DNA of 64,000 nucleotides from a virus, in IMG/VR virus record IMGVR_UViG_3300048588_000136, positions 25,358 through 89,357 of that record; one strand, given 5' to 3'. This document shows, one piece after another, positions 1 to 64,000 of this stretch (positions are counted from its first letter, which is position 1; the number at the start of each line of letters is the position of its first letter). Under the pieces are notes generated by a model that did not search any database, was not told where the DNA came from, and saw only the letters and a program-made list of their open reading frames with translations. The position numbers and the translations under genes were made by a program.

Positions 1-2
1 AG

Positions 3-677
3 AAAGCAAAGCAGGGCATCACCTGGACGAACGAACGGCGCAAGTTGTCCGACCTCATCCCGTGGGAACGCAACCCGCGCACCATCAAGAACGCACAAGC
101 CGAACGGCTTGTCGATAGCGTGGAGACGTTCGGTCAAGTGGAGACGTTGGCGATTGACTGCGATAACAATATCCTAAACGGTCATCAGCGCGTCTCCGTC
201 CTCGCCGGTCAATACGGCATGGATTACGAGGTTGACGTGCGGGTAGCAAGCCGGGAGCTTACCGAACGGGAACGGCAACAGTTGACGGTTTATTTGCATC
301 GTGGGGCGACGGGCGAATGGTCATTTGATGAACTTGCGAATTGGGGCATTGAGGACGACCTTGTAACTTGGGGCTTTGACGACATTGCTGCCATTGCCGA
401 AGCCGCGCAAACTACCGCGATCGGAGAAAGCAGCATTACCAGCACTGATCGGATATTGGGTGATAAGCGCAAGCAGATTAAGCCGGTATTGTACGCCGAC
501 GAAATAGGCGACTTTGAAAAGGCCATCATCGCTACTGGCCTACGCAACCGGGGCGAGGCTATCATGACCATTTGTCGATTCTATTTGGAGCAACATGACA
601 ACGGGGAAGAAGAAGGACAATTCAACATATCTTTTAAAAACTTCGCTACGCAGAAATCTGCTAAAGATGATCGATAA
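3..677 (+). CDS. ParB-like nuclease-domain protein (5' truncated)
   Basis: The reading frame is already open at the left edge, so the start lies outside the window. The visible part begins with a ParB N-terminal pattern (KLSDLIPWERNPRTI, then NGHQRV), which in ParB/Srx-fold proteins binds CTP or DNA or cleaves DNA. Phage ParB-like domains often sit beside or within DNA methyltransferases, and here a methyltransferase-like gene overlaps the 3' end. The C-terminal half (about residue 110 onward) has no domain I recognise. A role in DNA modification or partition is inferred from family and context only. Confidence 0.75.
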   Translation, partial: KAKQGITWTNERRKLSDLIPWERNPRTIKNAQAERLVDSVETFGQVETLAIDCDNNILNGHQRVSVLAGQYGMDYEVDVRVASRELTERERQQLTVYLHRGATGEWSFDELANWGIEDDLVTWGFDDIAAIAEAAQTTAIGESSITSTDRILGDKRKQIKPVLYADEIGDFEKAIIATGLRNRGEAIMTICRFYLEQHDNGEEEGQFNISFKNFATQKSAKDDR

Positions 678-1215
678 TCCGGTCGTCATGGAAACACATG
701 GCGGGTATGGTGCTATTTGGAATCAGTGCTACATGGACATTGCGCAGGGCGTTGTCTTTGAGAAGGATGCAGATAAGACAAAGGTTTTGGCTGTGCAGCG
801 TCCCACCTGGGCCGTTTACGAATGCGATTGCGAGATGGCATTGGCGGCTGGTATCGGATCTCATTTGCCTATCAACTTTCTGGATTGCGATCCCTATGGC
901 GAACCGTGGCCAGTGCTTGACTCCTTCTTCTTGAGTGACCGCCCGTTTCCGTCTGCACTGGCAATTGTGGTCAATGATGGACTACGGCAAAAGCTCAAGA
1001 TGAACGGCGGTTGGAATGTGGAGAGCTTGCGGGATGTAGTCAGCGCATACGGTAATAACACGCTGTATGCTAACTACCTGGAGATATGCAAAGAGATGTT
1101 GCAAGAAAAAGCGAGTCAGCGGGGGTATGCGCTGACTCGGTGGGCCGGATATTATTGTGGACATGCGCAGCAGATGACGCACTATGCAGGACTGTTTACC
1201 CGTGATGCTGGTTGA
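595..1215 (+). CDS. SAM-dependent methyltransferase-like protein (Trm1-like DPYG motif)
   Basis: This 206-residue protein has a Rossmann methyltransferase layout: a glycine-rich stretch near residue 35 (ETHGGYGAIW), an acidic strand end (VYECDCEMA), then FLDCDPYGEPWPVLDS at about residues 95-110. The DPYG sequence resembles motif IV of the Trm1 tRNA m2,2-guanine methyltransferases. ATG 595 has a GGAG four bases upstream and overlaps the ParB-like gene; ATG 667 is an alternative start. It is much shorter than Trm1 and lacks its C-terminal domain. The substrate, RNA or DNA, cannot be told. Confidence 0.55.
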   Translation: MTTGKKKDNSTYLLKTSLRRNLLKMIDNPVVMETHGGYGAIWNQCYMDIAQGVVFEKDADKTKVLAVQRPTWAVYECDCEMALAAGIGSHLPINFLDCDPYGEPWPVLDSFFLSDRPFPSALAIVVNDGLRQKLKMNGGWNVESLRDVVSAYGNNTLYANYLEICKEMLQEKASQRGYALTRWAGYYCGHAQQMTHYAGLFTRDAG

Positions 1216-2023
1216 TGTAGCGGGGATTGTAGTAGCCCGCCGGCAGGTATTTCTGAAGGTCGTGTTTAATATAATGCTTGACACCGAGCCGGTTGACCAG
1301 TTCCAGAATGCGGTGTGTGTACGATTCCCAATCGGTCGTGTTGGTCATGGGCAGGTAGTTGGCCCGACCGATTTTGTAAAGGTCAACAAATTCATGGGTG
1401 CGCTCGATAATTTCAAGGCTGCTTTCGGTGTTCAAGGTCGGTTCAAGACTAACCCATGTAAAGATACCGGCGCCGTGAAACGCCTTCAGTGTCGCAATGC
1501 GGTCGCCTGGGAGTTGCGCTCCACGTTCCCATTTGCGGCTAAAGTCATCGTCAAGAGTGGTCAATGTGGAGGCGAAGGCATCACGGTCAGGGCGAAACAA
1601 ATCAATGTCGCGAAGTGCGCGACTGCCGCCCTTGGTCAGAGTGCAAGTGCCCAGCCCGTTGCTTTGCAACGTGGTCAGCACGTCACGGGTGAGGCTGTTG
1701 TCAAATGGGTGATAGGGGTCAGTAGTGAACGATAGCATGACCTGCTCAGTGATGCCAAGCGCTTGATACTTGCGGGCGTCTTTGCGCAGGGCATCAAGGA
1801 AGCCATTACGGGGAGATGCGCCAGCGTCAAAGCTTGGGCGGTCCATCTTGAGAACCTTGGGCACGTAGCAGTATGCGCAAGCATGGCCGCAGCCGCGATA
1901 GGGGTTGGTTGCAAGCTTGGCGTATTCGCCAGCTTGACCACGAGGGGCATACACAATGGAGCAACCTTTAACGCTCCAACCGTTGTCTTCAAGTTGATAA
2001 GTGTGAGTTTTTAACATGGTCAT
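1196..2023 (-). CDS. Radical SAM protein, SplB-like family
   Basis: A CxxxCxxC cluster (GCGHACAYCYVP, about residues 45-56) marks a radical SAM enzyme that binds a 4Fe-4S cluster and cleaves S-adenosylmethionine. The following YVPKV and the overall length of 275 residues resemble the SplB/Rv2578c group, which includes spore photoproduct lyase. I cannot show the specific lyase cysteine, so repair of UV photoproducts is only a possibility. It overlaps the small upstream gene by four bases (ATGA), so the two form an operon. Its 3' end overlaps the methyltransferase-like gene tail to tail. Confidence 0.8.
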   Translation of the reverse strand: MTMLKTHTYQLEDNGWSVKGCSIVYAPRGQAGEYAKLATNPYRGCGHACAYCYVPKVLKMDRPSFDAGASPRNGFLDALRKDARKYQALGITEQVMLSFTTDPYHPFDNSLTRDVLTTLQSNGLGTCTLTKGGSRALRDIDLFRPDRDAFASTLTTLDDDFSRKWERGAQLPGDRIATLKAFHGAGIFTWVSLEPTLNTESSLEIIERTHEFVDLYKIGRANYLPMTNTTDWESYTHRILELVNRLGVKHYIKHDLQKYLPAGYYNPRYINQHHG

Positions 2024-2208
2024 GATTGTTTGTCCTTTTCTTTTTGAATAAGATTTCTAAGATATGCTGAAATGTTACTTGACTGCTGTTGCAACCATTC
2101 TAGCTGTGACTTTGGTAGCCGAATGTTTACACGAACGGTTGGCTCCTGTGGGTCTACGGTTTTGCGCCCTGAGCCTGGACGCTTACCGCCTCGTTGCTGT
2201 TTCGTCAT
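2020..2208 (-). CDS. Small ribbon-helix-helix-like DNA-binding protein
   Basis: This 62-residue basic protein opens with a PGSGRK patch, followed by VRVNIRLPKSQLEWLQ and ISAYLRNLIQ. That beta-strand then two-helix pattern is typical of RHH/Arc-like regulators. It is translationally coupled to the radical SAM gene. It may regulate its own operon through the promoter at 2215-2243; this is inference. Confidence 0.6.
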   Translation of the reverse strand: MTKQQRGGKRPGSGRKTVDPQEPTVRVNIRLPKSQLEWLQQQSSNISAYLRNLIQKEKDKQS

Positions 2209-2214
2209 AGTTTG

Positions 2215-2243
2215 ATTGTAGCATACGTTTTCAATATTGTCTA
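2215..2243 (-). promoter_or_regulatory. Promoter for the radical SAM operon
   Basis: Reading the minus strand, TAGACA (2238-2243) is followed after exactly 17 bases by TACAAT (2215-2220), with TGC directly before the -10, an extended -10. This matches other promoters in the window. Confidence 0.6.
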
Positions 2244-2291
2244 TAGTTTTGGGTAAAACTCAGACGAAAGTACGATTTCTTTAAGGTTGAT

Positions 2292-2711
2292 ATGGCTAAA
2301 CGACAGCAAGAGCGTTACACGGCTGACAAAATGATAGAGGCGCTACGTAAAGCGCGTGGCATTGCCGCACGCGCCGCCGAGATGCTTGGCTGCGACCGTC
2401 AAACGGTGCTGAACTACTGCAAGAAATATCCGACGGTGCAAGCGGCGCGGGAAGAAGCCAAAGAAACGCTGAACGACTGGGTAGAGTCGCAGATGATTAA
2501 GCGCATTCAGGCGGGCGACACCACCATGATGATTTGGTGGTCAAAAACGCAGATGAAAGACCGAAATTTTGTCGAGAGGATAGACAACCGCAACTACGAC
2601 ATTGACCTATCCAAGCTGACCAATGATCAACTAGAACGTGTGGCAGCCGGTGAAGACCCGTTGCAGGTGGTGCTAGATGGCTACGTCGCTACAAATAAGA
2701 GCAGCGGCTGA
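2292..2711 (+). CDS. Terminase small subunit-like protein
   Basis: This 139-residue protein lies directly upstream of the large terminase and overlaps it by 35 bases. An N-terminal helix-turn-helix is visible (ARAAEMLGCDRQTVLNYCKK, about residues 27-46), as expected for the DNA-recognition subunit that chooses packaging sites. The rest (QAGDTTMMIWWSKTQMKDR) matches phage proteins with helix-turn-helix plus DNA-packaging domains. It opens the late, plus-strand gene block. The assignment rests on position and the helix-turn-helix. Confidence 0.7.
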   Translation: MAKRQQERYTADKMIEALRKARGIAARAAEMLGCDRQTVLNYCKKYPTVQAAREEAKETLNDWVESQMIKRIQAGDTTMMIWWSKTQMKDRNFVERIDNRNYDIDLSKLTNDQLERVAAGEDPLQVVLDGYVATNKSSG

Positions 2712-4359
2712 ACTAGAGCGGCGCAAGCGGGGCAACGTTGGGGAAAGCCCATTTGCCCAGTATCGCTTTGAGCCAATCCGCTACATCATCGAAAAACTCG
2801 GCTGGCATCCGTGGGCCGGTGACGTTGACCATCCGGGCCAAGTGGAAGTGCTGCAAGCCTACGAACTGGCATTGCGCCAATTGCATGAGCGATACGACTA
2901 CGAGCAAGGCGTCCTGACCGCTGACCAATTGCAATACTGGACACCTGGTCAGGTGATAAAAAATAGAATACGCATTGAAGCAGGGCATACTGTAGGTAAG
3001 ACAAAACTTGTGTCTGGTATCCTGTCTCATTTCTTTGACACATGCACGCCGTCCATCATTTACAGCTTTGCGCCTACATCCGAGCAGATTAACGATCTGC
3101 TGTGGAAGGAAATCAGAACCGACCGGCGCAAAAATAAATTGCCTGGACGTGTGGCTAAAATTCCTTACCTGTCGTTCAAGGGGGATGAAAACCCAGATCA
3201 TTTTGCCAAGGGACGAGCTACGCAAAACAGCGAAACAGAGAGCATTCAGGGACAACATGGTCGCTATTTAATGTTCGTGATTGACGAGGCCGAAGGTGTG
3301 GCTGACTATGTGTATGACGCTGTCGAGTCGATGACTAGTGGCGGCATTGCGCTGGTGTTGATGTTAGCGAATCCGCGTACACGCACGAGTAAGTTTTATA
3401 AGCAGAAAACACGTAATGACGTAGCGAACTTTCGCATGTCCTGCGTGTGGCACCCCAACGTATTGGCGGATCGAGAAGTGGTTCCCGGCGCTGTCCGCCG
3501 TGACTATGTGGAGGGCATGGTGCGTGATCATTGTGAGGTTGTTAGCAATCACAACCATGACCAAAATACGTTTGAATTGCCGTGGCACCAAGGTGTGATT
3601 TATAAGCCAGATGCTGAATGCATGTTTCGTGTCCTTGGTGTGCCACCAGCGAATTTGACGGATAACACGTTTGTAACCGTAGGAGGATATGAGGCGGCTA
3701 CAAAGCGCAAGCCCGTCAGTCACGAACCAACTAAAGCACGTATCGGGGTAGATGTTGCACGGTATGGTACGGATGCTGGCACCATTTATTGTCGTCACAA
3801 TGGCGTAGTGTGGCGGGAAGCAGCGATACAAGGACAGGACACGAATGCATACCTGGATAAGTTGCGTCCGCTGTTTGACCGATTGAAAAATGACGGTGTA
3901 ACCGACATAGAAATTAGAGTTGATGGCGGTGGCGGCTACGCATCTGGCATTATTGACCCGCTCAAAATCGATATGCGATTTCGTAAAATGTTCACCACTA
4001 TCGCGCTACATGAGGTGCACAATAACGGTACGGCGTATGACACGAATAGTTACTATGATAAAGTGACTGAGATGTACGCTCAAGCAGGCGAAACGCTGAA
4101 GGGCATTTATATTCGCAATGCGCCGCCGCTGTTAGAAACGGATTTGACCGAGCGTCCATATAAGTACGTCAATGACAGCGGGCGCAGCGTGAAAAAATTG
4201 ACTGACAAAGAGCAGTTCAAAAGTAAGTACCTGCGTTCACCGGATGATGGTGACGGATTTGTTCTAGCGGTGGCGCCCGATTACATATTTGCACATAACG
4301 AGTTGCCTACCGGCATGGATCTGAGCGGATTTACACAAACTAGTAAGTGGAGAACATAA
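2677..4359 (+). CDS. terL: Terminase large subunit
   Basis: This is the ATP-driven DNA-packaging motor and headful or site nuclease. The ATPase part has a Walker A-like loop AGHTVGKT (about residue 101) and Walker B LMFVIDEAEG (about residue 198). The RNase H-like nuclease part shows IGVDVARYGTDAG (about 355), EIRVDGGGGY (about 411) and DDGDGFVLA (about 522), which supply the acidic metal ligands. The length of 560 residues is normal. It sits between the small terminase and portal genes, as is usual. Confidence 0.92.
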   Translation: MATSLQIRAAAELERRKRGNVGESPFAQYRFEPIRYIIEKLGWHPWAGDVDHPGQVEVLQAYELALRQLHERYDYEQGVLTADQLQYWTPGQVIKNRIRIEAGHTVGKTKLVSGILSHFFDTCTPSIIYSFAPTSEQINDLLWKEIRTDRRKNKLPGRVAKIPYLSFKGDENPDHFAKGRATQNSETESIQGQHGRYLMFVIDEAEGVADYVYDAVESMTSGGIALVLMLANPRTRTSKFYKQKTRNDVANFRMSCVWHPNVLADREVVPGAVRRDYVEGMVRDHCEVVSNHNHDQNTFELPWHQGVIYKPDAECMFRVLGVPPANLTDNTFVTVGGYEAATKRKPVSHEPTKARIGVDVARYGTDAGTIYCRHNGVVWREAAIQGQDTNAYLDKLRPLFDRLKNDGVTDIEIRVDGGGGYASGIIDPLKIDMRFRKMFTTIALHEVHNNGTAYDTNSYYDKVTEMYAQAGETLKGIYIRNAPPLLETDLTERPYKYVNDSGRSVKKLTDKEQFKSKYLRSPDDGDGFVLAVAPDYIFAHNELPTGMDLSGFTQTSKWRT

Positions 4360-4360
4360 A

Positions 4361-5794
4361 ATGGCTCGTGTTGATTTGATGGAACTTGGTGAAACCGGTT
4401 TGCAAAAATCGGGTGGCCAGGTATATGAAGAGTTTTTACGCGAGCTACGCGGCGACCGCTGGCTAAAGGTTGTACGCGAAATGTCGGAACAGGATAGCGT
4501 CGTGGTGGCCATTCTGTTTGCTGTGGAAATGCTATTGCGCCAAGCCGACTGGGAGATTGAGCCGACCGACGGTGATACGGATACCGCTGAGTTTGTTGAA
4601 TCCTGCTTTGATGACATGTCGCTATCGTGGGAAGACACCATGACAGAAATTCTCACGATGTTACCATATGGGTACAGCTACATGGAAACCGTTTACAAGA
4701 AGCGAGGCGGTGATGTTGATGATCCGACGAAGCGCAGCAAGTACAATGATGGGCGTATCGGTTGGCGCAAGTGGGCGATTCGTAGTCAACACACTCGCTA
4801 CATGTGGGAGTTTGACCGGGGCGGTGGAATCCGGGGCATGTGGCAGACATTAGAGCAGGGCGCGCCCGTGTTTATCCCCATCGAAAAAGCATTGTTGTTT
4901 CGTACTACCACACATCTGGGCAATCCTGAGGGGCGCAGTATCTTGCGGGGTTGCTACCGCTCGTGGTACTTCAAAAAGCATCTAGAGAACATCGAAGGTA
5001 TTGGCGTAGAGCGTGACCTTGCCGGCTTGCCCGTGGCCCATGTGCCGCCTGAACTGCTGTCATCTGCGGCCAGTCCAGAGAATCAGCAGCTATATTCAGC
5101 CATCAAAGAGATTGTGACCAGCATCCGGCGTGATGAACAAGAAGGCGTTGTGTGGCCGCTCGCCTACGACGAAAATGGACGAGAGCGATTCAAGCTAGAA
5201 TTGCTGAGCACGGCCGGATCGCGGCAGTTTGACATTGGCGGCATTATCAACCGTAAGAACAATGAAATTGCAATGGCGGTTTTGGCTGACTTTATTTTGC
5301 TGGGGCATGAAAAAGTGGGTAGCTATGCATTGTCTGCTACCAAGTCGAGCATGTTCAAAACCGCACTAAAAGCCTGGCTCGATAGTATCGCCGATGTCGT
5401 CAACACCTACGCCATTCCTCGCCTGTTGAGTGTGAACGGGATACAAGTCACAGCGCCGCCGCGGTTGGTTTTTGGCGGCGTGGGAGAAATCGACCTAGAT
5501 GTGCTAATGACTTTCGTTAAGGAGGCGAGCGCCGCCGGCATGACGCTATTCCCGTCGGTCGAAATCGAAAACGATTTGCGATCTAAAATGCGGCTGCCGT
5601 TATTATCTGATGAAGACATAGCGCAACGAGATGCGCAGGGTATGCAATCTAAACAGATACCACAGCCACAAGACCAGACATCACAGGATAGCACTAGGAC
5701 GCAATTTAATGAGGCCATTCTTGCGCAAATCCGTGAAGCACAGGCGCAGGTTGGCGCTGCGTTGATGGAGTTACGCGGGGCCGGCAATGCCTAA
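4361..5794 (+). CDS. Portal protein, DUF935/Mu gp29-like
   Basis: This 477-residue protein begins one base after the terminase stop and resembles DUF935 portal proteins, which form the dodecameric DNA channel at the capsid vertex. Recognisable stretches are SVVVAILFAVEMLLRQADW near residue 45, GRSILRGCYRSWYFKKHLEN near 190, and a C-terminal part with ILLGHEKVGSYALSATKSS. The gene overlaps the next head gene by eight bases. A Mu-type head module is supported by its neighbours. Confidence 0.88.
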   Translation: MARVDLMELGETGLQKSGGQVYEEFLRELRGDRWLKVVREMSEQDSVVVAILFAVEMLLRQADWEIEPTDGDTDTAEFVESCFDDMSLSWEDTMTEILTMLPYGYSYMETVYKKRGGDVDDPTKRSKYNDGRIGWRKWAIRSQHTRYMWEFDRGGGIRGMWQTLEQGAPVFIPIEKALLFRTTTHLGNPEGRSILRGCYRSWYFKKHLENIEGIGVERDLAGLPVAHVPPELLSSAASPENQQLYSAIKEIVTSIRRDEQEGVVWPLAYDENGRERFKLELLSTAGSRQFDIGGIINRKNNEIAMAVLADFILLGHEKVGSYALSATKSSMFKTALKAWLDSIADVVNTYAIPRLLSVNGIQVTAPPRLVFGGVGEIDLDVLMTFVKEASAAGMTLFPSVEIENDLRSKMRLPLLSDEDIAQRDAQGMQSKQIPQPQDQTSQDSTRTQFNEAILAQIREAQAQVGAALMELRGAGNA

Positions 5795-6659
5795 TGATTG
5801 GCTGATATACAAAAACCTGCGTAATCTGCAAGATGGCTACGACGCGTTGGCATCCAAAGACTTGACGACGCGTCAAAAGTACTTAGCGCGACGATCCGCT
5901 CTAGATACGCAATGGCAATCTGACTTACTGCCAGTCATGAGCGATTTGTATTGGTACCCATTTCGGAATGGAACTGACGGGATACCGAAGAGTCAAAAGA
6001 AACTGAGGAGTTGGTTAAGGCGCCAATACGATGACCAGGCGGCTATTGCGGCGCTTCTCTTTTTGATGATTAGGTATGGAAAAGTTGCTTACGAACTTGG
6101 CGGACAGAGCGCGCTTGACGATTTGGGGATTGACGCTAATTTTAAGCTAACCAATCTTGATATACTAAAGGCCATTGACGAGCGTTATCGTTTAATGGTT
6201 GCACAAGATACAGAATACAGCCTAATTGATACCACCGTTGATGATTTAGCTAAATCAATACCGGAAGCGCAAGACAGCGGAAAGACGTTTTTGGTAGCAC
6301 TGGCGGCTATTATAGCAGCGTTATCCGCAAATCGTACCGTAAAAATCGAACGGTACGAACGACCGTTTCAGGTTGGCCAGGCGCTGGAAAACGCATACGA
6401 GCAGAATGGTGTTCGGTATATCATGTACGATGTTTACGGGGTGGGCTGTCCACGCATTTGTGCTCCTTGGCACGGGCAAGTGTTTAATGTTGGAACGGTT
6501 AGACCGGTGCGTATACCTCAGCATTCCGGCTGTGATTGTAGATGGACGGCGGTTAGTCGAAACGGTCAGCGCGCCGGCTTTCCAGAGGTCATTGTTGCAT
6601 TACTAGGCAATCAGGGGGACACTTTGCAACCTCCTGCAAATGTATGGACGGGGGCTTAA
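5787..6659 (+). CDS. Minor head protein (SPP1 gp7 / Mu F family)
   Basis: The C-terminal third carries the head-morphogenesis signature: CPRICAPWHGQVFNV (about residue 218) and PQHSGCDCRW (about residue 243), with cysteines and histidine spaced as in SPP1 gp7 and Mu gpF. Family members bind the portal and act in capsid assembly and DNA ejection. The gene overlaps the portal gene, which supports coupled translation. Confidence 0.85.
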   Translation: MPNDWLIYKNLRNLQDGYDALASKDLTTRQKYLARRSALDTQWQSDLLPVMSDLYWYPFRNGTDGIPKSQKKLRSWLRRQYDDQAAIAALLFLMIRYGKVAYELGGQSALDDLGIDANFKLTNLDILKAIDERYRLMVAQDTEYSLIDTTVDDLAKSIPEAQDSGKTFLVALAAIIAALSANRTVKIERYERPFQVGQALENAYEQNGVRYIMYDVYGVGCPRICAPWHGQVFNVGTVRPVRIPQHSGCDCRWTAVSRNGQRAGFPEVIVALLGNQGDTLQPPANVWTGA

Positions 6660-6850
6660 TGCAGGTAGTCAATGGCGCCGCTGATGACACCATGACAGTC
6701 AAGGATATACTTAAGCGTATACCCACGCGCATGATTCGTTTCATGCTACGTATCGCCAGTCTACAGCGTGGTCGCTACATGGTGTACTTGACAGTAGGAG
6801 AAGGCGACATTGAATGGTCAGTGTGCCAAGTTGAAAGGGTGGAACGATGA
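6659..6850 (+). CDS. Small hypothetical protein
   Basis: ATG 6659 overlaps the preceding TAA by one base and is preceded by a GGGGG stretch that could serve as ribosome site. The 63-residue product (MQVVNGAADDTMTVKDILKR at its start) is not recognised. It ends in an ATGA overlap with the next gene, so it is probably translated as part of the head operon. Confidence 0.55.
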   Translation: MQVVNGAADDTMTVKDILKRIPTRMIRFMLRIASLQRGRYMVYLTVGEGDIEWSVCQVERVER

Positions 6851-7191
6851 GTGCTAGACTGTTGTTGCGCTATAGAGATTTACGTATGCTGCCACCACAA
6901 TCCATTGCTGGTGATTTTGTCGAAATTGACGAGCATGTTTATGTGATTCGCCATCGATACATAGAATGGAACGGCTATGGACTTTATGAATCGTCATGGG
7001 TAGGTGATGCTCTTTTTATATACGATTGGCTGTTCTGGACAGGTGATTTGTGGTATCGCCGCACATTGTTATGGCTTGCCGGTGCGGGGTTAGCGGAGTA
7101 TCCACCGGAAGGTTGTTTCCCATCGTGGATCGACGTAATGACGAGATGGAATAAGTTTTTATCGTTGGCTAAGAATAAATTTAGGTACTAG
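6847..7191 (+). CDS. Hypothetical head-operon protein
   Basis: A 114-residue aromatic-rich protein (many W and Y, for example YDWLFWTGDLWYRRTLLW). The hydrophobic part near residues 55-85 could be a membrane-associated segment, but charged residues interrupt it. It starts in a four-base overlap with the gene before. The -35 box of the next promoter overlaps its stop codon. Function unknown. Confidence 0.55.
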   Translation: MSARLLLRYRDLRMLPPQSIAGDFVEIDEHVYVIRHRYIEWNGYGLYESSWVGDALFIYDWLFWTGDLWYRRTLLWLAGAGLAEYPPEGCFPSWIDVMTRWNKFLSLAKNKFRY

Positions 7192-7217
7192 ACAAAAACG
7201 CAAAGTTGTGCTATAGT
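7189..7217 (+). promoter_or_regulatory. Promoter ahead of a structured RNA
   Basis: TAGACA (7189-7194), 17-base spacer ending in TGC, TATAGT (7212-7217). The downstream 25 bases from TTGTGC resemble those of the unit at 17309-17333 at 20 of 25 positions. Confidence 0.65.
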
Positions 7218-7223
7218 TTTCAC

Positions 7224-7418
7224 AGTGAATCATGCGGCATTGCGGATGGACGCAAGAAGAAGATGTTAGAGGTAGCGAGAGCAGGCCAAGCCCTCGATGA
7301 AACTGCTACCAGACGGTATCAATCCCGTCCCGCATGATTAACTTAATATCTTAACGGCATGAAACGTTAGACACATGGCGTCTGTGACAGGGTAACACCT
7401 GTTGCAGGCGCCTTTTTT
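7224..7418 (+). ncRNA. Structured non-coding RNA or terminated leader
   Basis: About 195 bases lie between a good promoter and an intrinsic terminator, with no gene. A perfect 10-bp outer stem pairs 7228-7237 (AATCATGCGG) with 7330-7339. Inside it GGTAGC (7271-7276) pairs with GCTACC (7305-7310), enclosing GAG/CTC and a CAGGCCAAGCC loop. A small AACG/CGTT hairpin (7352-7367) and the terminator follow. The T-run ends six bases before ATG 7425, so it could be either a free RNA or a regulatory leader. It matches no RNA family I can name with confidence. Confidence 0.6.
7377..7418 (+). terminator. Intrinsic terminator abutting the protease gene
   Basis: GGCGTCTG (7377-7384) pairs with CAGGCGCC (7405-7412), one G-T pair. 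An inner ACAGG/CCTGT stem extends the hairpin, and six Ts follow. It leaves no room for a ribosome site in front of ATG 7425. Confidence 0.8.
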
Positions 7419-7424
7419 ATTTCT

Positions 7425-9413
7425 ATGCCCACATACACTTACAACGGGGTGACGGTTACAGCCACAGGGCGCAGACCATCAACTCGTGACGATAAAAAAT
7501 ATATGCGAACAGTCACCCGTGATGGCAAGGATTATCTTATCCATTACGGCGATCCCGATATGCCGATGCGTCGCAGTAACCCACAGGCACGGGCAAACTT
7601 TCTGTCACGGCACAGTTGCAGCACAAAGAAAGACCCATTGTCGCCGGGCTACTGGGCTTGTCTTGACTGGAGTCGCACCGACGAAGGAAAAAGCATGAGT
7701 GAGATTGCGGAGCTTCGCCAGCAATACGCTGAACTATTTCAGGTTGCACCAGATAGCAAATACAAGGGCGTAATGATTGCGCTCTATCCGTCCGCCGAGA
7801 CGGCAACGCAGATTGCGGCCATCCCCGGTGTGGCCACGCCGCCGGAGGATCTACACGTCACGCTGGCCTACTTGGGCGGCGTCGATGGGCTGACTGACGT
7901 GCAGGTTGCGGGTGCTATCCTGGCGGCACAAAAAACAGCCACCTACGGCAAACCTGTCACCGGCAACATTAATGGAGTAGGGCGCTTCAACGCCAGCGAG
8001 AGCAGCGACGGACAAGATGTGATTTACGCCGTGGTTGACCTGCCGGGACTTGACGAATTGCGTGATTGCCTGATGGACGAATTGGACGAATGCGATTGTG
8101 AACCGTCCACGAGTCACGGCTACACACCCCATATGACGCTGGTATACATTCCTGCCGGCACTGACTCGCCGGTTGGACTCGTGCCAACCATGCCGATCAG
8201 CTTTTCGTCAGTAAGCATCGCTGTCGGTGGAAAACGCGTTGACTTTCCCTTGCTCAGCATGGAAAAGGAAGACGACGAGGAAAGCAGCGGAGAAATGAAG
8301 TATTCGGACGTTGCTGACCTGTGTGCCGATGGGCGCGGCTGGCGACTGTTCAATGAACATGAATTTGCCGAGCCGCCCGCCTGGGTGCCGTGCCTACCCA
8401 AGCCTGGAACATTCACGCATCCAAGTTACGGACAAATCAGCGTAACGCCGGATCGCAATCAACGATTCGTGCAGAACTTCAAAACCGGCGTGTATCAATC
8501 GCGCATTCCGGTAGATGCCGAGCACCAACTAAAAACAAGCGGCGCTGTTGGTTGGATTACGGATATGCGCCTAAACGAAGACGGCAGCGCCGATGCTCAG
8601 GTTGAATGGACGGACCGTGGGCAGTCTCTCATCAGATCCGACCGCTACAAATATGTATCGCCTGAATGGTACGACAAATGGACGGCGCCCGACACCGGCA
8701 ACGAGCACAGCGATGTGCTAATCGGATTAGCGCTAACCACACGCCCATTCTTCAAAGAAAAATCACTGCGTCCGCTGGTGGCTTCTGAACGTGGGTTCTA
8801 CACCACGGATGAGCAGGTATCCAGCAACACAACTGTTGTTTATTTCAATGCATTTTCGGAGGTTTTAGACATGGCGGAAAAAGCCACAGAGCAACCAGTG
8901 ACTGCTGTGCAGTTCGGTGAGTTGCAACAGAAGTTTGATGAACTCAGCGGGAAGTTTGCCGCGGCAGAGGCGGCCCGTACTGAGGCAGAAGTGAAGGCGA
9001 AGCAATACGCAGAGGCGCTTGACGGCGCCAACGCCCGTGTGGCGGCCCTTGAGGCGACTGCCCAACGCAAGCGGTTTGGTGAATTGTCGGCCAACTGGTT
9101 TGGCAAGGCTGATGACAACGTGAACATGTTGACCAAGCTGGCGCAGGCGTTTGGTGAGGAATCGGCCGAGTTTGCCACCTATGTTACCCAGCAGCGCGCC
9201 ATTGCCGAGCAGATGAAGCAAAGTAAACTGTTTGAGGAAATCGGTAGCAACAAATCAGATCTTAACCCAAAGACGGCCACGCAAAAATTTAGTGATGCCG
9301 TGTTGACGGTGATGGGCGAACGCAAGGTTGACTACGCAACTGCCGCCACTGTGGTTGCCGGTACACAACCGCAATTGTACAGCGAATATGTCGCAGAACA
9401 GCGAGGCAAATAA
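7425..9413 (+). CDS. Composite DUF6321 / 2H phosphoesterase / Mu I-like prohead protease / scaffold
   Basis: Four parts can be read in 662 residues. Residues 1-85 resemble DUF6321 (YGDPDMPMRRSNPQARANF, then RHSC...YWACLDW). Residues 90-280 are a 2H phosphoesterase with HVTLAYLGG (about 143) and HMTLVYI (about 235), the paired HxT motifs. Residues 330-450 match the Mu gpI-type protease (IPVDAEHQ, GWITDM, VEWTDRG, YKYVSPEW). From about 483 a coiled-coil-rich scaffold follows. ATG 7425 has no visible ribosome site. Internal in-frame ATGs at 7695 (AAGGA upstream) and 8871 (GGAGG upstream) have good ones, so nested products are likely. Capsid maturation is the expected role; the 2H substrate is unknown. 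Confidence 0.8.
   Translation: MPTYTYNGVTVTATGRRPSTRDDKKYMRTVTRDGKDYLIHYGDPDMPMRRSNPQARANFLSRHSCSTKKDPLSPGYWACLDWSRTDEGKSMSEIAELRQQYAELFQVAPDSKYKGVMIALYPSAETATQIAAIPGVATPPEDLHVTLAYLGGVDGLTDVQVAGAILAAQKTATYGKPVTGNINGVGRFNASESSDGQDVIYAVVDLPGLDELRDCLMDELDECDCEPSTSHGYTPHMTLVYIPAGTDSPVGLVPTMPISFSSVSIAVGGKRVDFPLLSMEKEDDEESSGEMKYSDVADLCADGRGWRLFNEHEFAEPPAWVPCLPKPGTFTHPSYGQISVTPDRNQRFVQNFKTGVYQSRIPVDAEHQLKTSGAVGWITDMRLNEDGSADAQVEWTDRGQSLIRSDRYKYVSPEWYDKWTAPDTGNEHSDVLIGLALTTRPFFKEKSLRPLVASERGFYTTDEQVSSNTTVVYFNAFSEVLDMAEKATEQPVTAVQFGELQQKFDELSGKFAAAEAARTEAEVKAKQYAEALDGANARVAALEATAQRKRFGELSANWFGKADDNVNMLTKLAQAFGEESAEFATYVTQQRAIAEQMKQSKLFEEIGSNKSDLNPKTATQKFSDAVLTVMGERKVDYATAATVVAGTQPQLYSEYVAEQRGK
8871..9413 (+). 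CDS. Nested in-frame scaffold protein
   Basis: An ATG at 8871 lies in the same frame as the protease gene and has GGAGG nine bases upstream. The 180-residue product begins MAEKATEQPVTAV and is rich in A, E, K and Q with heptad-like repeats, as in capsid scaffolds. Mu gpZ within gpI and lambda Nu3 within C show the same nested design. This is a predicted second translation product, not a separate gene. Confidence 0.6.
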   Translation: MAEKATEQPVTAVQFGELQQKFDELSGKFAAAEAARTEAEVKAKQYAEALDGANARVAALEATAQRKRFGELSANWFGKADDNVNMLTKLAQAFGEESAEFATYVTQQRAIAEQMKQSKLFEEIGSNKSDLNPKTATQKFSDAVLTVMGERKVDYATAATVVAGTQPQLYSEYVAEQRGK

Positions 9414-9805
9414 TGGCTTTTGAAGGCGCACAAATGAAGCTGACTGGTGTGACGGCCAGTGCAGACTTGAGCACTAAGCAATATTATTTCGTCAAAATGT
9501 CTGGTGAGCGAACTGTAACGGTTTGCGCCGGCGCTACTGACAAGCCGATTGGTGTGTTGCAGAACAACCCGACTAGTGGACAGGCCGCAGAGGTGTGTGT
9601 GGTTGGTCAAACCAAAGTCAGCGGTGATGGCGATCTCAACTACGGCGATTTAATTGGCACGAGCGGCGATGGGCAGGCCGATGCTAAGACAGCCGGAACT
9701 GATACCACGGAGTACATCTGTGGACAAGTCATTCAAGGCAATGGCGCAGCCGGCGGCTTGATTACGGCATTTATCAATTGCGCCAACATCGCGCGTGGTG
9801 CATAA
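9413..9805 (+). CDS. Capsid decoration/stabilising protein (DUF2190-like)
   Basis: A 130-residue beta-rich protein with GVTASADLSTKQYYFVKMSG near the start and repeated short glycine-rich turns (CAGATDKPIGVLQNNPTSGQ). It resembles DUF2190 proteins encoded between scaffold and capsid genes in Mu-like and other phages, which decorate the shell. It shares one base with the protease stop. Confidence 0.7.
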   Translation: MAFEGAQMKLTGVTASADLSTKQYYFVKMSGERTVTVCAGATDKPIGVLQNNPTSGQAAEVCVVGQTKVSGDGDLNYGDLIGTSGDGQADAKTAGTDTTEYICGQVIQGNGAAGGLITAFINCANIARGA

Positions 9806-9819
9806 GGAGAGTATAGACA

Positions 9820-10794
9820 ATGGCTCAGCCAACACAATCACAGGTTCATCTGGACGCGATCCTGACGAACATCTCCGTGGCCTACATTCAGAGTGAAGCG
9901 AACTTTATCGCTGGGCGGGTCTTCCCCACTGTCCCGGTTGATAAGCAATCAGATAAATTTTTTACGTACACGAAGAATGATTGGTTTCGTGATGAGATGC
10001 AAGTCCGACCGGACGGCACCGAAAGCGCCGGCAGCGGGTACGGTCTCAGCACGGCCAGCTACAGCGCCGACGTGTGGGGTCTCCACAAAGACATCGGTGA
10101 CCAGACCCGCAAGAACGCCGACAACCCGCTGAACATGGATCGGGATGCGGTGCAATTCTTGACCCAGCGCGGATTGCTCCGCCGGGAAATCCAGTGGGTG
10201 ACCGACTATTTCACTACGTCCGTCTGGGGCACTGACAAGACCGGTGGCGCTAACGGCGGCGGCGGCGATTTCACCTACTGGAGCGACTACACCAACTCCG
10301 ATCCGATTGAGGATATCGAGCTTGGCAAAGAGACTGTGTTAGGCCGCACAGGGTTTCTCCCTAACACGCTCGTTTTAGGGTATCAGGCGTTCCGTAAGCT
10401 GAAATTCCATCCTGACATTAAAGATAATTTCAAATACACATCGGCTGACAACATCACCGCCCCGATGATGGCCGCCTTCTTTGAAGTGCAAAATGTTTAC
10501 GTTGCTAAGGCGATCAAGGCCACGAACAACGAAGGCGAAACCGCAGCTTATTCGTTTACGCATGGCAAACACGCTTGGTTGGGGTATGTCAATCCGACGC
10601 CCGGTCTGTTGGCACCGTCTGCCGGCTACGTGTTTAGTTGGACCGGTGTAAGTGGCAACATGGGCGCCGAGGCTGGCATTAGCCGCTTCCGCATGGATCA
10701 CCTGAAGGCCGACCGTATCGAAATCGAAATGGCTTGGGACAATAAGGTGGTTGCCACTGATCTCGGCTACTTCTTCAGTGGGTGTGTCGCATGA
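9820..10794 (+). CDS. Major capsid protein
   Basis: A 324-residue protein following the scaffold and decoration genes, where the capsid gene is expected. The N-terminal part has ANFIAGRVFPTVPVDKQSDK; the middle has ETVLGRTGFLPNTLVLGYQA and LKFHPDIKDNF, typical of HK97-fold capsid proteins of this type. AAGGAGAG lies ten bases before ATG 9820. Confidence 0.85.
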   Translation: MAQPTQSQVHLDAILTNISVAYIQSEANFIAGRVFPTVPVDKQSDKFFTYTKNDWFRDEMQVRPDGTESAGSGYGLSTASYSADVWGLHKDIGDQTRKNADNPLNMDRDAVQFLTQRGLLRREIQWVTDYFTTSVWGTDKTGGANGGGGDFTYWSDYTNSDPIEDIELGKETVLGRTGFLPNTLVLGYQAFRKLKFHPDIKDNFKYTSADNITAPMMAAFFEVQNVYVAKAIKATNNEGETAAYSFTHGKHAWLGYVNPTPGLLAPSAGYVFSWTGVSGNMGAEAGISRFRMDHLKADRIEIEMAWDNKVVATDLGYFFSGCVA

Positions 10795-11144
10795 TGAATA
10801 GCTATCAGGTAGTACGCGCTTTTAGTGGTCAACCAACTGTGGGCGCCATCCTGACTGATGCTGATTTCCGTTCGCCTGAGCGCGCTAAACGGCTAGTGGA
10901 TCAACGCTACATTAAGCCGCTTGTGCGTGACGATGTTGGTATGCAGCCGACAGTTAAAACGCTACTGGGCGCTACCATCCGCCAGATGGACAAGATGCTT
11001 GCACAAGTGCAGGACAAGTGCGTGATTGAGTCCGCACTTGTGCAAGATCAGCGGGAATCAGCAAAGAAGCTCATGGAAAAGCGACTTGCGAACTGGGGGG
11101 GGATGAATGAACACATTGACGAAAGGCAATGCCAAGGTTGGTAA
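10791..11144 (+). CDS. Hypothetical head protein
   Basis: It starts at ATGATG 10791, overlapping the capsid stop. The 117-residue product begins with a small domain (GQPTVGAILTDADFRSPERA, then DQRYIKPL) and ends in a charged helical part. Similar small proteins follow capsid genes in many phages, but I do not know a function. Confidence 0.6.
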   Translation: MMNSYQVVRAFSGQPTVGAILTDADFRSPERAKRLVDQRYIKPLVRDDVGMQPTVKTLLGATIRQMDKMLAQVQDKCVIESALVQDQRESAKKLMEKRLANWGGMNEHIDERQCQGW

Positions 11145-11532
11145 GCTGGTGGCCGAAAGCATTGCGGTAGAGAGTCTTAGTCTTGTCACCGCTACCTTTA
11201 CCATTGGCACTGAATCCGGCAACGCCATCAATGTTGCCATCCAACTTAAAGATGCCAGCGGCGCGGATCTAGCTCGGCGTTGTGCTTTGCCGTGGTATCT
11301 ATCAAGCGATGCTAACGGTGACGCTATTGCGTCGGCGCCAGGCAGTGGCATCGCTATCGGCACTGATGGCTTGCTTTTGGAATGGACGAACAATGTCAGC
11401 GGTTTGGTTGTCAGCGAAGCCGACGGCGACATTGACGTAACCCTGACCGAATCCAGTACCGGCACATGGTATCTGGTGCTCGTGTTGCCAGGCGGTAATC
11501 TTGCCGTATCCGGCGCCATCACCTTTGCCTAA
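11107..11532 (+). CDS. Beta-rich structural protein, possible head/neck accessory
   Basis: A 141-residue protein overlapping the previous gene by 38 bases. It looks like a single beta-sandwich: alternating T/V/I strands such as TATFTIGTESGNAINVAIQL and GTWYLVLVLPGG. It could be a shell or tail-tube decoration protein. No named family is recognised. Confidence 0.5.
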   Translation: MNTLTKGNAKVGKLVAESIAVESLSLVTATFTIGTESGNAINVAIQLKDASGADLARRCALPWYLSSDANGDAIASAPGSGIAIGTDGLLLEWTNNVSGLVVSEADGDIDVTLTESSTGTWYLVLVLPGGNLAVSGAITFA

Positions 11533-11534
11533 TT

Positions 11535-11972
11535 ATGAGCATTGATCGTGTCCGCTTACTCGTTGGCGACAACGACAGCACTGACTACGTGCTGCAAGAT
11601 GTGGATGTCGTCTTTTTTCTTGAAGAGGCGAAAGACGACATCTATCTGGCCGCCACAATGGCAGCGGAAGCCATTGCTGCCAAATACGCACGCATGGTCA
11701 CAAATAGCCAATCTGACGTGCATGGCAATCATTCGCTGACTCGCAACTATAGCGATAGACACAAACACTATCTGGATTTGGCAAAGCGACTAGAGACGCG
11801 CCGCACTAAAAACCGGATGGAAACCATGTCGCTGGGCAGCGTGTACGCGGGTGGTATCAGCAAGACTGACAAAGAGACACGCCAGGAAAATACCGACAGA
11901 CCAGAAACGGCGTTCGCCCGCGATCTACACGAGAATACGAGAGGCACGCAGCGTGGCAGTATTCTGGAATGA
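11535..11972 (+). CDS. Head-tail connector (gp6-like adaptor)
   Basis: The N-terminus (SIDRVRLLVGDNDSTDYVLQ, then VVFFLEEA and AAEAIAAKYAR) matches the common adaptor family whose members start with a helical bundle reading 'RLLVGDTDS...FFL' and sit under the portal. It is 145 residues long; the charged C-terminal part is not conserved in appearance. It overlaps the next gene by 20 bases. Confidence 0.7.
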   Translation: MSIDRVRLLVGDNDSTDYVLQDVDVVFFLEEAKDDIYLAATMAAEAIAAKYARMVTNSQSDVHGNHSLTRNYSDRHKHYLDLAKRLETRRTKNRMETMSLGSVYAGGISKTDKETRQENTDRPETAFARDLHENTRGTQRGSILE

Positions 11973-12474
11973 TCTAAACGACCGGCTGGTGTCAACGTTT
12001 TCGGGTGCGATGGGTGCGAGTAGTTCCTATAGCACCATGAAGGCGCAGACCATCAACGACCGGATTTATGCCGATGCGCACGAGTGGGTAACGTGGACAT
12101 TGCCTGCTATTTCGGTGGCGTGCTATCGAATACTGTACAACACACAGGCGCATGTCGGCTCAACCAATAAGCTTTATGAGCGCACCTACAAATGCATGGC
12201 GTTCGGGCTAATTTCCGGCAGTGTCAATTATCTCACAACGCCGGCCGTGGATACCGTGTCAGATGCGCTGCGTGAATTTTACGAGCGTATGGAGTCCGTG
12301 CTGTCAATTAATCAGTTTTCGTTTCTGTCGGCTGGCGTGCAGGCTCGCAGCGTGACCATAACTAGCGGCGACCTTGACGTAATTCGTTATCCGAATGATG
12401 ACATAGATAGTAAGCGCCGAATCGGCGTCGCCTATTTTATGTATGATGTCATAGCGAAAGTTAATCCATTATGA
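11953..12474 (+). CDS. Neck or tail-terminator-like protein
   Basis: I place the start at GTG 11953 (VAVFWNDLND); the open frame extends further upstream inside the adaptor gene, but that part looks like out-of-frame sequence. ATG 12010 is another option. The 173-residue product is not clearly recognised. Its position between the adaptor and the tail tube gene suggests a neck, stopper or tail-terminator protein. Confidence 0.5.
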   Translation: MAVFWNDLNDRLVSTFSGAMGASSSYSTMKAQTINDRIYADAHEWVTWTLPAISVACYRILYNTQAHVGSTNKLYERTYKCMAFGLISGSVNYLTTPAVDTVSDALREFYERMESVLSINQFSFLSAGVQARSVTITSGDLDVIRYPNDDIDSKRRIGVAYFMYDVIAKVNPL

Positions 12475-12680
12475 CCAGACAAGAAGTCTTAGACTATATC
12501 ATTGCCACACATGGCGACGATTTGCAGGAGGCGGGTGTGGAACTAACTGACACGCCGGAGAACCTATACTACGTGCTGTTTGACGCCATGATCTATGAGA
12601 ATGTCAGCGACGAACGCCAGCAGGAAGAGGCTGACGCCAAGGTGGCGCGCCTGATTGCCGATAAAACGGCGGGGAGTTAA
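12471..12680 (+). CDS. Small acidic hypothetical tail-operon protein
   Basis: A 69-residue acidic protein (MTRQEVLDYIIATHGDDLQE at its start) with an ATGA overlap to the gene before and three bases before the tail tube gene. Function unknown. Confidence 0.55.
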   Translation: MTRQEVLDYIIATHGDDLQEAGVELTDTPENLYYVLFDAMIYENVSDERQQEEADAKVARLIADKTAGS

Positions 12681-12683
12681 TAC

Positions 12684-13715
12684 ATGTCGGCAACATCGGA
12701 AGCCAATTCATTAGGTTCATTTTTTGCCGTGGGGGTGCAAGGTGCTAAGGGTACAGCCGCAACCACGCTATATAAGCTAATCGCCACCGATAGCGGTTTG
12801 GCGCCTGAGTTTGAATACCGCGACACGCGACTGGAACATCCAAGCGCCGGTGGCACAACGTCATGGGCGCGGGCCAACGTCAATCAGATCACCGGCTACA
12901 TTGGCAAGGCTACTGTGACTTTTGCGATGCGTCCGAAGGGGATTGTGCCGGTGTTGCAGGGCGTTGGTTTTCAAGTTGTGACCACCAACAACACGACCAA
13001 CTATTCGCACGCTTTAACCCAAGGCACCGACGCCGCTCACAAATGGGTCACCGCCATCTGGAAAGTGGACGACAGCGACGCCGCCTACTACCAACGCGGT
13101 GTCGATGGCCGTTGTACGTCACTGACGATCACGGTCAACACTGACGAAATCATGTGTACGGCTGAAATCAGTTTCCTTTCTGTGGCGCCACTGTCGGGTA
13201 GCCCAACCTATGTTGCTGAACAGTCGGATGAAATCGTGCCCTGGGTTGGTGCCAGAACTGGCATCACGATTGGCGGGTACACGGTAGTCGAAGTATTGCG
13301 TGGTGCTGAGATTGGATTTGAGAATACCCTGCGTGACCAAGACAAAGCGTTGTGGACACAGACGCGTGTTAATATGCAACGCCAGTCTATCAACGGTACC
13401 TGCAACTTTACCGAAATCAATGTGTCCGATTCGATCTATGAGGCGCTGTACTATGGCGCTGATGCTGGTTCGACGGTGGCCACAGCCCCCGTTACTGGCG
13501 CGGTGGACGTTGAGTGGCGTAGCGCCGCCAATATCAGCGGCGCCGTAGTGCCGTACAAGTTTCAATATGCTGCGCCGTCGGTGCAGTGGGAAGCCGGCGG
13601 AATGCCGACAGCTAGCGGTGACAACCTTGTCACTATCGGCGCTAACGGTACCGTCGTTGGTAACGTGTCCACACCGATCACTGTGACGGTCGTCAACAAT
13701 GTAGCGAGTTACTAA
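12684..13715 (+). CDS. Tail tube protein
   Basis: A 343-residue protein directly before the frameshifted chaperone gene, the canonical place for the major tail protein of long-tailed phages. The N-terminal FFAVGVQGAKGTAATTLYKL and the beta-rich body with FEYRDTRLEHPS resemble tail tube proteins of siphophages. The final 60 residues (after about 285) read as an Ig-like add-on with SGDNLVTIGANGTVVGNVST. GGGGAG precedes ATG 12684. Confidence 0.75.
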   Translation: MSATSEANSLGSFFAVGVQGAKGTAATTLYKLIATDSGLAPEFEYRDTRLEHPSAGGTTSWARANVNQITGYIGKATVTFAMRPKGIVPVLQGVGFQVVTTNNTTNYSHALTQGTDAAHKWVTAIWKVDDSDAAYYQRGVDGRCTSLTITVNTDEIMCTAEISFLSVAPLSGSPTYVAEQSDEIVPWVGARTGITIGGYTVVEVLRGAEIGFENTLRDQDKALWTQTRVNMQRQSINGTCNFTEINVSDSIYEALYYGADAGSTVATAPVTGAVDVEWRSAANISGAVVPYKFQYAAPSVQWEAGGMPTASGDNLVTIGANGTVVGNVSTPITVTVVNNVASY

Positions 13716-13720
13716 AGTGT

Positions 13721-14254
13721 ATGGATGAACTAGAAAAGTCGATTGATGTTGCCGTAACTCTCTCGGAGGACGGCACCGAAACAGAATATCGTCTGACAAT
13801 TGGTGAGTGCAGTATCTATCGTAAGGCATTGTTTGACCGATACCGAGCGCGCATCTACGGCGCGGCTGCCGACGAATTCGCCAAGAATGTTGAACTGCCC
13901 GAAGCCGACAAATTGAGCAATGAATTTCTTCGATACTTTGCCGTCAGAAAACTGCTCAACCCGTTCGACGCTGAACTAATTGACACCATCGTCGCTGTCG
14001 CTATTGATCACGCCATCGTGTTGGCGTCTGTCCATGAGACGCGCAAGCGCGATGGCGAAACGTGGGTAATGGCGCAAATGCCGGCGTGGTGGTATGAACC
14101 AATGGAGGCCATTCAACTCATACCACCTGAAACGATTCGGGCGCTAGTTGGTGAGGTGCTGAAGGTGACGCCGGTTCGTGTGTTTGGCTTCATTCCCGCC
14201 GATGACGAGCAAAAAAAAAGGCTGAAAGTGATCGTCGCGCCATCAGCGAGTTAG
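13721..14254 (+). CDS. Tail assembly chaperone, short (G-type) product
   Basis: This 177-residue product lies between the tail tube and tape measure genes. Near its 3' end, 9 consecutive As (14211-14219) precede a short in-frame tail. The first domain (ECSIYRKALFDRYRARIYG, LLNPFDAELIDTIVAVAI) would be the chaperone made in excess, as lambda gpG is. See the fused product at 13721-14571. Confidence 0.75.
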   Translation: MDELEKSIDVAVTLSEDGTETEYRLTIGECSIYRKALFDRYRARIYGAAADEFAKNVELPEADKLSNEFLRYFAVRKLLNPFDAELIDTIVAVAIDHAIVLASVHETRKRDGETWVMAQMPAWWYEPMEAIQLIPPETIRALVGEVLKVTPVRVFGFIPADDEQKKRLKVIVAPSAS

Positions 14255-14571
14255 CTAGGGCCATCATAGCGGCGGAAGAGTCGGCCAAAGAGGACAAGCA
14301 CGCACGGCCATTAACGCCGGCAGAGTTACGAGCAAAGGCTAAAGAGCTTGAAGCAGATGGGCTGTGTAATCCTGTATCGCTGGAAATATACAGGACATGG
14401 TATATGATGGGCGGATCACAGTATGGTCCGTCGCCTGTGGAAATACTCGAAATGCCAGCGTGGTTGCGCATGGATTTTGACACGATCAATCGGTACATCT
14501 CCGATGAGCGCGACAGGGTGAAACGCAACAAGCCGAAGAAGGCCACAGCCAAAACGAGGGGCAGACATTGA
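13721..14571 (+). CDS. Tail assembly chaperone, frameshifted long (GT-type) product
   Basis: A -1 slip on the A9 run moves the ribosome into a frame that stays open for 117 more codons, to TGA 14569-14571. Read at 14218, it gives KAESDRRAISELARAI and later NPVSLEIYRTWYMMGG and MPAWLRMDFDTINRYI. This extension has no start codon of its own near its beginning, as expected for the T part of lambda-type G/GT chaperones, which link tape measure and tube protein during tail assembly. Confidence 0.8.
14211..14220 (+). other. Programmed -1 frameshift site
   Basis: Nine As then G. In the chaperone frame the codons are CAA-AAA-AAA-AGG, so both tRNAs can re-pair on AAA after slipping back one base. Slippery A-runs at this gene position are widespread in phages. 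Confidence 0.8.
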
Positions 14572-14574
14572 ACC

Positions 14575-14618
14575 AAAGGCACTTACCGCAGCAGCAAGCC
14601 CCGGCGAGTGCCTTTTTT
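14575..14618 (+). terminator. Intrinsic terminator after the chaperone genes
   Basis: AAAGGCACT (14575-14583) pairs with AGTGCCTTT at 14607-14615, and a six-T run overlaps the end of the stem. It would reduce transcription from the head/tail-tube genes into the region with reverse-strand cargo. Confidence 0.75.
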
Positions 14619-14628
14619 GTTGTTGAGA

Positions 14629-14877
14629 TCATGCTGAAATGCAAGGTTTCGAGACATATAGATCTGCGTGAATTCCATTGCGTTCTACATGAACAGTAGA
14701 GCCATGTAGTTCTTTTACTATTTTTAAATATGTGCTTTCCAGGATATTGCCGCTATGCACAATGTTGCCGCCCTCATCCTTTTGTAGCCCTGAATCATTT
14801 GGATTCGGCAAAAAACAAAGCGCTTCATAGACAGAATCGGGCATGTGTATGGTTATATTTATTTTGTCTCTGTTCAT
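14629..14877 (-). CDS. Reverse-strand hypothetical cargo protein
   Basis: ATG 14877 has a strong GGAGGTG four bases upstream and an extended -10 (TGGTATAAT) just before that, so this gene looks real although it opposes the late operon. The 82-residue product has MPDSVYEALCFLPNPND and HVERNGIHADLY. No family recognised. Its independent promoter suggests expression outside the late phase, for example in lysogeny. Confidence 0.6.
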   Translation of the reverse strand: MNRDKINITIHMPDSVYEALCFLPNPNDSGLQKDEGGNIVHSGNILESTYLKIVKELHGSTVHVERNGIHADLYVSKPCISA

Positions 14878-14895
14878 AGTCACCTCCTACTGAGG

Positions 14896-14904
14896 ATTAT
14901 ACCA
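14896..14904 (-). promoter_or_regulatory. Extended -10 promoter element
   Basis: The minus strand reads TGGTATAAT here, 13 bases before the GGAGGTG ribosome site of the 14629-14877 gene. I see no good -35; extended -10 promoters may work without one. Confidence 0.5.
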
Positions 14905-14907
14905 CAG

Positions 14908-15384
14908 ATGTTCACGTTAAGAACAGATAGCCGATTCGATGATTTAGAACGCTTGGTTGACCGCATCGCCCGGCCCGGCAATGGCCAAACCCGCATGATT
15001 GCCGACGGCATACGCCAGCAATTCGCAGCCAATTTTACGCGCCAGGGTAGCGGTGATGGACGTTGGGCACCACTAGCGCTGTCCACGCAATTGCAGCGGC
15101 GGCAACAAGGCTTTGCAGGCAATAGTCCGATCCTAGTGCGACGTGGCGATTACCGCAAGTCATTCACCGAGCGCAGCGGCGACAATTACGAAAGTATTCA
15201 GTCAACTGGCTTCGGGCTAGTAATCGACGTTGGCAGCAATGATCGTAGAGCGCCTTGGCTGGAACGTGGCACAAGCCGAATACCGGCACGGCCAGTCACG
15301 CTGCTAGGTGACGAGCAGGTTGATAATTTGGTGCGAATTGTTGATTTCGTTGTCGGAGAAATCGAGCGCAACATATGGCGCTAA
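14908..15384 (+). CDS. Virion morphogenesis / tail completion protein (Mu gpG-like)
   Basis: The start is placed at ATG 14908. The open frame runs further upstream, but that part overlaps the regulatory sequence of the reverse gene. The 158-residue product has GDGRWAPLALSTQLQRRQQG, then ILVRRGDYRKSFT and RGTSRIPARPVTLLGD, the order seen in phage virion-morphogenesis proteins (gpG/tail_S family). Such proteins usually lie upstream of the tail tube, so the position here is a little unusual. Confidence 0.7.
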   Translation: MFTLRTDSRFDDLERLVDRIARPGNGQTRMIADGIRQQFAANFTRQGSGDGRWAPLALSTQLQRRQQGFAGNSPILVRRGDYRKSFTERSGDNYESIQSTGFGLVIDVGSNDRRAPWLERGTSRIPARPVTLLGDEQVDNLVRIVDFVVGEIERNIWR

Positions 15385-15566
15385 CTAAGGCTGAACCAAC
15401 CTACAAGGCACCCAAACCACGCTTTGTACCGGTGGTCGTCAATGGTAAGTTGGTGTTTAAGTTCGACCCTGAACGCGGGCTCATTGAATGGCAAAGCAGA
15501 GGCGAAAAACATATTATCGACCTAGCGGAATACGCTGAGAAACAAAATAGCGGTACAGACAATTGA
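15375..15566 (+). CDS. Small hypothetical tail-operon protein
   Basis: A 63-residue protein overlapping the previous gene by ten bases. The basic, proline-rich start (AEPTYKAPKPRFVPVVVNGK) and acidic end suggest a small accessory protein. It is the last plus-strand gene before the reverse-strand island. Function unknown. Confidence 0.55.
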   Translation: MALTKAEPTYKAPKPRFVPVVVNGKLVFKFDPERGLIEWQSRGEKHIIDLAEYAEKQNSGTDN

Positions 15567-15578
15567 TGCTGTACCGCT
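15549..15578 (+). terminator. Perfect 10-bp hairpin at the gene end
   Basis: AGCGGTACAG (15549-15558) pairs perfectly with CTGTACCGCT (15569-15578). It spans the stop codon of the small gene and the convergent boundary with reverse-strand genes. There is no clear T-run, so it may be a weak terminator or a stabilising 3' hairpin. Confidence 0.5.
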
Positions 15579-15591
15579 GTTCTGTTCCTCG

Positions 15592-15741
15592 TCATACCTC
15601 TTCTGACCAACAATCCTTCACATCAGGCAAGCTCAACATACGATCAATCTCTGCCTGAATTTCGTCATCATTGCCCGTGAATGGGTGTTCATGCTCTCGA
15701 TTCCAGATGTCTGTATAGACAATGCGGACAGTACGCCTCAT
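15592..15741 (-). CDS. Small acidic hypothetical protein
   Basis: This 49-codon gene starts at ATG 15741 in a four-base ATGA overlap with the gene before, which argues that it is translated. Its product starts MRRTVRIVYTDIWNREHEH and ends in an acidic helix (DDEIQAEIDRMLSLP). Unknown function. Confidence 0.5.
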   Translation of the reverse strand: MRRTVRIVYTDIWNREHEHPFTGNDDEIQAEIDRMLSLPDVKDCWSEEV

Positions 15742-16244
15742 AGTGCGATTCTCCCGTACTGACTTAACACAGGTGGCAGATCGTTAGTATAGATATTCGT
15801 TGTCGGCTCACACTTACCGTGGTACATCAGCACATGACCACCATTAACGCCGGCGCTAGCAATGATGTGTCCATTTCGCTTAGCATGTGACTCAATCGGA
15901 CGCACTTCATGGTCTAGCACCAGCATATGTGCTGCGAAGCGTTGGTAGGGCTTGGGGAACTGTTGAGACAGGAAGACAACCAGCCCTGTCTCATGCTGCT
16001 CTACACCGTCAGTCACCCAGGGTTCGGGCATCGTAGCTTCTACGGTGGGGAACATACCAAACGCATTGTGTTGCTCCAGCCGACAAAGCCAGTTGCACGC
16101 TTTCTGATACTCGAATTTCTTGCCGTCCCACACAATACGCACACCGGCAGCATATGCCTTTGCCCAAAACGCAATCGCCGGGCGAATATACCACTGCTCA
16201 ACTGACGTGTGCTTAATTGCCATTGTCGGTTCTAGATTTAGCAT
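15738..16244 (-). CDS. Hypothetical cargo protein
   Basis: ATG 16244 follows GAGG at a good distance; an upstream GTG (16283) is a less likely start. The 168-residue product has TSVEQWYIRPAIAFWAKAYA, VDGVEQHETGLVVFLS-like and NGHIIASAGVNGGHVLMYHG stretches. I do not recognise it. It leads a two-gene reverse operon within the tail block. Confidence 0.5.
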   Translation of the reverse strand: MLNLEPTMAIKHTSVEQWYIRPAIAFWAKAYAAGVRIVWDGKKFEYQKACNWLCRLEQHNAFGMFPTVEATMPEPWVTDGVEQHETGLVVFLSQQFPKPYQRFAAHMLVLDHEVRPIESHAKRNGHIIASAGVNGGHVLMYHGKCEPTTNIYTNDLPPVLSQYGRIAL

Positions 16245-16352
16245 GGTTGCCTCTATTTCTGATACACATGTGGATTTGCCCACAGTTTAACATTGGTCTA
16301 GTGAGATAAGCAAGCACGGTGCCGATGCCAGTTCCCTCACTCCACACCCGTG

Positions 16353-16366
16353 TAGAGTTAACTCTA
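16353..16366. promoter_or_regulatory. 14-bp perfect palindrome with nearby half-copy
   Basis: TAGAGTTAACTCTA is a perfect palindrome. A second GTTAACTCTAT lies at 16382-16392. Both lie between the 16244 gene start and the end of the 16488-16901 gene, so they are candidate operators for the reverse operon. Confidence 0.5.
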
Positions 16367-16487
16367 TTTCGTAATTCAGTTGTTAACTCTATACGTATAT
16401 AGATTCCTGGTTCGTCGGCGCACTTCTGTGCTATCCTCCCCAGGCGTTTTAAGTGTCCATCTGAGTAATCCGGCCACTACGTAAACT

Positions 16488-16901
16488 CTACCACATTGCT
16501 CGCAGACTATCGACCTGTTCGGCATCGTTCATAGCGTCGAAGGCGGCCATGCGCTTCGCCATCCGTTTCGTTGGCAACTTTGCGTCCTTGACCGGCTCAG
16601 GTTCAGGCGAAACATAAGCTTGCAGCCGGGCCAGCAATTCATCCTGATACTGGCGCCGTTCGTCGTCGGACATGGCGTACACATCACGCAGGTTCGACCG
16701 ACAGTTCCGTAACTCGGTAATGTATTGCTTTCGCTCATCGGCCGTCATTGTTCGCAGGTCGGGTTGATCCTCGCCGCGCTCTGCTAATATTTTAGTGATG
16801 CGGGCACTCAGTTCGTCATTGTACGCGAGGAGTTCGGCGTAGGTCATGCTATCGATGTCTTTGCGCGAATCGTCGCGCTGAGGTAAAATCTTCTTAGCCA
16901 T
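16488..16901 (-). CDS. Charged helical hypothetical protein
   Basis: A 137-residue, highly charged, probably coiled-coil protein (SMTYAELLAYNDELSARITK, MSDDERRQYQDELLARLQAY). It follows the small regulator at 16965-17165, and the leader between them resembles the one before the gene at 59555. Function unknown. Confidence 0.55.
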   Translation of the reverse strand: MAKKILPQRDDSRKDIDSMTYAELLAYNDELSARITKILAERGEDQPDLRTMTADERKQYITELRNCRSNLRDVYAMSDDERRQYQDELLARLQAYVSPEPEPVKDAKLPTKRMAKRMAAFDAMNDAEQVDSLRAMW

Positions 16902-16931
16902 AGGAAAGCTTCGACCTTTCTTGTGGTGATT

Positions 16932-16964
16932 AGCCGGCTAGGTGGTGAAGACACCTAACCGGCT
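16932..16964 (-). other. Intercistronic hairpin, 13-bp stem
   Basis: On the minus strand AGCCGGTTAGGTG pairs with CACCTAGCCGGCT across a seven-base loop, right after the stop of the regulator gene. A related hairpin sits at 59495-59527 after the paralogous regulator. No T-run, so it is probably a processing or stability element. Confidence 0.65.
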
Positions 16965-17165
16965 TTACTTTTTACTATTTTTCCTGCGCTGGTTATGCCA
17001 TTCCGCTATGCGATCTACATCCTCTCGTTTCCATACCCATGAATTGCCTATTTTACATGGGGCGAGATCTGGATGACGACGTAGGATAACACGCATGTAT
17101 GACGGAGCAAGACCCAGCATATTCGCTACTTCGGCAGAACTGTAAATAGATTTCTCTCCATCCAA
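16965..17165 (-). CDS. Excisionase/MerR-type small helix-turn-helix regulator (cargo copy)
   Basis: The chosen start is TTG 17165, preceded by GAGGAGGTG. The upstream sequence in frame is promoter and operator. The 66-residue product reads IYSSAEVANMLGLAPSYMRV, then ILRRHPDLAPCKIGNSWVWK and DVDRIAEWHNQRRK, a winged helix-turn-helix of the excisionase type. A clear paralog, also starting at TTG, is at 59300-59494. The inverted repeat around its promoter suggests autoregulation. Confidence 0.75.
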   Translation of the reverse strand: MDGEKSIYSSAEVANMLGLAPSYMRVILRRHPDLAPCKIGNSWVWKREDVDRIAEWHNQRRKNSKK

Positions 17166-17181
17166 AGTCACCTCCTCAGCA

Positions 17182-17238
17182 ATTGACACTGTATCGTTTC
17201 CATGCATTATTCTAGCACAGAAACCATAGCGTGTCAAT
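17182..17238 (-). promoter_or_regulatory. Promoter within an inverted-repeat operator
   Basis: The minus strand has TTGACA (17232-17237), a 17-base spacer ending TGC, and TAGAAT (17209-17214). Two 19-base arms, 17182-17200 and 17220-17238, form an inverted repeat matching at 16 of 19 positions (ATTGACAC at the outer ends) and cover -35 and start region. Confidence 0.75.
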
Positions 17239-17291
17239 GGGCAATCCGTGACATATTATACGTCTTTGCGGTATGGACAGGAATAACCCAC

Positions 17292-17320
17292 TATACAAAA
17301 ATGTAATTTTGTGCTATACT
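17292..17320 (+). promoter_or_regulatory. Promoter ahead of a short RNA
   Basis: TATACA (17292-17297), 17-base spacer ending TGC, TATACT (17315-17320). The TTGTGCTATA core and the following bases resemble the promoter at 7189-7217. Confidence 0.6.
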
Positions 17321-17326
17321 TTCCGT

Positions 17327-17399
17327 AGCGAATTTAATACTTAAGCGCCTAGAGCGCCCACACCGAACGCCAGGAGCGTCCAGTGATGGGCGCTTTTTT
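17327..17399 (+). ncRNA. Short terminated RNA
   Basis: From the predicted start to the T-run is about 73 bases. AGCGCCCA (17353-17360) pairs with TGGGCGCT (17387-17394), enclosing an ACGC/GCGT mini-hairpin, and six Ts follow. There is no plus-strand gene until 17721. It ends at the stop of the reverse gene 17398-17649, whose transcript it faces. Confidence 0.55.
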
Positions 17400-17649
17400 A
17401 TTTCCCGGTCAATGGGTTACGTGGTGGGGATGGGAGCGTTTGCGTCATCTGCTGTTGTTCTGCGAGTCGTCGTGCGGCGTCTTGGTTGGCGATGACCTGC
17501 TGGAGTTCAATCTGTTTTCTGAGCAGGTCAATAATTTCGTTGATACGAAAATACCAGAGTATTACCTCTCTGATTAAGTAGAAGACGAGTCCAATCGCTA
17601 CCGAGCCGACTACCAGGATGACTAATATACCCGACCAATCTGGAGACAT
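17398..17649 (-). CDS. Small membrane protein with cytoplasmic coiled coil
   Basis: The 83-residue product has one transmembrane helix (about residues 7-28, GILVILVVGSVAIGLVFYLI), then a charged helix INEIIDLLRKQIELQQ and a PSPPRNP tail. AGAAAGGA precedes ATG 17649. Similar small proteins with 'LWYF.INE.I.LL' are common in bacteria. A superinfection-exclusion role is conceivable for such phage cargo but not shown. Confidence 0.6.
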   Translation of the reverse strand: MSPDWSGILVILVVGSVAIGLVFYLIREVILWYFRINEIIDLLRKQIELQQVIANQDAARRLAEQQQMTQTLPSPPRNPLTGK

Positions 17650-17720
17650 GTGTTTTCCTTTCTAAGATGTAGGATACGCCAGTTTAACAGCATTTACTTT
17701 TTGTTAATTGAGTGTAACGA

Positions 17721-20700
17721 ATGCCTGACAAGAATTTAACGTACAAGATAATTATAGACACAAGCCAAGCGAAAACGCAAGCGCAATCCATACGCTCTGT
17801 GTTTGAGGCTGAATTGAAGCAGATCAGTGTCGGTAAGCTCGACACAACCGGCGTAAAAACAGCGGTCGATCAGGTCAAGGCGCTTTCTGCCGAGTTTGAA
17901 AAAGCTGTCAAATCCGGTGACATGGGACAGATTGACACGTCGGGCATTACCAGGGCCATAACCGAGGCGAGTCAGTTGCAGCTTGCTTTTGAAAAAGCAG
18001 CAGGCGCCGCCAACAACATCAAGATGCCAAGTGGCGGCGGTCCTGGTAGCGGCAATATATCTGCTATCATCGGTCAGGTGGTGCCAGGTGGATTAGGGAC
18101 ATTGGGCGGCGCCTTTGCCGGTGGATTTACTGCAACAGCGGTTATCGCAGGACTAAAGGAACTAGGGCAAGAATTAGACGCTGTTGCGCGGCGCGGCGCA
18201 GTTATGACACAGTTACGAGATGTGTTAGAGAGTTACACCAAATCTGTCGGCACAAATACCGATGCTATGATTGGTGCCGCCAAAAAAGCGTCTGCCGGAA
18301 CTATTGCTGAATATGAATTAATCCTCAACGCGAACCGGGCGCTGCAATTCGAGGTCGCCAAAACCCCACAGCAATTTGCTCAGTTGGTTGAATTATCCAC
18401 AGCGTTAGGGCGCGCCCAAGGCATTAGCGATACGCAAGCGCTAGAGTATCTGACCACTGGCCTAGCACGCGAGTCTCGATTAATTTTGGACAACTTGGGC
18501 TTGATCATCAATGTCTCCAAAGCAAACGAAGATTATGCTAAGTCAATAGGTAAGACGGCGGATCAACTTACCACGGCTGAGCGCAAGCAAGCGTTGTTAG
18601 CGGAAGCATACAACCAAGGCGCTGTCGCGATTGAGGCGAATCGGCAAGCTTTTGATAGTGCAGCGACACAATATGAACGATTTGATGCAAATGCGCAAAA
18701 CCTGAAAGATTCACTTGGAGAATTGGCATCACGTATTCTCTCCATGCCTGTCGCAAAAGCTGCTGGAGCACTTCAGGAGTATAACGAAAAATATTTCAAA
18801 GGCGGGGTATCTGACGATACACTTTTGCGCCGTCGTGCTGAACTACAAGCAGAAATAGCCAAGATAGAAGCAAATGGCGGTCAATCCAATGTGCTAGGTA
18901 TGCAGTTCGATGACGACCTAATTGGGCGCGCCGAACGGTACAGGGATGCCATTGCTGAGATTGACATTTTATTACGTGCAATGAAATCTGACGAGCCGAA
19001 TCCCATTACTGGGCCAAGCCTCGAAGATTTTACGCAAGGACAATCAACTAAAAAATTAACTTTCAGTCCATCGGAATTATCGGCAACTGATCTTATTGCC
19101 GCAGAAAGCGAAAAGATAGAAGCCGCGCTACTCGCTCGCGCTAAGCAAGCCGTAGCAACAATGGGTGCTGACAGTATTGCATCCGTGACAGCGCAAATGG
19201 AATCTGTACGATCTCAAATGAACGCTGCCATCGATGACATGATAGAACGGGGATTGAGTGATCCACAACAAATTTCCTTCGAGAGTACGGCTCTCCAGGA
19301 ATCACTACTTGCCGCCTTCGATGTCGTCAATCAAGTCGATTTCAGTGCGTTTAGTGGCGCATTCGCAGGGCTTAACCAAAGCTTTGGTGATTTTCTCCCC
19401 GCTGTTGCATCGGCTCGTGAAGAGTTAGCGGCGCTATCAGAAGAGATTGCATTCACCGGCAGCATGACGGCAGAGCAGGCCGCGCAGTTTGATTACCTGG
19501 CTTCTATTGCCTACAGTGTTGGCGACGCAGGGTCGCAGCTAAATGGCGTTGTCAACGAGCTTGGCGGCGCCTTCTTGGAGTCAAACAGCTACGCCGCCGC
19601 ATTGGTCGAACAATTATTCCTCGCTGAAGCCGCCTTCCGTAATGGGCAGATTTCAGCCGGCACCTATGCTGGCATGACGGCGGCGCTAACCGGCAACTTG
19701 TTAACGCTTGCCCAAGGTGCCGGCATTGCCACAAGCGCTATATGGCAACTTAATCAAGCACAGGCGGACATGAGCAACCTGCCGGGGTACGCTGCGGGGC
19801 AGCAGGTCGGTGGCAGCATTTCGCAGCGCATAGCCACACAGCAAGCGGCCAGTGGTCGTGAGCAGAACCGGCGCGAAATGGAGCGTTACAATGCAGCGGT
19901 TGCGCGGCAGCAGGAATCGTCGGCGCGGCGTGCGGGCAAGGCGTTGGAGGACGGCGCAAAAAAGGCCAGCCAGGAACTAAAATCGGCTCTTGACAAAGTG
20001 CCGGGTCTGTTCGGTACAACGCAGGTCACTGAACAGGACATGAAAGACGCTGAACTTGGTGTCTACCAGGAAAAGGCTGACGAATACCTGCGGCGCCTAC
20101 GTGACGAGGTGGTCAACGGCAAACAGTGGGAGGATGTGTCAATCGAGGAGGCGCGTGCGGGGCTGGAACGAGCCGGGCTAGAGGTTGGCAACACGGCAGA
20201 GCAAACATTGTCGCTTCTCGAAAAAGCCATGAACGACAGTTCGCTGTACTCTGCCGCCGAGAACATCCCCATTTTCATCAATGAGGAAGCGGTTAAGTAT
20301 GCGCAAGATTTGCAAGCCAAAAGCGAGCAAGGCCGCAAGAATATCTATGAATATTTCGGCGTGGTTGTTGATGATGCCACGAGCGCTGCGACCGGTGGTG
20401 GTGGTGCGGCTCCCGCGCCCGTGGCGCCGCCGAAGCTTGTCGATATCGACCCGCTAACCGAGGGCTTGCAAACCGGGCTTGACGAGTATGTGAACGCCAA
20501 CGGGCAAGTCATCAAGGAGCAAGTGGCTAACGCAAAAGCGCTGTTCTTTGACCCGGCCCAACTGTTTGGCACAGGCGGTAAAACAAACGGCATGGGGCCG
20601 ATGACCAATCCGGCTGTTACTGTCACCGCTGATCCCACGGCGCAAGCGCTGGTGCCGTACATTACCGGCCAGCAGCAGGCGACTATCCAGATGCAGGCGA

Positions 20701-21743
20701 CCAGCACCGCATTTGGCCCGCAGCCACAGGATACAGCGCCGACATCGGGGGCTGTGGCCCTAGCGCCGACCATTGACGGCGAGGCGTTGCAAACCGAGCT
20801 TGACAAACTGACGCCGACAGTAGGCGTGCAGCTACATGTTACCGTCGAAGAGATCGCGCTGTTCAAGCAAACGATTACCGGTATTATCACGCCGACGGTT
20901 GGCGTCAAGTTGGAAACACCAACGGAGACATTGACCACCTGGGCGACAGGCATAGAGACAAATACACCGTCACCGGCAATTGAGGCACGTATCAACACGA
21001 CGGTTGGCACGCTGTCGGACTGGGTACTGTGGGTAGAAACGAACGCTCCAAAGCCCAATGTTGGTGTCTTGTTGCATACCACCGTCGAGGAAATCGGATT
21101 ATACAAGGACACCATCGGCAGCATCGTGAAGCCGACTGTCGAGGTGGGGCTGACGCTGGGCCAGTCTGAGCAAAGTGTTAGCGCTCAGTTGGCGACAGCC
21201 ATCACCGCCGACGTTGCCACCAACGCCAACATGTTCACTACACCTGGCATTGTAGTAGCGCAGCTTATCATGGCGGCTATCCTGGACAACATGCAAGGCC
21301 AACAACAGCAGGGACAGGGGGGTGGTGAAGGCGGCGGCGGGCCGGTGGCTATGGCACTAGCAACCAATCTCATGACGCAGTTTGCTACAGCGGCCCCGAT
21401 GTTTACCGCGGCTGGAATTGTGCCAGCGCAGATTGTGGAAGCGGGCTTTAAGGGTCACACCTACACCGGCATGGCCGATAATCTACAGGCGAGTGTCATG
21501 CAGTCAATCTCATCTAAGGCGGGCGATTTCGTGGCGGCGGGTGGCTATATCGGTGGCTGGATTCAGCAGGGGATCAACCAGTCGTTTAACGCCGAAATCA
21601 ACCTGACGTTTGCCACCAACGCCGGGGCAAGCTGGGGAACAGCGTTCATGAAAGGCGCACTCACTGCTATCGGCGGCGGGGCGCTGGTGCAATCCATCAG
21701 TGACAAGGTGATCACGGATTTGGCGACGGAGTTGGAAAAATAA
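17721..21743 (+). CDS. Tail tape measure protein
   Basis: At 1340 residues it is the expected long protein after the tail chaperones; its length sets tail length. The N-terminus is helical (KIIIDTSQAKTQAQSIRSVF), followed by a glycine-rich hydrophobic stretch near 120-150 (IGQVVPGGLGTLGGAFAGGF) and a long helical body. Near residues 1030-1150 a repeat of about 81 residues occurs twice (VGVQLHVTVEEIALFKQTI and VGVLLHTTVEEIGLYKDTI). The C-terminus is glycine/alanine-rich. Confidence 0.88.
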   Translation: MPDKNLTYKIIIDTSQAKTQAQSIRSVFEAELKQISVGKLDTTGVKTAVDQVKALSAEFEKAVKSGDMGQIDTSGITRAITEASQLQLAFEKAAGAANNIKMPSGGGPGSGNISAIIGQVVPGGLGTLGGAFAGGFTATAVIAGLKELGQELDAVARRGAVMTQLRDVLESYTKSVGTNTDAMIGAAKKASAGTIAEYELILNANRALQFEVAKTPQQFAQLVELSTALGRAQGISDTQALEYLTTGLARESRLILDNLGLIINVSKANEDYAKSIGKTADQLTTAERKQALLAEAYNQGAVAIEANRQAFDSAATQYERFDANAQNLKDSLGELASRILSMPVAKAAGALQEYNEKYFKGGVSDDTLLRRRAELQAEIAKIEANGGQSNVLGMQFDDDLIGRAERYRDAIAEIDILLRAMKSDEPNPITGPSLEDFTQGQSTKKLTFSPSELSATDLIAAESEKIEAALLARAKQAVATMGADSIASVTAQMESVRSQMNAAIDDMIERGLSDPQQISFESTALQESLLAAFDVVNQVDFSAFSGAFAGLNQSFGDFLPAVASAREELAALSEEIAFTGSMTAEQAAQFDYLASIAYSVGDAGSQLNGVVNELGGAFLESNSYAAALVEQLFLAEAAFRNGQISAGTYAGMTAALTGNLLTLAQGAGIATSAIWQLNQAQADMSNLPGYAAGQQVGGSISQRIATQQAASGREQNRREMERYNAAVARQQESSARRAGKALEDGAKKASQELKSALDKVPGLFGTTQVTEQDMKDAELGVYQEKADEYLRRLRDEVVNGKQWEDVSIEEARAGLERAGLEVGNTAEQTLSLLEKAMNDSSLYSAAENIPIFINEEAVKYAQDLQAKSEQGRKNIYEYFGVVVDDATSAATGGGGAAPAPVAPPKLVDIDPLTEGLQTGLDEYVNANGQVIKEQVANAKALFFDPAQLFGTGGKTNGMGPMTNPAVTVTADPTAQALVPYITGQQQATIQMQATSTAFGPQPQDTAPTSGAVALAPTIDGEALQTELDKLTPTVGVQLHVTVEEIALFKQTITGIITPTVGVKLETPTETLTTWATGIETNTPSPAIEARINTTVGTLSDWVLWVETNAPKPNVGVLLHTTVEEIGLYKDTIGSIVKPTVEVGLTLGQSEQSVSAQLATAITADVATNANMFTTPGIVVAQLIMAAILDNMQGQQQQGQGGGEGGGGPVAMALATNLMTQFATAAPMFTAAGIVPAQIVEAGFKGHTYTGMADNLQASVMQSISSKAGDFVAAGGYIGGWIQQGINQSFNAEINLTFATNAGASWGTAFMKGALTAIGGGALVQSISDKVITDLATELEK

Positions 21744-21746
21744 CAC

Positions 21747-22097
21747 ATGGCAATGAGTTTAGGCGGTACAACCATATCAAGCACTATCGAAAATGGTGGC
21801 GGCAAATACGCATTCAAGCGCGAACGCCTGCGCACGAATGGCGACGGCGAAGCAGTGATGGCCAACTACTACACGCTGACGTGGACATTTGAGCAGATGT
21901 CACTGACGGATTTTACCTGGATACGATCCACACTGATGAGCGGAGCGGGCAGCGTGAAGTATAGCAGCGCATCACTGTATAACGATTTGGGCGTATTGAC
22001 GAGTTACACCAACGCTGTGGCGTATGAGCCGGTCTGGGACACGGCTAGCGGGGGACAGGTGTTCGGCGTGACTTGGATCATAGATAGGATTCGGTAA
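21747..22097 (+). CDS. Distal tail-region protein
   Basis: A 116-residue protein after the tape measure gene and sharing one base with the next (TAATG). Its order of beta-strands (ANYYTLTWTFEQMSLTDFTW, GQVFGVTWIIDRIR) resembles small distal-tail proteins. The assignment is by position. Confidence 0.5.
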   Translation: MAMSLGGTTISSTIENGGGKYAFKRERLRTNGDGEAVMANYYTLTWTFEQMSLTDFTWIRSTLMSGAGSVKYSSASLYNDLGVLTSYTNAVAYEPVWDTASGGQVFGVTWIIDRIR

Positions 22098-24784
22098 TGT
22101 CAGCCATAACCTTACCTGATGTCAATTTCCGTGTCTACATCGGTCCCTACCATCTCCATTACGATTGGAGCGATCTTGACTTTGGCGCGTCCTTCTCGCT
22201 TGGTTCTGCCACAACCACAAGTGGGCAGATTAGCGGCGCAACGTCGCTAGCCATTGCTAGCGCCACCGGCTATGGCACAGCGGGTGGCGTGTGGGTTGGT
22301 CCAAACGGCAGCGGGCAGGCGTGGGAGTACGAGCAGTTTACCGCACGCTCTAGCACGACCTTGACCGTGGTGCGTGAGTCCACGACCGACCGCGAGCATA
22401 ACGGCATCCACAGCAACGGCGCATCGGTGTATCAATTTTATCCGGTTACGACCAACGACGGCCAACTAACCATCACCGAAGAAGCTGATGACAACGTATC
22501 GACCATCACCTGGCGTGCCACCATTAGCGGTGTGCGGGCGCCGCAACACGTCCTGCGCAACGGGCATATTGTGGTGGTCACCACGTCAAGCAATGGCGGT
22601 AGCTACACCATCGCCCTGGTGGGCTTTGTCGATTCACCGACCATCAGTGACGACTACAGAAACAATGCGGAGTGGACGCTGAACATTGTGTCATCGGCAC
22701 AGATCGTCGGTGAGGTCGAAGCGCGCGGTGTGCGGGTTGGTGATGCAGACCTGGCAGACGCTGGCACGGCTAGCGCTGTGCAGGAATTGGTGTTGCCGTA
22801 CGATGAGCGCTACAGCGGCGACTTTACACAGGCGAGTCCTGACCTGTCGGCATCATCAGCTATTGACAACAACCTGAACACGCTGTGGATTGCCGAACAC
22901 TTTACCGGCACCGACTATTGGACCAATGCGGGATTTGCTATCAACAGCGATCCCGAAAACGGCGACGATCTAGCCTTTGCTCACCTCTATGTAAATCCGC
23001 CGCCGGCGGCCGGTGCTGGCGCTCGCTTTATTGAATTGCGAGTGCGTACCAGCACCTACGTGCGTGGCTATGCCCTGTATGCAGCCAACGGCGGCAGCGG
23101 CGCCGAGTCGTGGTTATTTAACGGACCCGGTGACGTGGAAGATGGGGGCAGCATTTTTCTGGTAGAAGATGAAGAGGTGTTCGCCCGGCTCAACCCGTTG
23201 GCGCAGTCTGCAGCTATCTACGAAAACAGAACATTTTTCACCAATGCCATCACTGCCGCCGGCGGTGAATTGTGGCTGCGGATTGGCGAACTTAACTCAT
23301 GGCGCAATCGCGTGCGATGGGGAACCGGCAACGGCTACATCAACCACGAGGACGCGCCAAGTCGGTCATGGTCAGGGGCAACGGTCACGGCGCCGAGTGT
23401 CGGCCAAACCATGCGCTACATCTGGACCAACACCAGCACTACGGCAGCGAATCACTGGCTGACTGACTACGTGCGCCATGCTGGCTATAACATCGACAAC
23501 GATGACCCGATGTGGATTATGACCACATTGCCGGGGCTGGGGCTAAAACTGGCGATGGACATGACCAGCAGCTACCCTGGCAACGGGCAGATTTTATTTA
23601 TCAATGGACCAGACGACAAATATAGCACGGATGGACTGCCAAGTAGCGGCACACTGTTCGTCGGGGATGAAAAAATCAGCTACAGTAGCAAGACCGACCA
23701 ATATATCGTTGTGTCTGCCCGCGGCGCTAGTAGTACCACAGCAAGCGCTCACAGCGAGGACGATGAGGTTTACATCATGGATGGCAGCGTGCCAACCGAC
23801 GCCTACCTGATTAGCGGCGTTGGTTGGACTCGTGGTGGCACCATTTACCCAAAGTCATTCAAATTGTACACGACAAACATCGTGGACAATGTTCGCACGC
23901 CTGACAATGATGACTACCTGAATGATTGGACGTTGCGTGATACGGTGACCGCCAACCTAGCAAACAACTATTTCAAGGTGCTAAGCAGCACGCGTGTCAA
24001 GCATGTACTGTTTGAAATTTTCTTTATGACGACGGACCCGGCGCGCCCACGGCTTAACGAAATCAGCGCCATCGTGGACCCGACTTACCACAACCCCAAT
24101 CTGTGGTTAGCGGCTGACACGAGCACTGGCACGTTGATTGCGCAGATACTCACCAACGCAGGCATCTGGGCAGGTGCCATCAGTCACAGTGGTACGGCTA
24201 CCGTCGCCGAGGCCACCACAGCCGATGATAACGCATGGACAGTTGTGGCAGATCTGGCGGAGTATACCGGCGTGCGGGTGACGGTGCAGCGTGATAGCAA
24301 ATTCCTGATTGCCAACGATACATTCTGGACTGGCACGCCATCGATTGCAACAACATGGAACCGCACCAGCGCCGCCAGTGTGCAAAAATCGTTCCGCAAG
24401 GTGTCACCTATCTCGCAGATCATTTTGTCGTGGAAGACACCGGACGGCACCGACAGTGGGAAGATTTATTACCCAACCACGGCAGGACGTGGCACGAAGC
24501 TAGAGAAACAGGAGACGCTGTACGCCAACAGCACAGCGGCCACAGCAGCAGCACGACGGCTCTACTATATGCGCCTGTATCCCTTTGAGGTGAGTGTGGA
24601 GGCGTCCGACGTGTCGTCGGACAAACGAGCCGGAGAAGCGCACCAGGTCTACTGGCAATTTACCGACGATATGCAGGCTATGGACCGGCTGTATGTGGTC
24701 ATGAGTGCCGAGCACACCCTGAGTAAAGGCAATTGGTCGTCAACATTTCGGCTAGTTCAATACGGACATGAGAGCAATTTCTAA
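22097..24784 (+). CDS. Large distal tail / baseplate-hub-like protein
   Basis: An 895-residue beta-rich protein between the tape measure and fibre genes. Its start (LPDVNFRVYIGPYHLHYDWS) and the later segment YTGVRVTVQRDSKFLI-type resemble siphophage tail-tip proteins. Stretches such as GQISGATSLAIASATGYGTA suggest a carbohydrate-binding or Ig-like insert. Hub or tail-associated adsorption function is inferred from position. Confidence 0.6.
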   Translation: MSAITLPDVNFRVYIGPYHLHYDWSDLDFGASFSLGSATTTSGQISGATSLAIASATGYGTAGGVWVGPNGSGQAWEYEQFTARSSTTLTVVRESTTDREHNGIHSNGASVYQFYPVTTNDGQLTITEEADDNVSTITWRATISGVRAPQHVLRNGHIVVVTTSSNGGSYTIALVGFVDSPTISDDYRNNAEWTLNIVSSAQIVGEVEARGVRVGDADLADAGTASAVQELVLPYDERYSGDFTQASPDLSASSAIDNNLNTLWIAEHFTGTDYWTNAGFAINSDPENGDDLAFAHLYVNPPPAAGAGARFIELRVRTSTYVRGYALYAANGGSGAESWLFNGPGDVEDGGSIFLVEDEEVFARLNPLAQSAAIYENRTFFTNAITAAGGELWLRIGELNSWRNRVRWGTGNGYINHEDAPSRSWSGATVTAPSVGQTMRYIWTNTSTTAANHWLTDYVRHAGYNIDNDDPMWIMTTLPGLGLKLAMDMTSSYPGNGQILFINGPDDKYSTDGLPSSGTLFVGDEKISYSSKTDQYIVVSARGASSTTASAHSEDDEVYIMDGSVPTDAYLISGVGWTRGGTIYPKSFKLYTTNIVDNVRTPDNDDYLNDWTLRDTVTANLANNYFKVLSSTRVKHVLFEIFFMTTDPARPRLNEISAIVDPTYHNPNLWLAADTSTGTLIAQILTNAGIWAGAISHSGTATVAEATTADDNAWTVVADLAEYTGVRVTVQRDSKFLIANDTFWTGTPSIATTWNRTSAASVQKSFRKVSPISQIILSWKTPDGTDSGKIYYPTTAGRGTKLEKQETLYANSTAATAAARRLYYMRLYPFEVSVEASDVSSDKRAGEAHQVYWQFTDDMQAMDRLYVVMSAEHTLSKGNWSSTFRLVQYGHESNF

Positions 24785-27700
24785 TGCCATCAGCTAAATT
24801 TAAGGACGCGGCACGCCGCATTAAAGCTAAACTGAACACTGACTATGAACAGTCCGTGACCGCGCCCACAGCCGGGCCGGTTGGCAGTGGTAAGCTATTC
24901 ATCGGCGGGCAAGTGTTTGACGGTGACATTTCCGGCGTCACGCAAGTCGTCAACGTTGGGCGCCCAGCAGCGGCGCAGTATGCGGCCAAGGTCGGCGGCG
25001 GCACAACGGTCATTAGTAGTGGCGGCAGCACAGCCACAACGGGCGGAACGTCTGCGGATCTGACGACGCTGTATAATGCGTCATACATCACGGTCGAGGA
25101 GGAAGCGCCGTTCCCCAATGCGCGCCAAATCTCCAGCACTAACGCCATCACGATTACGGACAACGGTCCAAGTGGCTTTCTAATTATCGGCATGGCCACA
25201 CCGCCAACACTGTCGGCCACATCCACCAATGATGCCACGACCGGATCGCACGCCATCACAGCCAGCGCTGCGCCTGGGGCTGCGGAGTCATTGCTGAAAT
25301 CGACCAGCGCGGGGCTGCTGACGCTGCCGTTATACACGGCAACCACGAAGGTGACCACGCCATTGATTGACACAGCGAGTGGTAACCTATCCATTGCACC
25401 GGCGAGCAGTATAACCGCCATCACCGGAGCGCTGACTGTTAGCACAAGCGTGCAATCGCCACTGATTACCACTGCCACCGATGTCGATTTGGTCATCAAT
25501 CCTGCCGGCACGGGGGCTGTTCAATTCCCGAATGATCAAACATTACGCACATCATCATTTGATAGCTCGTTTCCGATTACCGGCTGGCAGATTAACGAGG
25601 TTGCTGGCATCAGTGGATATAGTGCGCTGACTATCGGTAAAATCCAAGCCGATGAACTTGCCGTGCGTGTTTTCGTGGCTGACGAAGTGCGCGTGGACCG
25701 CGGTGATGAGTACTGGACGAAGAGCTACGGCATTGTAGCGGAAACATTCACCACGCCATCGGCCATCGGTAGCACAGTGTCCGTTATGTTTGAGGACAGC
25801 CCAGCGTTAGCGGGCGCTATCTTCACTAACAACGACTGGGTACTGATTCGCAAACTCGACATTGACACCGGCATTTCATTGAGCAATATATGGGGCCAGG
25901 TTGCCACATACGTCAACAATAGTGATGGTACGCAAAACTGGACATTTACGCTTCGCAGTGGGCCAACCAGTGAAAGTATTACAAAGGGTAGTCTCGCCAT
26001 CGACTTCGGTGCAACTGGGGCGGCGCTCATCCATCTATCAGTTATCGATGCAGCGGGCGCTCCTTATATCAAAATGCGCAAGTGGAGCGGCGCAAACCCG
26101 TACACGCCGAGCAACTTTACCACCTACGTCCAACTTGGCGAGCTTGGCAGCACCGGCAACAGTTATTACACGCCAAGCGGCTATGGTCTGTATATTCGCT
26201 CCACAGCAAATGAAGACCAGTTCATTGTTGCCGACGATAACGGTTTGCAGATCCGTGGCGCTGACCTGGCACTCTACAACAGCACGACACAAACCATTTT
26301 GATGAACAACGCCGCTGGCGTTAACATTTTGGAGGATGTGTGGGGTAGCTGGGATAATCGACGTGCAATGCAGTGGTGGCCCAACCTCGCCAGCATGACG
26401 GGCGATCCGTCGCTGAGTATGTACACCGGCAAGCATAGCGGCGGCTCATTCCCGAACCAAAACTGGGCCTACATTGACAGCAACCCAACCGGTGGCGTGC
26501 TTGCCAACCTGTCTATCACGGCCCACGGGCAAGGCACAGCAGATGACGCCGGTATTTACATTGAAGGCGGGAGTCAATCACTAGCTTCGCCTGCGACCGT
26601 TGTCATTACCGCTGAAAATATCGACTTGGCCGGCAATGTGGACACAGCGTCATTGTCGGTCGGCGGCATTGCGGTTAGCCTCAGCGGACACACGCACAGC
26701 TACCTGCCGCTATCCGGTGGCATTCTTGGTGGATCGCTAACCGCACAGAACATTACATTTTCGACAGACAGCACCTACGATATTGGCGCTGCTGACAAGC
26801 GTGTGCAAAATTTGTATGCGGTCAATTTGCACGTCAACACTATCGTCGGTACACCTTCGTACAGCCACAACCATGCGGCGAGCGACATCAATAGCGGCAC
26901 GTTGGACGAAGCGCGGATAAACCATACATGGACAGGTGCGCTTACCCTGGACGCCGATGCGTCCGCCGGCAGTAGCAACTATCTGCGCCTGGCGACGCAG
27001 ACCGGATCAAAGTTCTGGGATCTCATCGGGCGTGCTCATGACTATGGTACGTCTGCACAACAAAACGACCTGCTATTGACGTACTATGATGGCTCGTCAA
27101 CCTACATTGTACTTCAGGCGGATAACGCTACCCGTATTGTTGACTTCCTCAATACTCCAACTGTTGGTGGTACGGCCGTCAGCCTCAGTGGACATACGCA
27201 TACAGTATCAGCGCGAGATCTAACGAGTAGCAATAGGTATTATCCAGAAAATTATAGCAACAACGTCCAGTCTGCCATCGACGCGGCGGCGTCAACCGGC
27301 GGCACGGTTGTACTGTCGGGGTTCTACTCAATATCCGCAGCGCTGTCGATGAAGAGTAACGTGACAATTGAGGGGATTGGGTGGGACAAATCTGGCATTA
27401 ACACGACTGGGAATATTGACGCCATCGTTTTTGATGGGCCTGCCTACAAACGCAGTATGACGCTGCGTAATTTTAAAATCAATCTGGGAAGTTCCACCGG
27501 TCATCATATCCACTTTACAGCCTATGAACCGTGGGCTGTTACTGTCGAGGACATGCAGCTAACCGGCGGCACAAATTCGTTTATCAAGGTTGACACTGAT
27601 GTAAATCCGTTCGAGGTGACGATCCAACGGGTTCGATTGGATAGCTCGACGCTGACAAATCCTGCAATTGATTGGCTGGGTGGTGGGTCCGGTTGTACGA

Positions 27701-30700
27701 TGGATCGCCTTTACATTGAACCCGGATCGGGAGCGTATTGCGAAGGCTTGCACCTCTACAACGGTAATTTCACTATCGGGACCATTATCACAGGAAACGG
27801 TGTTCATCGCGCCGTTCGTGTAGAGTACGCGCGCGCTAACATTGAGCTTATTCATTACGAGCCTGTTACCGCTCTTTCATCACATGCCACTGATATTGTG
27901 CGAACCGGCACAGGCATTACCATAGGCTGGGTTCGCGTTGGCGGTGTCGTAGTCGCCAGCGGATTAGCGGGTAACAGTAAACCATACTATGTTTACTATG
28001 TTGGTCACGAAACGCCAGCCAGCGAATTTGGGCCGGTGCAATTATACTCATCGCTAGAAACCGGCGGATCTATCGTATACTGCCCCGACGACAAATCGCA
28101 ATCTGAGGTGCAATTGTACCACGGTCCACAAAGCGACATTGACAACAATAGTCAGGGACTCGTGGTCAGCACCGGCGAACTAACACGGGCTTCGCTGTTG
28201 TCCTATATGCAAACGCAGCTAGACACTCGTTATGTAAACACGTCCGGCGATACAATGACCGGCACGCTCTATGGCACCGGAATCAAACAAGGCACGGCGC
28301 CTGGTGGTGGGCTGCTCGGATACTCAACTGAGTTTTACCACAACATTGGCATGATTCAGAATGCCGCCAATCCTACGCTATCCACGGTTGCCTACTCCTA
28401 CAGCACCCCTGCGTCACCATACGATGCGTTTACGCTGGATGTGCGTGGGAACAGCGCCGGTGGGGTACAACGGCAGATGGCTTCAATGGTCGCTCGCGTT
28501 GATACCACTACGAACAATTCCGAAATCGCATCCTGGTCTATTCGAACTCGAAAAAGCGGCACGCTCACAGAACGAATTAATATCGGGGAAACCATTGCCG
28601 TTACCGGCGCATTAACCGGCAGTAGCACCGGCGTGTTCGCCTCCACGCTGACGGCCGCCAGCGACACGGATGCTAACAATACATTCGGACGGGCCATTAT
28701 CGGCTATGCACAGGCGAGTGACACAGCGACATTTAGTCACTTCGATCATAATTCGTCTACCAATTTCGCCCTGGCGCAGAGCGCTGCCGGTGCGACCGTC
28801 GTCAATGCCGCCAGTGGGCAGACAATCAGCCTTGGCAACGCCGGTACGGCTGTGGCCACGATTAGCGCTAGCGGCATTGACATGCAAAGTGGCGAGTATA
28901 TCGGATCATTTGATTACGCTAGCCGTTCAACCGGTTGGCGCGTCGATGCCCTTGGCGGCGCTGACGTTCGCTATCTGTACGCCGACCAAATGCACGTAAA
29001 AACGTTTATCGCCGATTTGGAGCAAGCGCTAGCCGGCAGTCAGGTAATTAGTAAATCCGTGGCTGTGTTGGCACAGGATTTCATTGCCCCCTACGCCGGT
29101 GGGTCACAGGTTCTAGTGGTCGAAGATTTGCCCAGCGCGTCTAACATGGCGGTGTTTGAGGCCAACGATATTGTCACATTGCGCCAGATAAGCCGGTCTA
29201 GCGGTAGTTTGTCCGTCGGCTACTGTTTCGGCGTTGTGACCAACTACGCCGATGGATCTGGCACGCAAAGCTGGACATTCACACGTAGTGGGACAACGAC
29301 CTACAACGCCATCACGCAGCGAGGCACAGCAACCAGCAACAGCACGTCAGCGGGTACTAGTATCACCGTCACCAAGCCCACGGGGGTTGTCTCCGGTGAT
29401 GTCATGCTGGCAATTGTCACACACGACGGCGCCGCCGATACCATCACCGCAACGGGCTGGACAATTATCGGCACCTATACTAGTGGCACCGATATCAATC
29501 TCGCCATGTACTATCGTGTTGCCGGTGGCGCTGAAGGTGCAAACTACTCATTTAGTACAGCATCAAGTCACGCTCTAGCCGCCTCAATCGTCGCTTACTA
29601 CAATGTTGATTCGCTGATTATTGATGATTACAGTATCAGCACCAACAGCGCATCGACTAGCATGACCGGCACAACCGTTTTCGGCACGGCGACCGCCAAC
29701 ATGCTGGTGTTTCTTGGTGGCATCACCAACAATAGCGCGGTTACCCCGGCGTCCGGTATGACCGAGCTTGTTGACGCTGGCTCGACAGGGATTCGTGTCT
29801 ATGTCGCTCATCAAACGCTATCGGCGTCAGGCGAGACAGGATCGAAGGTCGCCACCATTGCGGCCAGTCATGCCAGCATTGTCGGCATGGTGGCGCTGCG
29901 TCCAACCTACAGTGCTATGACGACGCCCGCCGGTACTGTCACACCAGGAACTGTCATCGAAGCCGATGGGCTTGTACTTGACTACGGCGTGAGCGGTAAC
30001 GGCATTTATGAGGTATCGGCTATCGACGGCACGTATGGTCAATATTCGCCATATGCACGCGTGGCCACGTTTACGACACATCCGTTAACTGATGGCGTTG
30101 TGCGCACGCAGATGGGCAACCTGTCAGGACTAAGCGGTGCAAGCGCCAACGAGTACGGTTTATATGCTGGCAGTGGCACCATTGCCACAACAGCGCAGTA
30201 TCTGCGCATCAGCACTGCAGGCGTACAACTTAACAATATCCCGATCAAACTATACAACGCCGGCACGCAGACGGTTAATATCGATTCGGCTGGTACTGAC
30301 ATCTGGGTAGGTCCATCGTCGGCTGACAAGCGGCTACACTGGAATGGTACATCTCTCAACGTCAACGGGGCTATTACCGTTAGCGCGGCGTCCGGTTTCA
30401 GTGGATCGGGCTATTTGCAGGTTGGAACAGGTACAAAAGATAGTACTCTAAATGGATTCAATATTAACTCGTCAGAGTTCGTTGGACAGGCTAGCGGTGT
30501 AGATCAGGTTGTGCTTGGCACCGATGGCAAAATCAAAGCCGGCGCGGGTAATGTAGTTCTGGACAGCGCCGGTATCAGCGTGATTGGTGGCAGTTCGTTC
30601 ATCATTAAACAGGATGGAACCACAACAAAGGGCTATATTTATAGTAGTAATCCGCTTGATAGTTTGCTTGTCAATAACACAGGTGTGGGCATAAAAACTG

Positions 30701-31584
30701 CCGCAACAGCCACAACCGAAAGCGTGTCATTGCGCGCAAATGCCAGCGGGGGGCGAACATCAGAAATCGCCATTGAGGCAGGTTCCAGTACCGGCACCAA
30801 TCGTATTAGGATGTTGGCATACAGCGGGAGTACCAGTACGTCTGGGCAAGTAACATTAACGGAAACATCTTTCGCATTAGCGCTCAACGGCACAGGCAGT
30901 GATGATTTCATCATCGACGGAACAAGCGCCAGATTCGGCACGGATGTTGACCTAAACGGCAATGACATCATCGACACCGCCACGATTACGTTGGCGCCGA
31001 CAGCAGGTAACAGCGCTGTATCCATCACCACACCGACCAACCAAACGGCGGCGGGCGTGGCGCTTGGTAACGCCAACTGTGGTAGCAGTTACGGCCCGTT
31101 TATCTCCATCGGCTACAACAACAACGGTAGCACGCCATCAGCGGCATGGCTGCGCATGTACCGGCGCGATGGGTCAACCGGCGATCTGTGGGTCGACGCG
31201 TCGGGCAACCTGCGCATTGGCGTGGCGTCTGCGGTCACAAATGCCACTGATACAGGGGGCGTAGTTTGTGGCACGCAGACCAGTTCGCTTGACACCAAGA
31301 ACATCATCGAACCATTTACCGACTACAGTAGCGCGCTGAACGCCATCATTGACGCTCCCCTGTACGATTTTACCTATAAGAGCGGCGCATTTAATGGCGA
31401 ACGTTTTACCGGCATCGTAACAGACTACGCGCCCACATTCGGCATGGATAGAGATGAGACCCACCCGGCCGGCAAGTCACTAAACACTATCAGCGCCCAC
31501 GGCTACACGTTCGCCGCCATCAAAGCATTGCACGCACGAATTGAACAATTAGAGAATCAGGTTAGAGAGTTGCAACATGTTTAG
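24784..31584 (+). CDS. Tail fibre/spike with beta-helix and S74 chaperone domain
   Basis: This 2266-residue protein is the probable receptor-binding fibre. A module at about 257-509 (GWQINEVAGISGY...YNSTTQTILM) recurs at 1375-1838, split by an inserted domain at about 1504-1717. SLSGHTHSYLPLSGG and SLSGHTHTVS repeats lie near 629 and 798. Residues 808-1060 read as a pectate-lyase-like beta-helix (NNVQSAIDAAASTGGTVVL). Residues 2167-2266 match the S74 intramolecular chaperone (SLDTKNIIEPF ... FTGIVTDYAPTFG, then a coiled coil), which trimerises and cuts itself off in related fibres. Confidence 0.85.
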   Translation: MPSAKFKDAARRIKAKLNTDYEQSVTAPTAGPVGSGKLFIGGQVFDGDISGVTQVVNVGRPAAAQYAAKVGGGTTVISSGGSTATTGGTSADLTTLYNASYITVEEEAPFPNARQISSTNAITITDNGPSGFLIIGMATPPTLSATSTNDATTGSHAITASAAPGAAESLLKSTSAGLLTLPLYTATTKVTTPLIDTASGNLSIAPASSITAITGALTVSTSVQSPLITTATDVDLVINPAGTGAVQFPNDQTLRTSSFDSSFPITGWQINEVAGISGYSALTIGKIQADELAVRVFVADEVRVDRGDEYWTKSYGIVAETFTTPSAIGSTVSVMFEDSPALAGAIFTNNDWVLIRKLDIDTGISLSNIWGQVATYVNNSDGTQNWTFTLRSGPTSESITKGSLAIDFGATGAALIHLSVIDAAGAPYIKMRKWSGANPYTPSNFTTYVQLGELGSTGNSYYTPSGYGLYIRSTANEDQFIVADDNGLQIRGADLALYNSTTQTILMNNAAGVNILEDVWGSWDNRRAMQWWPNLASMTGDPSLSMYTGKHSGGSFPNQNWAYIDSNPTGGVLANLSITAHGQGTADDAGIYIEGGSQSLASPATVVITAENIDLAGNVDTASLSVGGIAVSLSGHTHSYLPLSGGILGGSLTAQNITFSTDSTYDIGAADKRVQNLYAVNLHVNTIVGTPSYSHNHAASDINSGTLDEARINHTWTGALTLDADASAGSSNYLRLATQTGSKFWDLIGRAHDYGTSAQQNDLLLTYYDGSSTYIVLQADNATRIVDFLNTPTVGGTAVSLSGHTHTVSARDLTSSNRYYPENYSNNVQSAIDAAASTGGTVVLSGFYSISAALSMKSNVTIEGIGWDKSGINTTGNIDAIVFDGPAYKRSMTLRNFKINLGSSTGHHIHFTAYEPWAVTVEDMQLTGGTNSFIKVDTDVNPFEVTIQRVRLDSSTLTNPAIDWLGGGSGCTMDRLYIEPGSGAYCEGLHLYNGNFTIGTIITGNGVHRAVRVEYARANIELIHYEPVTALSSHATDIVRTGTGITIGWVRVGGVVVASGLAGNSKPYYVYYVGHETPASEFGPVQLYSSLETGGSIVYCPDDKSQSEVQLYHGPQSDIDNNSQGLVVSTGELTRASLLSYMQTQLDTRYVNTSGDTMTGTLYGTGIKQGTAPGGGLLGYSTEFYHNIGMIQNAANPTLSTVAYSYSTPASPYDAFTLDVRGNSAGGVQRQMASMVARVDTTTNNSEIASWSIRTRKSGTLTERINIGETIAVTGALTGSSTGVFASTLTAASDTDANNTFGRAIIGYAQASDTATFSHFDHNSSTNFALAQSAAGATVVNAASGQTISLGNAGTAVATISASGIDMQSGEYIGSFDYASRSTGWRVDALGGADVRYLYADQMHVKTFIADLEQALAGSQVISKSVAVLAQDFIAPYAGGSQVLVVEDLPSASNMAVFEANDIVTLRQISRSSGSLSVGYCFGVVTNYADGSGTQSWTFTRSGTTTYNAITQRGTATSNSTSAGTSITVTKPTGVVSGDVMLAIVTHDGAADTITATGWTIIGTYTSGTDINLAMYYRVAGGAEGANYSFSTASSHALAASIVAYYNVDSLIIDDYSISTNSASTSMTGTTVFGTATANMLVFLGGITNNSAVTPASGMTELVDAGSTGIRVYVAHQTLSASGETGSKVATIAASHASIVGMVALRPTYSAMTTPAGTVTPGTVIEADGLVLDYGVSGNGIYEVSAIDGTYGQYSPYARVATFTTHPLTDGVVRTQMGNLSGLSGASANEYGLYAGSGTIATTAQYLRISTAGVQLNNIPIKLYNAGTQTVNIDSAGTDIWVGPSSADKRLHWNGTSLNVNGAITVSAASGFSGSGYLQVGTGTKDSTLNGFNINSSEFVGQASGVDQVVLGTDGKIKAGAGNVVLDSAGISVIGGSSFIIKQDGTTTKGYIYSSNPLDSLLVNNTGVGIKTAATATTESVSLRANASGGRTSEIAIEAGSSTGTNRIRMLAYSGSTSTSGQVTLTETSFALALNGTGSDDFIIDGTSARFGTDVDLNGNDIIDTATITLAPTAGNSAVSITTPTNQTAAGVALGNANCGSSYGPFISIGYNNNGSTPSAAWLRMYRRDGSTGDLWVDASGNLRIGVASAVTNATDTGGVVCGTQTSSLDTKNIIEPFTDYSSALNAIIDAPLYDFTYKSGAFNGERFTGIVTDYAPTFGMDRDETHPAGKSLNTISAHGYTFAAIKALHARIEQLENQVRELQHV

Positions 31585-32278
31585 ATCTATAGTTATTACG
31601 GCACTATTTACTATCAGCACCTACCTGCCTATCATCGCCAATGGCGAACAGCCCATCGTCGGCACTTTGCCCGCAACGGTACCGCCAGCCGTGGACATCG
31701 CTTTTGTGGGCAACAGTCTCACAGCCGCCGGCCCGATCTATAGTTGGGCCGGGCAATGGGGTATGGCGGCAAGCCAGCCCGATAAAGATTACGTGCATCG
31801 TGTTCAGTTACGCCTAGCAGCGTACACAGGCGTAATACCAGAGATTGCCGTCTATTCTGCCGACCTCCACAAGCCAGAAAACATTGTGCAAGCGGCGCAA
31901 AAGGTAGCGACCGCGCGACCACGTATCCTAGTAGTGCAGATGGGCGATAACGCCGATCCGAACAGTGACTATCAATCATTTCGTGACGCCTACACGCTAC
32001 TACGCAATGCAGCGCCGGCGGCAAAGCTTATCTATGTCGGCGTGTGGCAGTATGACGACGTGCGTAACCAGCACATCAGACGGATAGCGCAAGAGGACAA
32101 CGCCACTTACGTACATATCAATGATCTCTACCTGGACCCGTCCAACCAAGCCACGGCGCAGGGTTGCACTGACACACACGGCGTATGCTGGCACCCGTCA
32201 GATGCCGGCATGGCGTTGATTGCTGGGCGCGTCTATTCGGCAATATTAGGGCCGGTACGAAACGACTATGGACAATGA
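31577..32278 (+). CDS. Secreted SGNH/GDSL hydrolase-like protein
   Basis: Residues 1-23 look like a signal peptide (SIVITALFTISTYLPIIANG). Block I reads FVGNSLTAAG (about residue 44), where the serine of GxS lies. Block III-like VVQMGDNADPNSD holds the N. Block V reads CWHPSDAGM with the D..H pair near residue 210. SGNH enzymes are esterases or deacetylases, often acting on polysaccharides. It overlaps the fibre gene by eight bases, so it may be a virion or secreted enzyme that alters surface sugars. Confidence 0.75.
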   Translation: MFRSIVITALFTISTYLPIIANGEQPIVGTLPATVPPAVDIAFVGNSLTAAGPIYSWAGQWGMAASQPDKDYVHRVQLRLAAYTGVIPEIAVYSADLHKPENIVQAAQKVATARPRILVVQMGDNADPNSDYQSFRDAYTLLRNAAPAAKLIYVGVWQYDDVRNQHIRRIAQEDNATYVHINDLYLDPSNQATAQGCTDTHGVCWHPSDAGMALIAGRVYSAILGPVRNDYGQ

Positions 32279-32400
32279 CAAAACACCGCGAGAGTTGATC
32301 ATGCAAGCGCCTGTGGTGCCAACTTCGTAATTGGCGTGTAAGTGTGGTAAAATATCGATAGGTATGAATAAGTTCAGAATAAAGCGAGGAACAAACAGTA

Positions 32401-32603
32401 TGACGATTTCAGATTTACGCAAGAAGTACAATGACGATTTGCGCGCTATGAAGGATCGCAAAGAACAAATTGAAGCCGAGTTAGAGAGCATCGGCACCAA
32501 CATTGAACGCCTGGCCGGTGCCATTTTCGCATTGAATCAGGTTGAGCAGGAGCAGCAGAAAGCTACAGCGGCCACACCGGCGGCGCCCGTTGCCGAGTCA
32601 TAG
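32401..32603 (+). CDS. Small coiled-coil protein
   Basis: The start is placed at ATG 32401 (MTISDLRKKYNDDLRAMKDR); an upstream ATG at 32364 is possible. The product is helical (EQIEAELESIGTNIERLAGA) with an alanine/proline-rich tail. Small coiled-coil proteins in this spot can be lysis accessories, but nothing specific shows that. Confidence 0.5.
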
Positions 32604-32609
32604 CGCAAA

Positions 32610-33401
32610 ATGACCACCATCGCCCTAGCCCCTGGCCCAACCTACCCCGGCGCCCGCGGCAATGTGTGGTTGCCCATTGTGGCCGTTGCGCCGATTGACA
32701 CTGTGGCTGTGTTCTACGACCTGCTACTGCACGATACACGACAGCAACGGCCACGGCTGGAGGTGTGCAAGGCGTTGGAGGTGGCAGCGGCATGGAAGGC
32801 GGCGGACATTGCAGCCTATGACTATTGGGATCATCGGGCACATAATGGCGAGTATGCCAACGAAACAGCACGGCGATTCTGTGCAAGTCTATCACCTGAT
32901 TATGGCCCTGGGTGGAACGGTTGTGAAAGCCTAGTAGCCGGCAGTGTTGACGCAGCGATTATGTTCAACGCCCTGGCCGAATCACCATCGCATCGAATTC
33001 ATCTATTCGGCATGAATGACTTTTACCGCCGACAGGCACACGTCGGAATTGCGTGTGCTGTCGGCGGTCGATGGGGCTGGGTGTGGGCGGTGTATATTGC
33101 GGAGTGTATTCTAATGTCAATCATTCATTGCACTCCTTGTTTAATCTGCCCACTCATCCGCCTTCGCAACGTCCGTTTCCCCGCGTTGACGGTCATGTAC
33201 ACACCCTTCACCGTCATGCCTAGTGCCTTGCCCGCTACCGGCGGCTTGACGCCTTCGATGCACACCAGCCACACGGCATCGCGCTGCAATTCCGATAGTT
33301 CGCTGATGGCGGCGTACAGGCAACGCGTGTCGTCCTGGCGCAACACGGTATCTGCAGGATCGTCGCCGCCAGGTAGCCACCACATGGCGTCAATGTCATA
33401 G
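32610..33401 (+). CDS. CAP (SCP/PR-1)-domain protein with odd C-terminus
   Basis: Residues about 50-170 resemble a CAP domain: AAAWKAADIAAYDYWDHRAH, GCESLVAG, ALAESPSHRIHLF and VGIACAVGGRWGWVWAVYIA follow the usual order of helix, WxH, ExxxxG, SPxHR and final strand. No signal peptide is visible. After about residue 172 the frame runs antisense over the sigma-factor gene for 277 bases and is C/P/S-rich, so this tail is probably read-through. It is the last plus-strand gene of the late block. Function in phages is unknown; cell-wall or lysis roles are guesses. Confidence 0.6.
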   Translation: MTTIALAPGPTYPGARGNVWLPIVAVAPIDTVAVFYDLLLHDTRQQRPRLEVCKALEVAAAWKAADIAAYDYWDHRAHNGEYANETARRFCASLSPDYGPGWNGCESLVAGSVDAAIMFNALAESPSHRIHLFGMNDFYRRQAHVGIACAVGGRWGWVWAVYIAECILMSIIHCTPCLICPLIRLRNVRFPALTVMYTPFTVMPSALPATGGLTPSMHTSHTASRCNSDSSLMAAYRQRVSSWRNTVSAGSSPPGSHHMASMS

Positions 33402-33676
33402 TGTTGCCGGCGCCATGTTGGACTACGCCGGATGTCGCGGCTGGTATTGGTGGCGATGGTGGCTACCCAGTTAGTCACACTGTCTGATTGATAGCGGTGC
33501 AGGTTGCGCCAGATTTTGATTAGCGACTCCTGTACTGCATCGTCAATATAGTCGCTGTGTTCGCCAAGTACTCGTCCACACATGGCACGAACGAGCGGTG
33601 ATGCTGCGGACAGAAACTCATTAATGGCTGCCGGGTCGCCGGACTGAGCGGCGGTGATGTGGGATTCAGTTAGCAA
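33125..33676 (-). CDS. ECF-like RNA polymerase sigma factor
   Basis: A 183-residue protein with a sigma-2 region (SDYIDDAVQESLIKIWRNLH, about residues 41-60) and a sigma-4 region (ELSELQRDAVWLVCIEGVKP, then GMTVKGVYMTVNAGKRTLRR). The start is TTG 33676, with AGGGG upstream. It ends the minus-strand early block and faces the late operon. A phage sigma factor here could redirect host polymerase to late or selected genes. Confidence 0.8.
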   Translation of the reverse strand: MLTESHITAAQSGDPAAINEFLSAASPLVRAMCGRVLGEHSDYIDDAVQESLIKIWRNLHRYQSDSVTNWVATIATNTSRDIRRSPTWRRQHYDIDAMWWLPGGDDPADTVLRQDDTRCLYAAISELSELQRDAVWLVCIEGVKPPVAGKALGMTVKGVYMTVNAGKRTLRRRMSGQIKQGVQ

Positions 33677-33679
33677 GTA

Positions 33680-33772
33680 TCATCCCCTGCTATATAGCAC
33701 AGTGCGCCTGGATCTGGCGGTACGTCCACCGTCCATCGTCTGTAGTTTCTCAATCAGTTCTTTGACTGTCAT
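33680..33772 (-). CDS. 30-residue ORF between small genes
   Basis: ATG 33772 overlaps the preceding stop by four bases and follows GAAAGGA. The product (MTVKELIEKLQTMDGGR at its start) resembles the beginning of a common small phage protein but stops early, so it may be a truncated relic. The sigma-factor start follows after three bases. Confidence 0.4.
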   Translation of the reverse strand: MTVKELIEKLQTMDGGRTARSRRTVLYSRG

Positions 33773-33945
33773 ATCGCATTCCTTTCATGGTGGCAACCGC
33801 GCCGCCTTTCTAATTCCGCTATACGGGCGCGTGCCTTACGTAGTTCGTCTGCCGTCTCCAGGTACAAAATAGTGATATTTTCCAACTCTTCGACCAGCCT
33901 GTCTGTATCGTGCCTATACTGTGGATAGCTAACGGGTTCCATCAT
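33769..33945 (-). CDS. Small coiled-coil hypothetical protein
   Basis: ATGATG 33945 follows AAAGGTGATG. The 58-residue product is mainly one charged helix (RLVEELENITILYLETADEL, then RKARARIAELERRR). It is coupled to the next ORF by an ATGA overlap. Confidence 0.5.
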   Translation of the reverse strand: MMEPVSYPQYRHDTDRLVEELENITILYLETADELRKARARIAELERRRGCHHERNAI

Positions 33946-33993
33946 CCTGCATCACCTTTCCTACAACCACGGCGGCACCCATCACGCCACCGG

Positions 33994-34176
33994 TCAGGCA
34001 TACCACTTGCCTACTTTGTTCCACTCATCAACCACGGCGCTGAATCCAAGTTTATTCAGCAATTCACACAGGATGTCATCAGCTTCGCTGTGTGCTGATT
34101 CATAGTCCATGTTTTCCACTTGCACTTTCAGCTTTTCGATAGCTTCTGCCATCAACTGCTGTTCTTTCTTCGTCAT
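33994..34176 (-). CDS. Small hypothetical protein
   Basis: ATG 34176 follows AGGAG. The 60-residue helical product reads MTKKEQQLMAEAIEKLKVQV and GFSAVVDEWNKVGKWYA. Not recognised. Confidence 0.5.
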   Translation of the reverse strand: MTKKEQQLMAEAIEKLKVQVENMDYESAHSEADDILCELLNKLGFSAVVDEWNKVGKWYA

Positions 34177-34186
34177 ACATCTACTC

Positions 34187-34546
34187 CTAGATTTTAGTCC
34201 AATCAACACGTTCAGAGTAATAACCGTTCGATGTACCGTACCATCGAATATCAACATACCCCTTGATGGTGGCGAGCTTGTAAAATGTCCATGTAAGCGA
34301 ATCATCATATTCGCCAAGCTTTTCGCCACCGTCGTTGCTTGCTTCATCGGCCATCAGGATGGGCGTGCCAACCAAGTCGCCCAGATCGCCAACGATGGAC
34401 TCAATGTAGACATTTTCGCAGCATTCCTGTGAATGATAGAGCTTGTATTTTTCGCCATTTTCTAGCGTGAAAATCAATTTCTCATCACGAACCTGCTCGA
34501 CACCGGAAAGCGTTTTGCCTTTTAGGTCTTCAAATTTTTCCAGCAC
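34187..34546 (-). CDS. DUF7448-like protein
   Basis: A 119-residue protein starting at GTG 34546. It shows the pattern of DUF7448 proteins common in phages and bacteria: [51 protein letters not shown] and later a short beta tail with [13 protein letters not shown]. Function is unknown. Confidence 0.65.
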
Positions 34547-34547
34547 C

Positions 34548-35036
34548 TTACATCACCTTTCCCGATAAAATTGCGCCACCCACGACGGCGGTAGCCACCA
34601 ACGCCTTGCCTGCAAACGCCAGCACTAAGGGCATCACGACGATTGCGCCAAGAAAACACGCCACTACTACGGCGGCGAAGCAAAGACCTTTCGCAGCCAG
34701 GGTAATGCCCGCACGATGTACCCACAGTGCCACCAGCGCCCGCCACAGCACGGGCACGACTACCGGCATCAGGCGACACAGCGCAACGAGCACAGCCGCA
34801 CGCACTAACATGGCCAGGGCGAACAATGCGGCGTGGATGATGGCGGCGGCTACAATGGACACAGCGTGGGCGATGATGGCGAGAGCGGCGGTGATGGCGC
34901 CGATGATCAGCGGCGTGATGGTGGTGACGGCGTAGTAGGTCAACACGAACACGATTACGATGATGGCGGTCAACAGCGTTGTCTTAATGATAGCACGGAC
35001 GGCTGTTGTGTCGAGACTATTCACGATTGCATACAT
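34548..35036 (-). CDS. Multi-pass membrane protein
   Basis: A 162-residue, very hydrophobic protein with four or more predicted membrane helices (for example [19 protein letters not shown] and [20 protein letters not shown]). It ends [10 protein letters not shown], just before the next start. Holin or exclusion functions are possible for phage membrane proteins, but its place among early genes argues against a holin. Confidence 0.55.
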
Positions 35037-35096
35037 TTTACACCTTTTCTTTCGGTTGGTGCCACCTCCTTTTCTGCGATGTTTGCTGCTCAGTGG

Positions 35097-35291
35097 CTAT
35101 TGTTTTGGTCGGTAAATTTTTACTTCTTCAAATCCGATAGCGTTTAGAATTTTCTTACTTGGGTCACGCCGCCCCAACAAAATATCGTTGAGATAGGGCG
35201 TCGATATTTTAAGCCGTGCTGCCAACTCCTTTTGACTACCGGCTTCGTTCACGAGTTGTTGTAAATACTCAACAAATTCAGCTTTGCTCAT
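35097..35291 (-). CDS. Small Xre-type helix-turn-helix regulator
   Basis: A 64-residue protein with a Cro/CI helix-turn-helix (GSQKELAARLKISTPYLNDI at about 18-37, then LLGRRDPSKKILNAIG). It lies inside the early operon and may tune its expression. Confidence 0.7.
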   Translation of the reverse strand: MSKAEFVEYLQQLVNEAGSQKELAARLKISTPYLNDILLGRRDPSKKILNAIGFEEVKIYRPKQ

Positions 35292-35442
35292 CCTTGATAA
35301 CTCCGATCCATAGTCCTAGAACAATTACCCCAAATGCTGTCGGCGCAACCTCTACGCCGATAATCGCAATGTTTGGTCTGTACCAACCAAGTCCATGATA
35401 GAACTTGGTTGGCCGGTAGCCGATGTAGGCGATGGGGGTCAC
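35278..35442 (-). CDS. Small single-pass membrane protein
   Basis: GTG 35442 overlaps the preceding stop (GTGA). The 54-residue product has a Y-rich start (GYRPTKFYHGLGWYRPN) and one transmembrane helix (IAIIGVEVAPTAFGVIVLGL). The overlap with both neighbours supports translation. Confidence 0.5.
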   Translation of the reverse strand: MTPIAYIGYRPTKFYHGLGWYRPNIAIIGVEVAPTAFGVIVLGLWIGVIKDEQS

Positions 35443-35720
35443 AAGATTTCACGCTCCAGCAATGTGGCCAGTGTTGCGATGATGCTGCGGTCCACAACCT
35501 TGCCGGCGATTTTCTCGGCTTCAATGACCGAAAGAATACGGCGTACCGATTCATCGACCACGCCTTCGACTGTAACAGTTTTGCCGTTGAACAGAATTTC
35601 GCCTTCCGGCAAAACAGCAAAGTGCGGTGAAGCTGCCAAGAATCTAGGATCGCTATCTGACTCAGCGTATGGGTAAACATCCGCAACTACATGACTATTC
35701 TCGAAATGTCTGATATACAT
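35439..35720 (-). CDS. Hypothetical protein
   Basis: ATG 35720 follows AGAAAGGG; the open frame extends upstream without another ribosome site. The 93-residue product has a beta-rich start (MYIRHFENSHVVADVYPYAE) and a helical end (SIIATLATLLEREIL). Not recognised. Confidence 0.5.
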   Translation of the reverse strand: MYIRHFENSHVVADVYPYAESDSDPRFLAASPHFAVLPEGEILFNGKTVTVEGVVDESVRRILSVIEAEKIAGKVVDRSIIATLATLLEREIL

Positions 35721-35808
35721 GATTGCCCTTTCTCTGCTACCTTGTCCGGCACTTGGGACATCCGGCAATGGTCGGTTTAGTGGCGCCGGGGCTACCGGCT
35801 GCGGTGTA

Positions 35809-36006
35809 CTAGGCGAAAATCTCTGACGGATCAATTCCTTGCGCTAAGAAGATGGCGTTTTCCTCAGCCTGCCGTAGTTCTTCTACTCGTTGGCGACGGG
35901 CTAGTTCCCGCTGCATATCTCGTTGCGTCGCCGTTTCGGTTTCCAACAGCAGGGCGAAGCACCCGTCCTGTTCACGTTTACGCTGCACTAGTTGTCGTCT
36001 GTTCAT
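35809..36006 (-). CDS. Small charged helical protein
   Basis: ATG 36006 follows ATAGGAGAC. The 65-residue product is arginine/glutamate-rich (ETATQRDMQRELARRQRVEE). Unknown function. Confidence 0.5.
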   Translation of the reverse strand: MNRRQLVQRKREQDGCFALLLETETATQRDMQRELARRQRVEELRQAEENAIFLAQGIDPSEIFA

Positions 36007-36080
36007 GATTGTCTCCTATTATCGCTGGTTAATCGCCTTGATTCTGCATCCGCCACCGGGATTATCACCGGCTATCTGCA

Positions 36081-36110
36081 TTAAGGCGGGGCAGCAATGC
36101 CCCGCCTTAA
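36081..36110. other. Perfect 12-bp intergenic hairpin
   Basis: TTAAGGCGGGGC (36081-36092) pairs perfectly with 36099-36110 across a six-base loop, directly after the stop of the 36111-36383 gene. No T-run follows on the minus strand; it may stabilise the transcript or slow polymerase. Confidence 0.6.
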
Positions 36111-36383
36111 TTAAAATTCGATGGCGATTGTCATCACTTTGTAGTCAGCGACGTTATGTCCGTTCGCCACACACCAATCGGCCAACTTGCGGTCGGCGGC
36201 TGGGAATTTGTACGCCTTGCTGCTAGTCTTCAGTGTGAAGCTATCGACATGCTTGCCGATGAGTGTGCCGCTCACTTCTTTCGGGAAGATACCAAAAGTG
36301 CGGGTCGCCTTGATTGCCTTATCGCTAAATGGGCCATATTCACCAAGTTCGCCGACCGTGTTAGCTAAGTTACCTTTAAACAT
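36111..36383 (-). CDS. Hypothetical early protein
   Basis: ATG 36383 follows AAGGAGAC; the frame upstream of it overlaps the promoter. The 90-residue beta-rich product has GPFSDKAIKATRTFGIFPKE and SFTLKTSSKAYKFPAADRK. It is the first gene after the promoter at 36431-36459. Unknown function. Confidence 0.55.
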   Translation of the reverse strand: MFKGNLANTVGELGEYGPFSDKAIKATRTFGIFPKEVSGTLIGKHVDSFTLKTSSKAYKFPAADRKLADWCVANGHNVADYKVMTIAIEF

Positions 36384-36430
36384 TTTCTGTCTCCTTATTC
36401 CTGTTGCCGTTTGTTCTTGCCTATGTATCC

Positions 36431-36477
36431 ATTGTACCACCGATTCGCTAATTTGTCAATACGCAAATTCGCTAATT
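36431..36477 (-). promoter_or_regulatory. Early promoter with paired direct repeats
   Basis: Minus strand TTGACA (36454-36459), 17-base spacer, TACAAT (36431-36436). The 11-base repeat ATTCGCTAATT (plus strand) occurs at 36443-36453 within the spacer and at 36467-36477 upstream, 24 bases apart, an operator arrangement. Confidence 0.75.
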
Positions 36478-36574
36478 ATCGTACGATCACCCTGCGCAAT
36501 TCATACGATTTACTGCATTTTTGCGTATATTTTCAACTTTTTCTACTGTCCGCTTTCCTGCCCGCCATCGCCAA

Positions 36575-36608
36575 CAAAAAACGCCCCAACCATGACGGCG
36601 GGGCGCTC
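36575..36608 (-). terminator. Intrinsic terminator after the first dnaN
   Basis: On the minus strand CGCCCC pairs with GGGGCG and is followed by six Ts, 12 bases after the DnaN stop codon. It separates the clamp operon from the promoter at 36431-36459. Confidence 0.8.
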
Positions 36609-36620
36609 TGTGTGTGTGCC

Positions 36621-37787
36621 TTACTTCGGCGGATGTAGCGGCATCACACAATGAATGTATCCATCAGCGCCGACCAGCCTAAACAGCCCCGGTCGAGTCG
36701 GCGTGGTCGTCTCCATGACAACCTGAGGCGTGTCCACTTGCGATAGGTAGTCAATTAAGTACTTGGCATTGTACAGAATTTCAACCGGCGGGCCATCAGC
36801 GGCGCATTCAATATCGCTAGCGTTGTCGCCCATTTCGGCACCGGTGGCGGCAAGGTGCAATTTTTGTTCAGTCGGATCGACGCTGAACGCTACGATGTTG
36901 GCGTTGTCACGCGCGAACAGCAGCGCTACGCGGACGGCCTTAAGCAATGCTGCTGTATCCACCGTGGTGCGGGTGTTGTAGCTTTTTGGCACCGTCGCCA
37001 TGTAATCGGGAAACCGAGCATCAATCAACTCGCTGACCAGTTCCACACGACTGATGATACCGTTGCCGGTTAGCACGAACATCACCTGATTACGTTGCGG
37101 CGTAATCAGGCATTGCACTGGCTCACCAGCAGCAGCATCGGCGCTGATACGTGCCAACTCGCCAAGCGATTTTGCCGGCACAATGACGGTAGTCTTCTCC
37201 GGGCCGCCTTCAATCGGTATCGTCCGCACACTGAGCCGATACCCGTCTGTGGCCGCCATCTTTACGCAGTCAGGTGATAGCGTGACTTCCACACCGGTTA
37301 ATGTCGGACGGTTCTCATCGGCGCTTGCTGCGAATGTCGTCTGGTCAATCATCTTGCGCATCTGGGTAACCGGCAACATCGCCTGCGTGATGGTGTCGCC
37401 GGACGTCTCGATTATCTGTTCTGCTGGCACAATCAGCGGAAACTCAAACGCATCAATCCCCTTCATGTTCGCTTCAAAGCGTGCGCAACTGAGGTGCAGC
37501 GTCTGTGTGCGCACTGTCAGTTCCATGTCGATACGATCCGGTGGCAGGCTGTTGACGAACTCGGACAGCAGGCGGGCCGACACTGTAATCGCCCCTCCAT
37601 CTTCCACCTTGGCGCCAATCCAACAGTTGATGGCGATCTCGCGATTGGTGGCCGCCAAACGTAACTGGTTGCCCTTAGCCTCTAGCAGAATGTTGCTCAG
37701 CACGGGCATTGTCGAGCGACTGGACACGGCGCGCACGGTGATTGACAGCGCTTTGGCTAACGTTTGCTGTGTGGTTGATACTCGCAT
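36621..37787 (-). CDS. dnaN: DNA polymerase sliding clamp (beta subunit), copy 1
   Basis: A 388-residue protein with three clamp domains. The start MRVSTTQQTLAKALSITVRA, the segment SRSTMPVLSNILLEAKGNQL, ENRPTLTGVEV near residue 165 and the C-terminal VMETTTPTRPGLFRLVGADG are typical DnaN landmarks. It would form the ring that tethers DNA polymerase and other enzymes to DNA. A second full-length clamp is at 41609-42781. It is the last gene of its cassette and ends at a terminator. Confidence 0.93.
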   Translation of the reverse strand: MRVSTTQQTLAKALSITVRAVSSRSTMPVLSNILLEAKGNQLRLAATNREIAINCWIGAKVEDGGAITVSARLLSEFVNSLPPDRIDMELTVRTQTLHLSCARFEANMKGIDAFEFPLIVPAEQIIETSGDTITQAMLPVTQMRKMIDQTTFAASADENRPTLTGVEVTLSPDCVKMAATDGYRLSVRTIPIEGGPEKTTVIVPAKSLGELARISADAAAGEPVQCLITPQRNQVMFVLTGNGIISRVELVSELIDARFPDYMATVPKSYNTRTTVDTAALLKAVRVALLFARDNANIVAFSVDPTEQKLHLAATGAEMGDNASDIECAADGPPVEILYNAKYLIDYLSQVDTPQVVMETTTPTRPGLFRLVGADGYIHCVMPLHPPK

Positions 37788-38092
37788 AAATTCCTTTCAT
37801 TGTGGTGGCCGTGCAGTGGCTTTTCTGTTTCTGTCCCCCACCCGCCCGGCGGCTTTGTCATCGGCTGACCGTCCTGCACATGTTCCACTAGCCACGACCA
37901 TAGGACGCCGGTAGCTAGGTTGGCAACTATAGTCATTTCATCAGGTCGTAGAGCGATGCAGTACTCCACCTCGCCTGGGCGCTCGAAGCGAATATACATG
38001 GTGTCAACAGGATGCTCTTCTACGAAGCCAGCAGAGAATACTGCTCCATTACCAGCGTACTCCTGACGTAGTAACTCAAACAGCTTTGCCAT
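37757..38092 (-). CDS. Hypothetical protein in clamp cassette A
   Basis: ATG 38092 follows AGGAAAGG. The 111-residue product (AKLFELLRQEYAGNGAVFSA ... RPGEVEYCIALRPDEMTIVA) is not recognised. It overlaps the dnaN start by 31 bases and has no counterpart in cassette B. Confidence 0.5.
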   Translation of the reverse strand: MAKLFELLRQEYAGNGAVFSAGFVEEHPVDTMYIRFERPGEVEYCIALRPDEMTIVANLATGVLWSWLVEHVQDGQPMTKPPGGWGTETEKPLHGHHNERNLCEYQPHSKR

Positions 38093-38504
38093 TTTGGGCC
38101 TTTCCTGCTGTTTCAGCGCGGTCGCAAGCTTCTTGCCAAAGCTTGAGAAAGTCGGCGTACTCCATGCGCTTCTTGAGCATGTTGACAAACTGAAAGTACG
38201 GACTAGCGGCCATATCCATACGTTCCCGATGCAACCTGTCCGTCTTCTCTCGGTTGCGGCGCTTTCTCTCGCTCTCCAGGGCAACGACGGCTGTGCGGCG
38301 GGCTTTCAGTGCAACCTCGGCCTTGCGCAGCCAACCACTGTTTTTTATGCCAGAATCACGGTAGGTGTCGTACTCTAGCCTAATTTTGTCGTCAATCTCC
38401 CTCTCTTCATTGCATAGCACCGTGATCCAGTGCTGCAACTTTTCGTCGTCCAGTTCTGAAACATCTACTACTAATTCCTGGCTAATGCGTGCTTTGACGC
38501 CCAT
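38076..38504 (-). CDS. Helical hypothetical protein in clamp cassette A
   Basis: ATG 38504 follows GAGGAGTGAC. The 142-residue product is charged and helical (LQHWITVLCNEEREIDDKIR, ALESERKRRNREKTDRLHRE). Not recognised; no counterpart in cassette B. Confidence 0.5.
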   Translation of the reverse strand: MGVKARISQELVVDVSELDDEKLQHWITVLCNEEREIDDKIRLEYDTYRDSGIKNSGWLRKAEVALKARRTAVVALESERKRRNREKTDRLHRERMDMAASPYFQFVNMLKKRMEYADFLKLWQEACDRAETAGKAQNGKAV

Positions 38505-38520
38505 TGTCACTCCTCATTCC

Positions 38521-38943
38521 TCACTTTATCATTTTAGTGATTCTAATTAATGCCGGATTAGAACCTTCCGGTTTTTTCGGCTGCTTCTTTGCCCGCACTG
38601 GCTGCAATCGGCACTCGGCCAGTGCGTCGTTCCAAGTGTCAAAAACAACGATTTCCAGCAGTGACCACGACGGCAACAGTAGGCTACGGCGCGCGCTATA
38701 CTCCTGATTCGTTGGCGTGCGACCTAACTGGTTCGCCACCCGGATAATGTCGCCAACAGCTGCCATTTTTAACACTTGGCAGCCCTCACGATGTGTGTTT
38801 AAATCTTTCGACATTTGCGCCATGTGTCCACAGACACAGCGCCTTGTAGCGTCGGCGTGCCGCTGTAAGTACTCGGTTAGTTGCTGTAGTTGATTCGCTA
38901 GTTGCTGCAATGTTGGCTGCGATGTGGTCACTTCACGTCCCAT
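38521..38943 (-). CDS. Zinc-finger plus HNH-associated-repeat DNA-binding protein (cassette A)
   Basis: A coiled start (QQLANQLQQLTEYLQRHADA) precedes a CxC-x(12)-HxxxxC zinc site (CVCGHMAQMSKDLNTHREGC, about residues 37-56). Then come IIRVANQLGRTPTNQEY and FDTWNDALAECRLQP, a homing-endonuclease-associated repeat (GRxPT..EY..W..AL). It is paralogous to 42765-43073. DNA binding is likely; no nuclease motif is present. Confidence 0.6.
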   Translation of the reverse strand: MGREVTTSQPTLQQLANQLQQLTEYLQRHADATRRCVCGHMAQMSKDLNTHREGCQVLKMAAVGDIIRVANQLGRTPTNQEYSARRSLLLPSWSLLEIVVFDTWNDALAECRLQPVRAKKQPKKPEGSNPALIRITKMIK

Positions 38944-39396
38944 CTATTTCACCCTCCACAACTTGTCCCACTTGCGCCCATCAGGAACCACGACGAACAG
39001 TACACGATTCGCGCTCATTGACGATTTAACCTGGCGTCTCGTTAGCCCGGCGCTCTCTGCGATTTGCTTGTGCGTCAACGCATTGCGTCCCAGGCAGCGC
39101 AGAATACGTCCAAGGTGTGTATCGCCGACGCGGGCGGTTTCCGCCTCAGGCTGTGGTTGCATCTGTTCTGGTTCATCGGGATCTACTTCGCTAGTATTGT
39201 CCGCTGACAACTCGGGCATTGTCAGTAAGTTGATTCGTCCAGCCTCATGTAATGCCAGTAGACGAAAGAACTCGTCAGCGCTACACTCTAGCCAACCAAG
39301 TGGCTTGCGCTGTGGATAAACAGTGCGCACATGAGCATGTGCTATTTTGGTAGCGCCGCGGTAGACGTGGCGGCCATTGTGCGCGGATACGGTCAT
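38944..39396 (-). CDS. Paralogous cassette protein with winged-helix-like end (A)
   Basis: The first residues MTVSAHNGRHVYRGATK match MTVSAHNSRRVWRGASL of 43060-43410, also at DNA level. The C-terminal part (ALTHKQIAESAGLTRRQVKS) reads as a helix-turn-helix. The middle is acidic and Q-rich. A regulator or replication accessory role is possible. Confidence 0.55.
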   Translation of the reverse strand: MTVSAHNGRHVYRGATKIAHAHVRTVYPQRKPLGWLECSADEFFRLLALHEAGRINLLTMPELSADNTSEVDPDEPEQMQPQPEAETARVGDTHLGRILRCLGRNALTHKQIAESAGLTRRQVKSSMSANRVLFVVVPDGRKWDKLWRVK

Positions 39397-39398
39397 GA

Positions 39399-39941
39399 TT
39401 ACCCCCTGTGTGGCGTTGCGCCGGTTTGCCCATTATAGTGGCCGACAAAATGATACGAGAGCAGTGGTTGTTCTATCATCTGCTCAAGCTTCAACTGCAC
39501 AAGAGCATCGCCCACGTAGAGGCGCATATCCCACGGGCCTTCATTGGTAAATTCAAAGGTCGCTTGCCCGTGGAAATCAGGCTCAAAAAAGCCCGCATGT
39601 AAATGCTCAAACAGTCGTCGCCCAGTCCCTGACCGGCTCATCAATGTGCCACTGGCATCTGATGGCATCTTGATATATTCCAATGAGCAGCAGAGAGCCA
39701 CACCATGCGCTGGAACAATAATGCCGTCTTCACCGATAGTGATTTCTTCATCCCACAAGTCAGTGGCCGGGGTCTTCATGGTAATCGGCGGGCAACTGTG
39801 CGTAAGCCACCTTCGACGGGGAAAGCGAATTTTATTGCCTAGTCGAATATCAATACTGGCAGGGCGAATCAAGGATTTATCACAGGGCGTAATGCCGCCT
39901 GTGATTGCCCACTCATAAAGTTTTCTGTCATTCCAAATCAC
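39399..39941 (-). CDS. dcd: dCTP deaminase (dUTPase-fold)
   Basis: A 180-residue protein: LIRPASIDIRLGNKI near residue 24 and a catalytic region SRSGTGRRLFEHLHAGFFEP followed by FHGQATFEFTNEGP, where S, R and E match the Dcd active site. It would convert dCTP to dUTP on the way to dTTP. The start is GTG 39941, overlapping the preceding TGA. In the parallel cassette B this place holds an unrelated dCMP deaminase. Confidence 0.8.
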   Translation of the reverse strand: MIWNDRKLYEWAITGGITPCDKSLIRPASIDIRLGNKIRFPRRRWLTHSCPPITMKTPATDLWDEEITIGEDGIIVPAHGVALCCSLEYIKMPSDASGTLMSRSGTGRRLFEHLHAGFFEPDFHGQATFEFTNEGPWDMRLYVGDALVQLKLEQMIEQPLLSYHFVGHYNGQTGATPHRG

Positions 39942-40096
39942 AGCATCTCTACCTTTCTGATTGCCAAGCCGGGAGCAACCTGGCGAATATAGCTAATCAC
40001 AGCCACGATGTCACTGTATCCACGGTACATCTGTGGCATCATCTCAGCAGGGACAAATAACACATGCCGAACGCCGTGGCTATTCCATACCCAACG
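39938..40096 (-). pseudogene. Truncated paralog of the 44181-44399 gene
   Basis: This open stretch encodes GVRHVLFVPAEMM...APGLAIRKVEML, matching LRHVCFVPAEFV...APGLTMRKVEML at 44181-44399, but its first half is missing: an in-frame TAG lies at 40097-40099, inside the neighbouring gene. GTG 40063 could start a 41-residue remnant. The end, AGAAAGGTAGAGATGCTGTGA-like in both copies apart from one base, still overlaps a GTG-started deaminase. Confidence 0.6.
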
Positions 40097-40379
40097 CTAC
40101 CATTTCCTGCCTCATGGCGTTCCAGTGGGCGCCACTGACTGTTCCAGTTGATTCCATATTCATTTCGGCGCGGTCGCAAACACGATTGTAAAACTGTTCA
40201 ACAATGGTGTTGCGCTCTGTTTCCAGTTCGACGATGCGGGTGGCCATCTCTTCAAATTCTTCGATGTAGGCCAGCAACGCAACGGGCGACAGTTTGACCG
40301 GTTCGTGTTCCTCGTATGCGGCTTCTGCCTGCCGCCGTATTAACTCGACAAATTTTTGCGTTGTGTGTTTGTATTCCAT
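40080..40379 (-). CDS. Helical hypothetical protein (cassette A)
   Basis: ATG 40379 follows GAGAGGTGG. The 99-residue product is helical and charged (TTQKFVELIRRQAEAAYEEH, VALLAYIEEFEEMATRIVEL). It runs over the missing start of the truncated paralog. Not recognised. Confidence 0.55.
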   Translation of the reverse strand: MEYKHTTQKFVELIRRQAEAAYEEHEPVKLSPVALLAYIEEFEEMATRIVELETERNTIVEQFYNRVCDRAEMNMESTGTVSGAHWNAMRQEMVALGME

Positions 40380-40396
40380 GCTATCCACCTCTCTTT

Positions 40397-40426
40397 GTTG
40401 CGTCTCTACCCGCTCCACGAGGCGCT
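40397..40426. repeat. 30-bp duplicate of 44846-44875
   Basis: A 30-base stretch beginning GTTGCGTCTCTACCCGC is 29/30 identical to 44846-44875. It covers the end of the DpdA-like gene (SASWSG then stop) and marks the outer border of the duplicated cassettes. Confidence 0.85.
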
Positions 40427-41095
40427 GTTTAGTTTTTGCCACGCTGCCATGATGTTCTGACAGCTACGTTCAAAGGCGATATAAGGCATATCTTCATTGA
40501 TAGAGTTGCCTGCTTCGCTCAATTTTGGCCAGTATCGATTATTGGCGTAGCGGGCATTGCCCGGTGTCCAGAACTGACCATACTGAATCGCCATTTTTTG
40601 GGCATAGTTGCCGTCTGCACTGACAACATTCAGATAATTACACATTTCCATCTGACGCTGCGGACTACCACCCAGCAGATGCACCGGCCAGCCTGCAAAT
40701 TCCCATACTGGCACCTCTGTACCGCCAAACTTGGTCGGCACACTGTAGCCAAGCCTGACCGTTTTTCCGGCGATAACACGGGGTAACAGTTCGATGGCGC
40801 CGAAAAACTTTGGTATGATCATCACCACGTCTACCCATTGCGCTGCATCCTCTGACCATTCTAATACCTCGTCAAGTTGGTCAGGTCGTTCCAAGTCCAG
40901 CACGCTTGCCATGTATGGTCGGTGTTGCGCCAAGCACGCCATGTATTTTGTCCGGTCGGGTTTCTTCCAATCTTGATCACAAAACATCGGCGGGAAATAA
41001 ACCGTACCGGGCATCTGCGCGCCATACAGAAAACCGTGACTGATGGCTATTTCGGCAAATCGCCGGTTGCCGTTGGCGCAATAGATAATTTCCAT
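40406..41095 (-). CDS. DpdA-like (deazapurine DNA modification) TIM-barrel protein
   Basis: A 229-residue protein whose order of motifs resembles phage proteins annotated as DpdA-family or DUF6610: SVLDLERPDQLDEVLEWSED, VVMIIPKFFGAIELLPR, VRLGYSVPTKFGGTEVPVWE and GWPVHLLGGSPQRQM, then VSADGNYAQK. DpdA enzymes are related to tRNA-guanine transglycosylase and insert 7-deazaguanines into DNA, hiding phage DNA from restriction. No preQ0 synthesis genes are seen, so host preQ0 would be needed. I match by memory of the family, so confidence is moderate. Confidence 0.55.
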   Translation of the reverse strand: MEIIYCANGNRRFAEIAISHGFLYGAQMPGTVYFPPMFCDQDWKKPDRTKYMACLAQHRPYMASVLDLERPDQLDEVLEWSEDAAQWVDVVMIIPKFFGAIELLPRVIAGKTVRLGYSVPTKFGGTEVPVWEFAGWPVHLLGGSPQRQMEMCNYLNVVSADGNYAQKMAIQYGQFWTPGNARYANNRYWPKLSEAGNSINEDMPYIAFERSCQNIMAAWQKLNSASWSG

Positions 41096-41385
41096 ACGTT
41101 GATAATCCTGCCTGACTTGGCTTGCTCAGTGAGCGACAGTTCAAAGCCGCGCCGAACATACCATTCGTTTGACGCTAAATCGACAGGGCATTTGGCGACA
41201 ATGCAGACTGCGTTCGGTGTGCGTCTCAGCGTTTCCAGCATGGCAGATCCGGCGCCCGGTTTCTGGCTAATGATTTCGCGGATGGTCAGTTGACCATCTC
41301 TGCGTAGATGCCAGTGGCACATCGCACCGTCTACCAACAGCAGTTCACCGCGTTCGCTTGATTCGTAAAGATTTTCAAAGCACAT
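41047..41385 (-). CDS. GNAT-like acetyltransferase-fold protein
   Basis: A 112-residue protein with GAMCHWHLRRDGQLTIREII, a pyrophosphate-loop-like GAGSAMLETLRR, then AVCIVAKCPVDLASNEWYVRRGF, where the final NxxYxxxGF is typical of GNAT enzymes. It overlaps the DpdA-like gene by 49 bases. Substrate unknown; modification of a DNA base or a peptide is possible. Confidence 0.55.
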   Translation of the reverse strand: MCFENLYESSERGELLLVDGAMCHWHLRRDGQLTIREIISQKPGAGSAMLETLRRTPNAVCIVAKCPVDLASNEWYVRRGFELSLTEQAKSGRIINVWKLSIAPTATGDLPK

Positions 41386-41600
41386 TAATACCCTCTTTCT
41401 CTCTTCGCTCTCACTACTTTCCGTGTCCGACTCGCCGTATGCCCATGATGGAATTGCCCACAGAACGGGCAGCGGTAGGCTGTGGTACGGGCGCCCGTAC
41501 GTCTACGCAAGCTCAGACTGGCGCCGATAGCATCTTCAAGCGTTGGGTAGCTGCGTTTCCATTCGCAAGCCTTTTTACGCTGATGGCGTTTGCTTGCCAT
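41385..41600 (-). CDS. Small basic zinc-ribbon-like protein
   Basis: A 71-residue basic protein; YRCPFCGQFHHGH gives a CxxC...HH zinc site. The start ATG 41600 follows AGGAGG. Such proteins are common in phage early operons; nucleic-acid binding is likely. Confidence 0.55.
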   Translation of the reverse strand: MASKRHQRKKACEWKRSYPTLEDAIGASLSLRRRTGARTTAYRCPFCGQFHHGHTASRTRKVVRAKRERGY

Positions 41601-41608
41601 GTGGCCTC

Positions 41609-42781
41609 CTATTTCATCGGGTTCATCGGCATGATCACCATCAGATAATCGCTATCACCAACCGGCCTAATTGCGCCTGGTCGTGTCGGCTGCGTCGTCT
41701 CAATCGTGGCCTGGGCCGTAGGAACATGCGATAATGCATCTGACAACAGCCGGCCATCGAATGCAATGTTGATTTCAGCGCCTTCTACGCTGCATTCAAT
41801 TTCGCTGGTGTTGTCACCCATTTCCGCACTGGTGGCAGAGACTTGAAACACGCCTCGGTTGGGCGAATCATCGGGGCGCAATGCACAGCGGATAATGTTA
41901 GCGTTGTCACGAGCAAACAGCATGGCAACCCTGACCGCTTTCAGCAAAGCAGCGGCATCAACTGTGCAACGGGTGTTCTGGCTTTTGGGGATAGTGGCAC
42001 GGTAATCGGGAAACCGAGCGTCAATGAGTTCTGAAATAATGTCTACCCGTTTCCATTCCTTCGCACTGGTAGCGCTGAATAGCACTTGATTACGGTTGGC
42101 GCTGACAATAGCGGTGATCTCGCCGGTTGCATCGCTACAGATGCGTGACACCTCGGACAGGTTGCGACCGGGGATGATGATAGTCGCCTTTTCGCCAGCG
42201 CTTGCCTCTACGCTGCGCATACTGAGCCGGTAGCCATCGGTGGCGGCCATCGTCAATCTGCCATCCTCAAAGGTCGTTTCTACGCCGGTTAGCGTTGGCC
42301 GGTTTTCATCGGCAGAAGCGGCAAAGGTTACGCTATCAATCAGCGATGCCAACGCATTTGACGCCACGGTGTACACGTCGCCTGTAACCGTTGGCGCATC
42401 GGTTGGTTCCGGCTGATAGGTGGGAATCAGCGGAAACTCGAAAGCGTTAATACCTTTGATGTTGGCTGAATGCTTGGCACAGGTCAGGCGCAACGTCTCT
42501 GTAAGCTGTTGCAATGCCATAGTGACACGTTCATTGGGCAGGCTGTTGATAAATTCGCTTAACAGACGAGCGGGGATTGTGGTAGAGCCGGATTCCTCCA
42601 CATCGGCGGCAATCCAACAGTTAATACCAATTTCGCGGTTGGTTGCGGCGAGTCGTAAGCCGTCTCCGGTGGCATCCAGTAGAACATTGCCCAACACCGG
42701 CATTGTTGTTCGACTGGATACGGCACGGTTGACGATAGACAGCGCTTTGGCTAACGCTGATTGGTTAACGGATAATCGCAT
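41609..42781 (-). CDS. dnaN: DNA polymerase sliding clamp (beta subunit), copy 2
   Basis: A 390-residue DnaN starting at ATG 42781 (AGGGAG upstream). It parallels copy 1 throughout: MRLSVNQSALAKALSIVNRA, SRTTMPVLGNVLLDATGDGL, ENRPTLTGVETTF and IETTQPTRPGAIRPVGDSDY. The two share about half their residues by eye, so they are old paralogs rather than a recent copy. Two clamps in one phage is unusual; mixed or partner-specific rings are possible. Confidence 0.93.
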   Translation of the reverse strand: MRLSVNQSALAKALSIVNRAVSSRTTMPVLGNVLLDATGDGLRLAATNREIGINCWIAADVEESGSTTIPARLLSEFINSLPNERVTMALQQLTETLRLTCAKHSANIKGINAFEFPLIPTYQPEPTDAPTVTGDVYTVASNALASLIDSVTFAASADENRPTLTGVETTFEDGRLTMAATDGYRLSMRSVEASAGEKATIIIPGRNLSEVSRICSDATGEITAIVSANRNQVLFSATSAKEWKRVDIISELIDARFPDYRATIPKSQNTRCTVDAAALLKAVRVAMLFARDNANIIRCALRPDDSPNRGVFQVSATSAEMGDNTSEIECSVEGAEINIAFDGRLLSDALSHVPTAQATIETTQPTRPGAIRPVGDSDYLMVIMPMNPMK

Positions 42782-43073
42782 ATTCACTCCCTATGGTTTT
42801 TCGAGTTGGTTTCAGTCCCGTCTCGATAATGGCATCGTTCCACGTCAAAAAAATGGTGTCGCCACAGTTTGACCAACCTGGCAACAATTTACAACGATGG
42901 CTGCTGTATTCCTGCTGTGTCGGCGTGCGACCTATCATGTTGGCGACACGCCGAATATCGCCAAGATAGGCACAGCGCATGAGTTGGCAATCTTGGCGGT
43001 GAACAATGAGCGCTTGCCGATCTCTAGCCACATATCCACACATACAGCGGTGTTCTGGATTACTCATCCTCAT
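42765..43073 (-). CDS. Zinc-finger plus HNH-associated-repeat protein (cassette B)
   Basis: A paralog of 38521-38943 without its coiled start: RCMCGYVARDRQALIVHRQD (zinc site), then IRRVANMIGRTPTQQEY and FLTWNDAIIETGLKP. Its end overlaps the dnaN copy 2 start by 17 bases. Confidence 0.6.
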   Translation of the reverse strand: MRMSNPEHRCMCGYVARDRQALIVHRQDCQLMRCAYLGDIRRVANMIGRTPTQQEYSSHRCKLLPGWSNCGDTIFLTWNDAIIETGLKPTRKTIGSEYAIIR

Positions 43074-43410
43074 CCTCTATCTCATACACGATAAAATACC
43101 GATTACCTACGAGCCGCTTTCCGGTTGCTACTGCGCCCCGCACATTCCCTTTGCGAATCTGGTGATTGACCTGGCTAGGCTCGGCAATGCCTAGTCCCTC
43201 GGCAATCTCTCTGGCTGTGGCCGGGCCATGTTCCATCAGCCACGGGCGAATCTGGTCTAGCACCTGGAAGGCGCTCGGTTTGCGCAACTTTTTTAGATGG
43301 GGATTCAGTTCGTAAAACATGCTGGTGCGCGGTTCTAGGCCAGGGCTAACATTTTTAGCGAGACTGGCGCCACGCCAGACACGGCGGCTGTTGTGGGCGG
43401 ATACGGTCAT
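43060..43410 (-). CDS. Paralogous cassette protein with winged-helix-like end (B)
   Basis: ATG 43410, one base after the MazG-like stop. It opens MTVSAHNSRRVWRGASL as in 38944-39396. The C-terminal part (HGPATAREIAEGLGIAEPSQ, then VNHQIRKGNVR) looks like a winged helix. It overlaps the next gene by 14 bases. Confidence 0.55.
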   Translation of the reverse strand: MTVSAHNSRRVWRGASLAKNVSPGLEPRTSMFYELNPHLKKLRKPSAFQVLDQIRPWLMEHGPATAREIAEGLGIAEPSQVNHQIRKGNVRGAVATGKRLVGNRYFIVYEIEDEDE

Positions 43411-43411
43411 A

Positions 43412-43756
43412 CTAAAACGCCTTTCCGCCATGCTTGTATGGACGCTCCACATTTACCTTGTGCTTGGCAAGAATGGCCTCGGCTAACGGCCAGCCGCGGG
43501 CATGGCATGTGTCCATAATGCGGATGATCGTATCGGCAAATTCAACCACAGCGCCATTGAACTCTGGACATTTGTCATCGGGAGGGTTGCCGTGACGGAT
43601 AGCCTCTAGCGCCTCGCTGAGTTCGCTGTGCATCAATGCAATCATTTCGCCATCGTTGCGGTCGGTTTCCCACCAGCCGTGATTGCGTGCATTGTGATGG
43701 ATAGCACTTGCCATCATATTAAAGCCAGTTACAAAGTCATCAGGAAAAGTTATCAC
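43412..43756 (-). CDS. MazG-like nucleotide pyrophosphohydrolase
   Basis: A 114-residue protein with the acidic helices of the MazG superfamily: MIALMHSELSEALEAIRHGN (ExxE-type) and VVEFADTIIRIMDTC (ExxD). These enzymes split NTPs or dNTPs, or lower ppGpp-type signals. The start is GTG 43756, sharing one base with the preceding TAG. Present only in cassette B. Confidence 0.75.
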   Translation of the reverse strand: MITFPDDFVTGFNMMASAIHHNARNHGWWETDRNDGEMIALMHSELSEALEAIRHGNPPDDKCPEFNGAVVEFADTIIRIMDTCHARGWPLAEAILAKHKVNVERPYKHGGKAF

Positions 43757-44184
43757 TACTCACCTACTTTCAATTGTTCAATCTGAATTCTTGCCCATTT
43801 GAAAAACTCATCACCGCGCCCGTTGGCATAGTCATGAAGATACACCACACGCCAAACACCGACGTTGATCAACATCTTGGCGCACAGGATACAGGGAAAA
43901 TGCGTCACGTAGGCGGTTGCGCCTTTGACAGCGATGCCATGCATAGCCGCCTGGACAATGGCGTTCTGCTCGGCGTGGAGCGTGCGAACACAATGCCCAT
44001 TTACCATCAGATGCCCAACGTCATCGCAGTGGTCAAGACCGCTTACACTGCCATTGTATCCTGTGGTCAAAACACGATTATCACGTACCAACACGCAGCC
44101 GATCTGCGCTCGGTCACAGGTTGAACGTTGCGCTACCATGTGCGCAATGCCGATAAAGTAATCATCCCAACTAGGGCGACTCAC
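43756..44184 (-). CDS. dCMP deaminase
   Basis: A 142-residue zinc deaminase: CDRAQIGCVLVRDNRVLTTG, the HAE site TLHAEQNAIVQAA (about residue 70) and the PCxxC site FPCILCAKMLI (about 96). It turns dCMP into dUMP for dTMP supply. The start GTG 44184 overlaps the preceding TGA. It occupies the place held by dcd in cassette A. Confidence 0.88.
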   Translation of the reverse strand: MSRPSWDDYFIGIAHMVAQRSTCDRAQIGCVLVRDNRVLTTGYNGSVSGLDHCDDVGHLMVNGHCVRTLHAEQNAIVQAAMHGIAVKGATAYVTHFPCILCAKMLINVGVWRVVYLHDYANGRGDEFFKWARIQIEQLKVGE

Positions 44185-44399
44185 AGCATTTCTACCTTTC
44201 TCATTGTCAAGCCGGGGGCCTGACTGCGGATGTATTCAACGGCCTTGACTAAATCGCCGTGGCTACGATGCAAGCCGACAAATTCAGCAGGCACGAAACA
44301 CACATGCCGCAAGCCGCTGAACTCTATCACCAACACACGCTGATAGCCTGGGCGCGCCAGGGGCAGCGCTTCGCCTTCGTCTACTCGGATGATGAGCAT
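44181..44399 (-). CDS. Small cassette protein (intact form of 39938-40096)
   Basis: ATG 44399 follows AAAGGAAAC. The 72-residue product reads LIIRVDEGEALPLARPGYQR, HVCFVPAEFVGL and APGLTMRKVEML. Its end overlaps the deaminase start. A truncated paralog precedes dcd, so the gene pair order is conserved. Function unknown. Confidence 0.6.
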   Translation of the reverse strand: MLIIRVDEGEALPLARPGYQRVLVIEFSGLRHVCFVPAEFVGLHRSHGDLVKAVEYIRSQAPGLTMRKVEML

Positions 44400-44830
44400 G
44401 TGGATGTTTCCTTTTTGTGATTCGCAGCATTGGGGCAAACTGACCATCCGCCTTCGCCATCACAGACACTACATACCTCTTCGTCATCTTCATCGTAGAA
44501 CAGGGGATCTTCGTCGTATAGGCTCAAGTAACCATCATCACAGCCATTCCAGCACTCTTCCCATTCCATTGATGCGCCGCAAATTTCGCACCTTCCGTCG
44601 TCATCCTGTGGGTAGCTGCATCCAAGAGCGTCATAGCACTCATTGCAAAGGTGATGCCAGTAGTTCCCGTTGGCGTCATGTACGCCATAGGGGTGTGCCT
44701 CTTGGTCTTCATCTTGGCAATGGTCACAGATTCGGACAGGAATGATGCTTTTAATCTCACCTGTACCACCAAGCGCTTTACCAAGCGTCTGCAACGTTTC
44801 TATTGTTTCTGCTTTTATTTCCTTGTGCAT
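44381..44830 (-). CDS. Cysteine-rich zinc-ribbon protein
   Basis: A 149-residue acidic protein with several CxxC pairs (ICDHCQDED, CNECYDALGC, CEICGASM, CSVCDGEGG), which suggests three or more zinc sites of the DnaJ-cysteine-rich or rubredoxin type. The start is ATG 44830. Function unknown. Confidence 0.55.
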   Translation of the reverse strand: MHKEIKAETIETLQTLGKALGGTGEIKSIIPVRICDHCQDEDQEAHPYGVHDANGNYWHHLCNECYDALGCSYPQDDDGRCEICGASMEWEECWNGCDDGYLSLYDEDPLFYDEDDEEVCSVCDGEGGWSVCPNAANHKKETSTCSSSE

Positions 44831-44845
44831 GATTTCCTTCTTTAT

Positions 44846-44875
44846 GTTGCGCCTCTACCCGCTCCACGAGGCGCT
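44846..44875. repeat. 30-bp duplicate of 40397-40426 (relic of the DpdA-like gene end)
   Basis: 29/30 identical to 40397-40426. On the minus strand the frame here still encodes SASWSG and stop, as in the DpdA-like gene, but upstream it closes after about 21 codons. It is therefore a decayed end of a second copy. Confidence 0.8.
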
Positions 44876-44965
44876 ATAGGGTCGTAGCTGCGATTTGGTA
44901 CGATGGTTCGATGATGGCAATGATGTTATGAACACAGTGAGCAGCGGCGGCGACCTGGGACAACA

Positions 44966-45355
44966 TTACTTAGCTACTACTGGCAAATATAAGAAGTGCA
45001 GCGGCCGGATCACAATCGGCATCGCTGTCGGTGGCACTTGCACCGGCGTCGCTGTTGGTGTGGCCTGTGCAGTCACGGCCGGGGCAAGGCAGCGCTCGGA
45101 GCCGTCCGGCTCTACCCAACACGCTGACGGCGTTTCAGTGGGCGTTGGCGCCTGTGCCTCTGCGCTTGGGACCGGCAACAGGAACAGGAACGCCAGCACA
45201 ATCAAGGCAAATACCCAGGTGGCAATGTCGTAGCGACGGCTACACTGTGGACACGGGCCGTTGGTTGTCGTTGGGTCGTAGTAGGTGCCGCAGGCGGGGC
45301 ATTTGGCAAGCCCCATTCGCTTGCTTAAATCTGAATTGTTGAGTAACATACTCAC
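44966..45355 (-). CDS. Zinc-ribbon membrane protein with exported PT-rich tail
   Basis: A 129-residue protein: an N-terminal zinc ribbon (CPACGTYYDPTTTNGPCPQC), one membrane helix (TWVFALIVLAFLFLLPVPSA) and a PT-rich outer part ending FLYLPVVAK. The ending resembles the 'YLPLV' tails of exported Chloroflexota proteins, which hints at the host. Function unknown. Confidence 0.6.
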   Translation of the reverse strand: MSMLLNNSDLSKRMGLAKCPACGTYYDPTTTNGPCPQCSRRYDIATWVFALIVLAFLFLLPVPSAEAQAPTPTETPSACWVEPDGSERCLAPAVTAQATPTATPVQVPPTAMPIVIRPLHFLYLPVVAK

Positions 45356-45389
45356 GGATCCTTTCGGCTAAACTCTGGTAAGGGTCTAC

Positions 45390-45419
45390 GTGGCCTGGGT
45401 GTGTCAGCACTCAGGCCAC
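45390..45419. other. Intergenic hairpin, 8-bp stem
   Basis: GTGGCCTG (45390-45397) pairs with CAGGCCAC (45412-45419), between the methyltransferase stop and the next gene. No T-run. Confidence 0.45.
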
Positions 45420-45427
45420 AACATTTA

Positions 45428-46204
45428 CTATCTCCCTATCTCACGGCTCAACGTATGCCATGCTGTTGCAACCACAACAGGCACCTGTCCATTGCCAAGG
45501 GCTTTAATCCTGTGGCCCCTATCGGTATCCCCATCAGCCATTCGTAAAATATCGTCATGACCGGCTCGCCATACCTCACTAGATATTCGTATGGAATCCG
45601 TCGTTGCACGACGTGGCCTGATGCTCTGCGTTCCTTGTTTACTGCTCTTTGCGCCTCGATGAGATTGTTGAATCCCACTTTGTGATCTGCCGCTGTCGGG
45701 GTAGGCCAGTATGAACAGTCTTTCCCGTGTGTGTGGCGCTCCAGTGGCGCAAGCCGAAAACACACCCCAGATTGCATCCATCCCCATTTCGGCCAAGTCT
45801 CCAAGTATTCGCTCGAAATACCCGCTATTAATGAGGGCTGGAACGTTTTCCAACAGCGCATACTGTGGTCGTATGATGCGCAAACATTCAGCGGTCGCTG
45901 GCCACATGTTTCGGGGATCGTCGGCTCTGAGCATGGGGCCGGCGGCACTGAATGGCTGGCAGGGGAAACCGCCTGTAACCACGTCGATAAATCCTCGGCA
46001 CTGTTCAGCGGCACCGGACTGGATGAAGTGACGAATGTCGCCAAAGATGGGCGCTCGGCTAAACAAGCCGTCGTCAATTCTTGCCCGGAGAACTCGCTGA
46101 CAATATTTATTCCATTCGACATAACCTAAGCACTCCCAGCCTAACAGATAATGTGTTGCCCATACGCCTAGTCCAGCGCCGGCGAATAGTGCAAGCTCTT
46201 TCAT
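45428..46204 (-). CDS. DNA cytosine-5 methyltransferase
   Basis: A 258-residue enzyme with all key motifs: I (LFAGAGLGVW, residue 6), IV with the catalytic cysteine (GGFPCQPFSAAG, about 79), VI (LLENVPAL, about 117), VIII (PHTRERLFILAY) and X (IKALGNGQVPVVVA near the end). The target domain is short, so a simple recognition site is likely. It overlaps the Pol X-like gene by four bases. No restriction enzyme is adjacent, consistent with self-protection. Confidence 0.92.
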   Translation of the reverse strand: MKELALFAGAGLGVWATHYLLGWECLGYVEWNKYCQRVLRARIDDGLFSRAPIFGDIRHFIQSGAAEQCRGFIDVVTGGFPCQPFSAAGPMLRADDPRNMWPATAECLRIIRPQYALLENVPALINSGYFERILGDLAEMGMDAIWGVFSACATGAPHTRERLFILAYPDSGRSQSGIQQSHRGAKSSKQGTQSIRPRRATTDSIRISSEVWRAGHDDILRMADGDTDRGHRIKALGNGQVPVVVATAWHTLSREIGR

Positions 46205-46803
46205 CCGAACAACCCTACCTGAACCGGAACCGGCTCAATCTCAACGGCCGGCGCTTCACCGAAACGGGGGTCGTAATAGTCGCTGCGCTGTGGCGGTAAT
46301 ACGTAATCCATGCCCCACAGCGCGAAGATGTCCTGCTCTTCTGGCGTCTCTATCAGCTTCGCGCCTGCCCAGACACGGGCGTCGCGCACCTGATAGCCGT
46401 CTGGCATAAAGCCATGCTGTGACCGCTTCGTCACCATCTTGCGGCTGAACTCTGCCGTGCCGGTTCTGAGCAGCATATTGACACCCCACGTTGCTGGGTC
46501 AGGCTGCAAGAACAGATCAACCTGCACATACTCATCTAGCACCTTGACCGGAAAGCGAAAGCTGCGCAGCTTATTGCCCCAGCGCTTGGGCGTCGTGTGC
46601 AGGATGGCGCCGATACGTACCAGAAGATCAAGCTCTTCGTACAGTTCCACGGTGGGAATGCAAACCAACTCAATGTCGCCTATTTCCGGCTTGCAGCGAC
46701 GAATGCTACCAGCAATTTCGATACGCCTAGCGTGAGTCTGCAAGCTACTAATAAGCTGGTCGGCGACGGTTCTGGCGACGGCCAGCGGGATTTTTGTTTT
46801 CAT
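46201..46803 (-). CDS. DNA polymerase X-like nucleotidyltransferase with clamp-binding-like tail
   Basis: The 200-residue protein has the Pol beta palm signature GSIRR (residues 32-36) and GDIEL (42-46), with a third acidic residue in YVQVDLFL (about 92-99). It lacks the 8-kDa and fingers domains of full Pol X, so it is a minimal enzyme. It ends VQVGLFG, close to the bacterial clamp-binding consensus QLSLF. A gap-filling or end-tailing role tied to a phage clamp is inferred. Confidence 0.75.
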   Translation of the reverse strand: MKTKIPLAVARTVADQLISSLQTHARRIEIAGSIRRCKPEIGDIELVCIPTVELYEELDLLVRIGAILHTTPKRWGNKLRSFRFPVKVLDEYVQVDLFLQPDPATWGVNMLLRTGTAEFSRKMVTKRSQHGFMPDGYQVRDARVWAGAKLIETPEEQDIFALWGMDYVLPPQRSDYYDPRFGEAPAVEIEPVPVQVGLFG

Positions 46804-47882
46804 GCGGCTACCTCCAAATCAAACAGTGACAGATTCGTATAGGTCGCCGGCTTGAGGCAATGCGGACTAAACCAAATACGCTCCTTGGTAGCATTGTCAC
46901 GACCGCGACCATTGCCCTGCATACCGTAACCGCCGTGTGCTTTCCAGGCGAGACAGTCCCAGCCGGGAAGATCGTACTCGCCATCGTAGCCGCAAAGGGC
47001 TATCCTCAACAGCGGATTATCACCGTTGGCCTTGCACCAATCTGCGACCGCATGGCCTACTTCCAGACAATCTACCTCGTACAAATCGGCCTCGCGTCCA
47101 GCCTTGGCGGTGTAAGGCGGGTCAAGGAAAACAGCGGTCAGTCCATTTTTGAATGTCGGTGTCGGCCCACAGACGCGCGACCAATCACCGCAGCAGACAC
47201 GCACGCGGGTCAGGCGTTCGGATAGCGCTTGCATCCAGGCGTATAGCCCCTGTTCGCCTGCGCCGGCGTTGCCACCGGCGGCAAGCGCAACTTTCGCCTG
47301 ATTCACTCCCTGTCCCTGGTGCATGAGGTGGACACGCTGCCGGTTGACGCCCTGCCCGCTGTTGCCCAGGTGGACAAGCTGCCGGTTGACGCCCTGCCCG
47401 CTGTTGCCCAGGTGGACAAGCTGCCACCCGTCCGGTGTTTCTACCTGTTGCCACGGTCCTCTCCCGCTGCACCAGCCGCCGCCAATCCAACACGCCGCAC
47501 CCCAGCACCACCATCCCGCGATTTTCGGATCGTAGTAATCGGGATCGCCTTCCAACTTGGCGGCTAGCCCGTCCGCCTGACGTACCAGCCAACCGTGGCG
47601 GGCGTGGAGGTCGTTTTCGTTCACCGGCCAGTCGGCGTAGTGCGCTACGGCGTCGGGGTCAGCCTGAACCGCACGCCAGAAGTTCGCAATGAACCCGCTG
47701 GCGTCGTTCACGGTTTCCAGCATGGTTTTATCAGTCCGCCAATGCGGTCGGTTGAGTAGCACGGCGCCGCTGCCAAAAAACGGCTCGACATAGTTGGGGG
47801 TGTCACCAAGTCGTGACCACACGGCGTCGGCTATTTCGGATTTTCCGCCAAAATAAGGAAATGGTGCTTTCACGGCTGACAT
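46800..47882 (-). CDS. DNA adenine methyltransferase, D12 class
   Basis: A 360-residue Dam-type enzyme: PFPYFGGKSEIAD (N-terminus), VEPFFGSGAVLL (motif I, about 32) and AVFLDPPYTAK (motif IV, about 249). Residues about 152-195 hold a 14-residue tandem repeat (QLVHLGNSGQGVNR twice, then a degenerate copy), in the area that normally recognises DNA. It ends with NLSLFDLEVAA, similar to clamp-binding motifs. ATGA-type overlaps join it to the Pol X-like gene. Confidence 0.9.
   Translation of the reverse strand: MSAVKAPFPYFGGKSEIADAVWSRLGDTPNYVEPFFGSGAVLLNRPHWRTDKTMLETVNDASGFIANFWRAVQADPDAVAHYADWPVNENDLHARHGWLVRQADGLAAKLEGDPDYYDPKIAGWWCWGAACWIGGGWCSGRGPWQQVETPDGWQLVHLGNSGQGVNRQLVHLGNSGQGVNRQRVHLMHQGQGVNQAKVALAAGGNAGAGEQGLYAWMQALSERLTRVRVCCGDWSRVCGPTPTFKNGLTAVFLDPPYTAKAGREADLYEVDCLEVGHAVADWCKANGDNPLLRIALCGYDGEYDLPGWDCLAWKAHGGYGMQGNGRGRDNATKERIWFSPHCLKPATYTNLSLFDLEVAA
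47295..47420. repeat. 42-bp tandem repeat inside the adenine methyltransferase gene
   Basis: Units 47337-47378 and 47379-47420 are identical; 47295-47336 is a degenerate third copy. They encode 14-residue repeats and could change number by slippage without shifting the frame. Confidence 0.9.
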
Positions 47883-47895
47883 CCTTTAGTTGTCT

Positions 47896-48708
47896 CTAGA
47901 ACAAAAATGCTTGACCGGGGTTCAACTTTTCCGCTAGAGTTCTAGAAAACCCGTTTGCTTTGATCTCACTGCGCACCGCTTCATTATGCGCGATCCAAGC
48001 GCTAGCCTGTGCGAAAAAGTCCTTTTTGATTTCAAACCCATAGCCACGGCGCCCCAGGTTGTACGCCGCAATCAGCGTTGAACCGCTACCGGCGCAGGGA
48101 TCAATCACCACGTCGCCAGGATCGGTGAAGATGCTAATCAGCCGCTCCAATAAGGCGACAGGCTTTTGTGTCGGATGAATCTTCTGATAGAGATCATCTT
48201 TGTCATCTTCCCAATCCATGACATTGAAGATCATCTTGCCGCCGTTGTTGAACTTTGGTAGCTTTTCCCGGTAGAGCAACAGCGCGTATTCAGCGTTACC
48301 GACAACCCGCATGTTAGCTTTTAACACCTGAGCGCTGTATTTCTTGCGAAATACCAAATTAATGTAATTGTTGATACCATATTGCCGTGCAAGCTCAATC
48401 AAACTGAACTGCTGTTCAAAGCTGCAAAACACAATCATGCATGGAGCCTTGCCGCGCTCTTTCGGCTCCTTAACCATCAACTTCGAGCAGAAATGCATAA
48501 ACTCAGCGGGCTTGAAATTTTCGTCAGTGTCAAAGAATGACTTGCCGGCTAACTCACTTTCGCCGTTGGCGTTGTCACCGTCCACATACCATTGCGGATT
48601 GGATGCATAAGCTTTATCGGAGAGATTGTAGGGGATATCTGCTATGACTAATTGCGCGCGCGGTATGTTGTAACTTTTGAAGTTTTGGAAATGATCATTG
48701 AATAGCAT
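47896..48708 (-). CDS. DNA methyltransferase, N4/N6 beta-class type
   Basis: A 270-residue enzyme with the permuted order: catalytic IADIPYNLS near residue 22 (DIPY for DPPY), then HPTQKPVALLERLI (about 188) and motif I VIDPCAGSGSTLIAA (about 212). It modifies adenine N6 or cytosine N4. The last residues, GQAFLF, resemble a clamp-binding motif. It overlaps the small coiled-coil gene upstream. Confidence 0.88.
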   Translation of the reverse strand: MLFNDHFQNFKSYNIPRAQLVIADIPYNLSDKAYASNPQWYVDGDNANGESELAGKSFFDTDENFKPAEFMHFCSKLMVKEPKERGKAPCMIVFCSFEQQFSLIELARQYGINNYINLVFRKKYSAQVLKANMRVVGNAEYALLLYREKLPKFNNGGKMIFNVMDWEDDKDDLYQKIHPTQKPVALLERLISIFTDPGDVVIDPCAGSGSTLIAAYNLGRRGYGFEIKKDFFAQASAWIAHNEAVRSEIKANGFSRTLAEKLNPGQAFLF

Positions 48709-48865
48709 GCTTCCGCACCTTCTCCGACAATTCCCGATTAGCCTCTAGCAGCGTGGCTATGCGCTTATCCTTCGTGGCAATCTCAGCGCGCAACGCTGCA
48801 ATCAGTTCGCTCTTCTTTTCCAGTTCGTCTAGCAGTCTGTTTATTTTGTTTCTTTCGTCTTCCAT
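48695..48865 (-). CDS. Small coiled-coil protein
   Basis: ATG 48865 follows AAGAGGTAAG, and the stop overlaps the methyltransferase start by 14 bases. The 56-residue product is one long coiled coil (RLLDELEKKSELIAALRAEI). It may partner the methyltransferase. Confidence 0.55.
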   Translation of the reverse strand: MEDERNKINRLLDELEKKSELIAALRAEIATKDKRIATLLEANRELSEKVRKHAIQ

Positions 48866-48887
48866 GTCTTACCTCTTTTTGAAGTGT

Positions 48888-48915
48888 GGCCACTGCACTG
48901 GAGGATGCAGTGGCC
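48888..48915. other. Perfect 10-bp intergenic hairpin
   Basis: GGCCACTGCA (48888-48897) pairs perfectly with TGCAGTGGCC (48906-48915). It lies just upstream of the coiled-coil gene and could protect or process the mRNA. Confidence 0.5.
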
Positions 48916-49017
48916 CCGTTTGGGAGTGTGCCAGCCTGCCGCCGAGACGCTGCTCCCCAGTAGCGTCGTAACATCCGCAGAGGTGCAGACGTGACGCAAA
49001 CAGGTCAGCACACATTG

Positions 49018-49527
49018 TCACTTCTGAAACCAGTACACCATTTCCCGGTTAGCGCCGTGACACTCTCTTTCTAACTCACCGCCAACCACCTGGACAGTGG
49101 CGTACACATCAGCCTGTGGAATCCAGGGCGCATTGTCGAAGCGTTGCCAGGCGTCGCCGTCAACGGGGCGCCAAGCAACGGGGCGCCACATCGGGTAGTT
49201 GTCCTCTAATTCAATGTCGAAACGGATGTGGATACGGCCAGCAGCGCTCTCCATCACCTTGCGCAACTGAATAGCGCCAACGGCAATGTTATATGCGGCG
49301 GCTGCGGCCTCTTTACTGTTGTGTGTTGACCAAATGCGACTGACACAAGTACCATCATGCGTAGCGACGTGCCATTGATTGCCACTACCGTACACAATCA
49401 GCTTCGGTTGAATCTTGTTGGTGAACCGGTAATAATCGGCATGGGTGAACATGCGGCGCATACCTTCCGCTACCATATTCATGTGTTCATCGGCCACCGT
49501 GACCGGCGTTGCGATTGTCATGGTCAT
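49018..49527 (-). CDS. Hypothetical early protein
   Basis: A 169-residue protein with AAGGAG before the start. It has RFTNKIQPKLIVYGSGNQWH and RPVAWRPVDGDAWQRFDNAP stretches and looks like a compact beta-alpha domain. Not recognised. Confidence 0.5.
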   Translation of the reverse strand: MTMTIATPVTVADEHMNMVAEGMRRMFTHADYYRFTNKIQPKLIVYGSGNQWHVATHDGTCVSRIWSTHNSKEAAAAAYNIAVGAIQLRKVMESAAGRIHIRFDIELEDNYPMWRPVAWRPVDGDAWQRFDNAPWIPQADVYATVQVVGGELERECHGANREMVYWFQK

Positions 49528-49543
49528 GTGCTATACTCCTTTT

Positions 49544-49602
49544 TGAGATTGTTTCTCTTTAGCGCCGTTTCTCTATGCCAGTAGAGAGCGGCGCTTTTAT
49601 TT
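49544..49602 (+). ncRNA. Candidate short plus-strand RNA
   Basis: A promoter-like TTGCGA (49509-49514), 17-base spacer with TGC, TATACT (49532-49537) points into 58 bases ending in AGCGCCG/CGGCGCT (49561-49567/49589-49595) with TTTTATTTT. It opposes the surrounding genes. The -10 also overlaps the ribosome site of the 49018-49527 gene, so part of the match may be chance. Confidence 0.35.
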
Positions 49603-49818
49603 TGGCTTCATCACTACTGCGTAAGCGGCGATAATCACGGCGCCTAGCAACAGCTTGCCCACAACCGGCGCTGCATAAGCACAGCAGCCGATAACCGTCG
49701 GCATCACGGCAACCATCACGGGAAAAACAACCACCACTGCGGTAACAGCCAACAGCGCATACAGCCACGTTCGCACTACGTCGCTGTTCCACGAAACGTA
49801 ATAGGTTGCTGCGATCAT
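49597..49818 (-). CDS. Small membrane protein
   Basis: ATG 49818 follows GAGAGGAG. The 73-residue product has two hydrophobic helices (TWLYALLAVTAVVVVFPVMV and VGKLLLGAVIIAAYAVVM). Unknown function. Confidence 0.55.
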   Translation of the reverse strand: MIAATYYVSWNSDVVRTWLYALLAVTAVVVVFPVMVAVMPTVIGCCAYAAPVVGKLLLGAVIIAAYAVVMKPK

Positions 49819-49877
49819 GATTAAACTCCTCTCAAATTGAAAAAACTCAACAAAATGCCGGTACTCTCACCGGCGAG

Positions 49878-50171
49878 TCACGACTGTTTCTGTCGCGCCT
49901 CCCTGCACGCATCCCAGATCCAGCCAGTAAAGTCTTTGCTATCAATTTTTGGCCTGCGGCTAGACATATCTAGCGCAATGAACCATCGCCCATACAACGT
50001 GGTAATAATGCCCTGAATCTCTTTGTCCGTATACGGTGCCAATCCTGCGCCGTAACACCTGCACACATAGCGCCAAACGGCGATTGGGTCATCTGTGTAT
50101 GCCGGATAATTGCGTGGGTGGTTCTGACGGAGCGCACTGGTGATGCGCTCCGTGTACTCCTGAATCGTCAC
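49878..50171 (-). CDS. Hypothetical early protein
   Basis: The start is GTG 50171 after GGAGAAAG. The 97-residue product reads TIQEYTERITSALRQNHPRN and PIAVWRYVCRCYGAGLAPYT. Not recognised; it overlaps the gene before by four bases. Confidence 0.5.
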   Translation of the reverse strand: MTIQEYTERITSALRQNHPRNYPAYTDDPIAVWRYVCRCYGAGLAPYTDKEIQGIITTLYGRWFIALDMSSRRPKIDSKDFTGWIWDACREARQKQS

Positions 50172-50326
50172 CCGATTTCTTTCTCCTGGCGGCGCTCCAT
50201 CCAGCGCACTTTCACGTCCACGCCGTGGCGCTCGATAATGGCCCACATTGCCGATGTCGCATCTTTGGCATAAATGGTGCGCACGGTGGTGTCCTTGGCG
50301 ATTGCGTATTCAAAATAGGTTTTCAT
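50168..50326 (-). CDS. Small hypothetical early protein
   Basis: ATG 50326 follows AAAGGATG. The 52-residue product (KTYFEYAIAKDTTVRTIYAK, then SAMWAIIERHGVDVKVRW) is the first gene downstream of the promoter at 50572-50600. Confidence 0.5.
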   Translation of the reverse strand: MKTYFEYAIAKDTTVRTIYAKDATSAMWAIIERHGVDVKVRWMERRQEKEIG

Positions 50327-50673
50327 GACTATCATCCTTTCCGTCATTCTTTTTTGTCCTGTTGCCAGTCTCACAGAGTACGTCAGGGTCGGGCCGTTCC
50401 TCTCATGCCGGCCATTTTGCGGATTTTCCCTCATGGACTGGTATGTCCCTGTCACTGCGCACTCTGTCGGGCGATTCGCTCCGTGACCTCGGCCTAACCG
50501 GTGGCTAATATTCCCGATGCGCTTTGCAGTTGGTAAGGTGCTGATTGCAATGTTTTATTGCTTATATAGAAATTTTAACCTATTATAGAAACTTTGTCAA
50601 CTACCAAATTTCTAAAATAGAAATAAATTTAGGCACAATAATCCATAAGTGGAAATTTTTCATGCTTTCTACT
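50327..50673 (-). promoter_or_regulatory. Intergenic control region with early promoter 2 and three repressor-type sites
   Basis: This gene-free stretch holds minus-strand TTGACA (50595-50600), a 17-base spacer and TAAAAT (50572-50577). Operator-like sites TTTCTA-N3-TAGAAA flank it: a perfect one at 50609-50623 and partial ones at 50577-50591 (in the spacer) and 50558-50572. Bases 50327-50550 form the leader of the 50326 gene; I see no gene or clear structure there. Confidence 0.75.
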
Positions 50674-53229
50674 TTACGGATTGACTAAACTGTTTGCGGA
50701 ATTGATAGCGTCTTGTGTGTTGGTGATGATACCTTTGCGGATCGCCTTGTTGCCGGCGCCCTTGGCGGCCACATAGCCTAAACCATCAAGCGCCTGACCA
50801 AACTCCCGGCCGCTGACCGTGTTTTCGCCGTGATCCTCGCACCATTGCAAATAGTCTTGATAGAGATTTTTGAAGAGGTCAGATTTTTTAACATCAATAG
50901 TACAGTTTGATTCAACCCACATGGCAAGAGAATCCATTTCGGTTTTGTACGCTGTGGTTGCTTGTGCAACGCTAGCCGGCTCAGAAAGTCCGATACGATT
51001 CCATTCCATGCACCCAGCCACAGCCCACGCCAGAATGCCGGGTAGCTCTGCAATTAGCTTATTGATCAGGTCTTTGTCTTGTTCTGCTTTGGGTACCTGG
51101 ATCATAAATGGGATCAATCTAATACGATTCCAAATTGCTTCGTCGCGACCCTTGATCACTGGCTTATGATTGCCGTAGATCCAAAGCTTATGTGTAGGCT
51201 GGAAACTGAAATACTCTTGACGCATAAAGCGCGCCGTAATGGTATCCATGCCGGTTAAATCCTTGACCATTGTTTCATTGAGCTTGCGTCCCTGTTCGGT
51301 TTCGGACGTAACTACAAAGCGGCGGCCTGGTAGCTGCGCAATGTCGTTTGGAATGCCGGGATTACCATATCTGGCCATCAGCATTTCGATTGGTGATTTA
51401 ATAGAGTACTCGCCAAGCAGAGCAAGCAACACTTCCACAAAGGTACTTTTGCCGTTGTTACCTTTTGGGCCATACATGAAAAATAGGCACTTTTCGGACA
51501 CATTGCCCGTCAATGTGTAACCGACGGCGCGCTGAATGAAACCGATAATGTCAGCATCGCCAGCCATAATTTTGTTTAGAAATGCTTTCCAGATCGGGCA
51601 ATCCACATCAGTACGATATTCGACATCCACATACTTGGTCAGCAGAGCGTCTTTTTCATGGGGATGCAATTTGCCAGTCCGCAAATCCACAATGCCGTTT
51701 TTGACGTTGAGAAACCAGACGCCGCGGTCAAGGTGAGCGTGTGTGATAGTGATCCCCGGCTCTGACTGTGCAGATCGACACATAGCCTCTATGCGTGCCT
51801 GGCTTTCACTGGCCATTGCCCACTTAGCCAAGGCGCGGCGCTTGTCCGGATCTGGTTCCAATGATGCCTCGGTATAGATACCGGCAACAACTTGTTTTGC
51901 TAAAAATTCAATGCGCCGGGTTTTATCCTCCTGCCAATATCGGCCATTCCAAATAAACCACTTGCCCCATTCGGTGATATAGCGAATGTCATCGCCGTAC
52001 AATTTGACCATACGTCGTGCATTGCCTGTGTCGGTCAAGTTGATAGCAGTGCCTGACATTTGCGGCGACGGGCTTTGCGCCGCTGAGCCTGGGGATGGTG
52101 GCGGCGGCGGGGGCTGTTGTGGTGGCACACTGCCATTCGTGGGCGCATGGTTGCCATTAGCATGTCCATTACCATTGAAGGTAATCACATTGCCCAGTAC
52201 GCCGATAGGATCACCGGGGAGCTTTACCGGGTCTGACGTGCCACCGCTATAGGTGTTTGTGCAGCTTTGGATAGCCTTGTCAATGGTTCGGTTGCGGTAA
52301 TCATCACGCAGCCACTTCGGGCGAAATAGAGCGCTGCCACGAAACACACGATCGATGCGCAGAGGATCACGTCCAAACCAAAACGCCAGTTTGCTACATA
52401 GCGCTAGGTCAGCATTGCTGTGGTCGTCATTGTAGGCGCTCATATCGCCATCCCACAGTGCGGCGGCGGCGGCGTCTTTTTCCCGCATTTTGTCAAGGAC
52501 TGTGTTATCGTCCATTTCGACGGGTACAACATCGACAGATGCAACAGCGGACCGTTTGGCATTTGTGGCCGCCACAATCCCCTCGACCTCTTTGGCAAGG
52601 TCAGACAATTCGTACTGAGTATCCATCTCGAATTTAACGATCTGCGCCTGGGGATAGTTGGGTGCAAATTCCGGCTTGCGGTTGTAAGTGCCGGGGATAC
52701 GCAATACCCGCGCCAAGTCTTTCACATGGTTATCACCCGTCACAAATTCATCCCATGCATACTGAATATCAATGATCCGTTGCCGGGCCTCTGGGCTGTC
52801 AACGTGGTAGGTTTGCGCCAACAGCCAGTAACAATGATAGCCGCCGCCGCTGAATACAATCACAGACGGGGCAATGTCCAGGGTCATAATCGAATCGAGC
52901 AAATGCGCCGGCTGCTGACCAGGCGCAAGGTCAAACTCTGCAAAGAGACAGTTGACAGCGATAATGTCCTCAATCAGCGCTCGTTGCTGCATAGTCTTGG
53001 CGACGCCGCTTGGATGGATGCCAAAGTAAACATTGACCGTTGTCCATAGATCGCTGACTTCACGCTGCTGTTGCACCGGAAACCAGAACGTCAATTTCCC
53101 GCCATCGCTGTCAGGTATCCAGTAATAAGCAAATTGCCCACCTTGCCAAAGGTGAGCAGTCAATTCGTAAAATCTTTGATCAACCACCACACACCACCTT
53201 TTCAACAGGTTGATATACTGTTTGGTCAT
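50674..53229 (-). CDS. Primase-helicase (AEP primase plus D5/SF3 helicase)
   Basis: An 851-residue replication protein. The N-terminal part has an archaeo-eukaryotic primase look (LFAEFDLAPG near residue 97 and VIVFSGGGYHCYWLL near 125). A flexible proline-rich linker (PPQQPPPPPPSPG, about 370) leads to a D5 N-terminal domain and an SF3 helicase with Walker A FFMYGPKGNNGKST (about 585) and RRFVVTSETEQG. Such proteins melt the origin and prime DNA synthesis. The phage polymerase seems to be the host's, recruited with phage clamps. Confidence 0.88.
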   Translation of the reverse strand: MTKQYINLLKRWCVVVDQRFYELTAHLWQGGQFAYYWIPDSDGGKLTFWFPVQQQREVSDLWTTVNVYFGIHPSGVAKTMQQRALIEDIIAVNCLFAEFDLAPGQQPAHLLDSIMTLDIAPSVIVFSGGGYHCYWLLAQTYHVDSPEARQRIIDIQYAWDEFVTGDNHVKDLARVLRIPGTYNRKPEFAPNYPQAQIVKFEMDTQYELSDLAKEVEGIVAATNAKRSAVASVDVVPVEMDDNTVLDKMREKDAAAAALWDGDMSAYNDDHSNADLALCSKLAFWFGRDPLRIDRVFRGSALFRPKWLRDDYRNRTIDKAIQSCTNTYSGGTSDPVKLPGDPIGVLGNVITFNGNGHANGNHAPTNGSVPPQQPPPPPPSPGSAAQSPSPQMSGTAINLTDTGNARRMVKLYGDDIRYITEWGKWFIWNGRYWQEDKTRRIEFLAKQVVAGIYTEASLEPDPDKRRALAKWAMASESQARIEAMCRSAQSEPGITITHAHLDRGVWFLNVKNGIVDLRTGKLHPHEKDALLTKYVDVEYRTDVDCPIWKAFLNKIMAGDADIIGFIQRAVGYTLTGNVSEKCLFFMYGPKGNNGKSTFVEVLLALLGEYSIKSPIEMLMARYGNPGIPNDIAQLPGRRFVVTSETEQGRKLNETMVKDLTGMDTITARFMRQEYFSFQPTHKLWIYGNHKPVIKGRDEAIWNRIRLIPFMIQVPKAEQDKDLINKLIAELPGILAWAVAGCMEWNRIGLSEPASVAQATTAYKTEMDSLAMWVESNCTIDVKKSDLFKNLYQDYLQWCEDHGENTVSGREFGQALDGLGYVAAKGAGNKAIRKGIITNTQDAINSANSLVNP

Positions 53230-53686
53230 TTACTCTTTTGCTGTGAACATAGGCCATCACACGAGGTGCAAACAAAATTGACGATAACTCTATTGCGGAT
53301 AAATCAATAGGCTGATCTGCTCTTCCCAGTGTGATGTGTGGTTTAAATGGAAGAGCAGAAGGCCCAATAATATTACTAACTAAATTTTCAATATCCCGAT
53401 TTAACTGAAACAGAGGATTCAAATTACCAGACAAGCCAGCCCAAATGACGATATTTTGATTATAAAAAACTCCTAGATGATCGATTTCAAAAACCATCTG
53501 AGGAAATGTCAATCTATTGAATTCCTGTCGAATTTTTTCATCCTGATGAAATGTGACTTCACCAATGAATCGCATTGTTAAATGCAGCTTGTCGTGAGAA
53601 ACTTTGTCAATATTAAAACGAGATTGAAGGTTTACCAGAGTGTCTTTAGTATCATCCGGCAAATCTAGCATGATGAATGATTTCAT
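53180..53686 (-). CDS. 2H phosphoesterase (ThpR/LigT-like)
   Basis: A 168-residue protein with the two HxT motifs: KLHLTMRFIGE (about residue 34) and KPHITLGRA (about 125), spaced as in RNA 2',3'-cyclic phosphodiesterases and related cyclic-nucleotide hydrolases. It overlaps the primase start by 50 bases. It is the second 2H domain in the window. It may repair RNA ends or destroy defence signal nucleotides. Confidence 0.82.
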   Translation of the reverse strand: MKSFIMLDLPDDTKDTLVNLQSRFNIDKVSHDKLHLTMRFIGEVTFHQDEKIRQEFNRLTFPQMVFEIDHLGVFYNQNIVIWAGLSGNLNPLFQLNRDIENLVSNIIGPSALPFKPHITLGRADQPIDLSAIELSSILFAPRVMAYVHSKRVNDQTVYQPVEKVVCGG

Positions 53687-53707
53687 GACTTATTCCCCAA
53701 AAAAGAG

Positions 53708-53748
53708 TGTCACCGGCAGGGGGCAATGTGGGAGCGGAGCCGGTGACA
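53708..53748. other. Perfect 10-bp intergenic hairpin
   Basis: TGTCACCGGC (53708-53717) pairs perfectly with GCCGGTGACA (53739-53748), just after the stop of the VWA gene. No T-run on the minus strand. Confidence 0.5.
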
Positions 53749-53754
53749 TTGATG

Positions 53755-54339
53755 CTATGCAGCGAGTAGATATTGTACTTTGCTTGACAGCAACGCAACC
53801 CGGTCAGCAGTCACAGACTGCCCACCTTTGGCACTGGCAAGTTTGGCGAGGAATGCCCGGCCACGTTGATCATTTTCTGGACCTACAAAAATTGTATCAA
53901 TGCGGTTTTGATAACCGGCAGCTACCTTAAGCGCTTCACGTTCGCTGTCAGGCTGACCGTCGCTGATAACCACAAAACGCATATCCGGCACGTCTGCGAC
54001 CTTGGCAAACTCCAAAGCACCGGCAAGCCCTGTGCCGCCTTGTAGATTGAACGGCTGACCATTAGGACAAAACATAACTGATCCCGTTGATGCAAAGCTA
54101 ATCACTGCCACCTTGCCGGGGATCGTAGCTTGCAGGTTGGCAAGTTCTTTGCAGGCAGCTTCGTAGCGGCTCAGTTCGCCTGGGGCATCGCACGCTTCCA
54201 TCGATGAAGATGTATCAACGAGTACGATCACATCGGCAGAAAGGAAGGTTTCAGCGAGGCTGGCGCCGGTTTGTTTGGCGATATCAGATAAAGAGCCTTT
54301 AACGACTTGCGTTTGTGTGCGTTCGATTTGGTATCTCAT
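53755..54339 (-). CDS. VWA-domain protein
   Basis: The start is ATG 54339 (AGAGAGGAA upstream). The 194-residue product is a von Willebrand A domain with the metal site VLVDTSSSME (DxSxS, near residue 39), GGTGLAGALEF (the T) and FVVISDGQPDSE (the D). It overlaps the J-domain gene by four bases. VWA proteins often assemble or regulate AAA+ complexes; here the partner is unknown. Confidence 0.82.
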   Translation of the reverse strand: MRYQIERTQTQVVKGSLSDIAKQTGASLAETFLSADVIVLVDTSSSMEACDAPGELSRYEAACKELANLQATIPGKVAVISFASTGSVMFCPNGQPFNLQGGTGLAGALEFAKVADVPDMRFVVISDGQPDSEREALKVAAGYQNRIDTIFVGPENDQRGRAFLAKLASAKGGQSVTADRVALLSSKVQYLLAA

Positions 54340-54932
54340 ATTACCCATTCCTCTCTTGGAGCATCTTCTCCATACACCCAAGATGCAACTAACGTTTGTC
54401 CAAACTCGTTGACAATATCCTGCCATTGTAGGATCTCTGTCATGGTGAACTTGCCCCGACGACTTTCACCTTTGCCAAGTATCAATCCACAGCGCAGCGG
54501 GGAACGATAGCCAAACTTATCATCGGCATTGGCGCCGTTGAAAAGTTCGACATTGTTTTTCAATGATGCTTGCAACGCCAACCCTGCATCATACTTGGCG
54601 CGCTTCGTGGACAATACATCATAAGCGTGCTTGATGGCGTCAAACTGCTTGCGTGCGTCCGGCTCCTTGCAGCGGTCGGGGTGCCACTGCATCGCCATGC
54701 GCTTATAGGCTTTCTTGATTTCGTCGGTTGTGGATGTCTGCGCAATGCCAAGGGTGCCGTACAATGTCGGTTCCTCGCCTGGGCGCATAGGTACACCGAA
54801 ATACTCACACAAAGCTTGCTTGGTCACTGCCACAGCCCATGTGCCGCCAACGAAGCAGTAGGCGGTTTCTGCGCCATCGGGGCGGGCTTTGCACCGGCCC
54901 ACATAGCGGGCTTCAATGAGTTTGATTTCCAT
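54336..54932 (-). CDS. J-domain (DnaJ-like) protein
   Basis: ATG 54932 follows AAGGAG. A J-domain occupies about residues 63-125: YGTLGIAQTSTTDEIKKAYK, then MQWHPDRCKEPDARKQFDAI with the HPD motif that stimulates Hsp70. The N-terminus has GRCKARPDGAETAYCFVGGT. It could recruit host DnaK to the replication complex, as lambda replication does via DnaJ. Confidence 0.82.
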   Translation of the reverse strand: MEIKLIEARYVGRCKARPDGAETAYCFVGGTWAVAVTKQALCEYFGVPMRPGEEPTLYGTLGIAQTSTTDEIKKAYKRMAMQWHPDRCKEPDARKQFDAIKHAYDVLSTKRAKYDAGLALQASLKNNVELFNGANADDKFGYRSPLRCGLILGKGESRRGKFTMTEILQWQDIVNEFGQTLVASWVYGEDAPREEWVI

Positions 54933-54942
54933 GATCAACTCC

Positions 54943-55305
54943 TTAAATTGTAATACCTTTACCAGCCAGGTTGGCGACACATTCAGCGAAGTAAGCGGCA
55001 TTGTGTTCGGGGTAGCGCTCCATCGTACCGTGCCAAGTGAACTCGGTATTATCGTAGCCGACAATCTGGCCACGGTAGCCACGGGCACGCCATGACGCTT
55101 CGTGCTTGTAACTACGGCGCCGCATTTCTCGCATGACTTCCATGCGGTAGTGGAACAGCCAACTATACGGGTGCTCAAACACGTAGTTAACGACGCTGTG
55201 CTTTTTGCCCCAACCGGCTCCTCTGAGTGCGCAACATTCTCTATGCTGGCCCAATAGCTGCTGACGTGGCAGCTTTGGTAATAAGTCAACGTGCCATAGT
55301 CTCAT
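54943..55305 (-). CDS. Pyrimidine-dimer glycosylase-family protein
   Basis: ATG 55305 follows AAAGGATG. The 120-residue product begins MRLWHVDLLPKLPRQQLLGQ, then HRECCALRGAGWGKKHS and VNYVFEHPYSWLFHYRMEVM, the signature of the Pyr_excise (endonuclease V/DenV) family. The family includes T4 DenV, which cuts at UV dimers. Repair of the phage genome is the likely job. Confidence 0.85.
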   Translation of the reverse strand: MRLWHVDLLPKLPRQQLLGQHRECCALRGAGWGKKHSVVNYVFEHPYSWLFHYRMEVMREMRRRSYKHEASWRARGYRGQIVGYDNTEFTWHGTMERYPEHNAAYFAECVANLAGKGITI

Positions 55306-55318
55306 AATCACATCCTTT

Positions 55319-56095
55319 TTATGGCTGTACTGTCGCAGCACCATCAACCGTAATCGAATTGAGTTGTTGATTCAATCTTGCGGTAAGTTCATGCACTTCT
55401 GCTTCTGTGGTTGGCATCTTGCTACCGCAAGCCTTCAGCACAACATCAGCGCCGAACGCTTCAATAAGTTGCTGGATCTTTGTAGGTATCATGGAGTTAG
55501 CAACAGGTGTTTGCGCTGGTGGCGTCTGTGTAGGCTGCACTGTCCAAGTCGTTGCAATCACATCTCCTTCGGGCGAAATAGCGGCGCCGAACTCATCCGC
55601 TCGTTTCATGCCGCCAATTATGTCAGGAAAAACTACATCAGCGGCGTAACCAATAGCGCGCCATTTGAGCATGGACGCCGGATATTTTGTCCAACCACTT
55701 CCTGCTTTAACCAAGTCGGCGCGTGCGGCATCTTGCATTGTAAAAATGGTCGTGTATTCAATGCCGCCTTTGCGTTTCATCGTAACTTTGCACGAAAGTG
55801 GATTGCCTTTATCGTCATTCTGTTCTTCAATTCTAAGATTCTCACATTGACCAGATTGCATAATCAAAGCCAGCGCACCGCGCGGGGAAAGTGTCGGCTT
55901 GTCAGAAATGATGTGGATATATTCAAAGCTTGTGGTCAGTGGTAGTCCCAACTCGTGACCTTTCGCCATTACCATGATGGCTTGGGGTGCCGTGGCAACA
56001 CCAAACAGCCGACTATCTTTAGCGAAAGGAGCGATCTCTTGAATCATGCTCCAAATGGTCGGTGTCAATTCGTGTCTTACAAGTGCTGTAGTCAT
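55319..56095 (-). CDS. recT: RecT-family single-strand annealing protein
   Basis: A 258-residue protein with the RecT order: TIWSMIQEIAPFAKDSRLFG, QAIMVMAKGHELGLPLTTSF, IHIISDKPTLSPRGALALIM and RAIGYAADVVFPDIIGG. RecT anneals complementary strands during phage recombination. The nuclease partner is not an adjacent YqaJ/RecE; an ERCC4-type nuclease lies nearby. The C-terminus (after about 190) is P/Q/T-rich. Confidence 0.88.
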   Translation of the reverse strand: MTTALVRHELTPTIWSMIQEIAPFAKDSRLFGVATAPQAIMVMAKGHELGLPLTTSFEYIHIISDKPTLSPRGALALIMQSGQCENLRIEEQNDDKGNPLSCKVTMKRKGGIEYTTIFTMQDAARADLVKAGSGWTKYPASMLKWRAIGYAADVVFPDIIGGMKRADEFGAAISPEGDVIATTWTVQPTQTPPAQTPVANSMIPTKIQQLIEAFGADVVLKACGSKMPTTEAEVHELTARLNQQLNSITVDGAATVQP

Positions 56096-56101
56096 ATTCC
56101 C

Positions 56102-56731
56102 TCACTCTACATGTTTCCAAGTAATTCGACGCACAATAAGCCGAACGGTAGGATCAGACACGCTATAGCGTTCGGCAATTTGTTTCATAGTATATTGACC
56201 AGTTGCATACAAACTTCGGATAGATCGAACATCATTTTCGCTCAGGATTGCACTACCATTGTTTTCACCTTTGCTTGGCAAGGTTGGACCTTTTTTTGAT
56301 GCTCTGCCTTTTCGAGACATGTCTTTGCTATTTTCCTGCAAAGTGCCTAATGACAAATGATCAGGATGTACACACAAAGGATTGTCACAAGAATGTAACA
56401 CTTGCATACCTTTTGGGATCTCCATACCATTTGCAAGTATCCATGACATACAATGTGCACCAACTTGCCGACCATTGTAACGAATCGCGCCATAGCCATT
56501 ACCAGTTTTTGCGCCAGTCCAAAACCAACAACCATCAGTTTTGTTAACTCTTTCCCAGAACCTTTCATTAATAGATCGGTGTTGACGTTTGACTTTGATA
56601 TTGTTGAGTTTGATGTAATGACCACGCCGAAAACGTCTTGGTTGATCTTTGACATACCCAAGCCTAGTATCATTCCGTGGCGATATGGGGGCAGGTAAGC
56701 CGTAACCACATTCACACAAAGTGATGGTCAT
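56102..56731 (-). CDS. HNH homing endonuclease
   Basis: A 209-residue protein. The HNH part reads FWERVNKTDGCWFWTGAKTG, GAHCMSWILANGMEIPKG and LHSCDNPLCVHPDHLSLGT, with the usual H, N and H. The C-terminus has a helix-turn-helix (YTMKQIAERYSVSDPTVRLI). Such free-standing genes are mobile in phages. Its bases are a little more AT-rich than the neighbours, consistent with insertion between recT and the ERCC4 gene. Confidence 0.85.
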   Translation of the reverse strand: MTITLCECGYGLPAPISPRNDTRLGYVKDQPRRFRRGHYIKLNNIKVKRQHRSINERFWERVNKTDGCWFWTGAKTGNGYGAIRYNGRQVGAHCMSWILANGMEIPKGMQVLHSCDNPLCVHPDHLSLGTLQENSKDMSRKGRASKKGPTLPSKGENNGSAILSENDVRSIRSLYATGQYTMKQIAERYSVSDPTVRLIVRRITWKHVE

Positions 56732-56734
56732 ATA

Positions 56735-57460
56735 TCAATTCTCCTGTGGTGCCTTTTCATCTGGGCAAACATCCAAAACCATATGATCCTCTAAGTTGAG
56801 GGCCTTACGCACACCGGCTTTGATACCGGGGCCGATACCTGCGACAGGGTATTCCTCATTCCAGCGGTGCCAAGTAAGCCAAGCCAGAGCATCACATGGG
56901 CGGTTATCAAATTCTCGTAATAGTAGCTGTGCTCGCTCCAAGCCGATGCCGGGAAGAGCGGTTAACATGATTTCCCCTGGTGACATAATGCGGGGCTGTG
57001 CGGCCGGTTCGATAACAAACTCTGGTTTGCGTTCACGACTACAAATTCGACATACTGTAGCCTCGTAATCGTCATCAGATTGGCAGTAGACTACACGCAC
57101 ACCCATCTCTTGCACAGTCACCAAGGCACCTTGCACGCTGTCCCAGTTCCAGCCACTCACCCGTTCCTCTGCAATGACTTTGCCCTGCACTGTGGCTGCA
57201 AGTACGCCGGTAATCACCAAGTAAGCCCACGGTGTTTTGGCCCGAATCCCAGCGGCTTGATTAAATAGCCGGCTGTCTTTGATGCTACCAAGCAAGTCGT
57301 TTGGCGCCTTGCGCTCGATGCAAATCATGTCACCATTGCTGGCTGTCACCCACGCATCTCCATAATCCAACGCTGTGACCATTTTCATGGCGCCGCCGAA
57401 CTTTAGATCGTGTACCCATTTTGGTTCTCTGGAATCAACCATAATCATTTGTACGGTCAT
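56735..57460 (-). CDS. ERCC4-type (XPF/MUS81-like) nuclease
   Basis: A 241-residue protein. The nuclease core shows MVDSREPKWV, ALDYGDAW, ICIERKAPNDLLGSIKDSR and LFNQAAG, the GDxnERKx3D pattern with metal ligands. A helix-hairpin-helix follows near residue 165-190 (MLTALPGIGLERAQLLLREF). It would cut branched or flap DNA in recombination. Confidence 0.85.
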   Translation of the reverse strand: MTVQMIMVDSREPKWVHDLKFGGAMKMVTALDYGDAWVTASNGDMICIERKAPNDLLGSIKDSRLFNQAAGIRAKTPWAYLVITGVLAATVQGKVIAEERVSGWNWDSVQGALVTVQEMGVRVVYCQSDDDYEATVCRICSRERKPEFVIEPAAQPRIMSPGEIMLTALPGIGLERAQLLLREFDNRPCDALAWLTWHRWNEEYPVAGIGPGIKAGVRKALNLEDHMVLDVCPDEKAPQEN

Positions 57461-57505
57461 AGATAAATGATGCCCGTATATAGCGACGGGCGGCGCTTCT
57501 ATGAT

Positions 57506-57760
57506 TTAGGTGATGCTCTTGATCAATTCCTCGACATCCCCAAGAAATTCGCTACTATTCAATTCTCCAGAATTGACAAGTGCTTTCAGTAGTTCAAGCA
57601 TTGCAGGGGCAGCGGCGATAAGTTTTGCATTTGCCAACGCTTCATCGTAGTCCATTTGATTTGTTTCCGGTGTGCCGAAATCAGCATGGCAAATGAACGT
57701 TTCGCCGGAAAATACACCACGGCCAACAGCTTGCCAAAGACCATTTGTAAATTTGCTCAT
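57506..57760 (-). CDS. Conserved small phage protein
   Basis: ATG 57760 lies just after the preceding stop. The 84-residue product has ANAKLIAAAPAMLELLKALV, a pattern frequent in small phage proteins of unknown function, and VFSGETFICHADFGTPE. Confidence 0.6.
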   Translation of the reverse strand: MSKFTNGLWQAVGRGVFSGETFICHADFGTPETNQMDYDEALANAKLIAAAPAMLELLKALVNSGELNSSEFLGDVEELIKSIT

Positions 57761-57761
57761 A

Positions 57762-58469
57762 CTATGCCGCCTTCGCCTTCCATAGCGCTTGCACTTCTGC
57801 GCTATCAACCGTGAAATACTTGTTCAGCGGCGCCATACTGGCCAACATCCCTTTGAGTTCGGTTAAATCCTTAGCGCCCTGCACCAGCATCGGCAAAAAC
57901 TGCTTGCTGGTTTCCCGTTCAGGGTTGTTCGCATTAGCCGTCATGTCAATAGACATTGGGTCGCCAGCGCCGTTGGTAGGTTGCGCAACGTTCAACGTGC
58001 TTTTTGGGGTGCCGCCGTCTGCGGAAAAAGCACTAACGCATCCAGCCTTGTCGGCGTACAGACCGAGAAACTTGAAGGTGGTGTTTTCGACTTCCTCACC
58101 GTTTTTGTTGGTGTACTTGCGTCCGGTTTTCACGACTTCAACCTTGACAAACTTTTTGTCAGCGGCGCGCAATTCCTTAATGCCGCACACATCCCGCAAG
58201 CTGGGCCAAATAATGTCGGCCCACTCACCGCGATTGCCGCAGATTGTGGAGCGGGTAAATAGTTGCGTCAAGCCAGTTTCTTCGATGGGATTGATCACCA
58301 TAGTGACCTCGGTGCGGCGCTCCTTGGGATCATCGTGCTCAGTCCAGACTGTTTTCTTTTTGTTGACAAACTGAATGAATGCGGCGCTCACTTCAAGCTG
58401 CCCATAGATATAATTCGGGCGCTCGGCTTCCTCAACTGCGGTGTTCATGGGGTCCAAATATGCAGACAT
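57762..58469 (-). CDS. Hypothetical recombination/replication accessory protein, first early gene
   Basis: ATG 58469 follows GAAAGG. The 235-residue product (NYIYGQLEVSAAFIQFVNKK, TICGNRGEWADIIWPSLRDV, TTFKFLGLYADKAG) is not firmly recognised. As first gene of the recT operon, it may be a single-strand-binding or recombination accessory protein. Confidence 0.55.
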   Translation of the reverse strand: MSAYLDPMNTAVEEAERPNYIYGQLEVSAAFIQFVNKKKTVWTEHDDPKERRTEVTMVINPIEETGLTQLFTRSTICGNRGEWADIIWPSLRDVCGIKELRAADKKFVKVEVVKTGRKYTNKNGEEVENTTFKFLGLYADKAGCVSAFSADGGTPKSTLNVAQPTNGAGDPMSIDMTANANNPERETSKQFLPMLVQGAKDLTELKGMLASMAPLNKYFTVDSAEVQALWKAKAA

Positions 58470-58543
58470 GATCAAATACCTTTCTTTGAAGAACTAAATA
58501 AGATGGTGTCTATGTAGCGATGGCGACTTTGGGTGCTGGTCAA

Positions 58544-58671
58544 TTGCTACAATAGAAATATTAACACAACATAAATCCCTTGTCAAGCACTAAATTTCTA
58601 TTTTAGAAATCAATTTGCGAGGATAGCGGCGAAGTAACCATCATTGTAGCGCTAAATCCCTATTTTAGCAA
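58544..58671 (-). promoter_or_regulatory. Main early promoter with three repressor-type operators
   Basis: Minus strand TTGACA (58581-58586), 17-base spacer, TAATAT (58558-58563). Operator sites of the TTTCTA-N3-TAGAAA type lie at 58595-58609 (perfect), 58544-58558 (over the -10/start) and 58657-58671 (weaker). The perfect site also occurs at the 50595 and 63031 promoters. Confidence 0.8.
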
Positions 58672-58699
58672 TTAACAATGCAGTAAGCTGGCGAAGGTT

Positions 58700-59070
58700 G
58701 CGAATAAGGATAACTTGGGTAACTGGCGAGGATGTCAAAAATCATGCAACAAAAATTGCAGAAATTTGCAATATTTTGTGCGATAAAGTTTTTTGTTTCC
58801 GCAATTAATAGTGCTATTTCAAAACCTCAGTTATCCGAACAAAAGTTCGATAACTGGCATTTTTGAGGCATTTTACTCTGAGAAAGTTATCCATGTTATT
58901 TATTTTATCTTTATTGCTACAAAAGCATAGAAAATAAAAAATTAACTACTATATATATATAGAAATTAAATATATATAGTAAAAAAAATACATCTCTAGA
59001 GTTCTTTAAGGGTTTGGGGGGGTGGTGGATAACTCCCAGAGTAATCAGAACAAAAGTTCGATAACTTTAT
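58700..59070. other. AT-rich origin-like region
   Basis: A gene-free region with DnaA-box-like sequences TTATCCATG (58887-58895) and, inverted, TTATCCACC (59024-59032). A 19-base repeat GAACAAAAGTTCGATAACT lies at 58837-58855 and 59048-59066, the first within an inverted repeat (58828-58856). Between them is an A/T tract (58930-58990, ATATATATAT). This fits a replication origin; it could also be a centromere-like ParB target. Confidence 0.5.
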
Positions 59071-59231
59071 GCATGATTTATTTGAAAAACGGGCGATGAT
59101 TTCATGTGATTGACTGCGATTGGGGTGCGTGGCTGTCTGCTAGCAATCAATGTTGAAATGTCATAAAAGTTGCAGCATTGTGCCCGTTGAAAGGTGCGAA
59201 AATTTAAGGGTTGAATATGATGAAAAATTAT
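59071..59231. other. Gene-free spacer before the regulator promoter
   Basis: I see no gene, repeat or strong hairpin here beyond the edges of the origin-like region and the promoter. Confidence 0.5.
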
Positions 59232-59286
59232 TGACACACAAGCGTATCAATGCTAGAATGAATCATGACACACAAGCGTATCAATG
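59232..59286 (+). promoter_or_regulatory. Promoter with 21-bp direct-repeat operators
   Basis: TTGACA (59231-59236), 17-base spacer ending TGC, TAGAAT (59254-59259). TGACACACAAGCGTATCAATG occurs at 59232-59252, over the -35 and spacer, and at 59266-59286, over the start. Each copy is nearly palindromic (TTGACAC-N6-GTATCAA). Confidence 0.8.
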
Positions 59287-59299
59287 AAAGGAAATAGTC

Positions 59300-59494
59300 T
59301 TGGATGAAAAAATATATAGTTCGGTGGAAGTAGCTCAGGAGTTAGGTATTGCGTCGGCGTACATCCGTGTATTGTTGCGCCGCCATCCGCAACTAGAGCC
59401 ACATAGGGTTGGTAATATGCGGGTGTGGAAGCAGTCTGATGTAGATCGTATTAAAGAATGGTATAACCAACACAAACGAGTTAACCAAAAGTAA
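59300..59494 (+). CDS. Excisionase/MerR-type small regulator (lysogeny copy)
   Basis: The start is TTG 59300 after AAAGGA. The 64-residue product reads IYSSVEVAQELGIASAYIRV, LLRRHPQLEPHRVGNMRVWK and DVDRIKEWYNQHK, a clear paralog of 16965-17165. It may be the recombination directionality factor for the serine recombinase, or an autoregulated switch, through the direct repeats at its promoter. Confidence 0.75.
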   Translation: MDEKIYSSVEVAQELGIASAYIRVLLRRHPQLEPHRVGNMRVWKQSDVDRIKEWYNQHKRVNQK

Positions 59495-59527
59495 AGCCGG
59501 CAAAGTGTCGTGAGCACCTCACCGGCT
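59495..59527 (+). other. Intercistronic hairpin matching the one at 16932-16964
   Basis: AGCCGG pairs with CCGGCT with further pairs inside (10 of 13), right after the regulator stop. The same spacing and the following AATCACC-AGAAAGG-like bases occur in the other copy. Confidence 0.65.
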
Positions 59528-59554
59528 AATCACCCACGAAAGGGAATATCTTTC

Positions 59555-59788
59555 ATGAGTAACATCACCATTGTATCATCCTCTATTGACATTGTGAAAG
59601 TCTTGTTTGAAGCATTGTTACCCACGTTACCAGATCACACCGATGATGCTTGCGCAGTCCTCAGTGACATTGATGATCAAATTAGCTATGAACAGCATGA
59701 GCGGTTGTACTCTGCTATGTTAGCGGCTGTGGAAGAGGCTCAGGCTGCCGCATTCCGGGCCGGTTGGGAAATGAGAGGATCACTGTAA
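59555..59788 (+). CDS. Small hypothetical protein after the regulator
   Basis: ATG 59555 follows AAAGGGA. The 77-residue acidic helical product (DDACAVLSDIDDQISYEQHE) shares its place, though not clear sequence, with the 16488-16901 gene of the other cassette. Unknown. Confidence 0.5.
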   Translation: MSNITIVSSSIDIVKVLFEALLPTLPDHTDDACAVLSDIDDQISYEQHERLYSAMLAAVEEAQAAAFRAGWEMRGSL

Positions 59789-60000
59789 TGAGCAAAAAGA
59801 TAAGATACGGACATAAGTATGCTTTGACGGGTGAAGAATTGATGAAACTTCAAGAGCTTTCCCGTCAGTTGAATTTGAATAAGGGTCAGGTTGTCGGTCT
59901 GCTTATTAAAAAGGCGCAAATTGTTATCGATCATGATGGGACGCATCAACTTGCAGATGATTCCTTGGTTATCAAGAAAGGTCAATCCGATGGCAACTGA
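59788..60000 (+). CDS. Ribbon-helix-helix-like small protein 1
   Basis: ATG 59788 overlaps the TAA before. The 70-residue product has TGEELMKLQELSRQLNLNKG and QVVGLLIKKAQIV, typical RHH spacing. A DNA-binding or antitoxin-like role is possible. Confidence 0.55.
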   Translation: MSKKIRYGHKYALTGEELMKLQELSRQLNLNKGQVVGLLIKKAQIVIDHDGTHQLADDSLVIKKGQSDGN

Positions 60001-60367
60001 CAAGCTAGCTGTGTGTTTATATCTATCTGCCACCACCAACGGGCAGATTGATCAACTTGCTGACAGCATGAGCCTTTCCAGAAGCAACGTTGTAGCCATC
60101 GCTGTCGCTAACATGCTTAATGATCAAGATGCTCTGTCCGCCGCCGTCCAAGAGATTGTTGACACACTCTCAAAGCAGGAAAAAGAACTTCCAGAGGACA
60201 AAAAGGAACTATACAACATTCTTCTTCACATCAAAGACGCTATGGAGATCCAGTTGCATCTTGTCACCAACGTGTATAGTGCTCCGCAAACTGAGCACGA
60301 AATCAAGTTATATAATATGCTGATAGATCGTGCCAAGCATGGAATGGCAATGATCAAGAAAAAGTAG
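59990..60367 (+). CDS. Ribbon-helix-helix-like protein 2
   Basis: ATG 59990 follows GAAAGG and overlaps the previous gene by 11 bases. The 125-residue product starts with a beta strand and RHH helices (LAVCLYLSATTNGQIDQLAD, then SRSNVVAIAVANML), with a helical C-terminal part. It and the gene before may act as a pair. Confidence 0.55.
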   Translation: MATDKLAVCLYLSATTNGQIDQLADSMSLSRSNVVAIAVANMLNDQDALSAAVQEIVDTLSKQEKELPEDKKELYNILLHIKDAMEIQLHLVTNVYSAPQTEHEIKLYNMLIDRAKHGMAMIKKK

Positions 60368-60390
60368 CTTCGGCAGATTTGACGGACACT

Positions 60391-60424
60391 AAAAAAGCGC
60401 TGACCACCCGGCCGGCGCTTTTTC
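60391..60424. terminator. Bidirectional intrinsic terminator
   Basis: AAAAAAGCGC (60391-60400) pairs with GGCGCTTTTTC near 60414-60424; As precede and Ts follow, so it can end transcripts from both sides. Confidence 0.75.
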
Positions 60425-60431
60425 TTTACTG

Positions 60432-60513
60432 GAACTTTTCGTAAGACCGGATATTCCGGCTATCCCTGTCTGAATCCAGAATCCCCTGCCTTTAGGCAGG
60501 GGGAGTATGTCAA
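60432..60513 (+). mobile_element. Orphan IS200/IS605-type right end
   Basis: CCCCTGCCT-TT-AGGCAGGGG (60483-60502) is followed by GGAGTATG and TCAA (60510-60513), the classic end of IS200/IS605 elements with the TnpA hairpin and TCAA cleavage site. Before it a frame GAA (60432) to TGA (60473) encodes ELFVRPDIPAIPV, which could be the last codons of a tnpB. No further tnpA or tnpB is seen, so this is a remnant. Confidence 0.6.
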
Positions 60514-60632
60514 TGCTGAGTATTGCTGATTTTTCAGACTACGCACCGGACAGAAGGACATATATAGCGACTGTATTAATTTCTGTACCTATACAGTAAT
60601 CCTTCGTATCAATCTACTCGCCAAGTATAGAA
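60514..60632. other. Spacer between IS end and recombinase
   Basis: No gene or strong motif. A TGTACCTATACAGT stretch (imperfect palindrome) lies near 60583-60597. The phage attachment site could be here or at 62109-62260, but I cannot locate it. Confidence 0.3.
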
Positions 60633-62108
60633 TTAGATCGCTTCAGCGTGCTTGACCTCATTGTCCAGAATCCACACACGCCAGTGCCGACGAAACCATG
60701 CGTTTGCTTTGGTTATATCCGGCTCGACCAACATGAAATGGCCAAAGGCTACGATCTCCTCTAGGCGTTCTAGCCGATTACCGGCGCGCATCTCCTCGGA
60801 GAGCGTGTTGGCCACATCGTTGCGTTGGGCCTGCACAATGGCCATTTGTTTTTCGATTCGCTCTACTTGGCGTTGGTAGCGGTCAGCCGTCATGGTGCCG
60901 GTTGTGTATGCGTCGTCGGCGCGCTCCAGTTGCGCACGTAGTTCGACAATACGTTCGTCATGCTTGGTGAGTTGGGATTGCAGCGCTGTGGTGCGGTCTT
61001 CAGTTTCCGGCATGTAGTCGGCAAGGTTGTCAAGCGCCGACAGAACGTCAGTACCCTTGCGTATCCAGTGTTCTACCTTCCACGCCATCACCGACCGGCC
61101 GGGGTGTTTGTTGGAGCAGTAATACATCTCATAGGTATATGTCTTGCTCTTCACTGTGGTTGAAATGAACTTTGCATCCATGCGCTGATTACAGACACTG
61201 CACCAAACAATCTGGCTAAAGCGGTGCGTGCTGTGGACGCTGCCGCGGGCAAACCAACGGCGATGGCGTTCGGCGCTGACAGCCTCTGCGGTTGCGTCGT
61301 CAATGATAGCCGGCCATTTTGATTTCGCCTTGATGTACTCGAATCCAGCGGTGCTGTGTTTGTTGTATTCCACATAGCCGGCATAGCGCCATATGTTGCG
61401 GATGATCCATACCACGTTGCCGGATGCCCACGGTCCGCCGCGGGGCGACGTATGGCCAGCCGCATTCAGTCGTCCGGCAACATCGTTGAGACTGGCGCCA
61501 TGCAACAGGTAGAGGTCACAGATTGACAGCAGCGCCATGCGCCCAGTTGTGTCTACCTCAACGTAGCGGGTGCCGTCATCGGTAAATCGTTCAACCCACG
61601 GCCAGGGTATCTCACCGGGGAAATCGCCACGGCGCACCCGTCCGGCCATACCAGACACCCGGCGTTGTTGGAACTTGCGTAACTCCTGCTGAGCGCCAAC
61701 TGATTTGATGGCGCCAAGCAATAAGTCATCATGATCAAACTTTTCAAACTCTATCGATGCCGGTGGACTATCCATCTCATAGAGGAGGATACCGGCCCTG
61801 TTGCATAGTTCGGCCACGGCCATCGACAGCGCCGCCGTGCGACCTAAACGGCTGCGATCTAGGTAAATCAGTACGTCGATAGAACGATTGTTGATCAGAC
61901 CTTGCAACTGTTCGTAAGCCGCAATGCGTCTGCAAGCTTCTTCAAACAGTACAATATCCCGGCTTTCACCCGGCACAATTAGTTCTGCAACCACACTGGC
62001 GCCATGCCGTTCCGCATGGCTGCGACCGCTGGCGAGCTGATCATTCAATGATACTTTCTTTGCTTGTGGCAGTGATGACACTGCCGCCCAAATTGCGACT
62101 CGCTTCAT
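60633..62108 (-). CDS. int: Large serine recombinase (integrase)
   Basis: The start is ATG 62108. Catalytic domain: RVAIWAAVSSLPQAKKVSLN (Ser in VSS, about residue 11) and LIYLDRSRLGRTAALS (the R-x-x-R of the site, about 90). A recombinase domain follows (IPWPWVERFTDDGTRY, RLNAAGHTSPRGGPWASGNV), then a zinc ribbon (CSVCNQRMDA ... YYCSNK, about 310-340) and a coiled coil (about 365-430). At about 490 residues it is typical of phage integrases that join attP and attB. Confidence 0.9.
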   Translation of the reverse strand: MKRVAIWAAVSSLPQAKKVSLNDQLASGRSHAERHGASVVAELIVPGESRDIVLFEEACRRIAAYEQLQGLINNRSIDVLIYLDRSRLGRTAALSMAVAELCNRAGILLYEMDSPPASIEFEKFDHDDLLLGAIKSVGAQQELRKFQQRRVSGMAGRVRRGDFPGEIPWPWVERFTDDGTRYVEVDTTGRMALLSICDLYLLHGASLNDVAGRLNAAGHTSPRGGPWASGNVVWIIRNIWRYAGYVEYNKHSTAGFEYIKAKSKWPAIIDDATAEAVSAERHRRWFARGSVHSTHRFSQIVWCSVCNQRMDAKFISTTVKSKTYTYEMYYCSNKHPGRSVMAWKVEHWIRKGTDVLSALDNLADYMPETEDRTTALQSQLTKHDERIVELRAQLERADDAYTTGTMTADRYQRQVERIEKQMAIVQAQRNDVANTLSEEMRAGNRLERLEEIVAFGHFMLVEPDITKANAWFRRHWRVWILDNEVKHAEAI

Positions 62109-62260
62109 TACAATCACCTAACGCTAATCGGTTAATATACATAACCTTACAATGATACACAGTTAATTTGTGAACAGTGGTCAAAGGATTTGCATGTTAA
62201 TTTACGATTAATGTAGCATTAAGACCTGCAACCCCATTCGCCCACGAGGAGAAAACGCAC
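62109..62260. promoter_or_regulatory. Recombinase upstream region, possible attP
   Basis: The stretch has short repeated GTTAAT/ATTAAC-like sequences (62131-62213) and TTGCAT-N18-TAGCAT (62190-62219) as a weak plus-strand promoter. Serine-integrase attP sites often lie beside int, but no core can be proved without the attB. Confidence 0.35.
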
Positions 62261-62455
62261 ATGTCAACGGATGACGCAATTGATATTGCTAGACTCACTG
62301 ACGAGGAACGCATTGCCTATCAATCTGGGCTGATCGAACGAATCATGGCGCGGATTGACCGTTTGAGTAACCGCGGTGATTGCCGCCGTTGCCAGCATCG
62401 AGATTGCGCAGGATGTCAGCGATTTCAGAGCGCTGGTTCTCCGTCAGGTACGTAA
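62261..62455 (+). CDS. Small cysteine-rich protein
   Basis: ATG 62261 follows GAGGAG. The 64-residue product has IARLTDEERIAYQSGLIERI and a cysteine cluster CRRCQHRDCAGCQ that may bind zinc. Its 3' half runs antisense over the end of the repressor gene. Confidence 0.5.
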   Translation: MSTDDAIDIARLTDEERIAYQSGLIERIMARIDRLSNRGDCRRCQHRDCAGCQRFQSAGSPSGT

Positions 62456-62918
62456 GAGATTGATCTAGCGATTGAAGAAAGCGGGTAATTTCTATATCCC
62501 TACGTCGATCCTTTTTATCCGCTTCCACCAAATTTTTAGCCAGAACCAACATAGATAATCTAGACCGTGGCAGCATGGCGTCAATCATGGCGCCCACCTC
62601 ATTGGCCTCATCAGTGTTGAATTTGTCTGGAATTTTTTCCGGTTCCAGCACATTGCCGCGCAGTATCCATTCGGTGTCTGTGTTAAACATGTCGCAGATT
62701 GCAAATAGCACTTCATGTGATGGTTTTATCTTGTCAGTCAAAATTCGATTCACAGTGCTTTTGTTGGTACTGATGCTGTAGTATTTTCCATCTGGCCCTG
62801 GTCGTTCCCCCGTCAACATTTCTGTCAACTCAACCTGTGTATATGGTGCAGCGCCTTCATGCCTGGCCCGGCCAAAATCCCGCAATAGTTGTTCTATCCT
62901 GTCGCCAATCGTTTTCAT
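62343..62918 (-). CDS. Phage repressor-like helix-turn-helix protein
   Basis: I choose ATG 62918 (MKTIGDRIEQLLRDFG, GAGG upstream); ATG 62984, with AAAGGA, would add 22 residues. The N-terminal domain reads YTQVELTEMLTGERPGPDGK, STNKSTVNRILTDKIKPSHE and LFAICDMFNTDTEWILRG, a CI/Xre fold. The C-terminal part is helical (LVLAKNLVEADKKDRRRDIE), not a LexA-like protease, so induction would not be by self-cleavage. Divergent from the Cro-like gene, it probably controls the TTTCTA-N3-TAGAAA sites. Confidence 0.75.
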   Translation of the reverse strand: MKTIGDRIEQLLRDFGRARHEGAAPYTQVELTEMLTGERPGPDGKYYSISTNKSTVNRILTDKIKPSHEVLFAICDMFNTDTEWILRGNVLEPEKIPDKFNTDEANEVGAMIDAMLPRSRLSMLVLAKNLVEADKKDRRRDIEITRFLQSLDQSLTYLTENQRSEIADILRNLDAGNGGNHRGYSNGQSAP

Positions 62919-63007
62919 GCAATAATCCTCAGTTTGATTGATACCATTTTTGCAATGACTGATCAGTGTAACATCGATTTTCATAGCATTCCTTTTTTTG
63001 GTATATA

Positions 63008-63092
63008 TTTCTAAAATAGAAAATTAATTGTTGACAAGCGCATAAAAACCTGCTATTATTGCCATTAATGAAATTTGTTCCATTTTTAGCAA
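63008..63092 (+). promoter_or_regulatory. Cro-side promoter and operators
   Basis: TTGACA (63031-63036), 17-base spacer ending TGC, TATTAT (63054-63059). A perfect operator TTTCTAAAATAGAAA (63008-63022) lies just upstream, and a weaker one (11 of 15) at 63078-63092 downstream. The region separates the divergent repressor and Cro-like genes. Confidence 0.8.
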
Positions 63093-63112
63093 TGACATGG
63101 AGGGTCCTTGGA

Positions 63113-63409
63113 ATGACAATTGATTCGGCGTTTCAAAAGGTTGTGGAAGTTCAGCGGACGTTGGCGAACCCACGTAACCGGCGCATTGTGGGCGCTCGGA
63201 TTCGATTATTACGTACCATGCGTGACATGGGGCAAAACGAATTGGCGCAAGCAATTGCCGCACCAAATAGCAAGATGTGTAAGTTGGAAAATGGATCGCA
63301 GATACTGACGCCAGAGGATGCGGCAGCACTAAGCGGAGCGCTGGCCGTGTCGCTCGATGAACTGTTGGCAGTGCCAGGAGACTCGGAACATGCTGCGTTG
63401 TCATGGTGA
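63113..63409 (+). CDS. Cro-like Xre regulator
   Basis: ATG 63113 follows GGAGGG. The 98-residue product has VGARIRLLRTMRDMGQNELA, QAIAAPNSKMCKLENGSQIL and LSGALAVSLDELLAVPGD, an Xre helix-turn-helix. Its place across from the repressor suggests a Cro-type role in the lytic choice. Confidence 0.75.
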   Translation: MTIDSAFQKVVEVQRTLANPRNRRIVGARIRLLRTMRDMGQNELAQAIAAPNSKMCKLENGSQILTPEDAAALSGALAVSLDELLAVPGDSEHAALSW

Positions 63410-63608
63410 TGGCTCCGAAGTTCATACAATTGTTTTGCGTGATGCGGTGTTGCCGTCGATCACGTTCAGCTATTCGCTCAAGGCGGCCGCTGCGTTGTTC
63501 GCAGATGCGGCGGCGATTCTAAGCTTACCACAAAACGTTACTACGATTCAACCCACTGTACCGGCGCAGCAACCTACGCGGCGCTTACAAAATAAGGTCA
63601 CGGCTTAA
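63390..63608 (+). CDS. Small hypothetical protein
   Basis: ATG 63390 follows CAGGAG and overlaps the Cro-like gene by 20 bases. The 72-residue product reads VLRDAVLPSITFSYSLKAAA and ends basic. Unknown. Confidence 0.5.
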   Translation: MLRCHGDGSEVHTIVLRDAVLPSITFSYSLKAAAALFADAAAILSLPQNVTTIQPTVPAQQPTRRLQNKVTA

Positions 63609-63628
63609 ATCACATTCAGGAGACGACA

Positions 63629-63877
63629 ATGGCGGACTGGGGAGCAGCCAGAATCCGCATCGTTGACCACATCGCAGAATTACGGACATGGCTAACTGAT
63701 GGCTTTACCGACAATGATGATGTGCGCCTGGTGGTGTGTATGATGAGCCAGGCGCAACGGCAACTGCGCACGATGGACGCATTGCTTGCTGTGCGAACAG
63801 CGCCGGCGGCAACATGTAGGGTGGCGCACGAACGGGGCGCTGAAATATTGCGCTGGGGGTGGGTATGGCAGGCATAA
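63629..63877 (+). CDS. Small helical hypothetical protein
   Basis: ATG 63629 follows AGGAGACG. The 82-residue product (RIVDHIAELRTWLTDGFTDN, MMSQAQRQLRTMDALLAVRT) overlaps the methyltransferase start by 13 bases. Unknown. Confidence 0.55.
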   Translation: MADWGAARIRIVDHIAELRTWLTDGFTDNDDVRLVVCMMSQAQRQLRTMDALLAVRTAPAATCRVAHERGAEILRWGWVWQA

Positions 63878-64000
63878 AAACCTATGGCGATTTATTTACC
63901 GGCGGCGGTGGCGCTACGTTGGGCGCACTGACTGCCGGACTAACGCCACTGTGGGGCAATGAGCTAGATCCGGCCATTGCTGAGGTTGGCAATTACAATC
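63865..64000 (+). CDS. DNA cytosine-5 methyltransferase (3' truncated)
   Basis: The gene runs off the right edge. The visible 45 residues contain motif I of C5 methyltransferases (YGDLFTGGGGATLGALTAG) and the next acidic strand (WGNELDPAIAEVG). It would be a second cytosine methyltransferase besides 45428-46204. A ParB-like gene at the left edge may be its neighbour if the genome is circular. Confidence 0.75.
   Translation, partial: MAGIKTYGDLFTGGGGATLGALTAGLTPLWGNELDPAIAEVGNYN

Follow-up and report, generated by a model that had tools for sequence, protein, structure and literature searches.

Three neighbouring DNA enzymes encoded by a virus end in short peptides that resemble the motif through which bacterial proteins bind the DnaN sliding clamp, and the question raised by this locus is whether these tails do dock the enzymes on a clamp. 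The window, the whole stretch of DNA analysed here, comprises 64,000 nucleotides (G000:C1:25358-89357) of a viral record of 89,357 bases; the left end of the record, outside the window, was read as two stretches. All of the genes concerned are on the minus strand, where the order of transcription is beta-class methyltransferase, D12 methyltransferase, Pol X-like protein, C5 methyltransferase and then the clamps. The first of these genes (47896-48708) encodes a beta-class, N6-adenine-type DNA methyltransferase of 270 amino acids (PF01555, E=6e-28; phrog_67 DNA methyltransferase, E=4e-48), and the second (46800-47882) a D12, or Dam-like, adenine methyltransferase of 360 amino acids (PF02086, E=6e-9; phrog_56 DNA methyltransferase; a weak match to TIGR00571 dam fell below its cut-off). 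They are followed by a gene for a short Pol X-like protein of 200 amino acids with palm and thumb (46201-46803; PF14791, E=4e-7) and by that of a C5 methyltransferase (45428-46204; PF00145, E=5e-29), the latter having no LF tail in its sequence. The Pfam families matched by the three tailed proteins were N6_N4_Mtase, MethyltransfD12 and DNA_pol_B_thumb; Pfam and PHROGs together support the methyltransferase and clamp assignments, and Pfam supports the Pol X thumb. Since the coordinates place ATGA stop/start overlaps at both the D12/Pol X and the Pol X/C5 junctions, these genes look translationally coupled.

The C-termini singled out by the original prediction, GQAFLF in the beta-class enzyme, NLSLFDLEVAA in the D12 enzyme and QVGLFG in the Pol X-like protein, are all exact in the sequence, where the three proteins end in NPGQAFLF, YTNLSLFDLEVAA and PVPVQVGLFG, respectively. 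The tail peptides of the three proteins are LAEKLNPGQAFLF, TYTNLSLFDLEVAA and, for the Pol X-like protein, EPVPVQVGLFG. The clamp-binding-like pentapeptide forms the exact C-terminus of the beta-class enzyme (QAFLF, residues 266-270; 47899-47913), is followed by six residues in the D12 enzyme (NLSLF, residues 350-354; 46821-46835) and stops one residue short of the end in the Pol X-like protein (QVGLF, 46207-46221). The consensus clamp motif is Q-aliphatic-x-[L/M]-[F/L], anchored by LF, and the delta subunit binds through AMSLF (PMC11139829). Positions 4 and 5 are LF in all three tails, and position 1 is Gln in QAFLF and QVGLF and Asn in NLSLF, a substitution that a 2024 review describes as tolerated, the consensus peptide being only modestly affected by it (PMC11139829). 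At position 2 the Leu of the D12 tail and the Val of the Pol X-like tail fit an aliphatic residue; the Ala of the beta-class tail is a weak match, and peptide data show Ala here, as in QAFLF, to be suboptimal (PMC11139829). Pro is common at this position in homologs and also stands there in the MutL clamp motif QPLLI (PMC11139829). A second beta-class methyltransferase of the same virus, encoded outside the window, ends in QAFLFQ. By hand arithmetic, such tails on three consecutive genes among some 120 would be expected by chance about 1e-4 times.

We read the C-termini of 53 D12 and 80 beta-class viral homologs and compared them with other ORFs, called mechanically, from the same loci. LF was present within the last 10 residues of 66 of the 80 beta-class proteins (82%) and of 21 of 45 D12 proteins (47%), as against 83 of 2395 other ORFs (3.5%). 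The fuller QxxLF pattern was found in the last 10 residues of 19% of the beta-class and 22% of the D12 proteins compared with 0.75% of other ORFs of these loci; as a background, [QN]xxLF was present among the C-terminal 10 residues in 0.9% of the other ORFs from related loci, and QxxLF in 0.06% of interior 10-residue windows. When 113 distinct tails were anchored on LF, Gln occupied position 1 of the pentapeptide in 43 (approximately 10-fold enrichment, p=4.6e-32, p-values here being indicative only because the sequences are related), comprising 12 of 47 viral beta-class, 22 of 47 genomic beta-class and 9 of 19 D12 tails. The enrichment of Gln was confined to position 1, that is L-3, with p>0.1 at every other position; position 3 was mostly Ser, Thr or Asn, and the distance from LF to the C-terminus varied from 0 to 13 residues. 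Gln at L-3 thus recurs separately in two unrelated methyltransferase families, which converge on the bacterial clamp motif.

The tails are also found beyond these two families. Among other N-methyltransferase-like ORFs in the loci, 8 of 58 carried QxxLF, compared with 25 of 3875 in the rest (Fisher p=1.4e-8), and a Pfam search with 20 tail-positive ORFs identified ten as DNA methyltransferases, namely five N6_N4, four C5 (one of them just under the cut-off) and one N6_Mtase. A perfect QLSLF is present in some C5, N6_Mtase or other N6/N4 methyltransferases of phages and prophages. LF tails were absent from the chromosomal E. coli enzymes Dam, YhdJ and Dcm, which served as negative controls, and from a PRK13699-like plasmid methyltransferase, and the tail is therefore not a general property of methyltransferases. 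The Y-family polymerases of host genomes were considered as an in-host yardstick and set aside; most either lacked a motif at their very end or had one of six residues (QLSFEF), making them unfit to calibrate a pentamer.

These data bear on the simplest alternative, that the tails are hydrophobic ends that arose by chance or were inherited from a shared ancestor and have no function. The homologs are indeed related, so that the counts are not independent, and the ORFs were called mechanically. Shuffling within tails, though, gave QxxLF in only 0.5%, against 18%, 32% and 23% observed, independent families converge on the motif, the four tail-less enzymes listed above run counter to a mere hydrophobic end, and Leu and Phe are kept where the linkers preceding them have diverged. 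This explanation is already disfavoured by the data, and we regard it as very improbable.

We compared the beta-class enzyme with proteins of known structure and with its homologs. It shares 74% identity with the dpnA product of Campylobacter phages, and its relatives in the PDB are M1.HpyAVI, CcrM, M.BceJIV and MboIIA. These solved relatives align by sequence only up to about residue 239-250, from which we conclude that the tail has been added onto the fold. It can be seen from an alignment of 48 sequences that the linker (residues 241-265) is variable, and that at most of its positions no residue reaches half of the rows. Column 269 is Leu in 44 of the 48 rows, column 270 is Phe or Trp in 42, and column 266 is Gln in 13 of the 14 rows that have an aligned residue there. 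In two homologs (L063 and L080) the linker helix is gone and the LF end is kept. The motif is not uniform across the family: the largest subclade ends in xP[TIV]LF, which has no Gln and matches less well, and homologs from Firmicutes often lack LF.

A potential explanation for this conservation that would not need to invoke a partner protein is that the LF end belongs to the structure of the methyltransferase itself, packed against the catalytic domain or in a dimer contact, as is common for C-terminal residues, and that it resembles the clamp motif through convergence on hydrophobic ends. In the AlphaFold model of the beta-class enzyme the final ten residues (261-270) have a mean pLDDT of 81, so the tail may pack on its own protein, and we take intramolecular packing to be the main rival to clamp binding. 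In many beta-class homologs, moreover, LF is the exact C-terminus behind a fairly regular helix-turn, and many tails have no Gln. What such packing would leave unexplained is the precise placing of Gln at L-3 in both of two families that are not related, the presence of tails in C5 and N6_Mtase proteins, the variable distance to the C-terminus, the lack of alignment of solved relatives over the tail and the retention of LF after loss of the linker. It would also not account for the D12 tail, where residues 347-352 and 355-360 have pLDDT values below 50; most of this tail is thus modelled with low confidence, as expected for a free motif. We consider it unlikely that the LF ends serve only the fold of their own proteins.

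The case of the Pol X-like protein differs from that of the two methyltransferases. A palm/thumb nucleotidyltransferase fold is predicted from the PF14791 thumb, which scored above its cut-off, and from GSIRR and VDLF motifs in the alignment. Homologs were also sought in viral contigs, and 25 viral or prophage homologs were found; a search of the phage collection gave none at 1e-3. The C-terminal motif was absent from all 25 homologs, leaving the window protein as the one bearer among 26 sequences. Most of the homologs extend only a few residues beyond the thumb, and the window protein adds a stretch of 27 residues containing Pro and Glu (residues 174-200; 46204-46284), made up of a linker and QVGLFG, that is private to it. 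Being private and unconserved, this is the weakest of the three tails; as a single sequence it is consistent with a linear motif gained in this lineage alone. The original prediction is partly supported: that the tails are clamp-binding motifs is strongly supported for both methyltransferases, by the positional signature, the conservation in divergent homologs, the site beyond the catalytic fold and the clamp pocket described below; the Pol X-like tail is not conserved.

Behind their second palm strand, many of the Pol X homologs carry an internal [DG]LF loop, such as the QTDLFG of L003, and this loop is missing from the window protein. The idea that the motif had been relocated from this loop was kept as a lead only, as Gln at position 1 of the internal loop was seen solely in L003.

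We then asked whether a suitable partner is available in the window. Two phage clamps had been proposed to lie close by, and both proved real: clamp 1 (36621-37787) and clamp 2 (41609-42787), which are 55% identical to each other, each match all three DnaN Pfam domains. They are encoded on the same strand as the three tailed genes, 3.4-10 kb from them, clamp 2 lying 2.6 kb and clamp 1 7.6 kb beyond the C5 methyltransferase gene. With the residue list for the E. coli beta clamp as reference (PMC11139829), most residues of the peptide pocket are kept in both. Clamp 1 keeps R152, L155, T172, G174, R176, L177, P242, N320, Y323, M362 and P363, and clamp 2 keeps R152, L155, T172, G174, R176, L177, P242, V360, M362, P363 and M364 (E. 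coli numbering). At subsite I, 8 of 12 residues of clamp 1 and 9 of 12 of clamp 2 are identical to those of E. coli, clamp 2 having Pro363 and Met364 in addition.

Tails would be expected to be conserved in homologs that co-occur with clamps, and this was largely what we observed. In the viral record G034 the clamp ORF (L137:667-1860) overlaps the gene of a D12 methyltransferase (L137:1857-3020) by four bases at the start codon of the latter, and the methyltransferase ends in VVQGQLFGDSE. An LF-tailed methyltransferase likewise accompanies the clamp in three isolated phages: that of Rhizobium phage RHph_TM3_3_14B ends in SPQLSLFGDAA and that of Salinibacter phage M1EM-1 in STPSLFS, and that of Sinorhizobium phage AP-16-3 has PASLF near its end. 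The exception is Arthrobacter phage Tiff81, in which a methyltransferase encoded close to the clamp gene has no tail. The suggestion that the enzymes are tied to the phage's own clamps is too narrow: a DnaN match was found in only one of 50 homolog-bearing viral records, many of which are fragments. A phage-borne clamp is therefore not required, and if the model is right the host clamp would be the partner in most cases.

The tails might instead bind another protein of similar preference, such as a replisome, repair or protease-adaptor protein. The xPTLF class without Gln would allow for this, as would the fact that the partner is so far only predicted, and M.EcoGIX, a plasmid methyltransferase associated with DNA polymerase I, is an example of how methyltransferases can reach replication proteins by other routes (PMC7736820). 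Yet a QxxLF having Ser, Thr or Asn as its third residue is the established signature of clamp binding, several methyltransferases have the perfect QLSLF, a clamp gene and a methyltransferase gene overlap in one virus, and the tails are not acidic, unlike that of SSB. We therefore think it quite improbable that a protein other than the clamp is the target.

M.EcoGIX and M.BceJIII, plasmid methyltransferases acting on single-stranded DNA, resemble the enzymes described here in being of the beta class and in having an action tied to replication, although the association shown for them is with DNA polymerase I; their authors suggested an intermediary host protein, giving the interaction between Pol I and the sliding clamp as an example (PMC7736820). 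A link between our tails and these plasmid enzymes was considered and dropped when a relative from a Citrobacter plasmid, PRK13699-like and possibly of that family, was found to have no LF tail. The close phage homologs of the window beta-class enzyme are annotated dpnA or DpnIIB, which points to DpnA (M2.DpnII) as a known system close to it. The pneumococcal DpnA methylates single-stranded DNA (PMC3573125), and by analogy with it and from the annotation of the homologs the window enzyme may have the same specificity.

The proteins known to bind the beta clamp (Pol II, Pol IV, Pol III alpha, UmuC, MutS, MutL, Hda and delta) share the same Q-x-x-L-F motif, often at the C-terminus, and the pocket residues that receive it are common to the phage clamps. 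Those partners are polymerases and proteins of repair, initiation and clamp loading, whereas the bearers here are DNA methyltransferases; the finding is thus that an established motif occurs in a class of enzymes for which it is not known. Neither 'methyltransferase' nor 'methylase' occurs in the 2024 review of the beta clamp (PMC11139829), and no clamp-binding motif on a phage or prokaryotic DNA methyltransferase was found in the literature searched, outside which most subscription journals lay. Mobile elements that use the host clamp are known from the transposases of many IS families (PMC4549789); clamp binding there serves transposition, whereas the phage tails are on DNA modification enzymes. 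The nearest parallel in function is the binding of DNMT1 to PCNA, in which a DNA methyltransferase is brought to new DNA by a clamp-binding motif (PMC9690074). That system serves C5 maintenance methylation in eukaryotes, while here the enzymes are adenine-type methyltransferases of a phage, the motif is bacterial and the purpose is probably anti-restriction.

Taking these observations together, we judge it probable that the tails are sliding-clamp-binding motifs that dock the beta-class and D12 methyltransferases, and probably the Pol X-like protein, on a phage or host clamp. What the data show is the motif with its positional signature, its conservation and recurrence in unrelated families, its site beyond the fold, the kept pocket of both clamps and one overlap of clamp and methyltransferase genes; that the tails bind, to which clamp they do so, and that methylation is thereby coupled to replication and counters restriction is inferred. 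They would act as short linear motifs borne by extensions of the C-terminus that lie beyond the catalytic domain. With these, the two methyltransferases, and probably also the repair polymerase of Pol X type, could occupy the peptide pocket of a clamp, be it one or both of those of the phage or that of the host. Methylation of new phage DNA, and the filling of its gaps, would then take place at the fork or behind it, ahead of any action by restriction enzymes. In most related phages and prophages, for which no clamp gene was found, the same tail would recruit host DnaN. A broader reading, towards which we lean only slightly, is that orphan methyltransferases of phages, in four families or more (D12, DpnA-like beta-class, C5 and N6_Mtase), have repeatedly gained clamp-binding tails, that replication-coupled self-methylation is a general anti-restriction strategy, and that the clamp places a DpnA-like single-strand methylase at the fork. 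Coupling of methylation to replication through the clamp is known in eukaryotes from DNMT1 and PCNA, and a prokaryotic or phage equivalent was not found in the literature searched. If the model is true, the dozens of distinct tails would make up a large new set of DnaN clients, and clamp binding would explain how a phage methylates its genome fast enough to outrun restriction.

Two DnaN clamps are encoded by one virus (window 36621-37787 and 41609-42787, both on the minus strand); their mutual identity is only 55%. A clamp gene in L137, a stretch of another viral record, overlaps the start of a D12 methyltransferase gene by 4 bases (L137:667-3020), and this methyltransferase has the C-terminus QGQLFGDSE. 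The virus under study also codes for a second beta-class methyltransferase, with the tail NPGQAFLFQ, on the plus strand to the left of the window (L250:2286-3224), preceded by a 589-aa C5 methyltransferase (L250:1-1770). In the clamp-encoding Salinibacter phage M1EM-1, a hypothetical protein (L291:23760-24419) ends NGQLRLPLGAT, which at the level of sequence resembles the hexameric clamp motif.

In Pol X-like phage proteins, among them those of stretches L003, L259, L262 and L272, one internal loop is variable and contains [DG]LF, which takes the form QTDLFG in L003; the Pol X-like protein of the window has a short loop at this site. The window D12 methyltransferase (46800-47882) contains near-perfect tandem repeats of the RQLVHLGNSGQGVN type at residues about 155-205; these sit in a low-confidence insert, and similar repeats are present in its homologs.

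The C5 methyltransferase frame (45428-46204, minus strand; PF00145) overlaps almost completely with a second frame on the same strand (45448-46122), which matches phrog_1008 'DNA methyltransferase' (E=1e-16). Since the overlapping pair recurs in two frames of another stretch, L123 (13376-14434 and 13569-14408; 31% and 28% identity), both pairs may represent a conserved nested dual-coding gene, with protein-level conservation in each frame.
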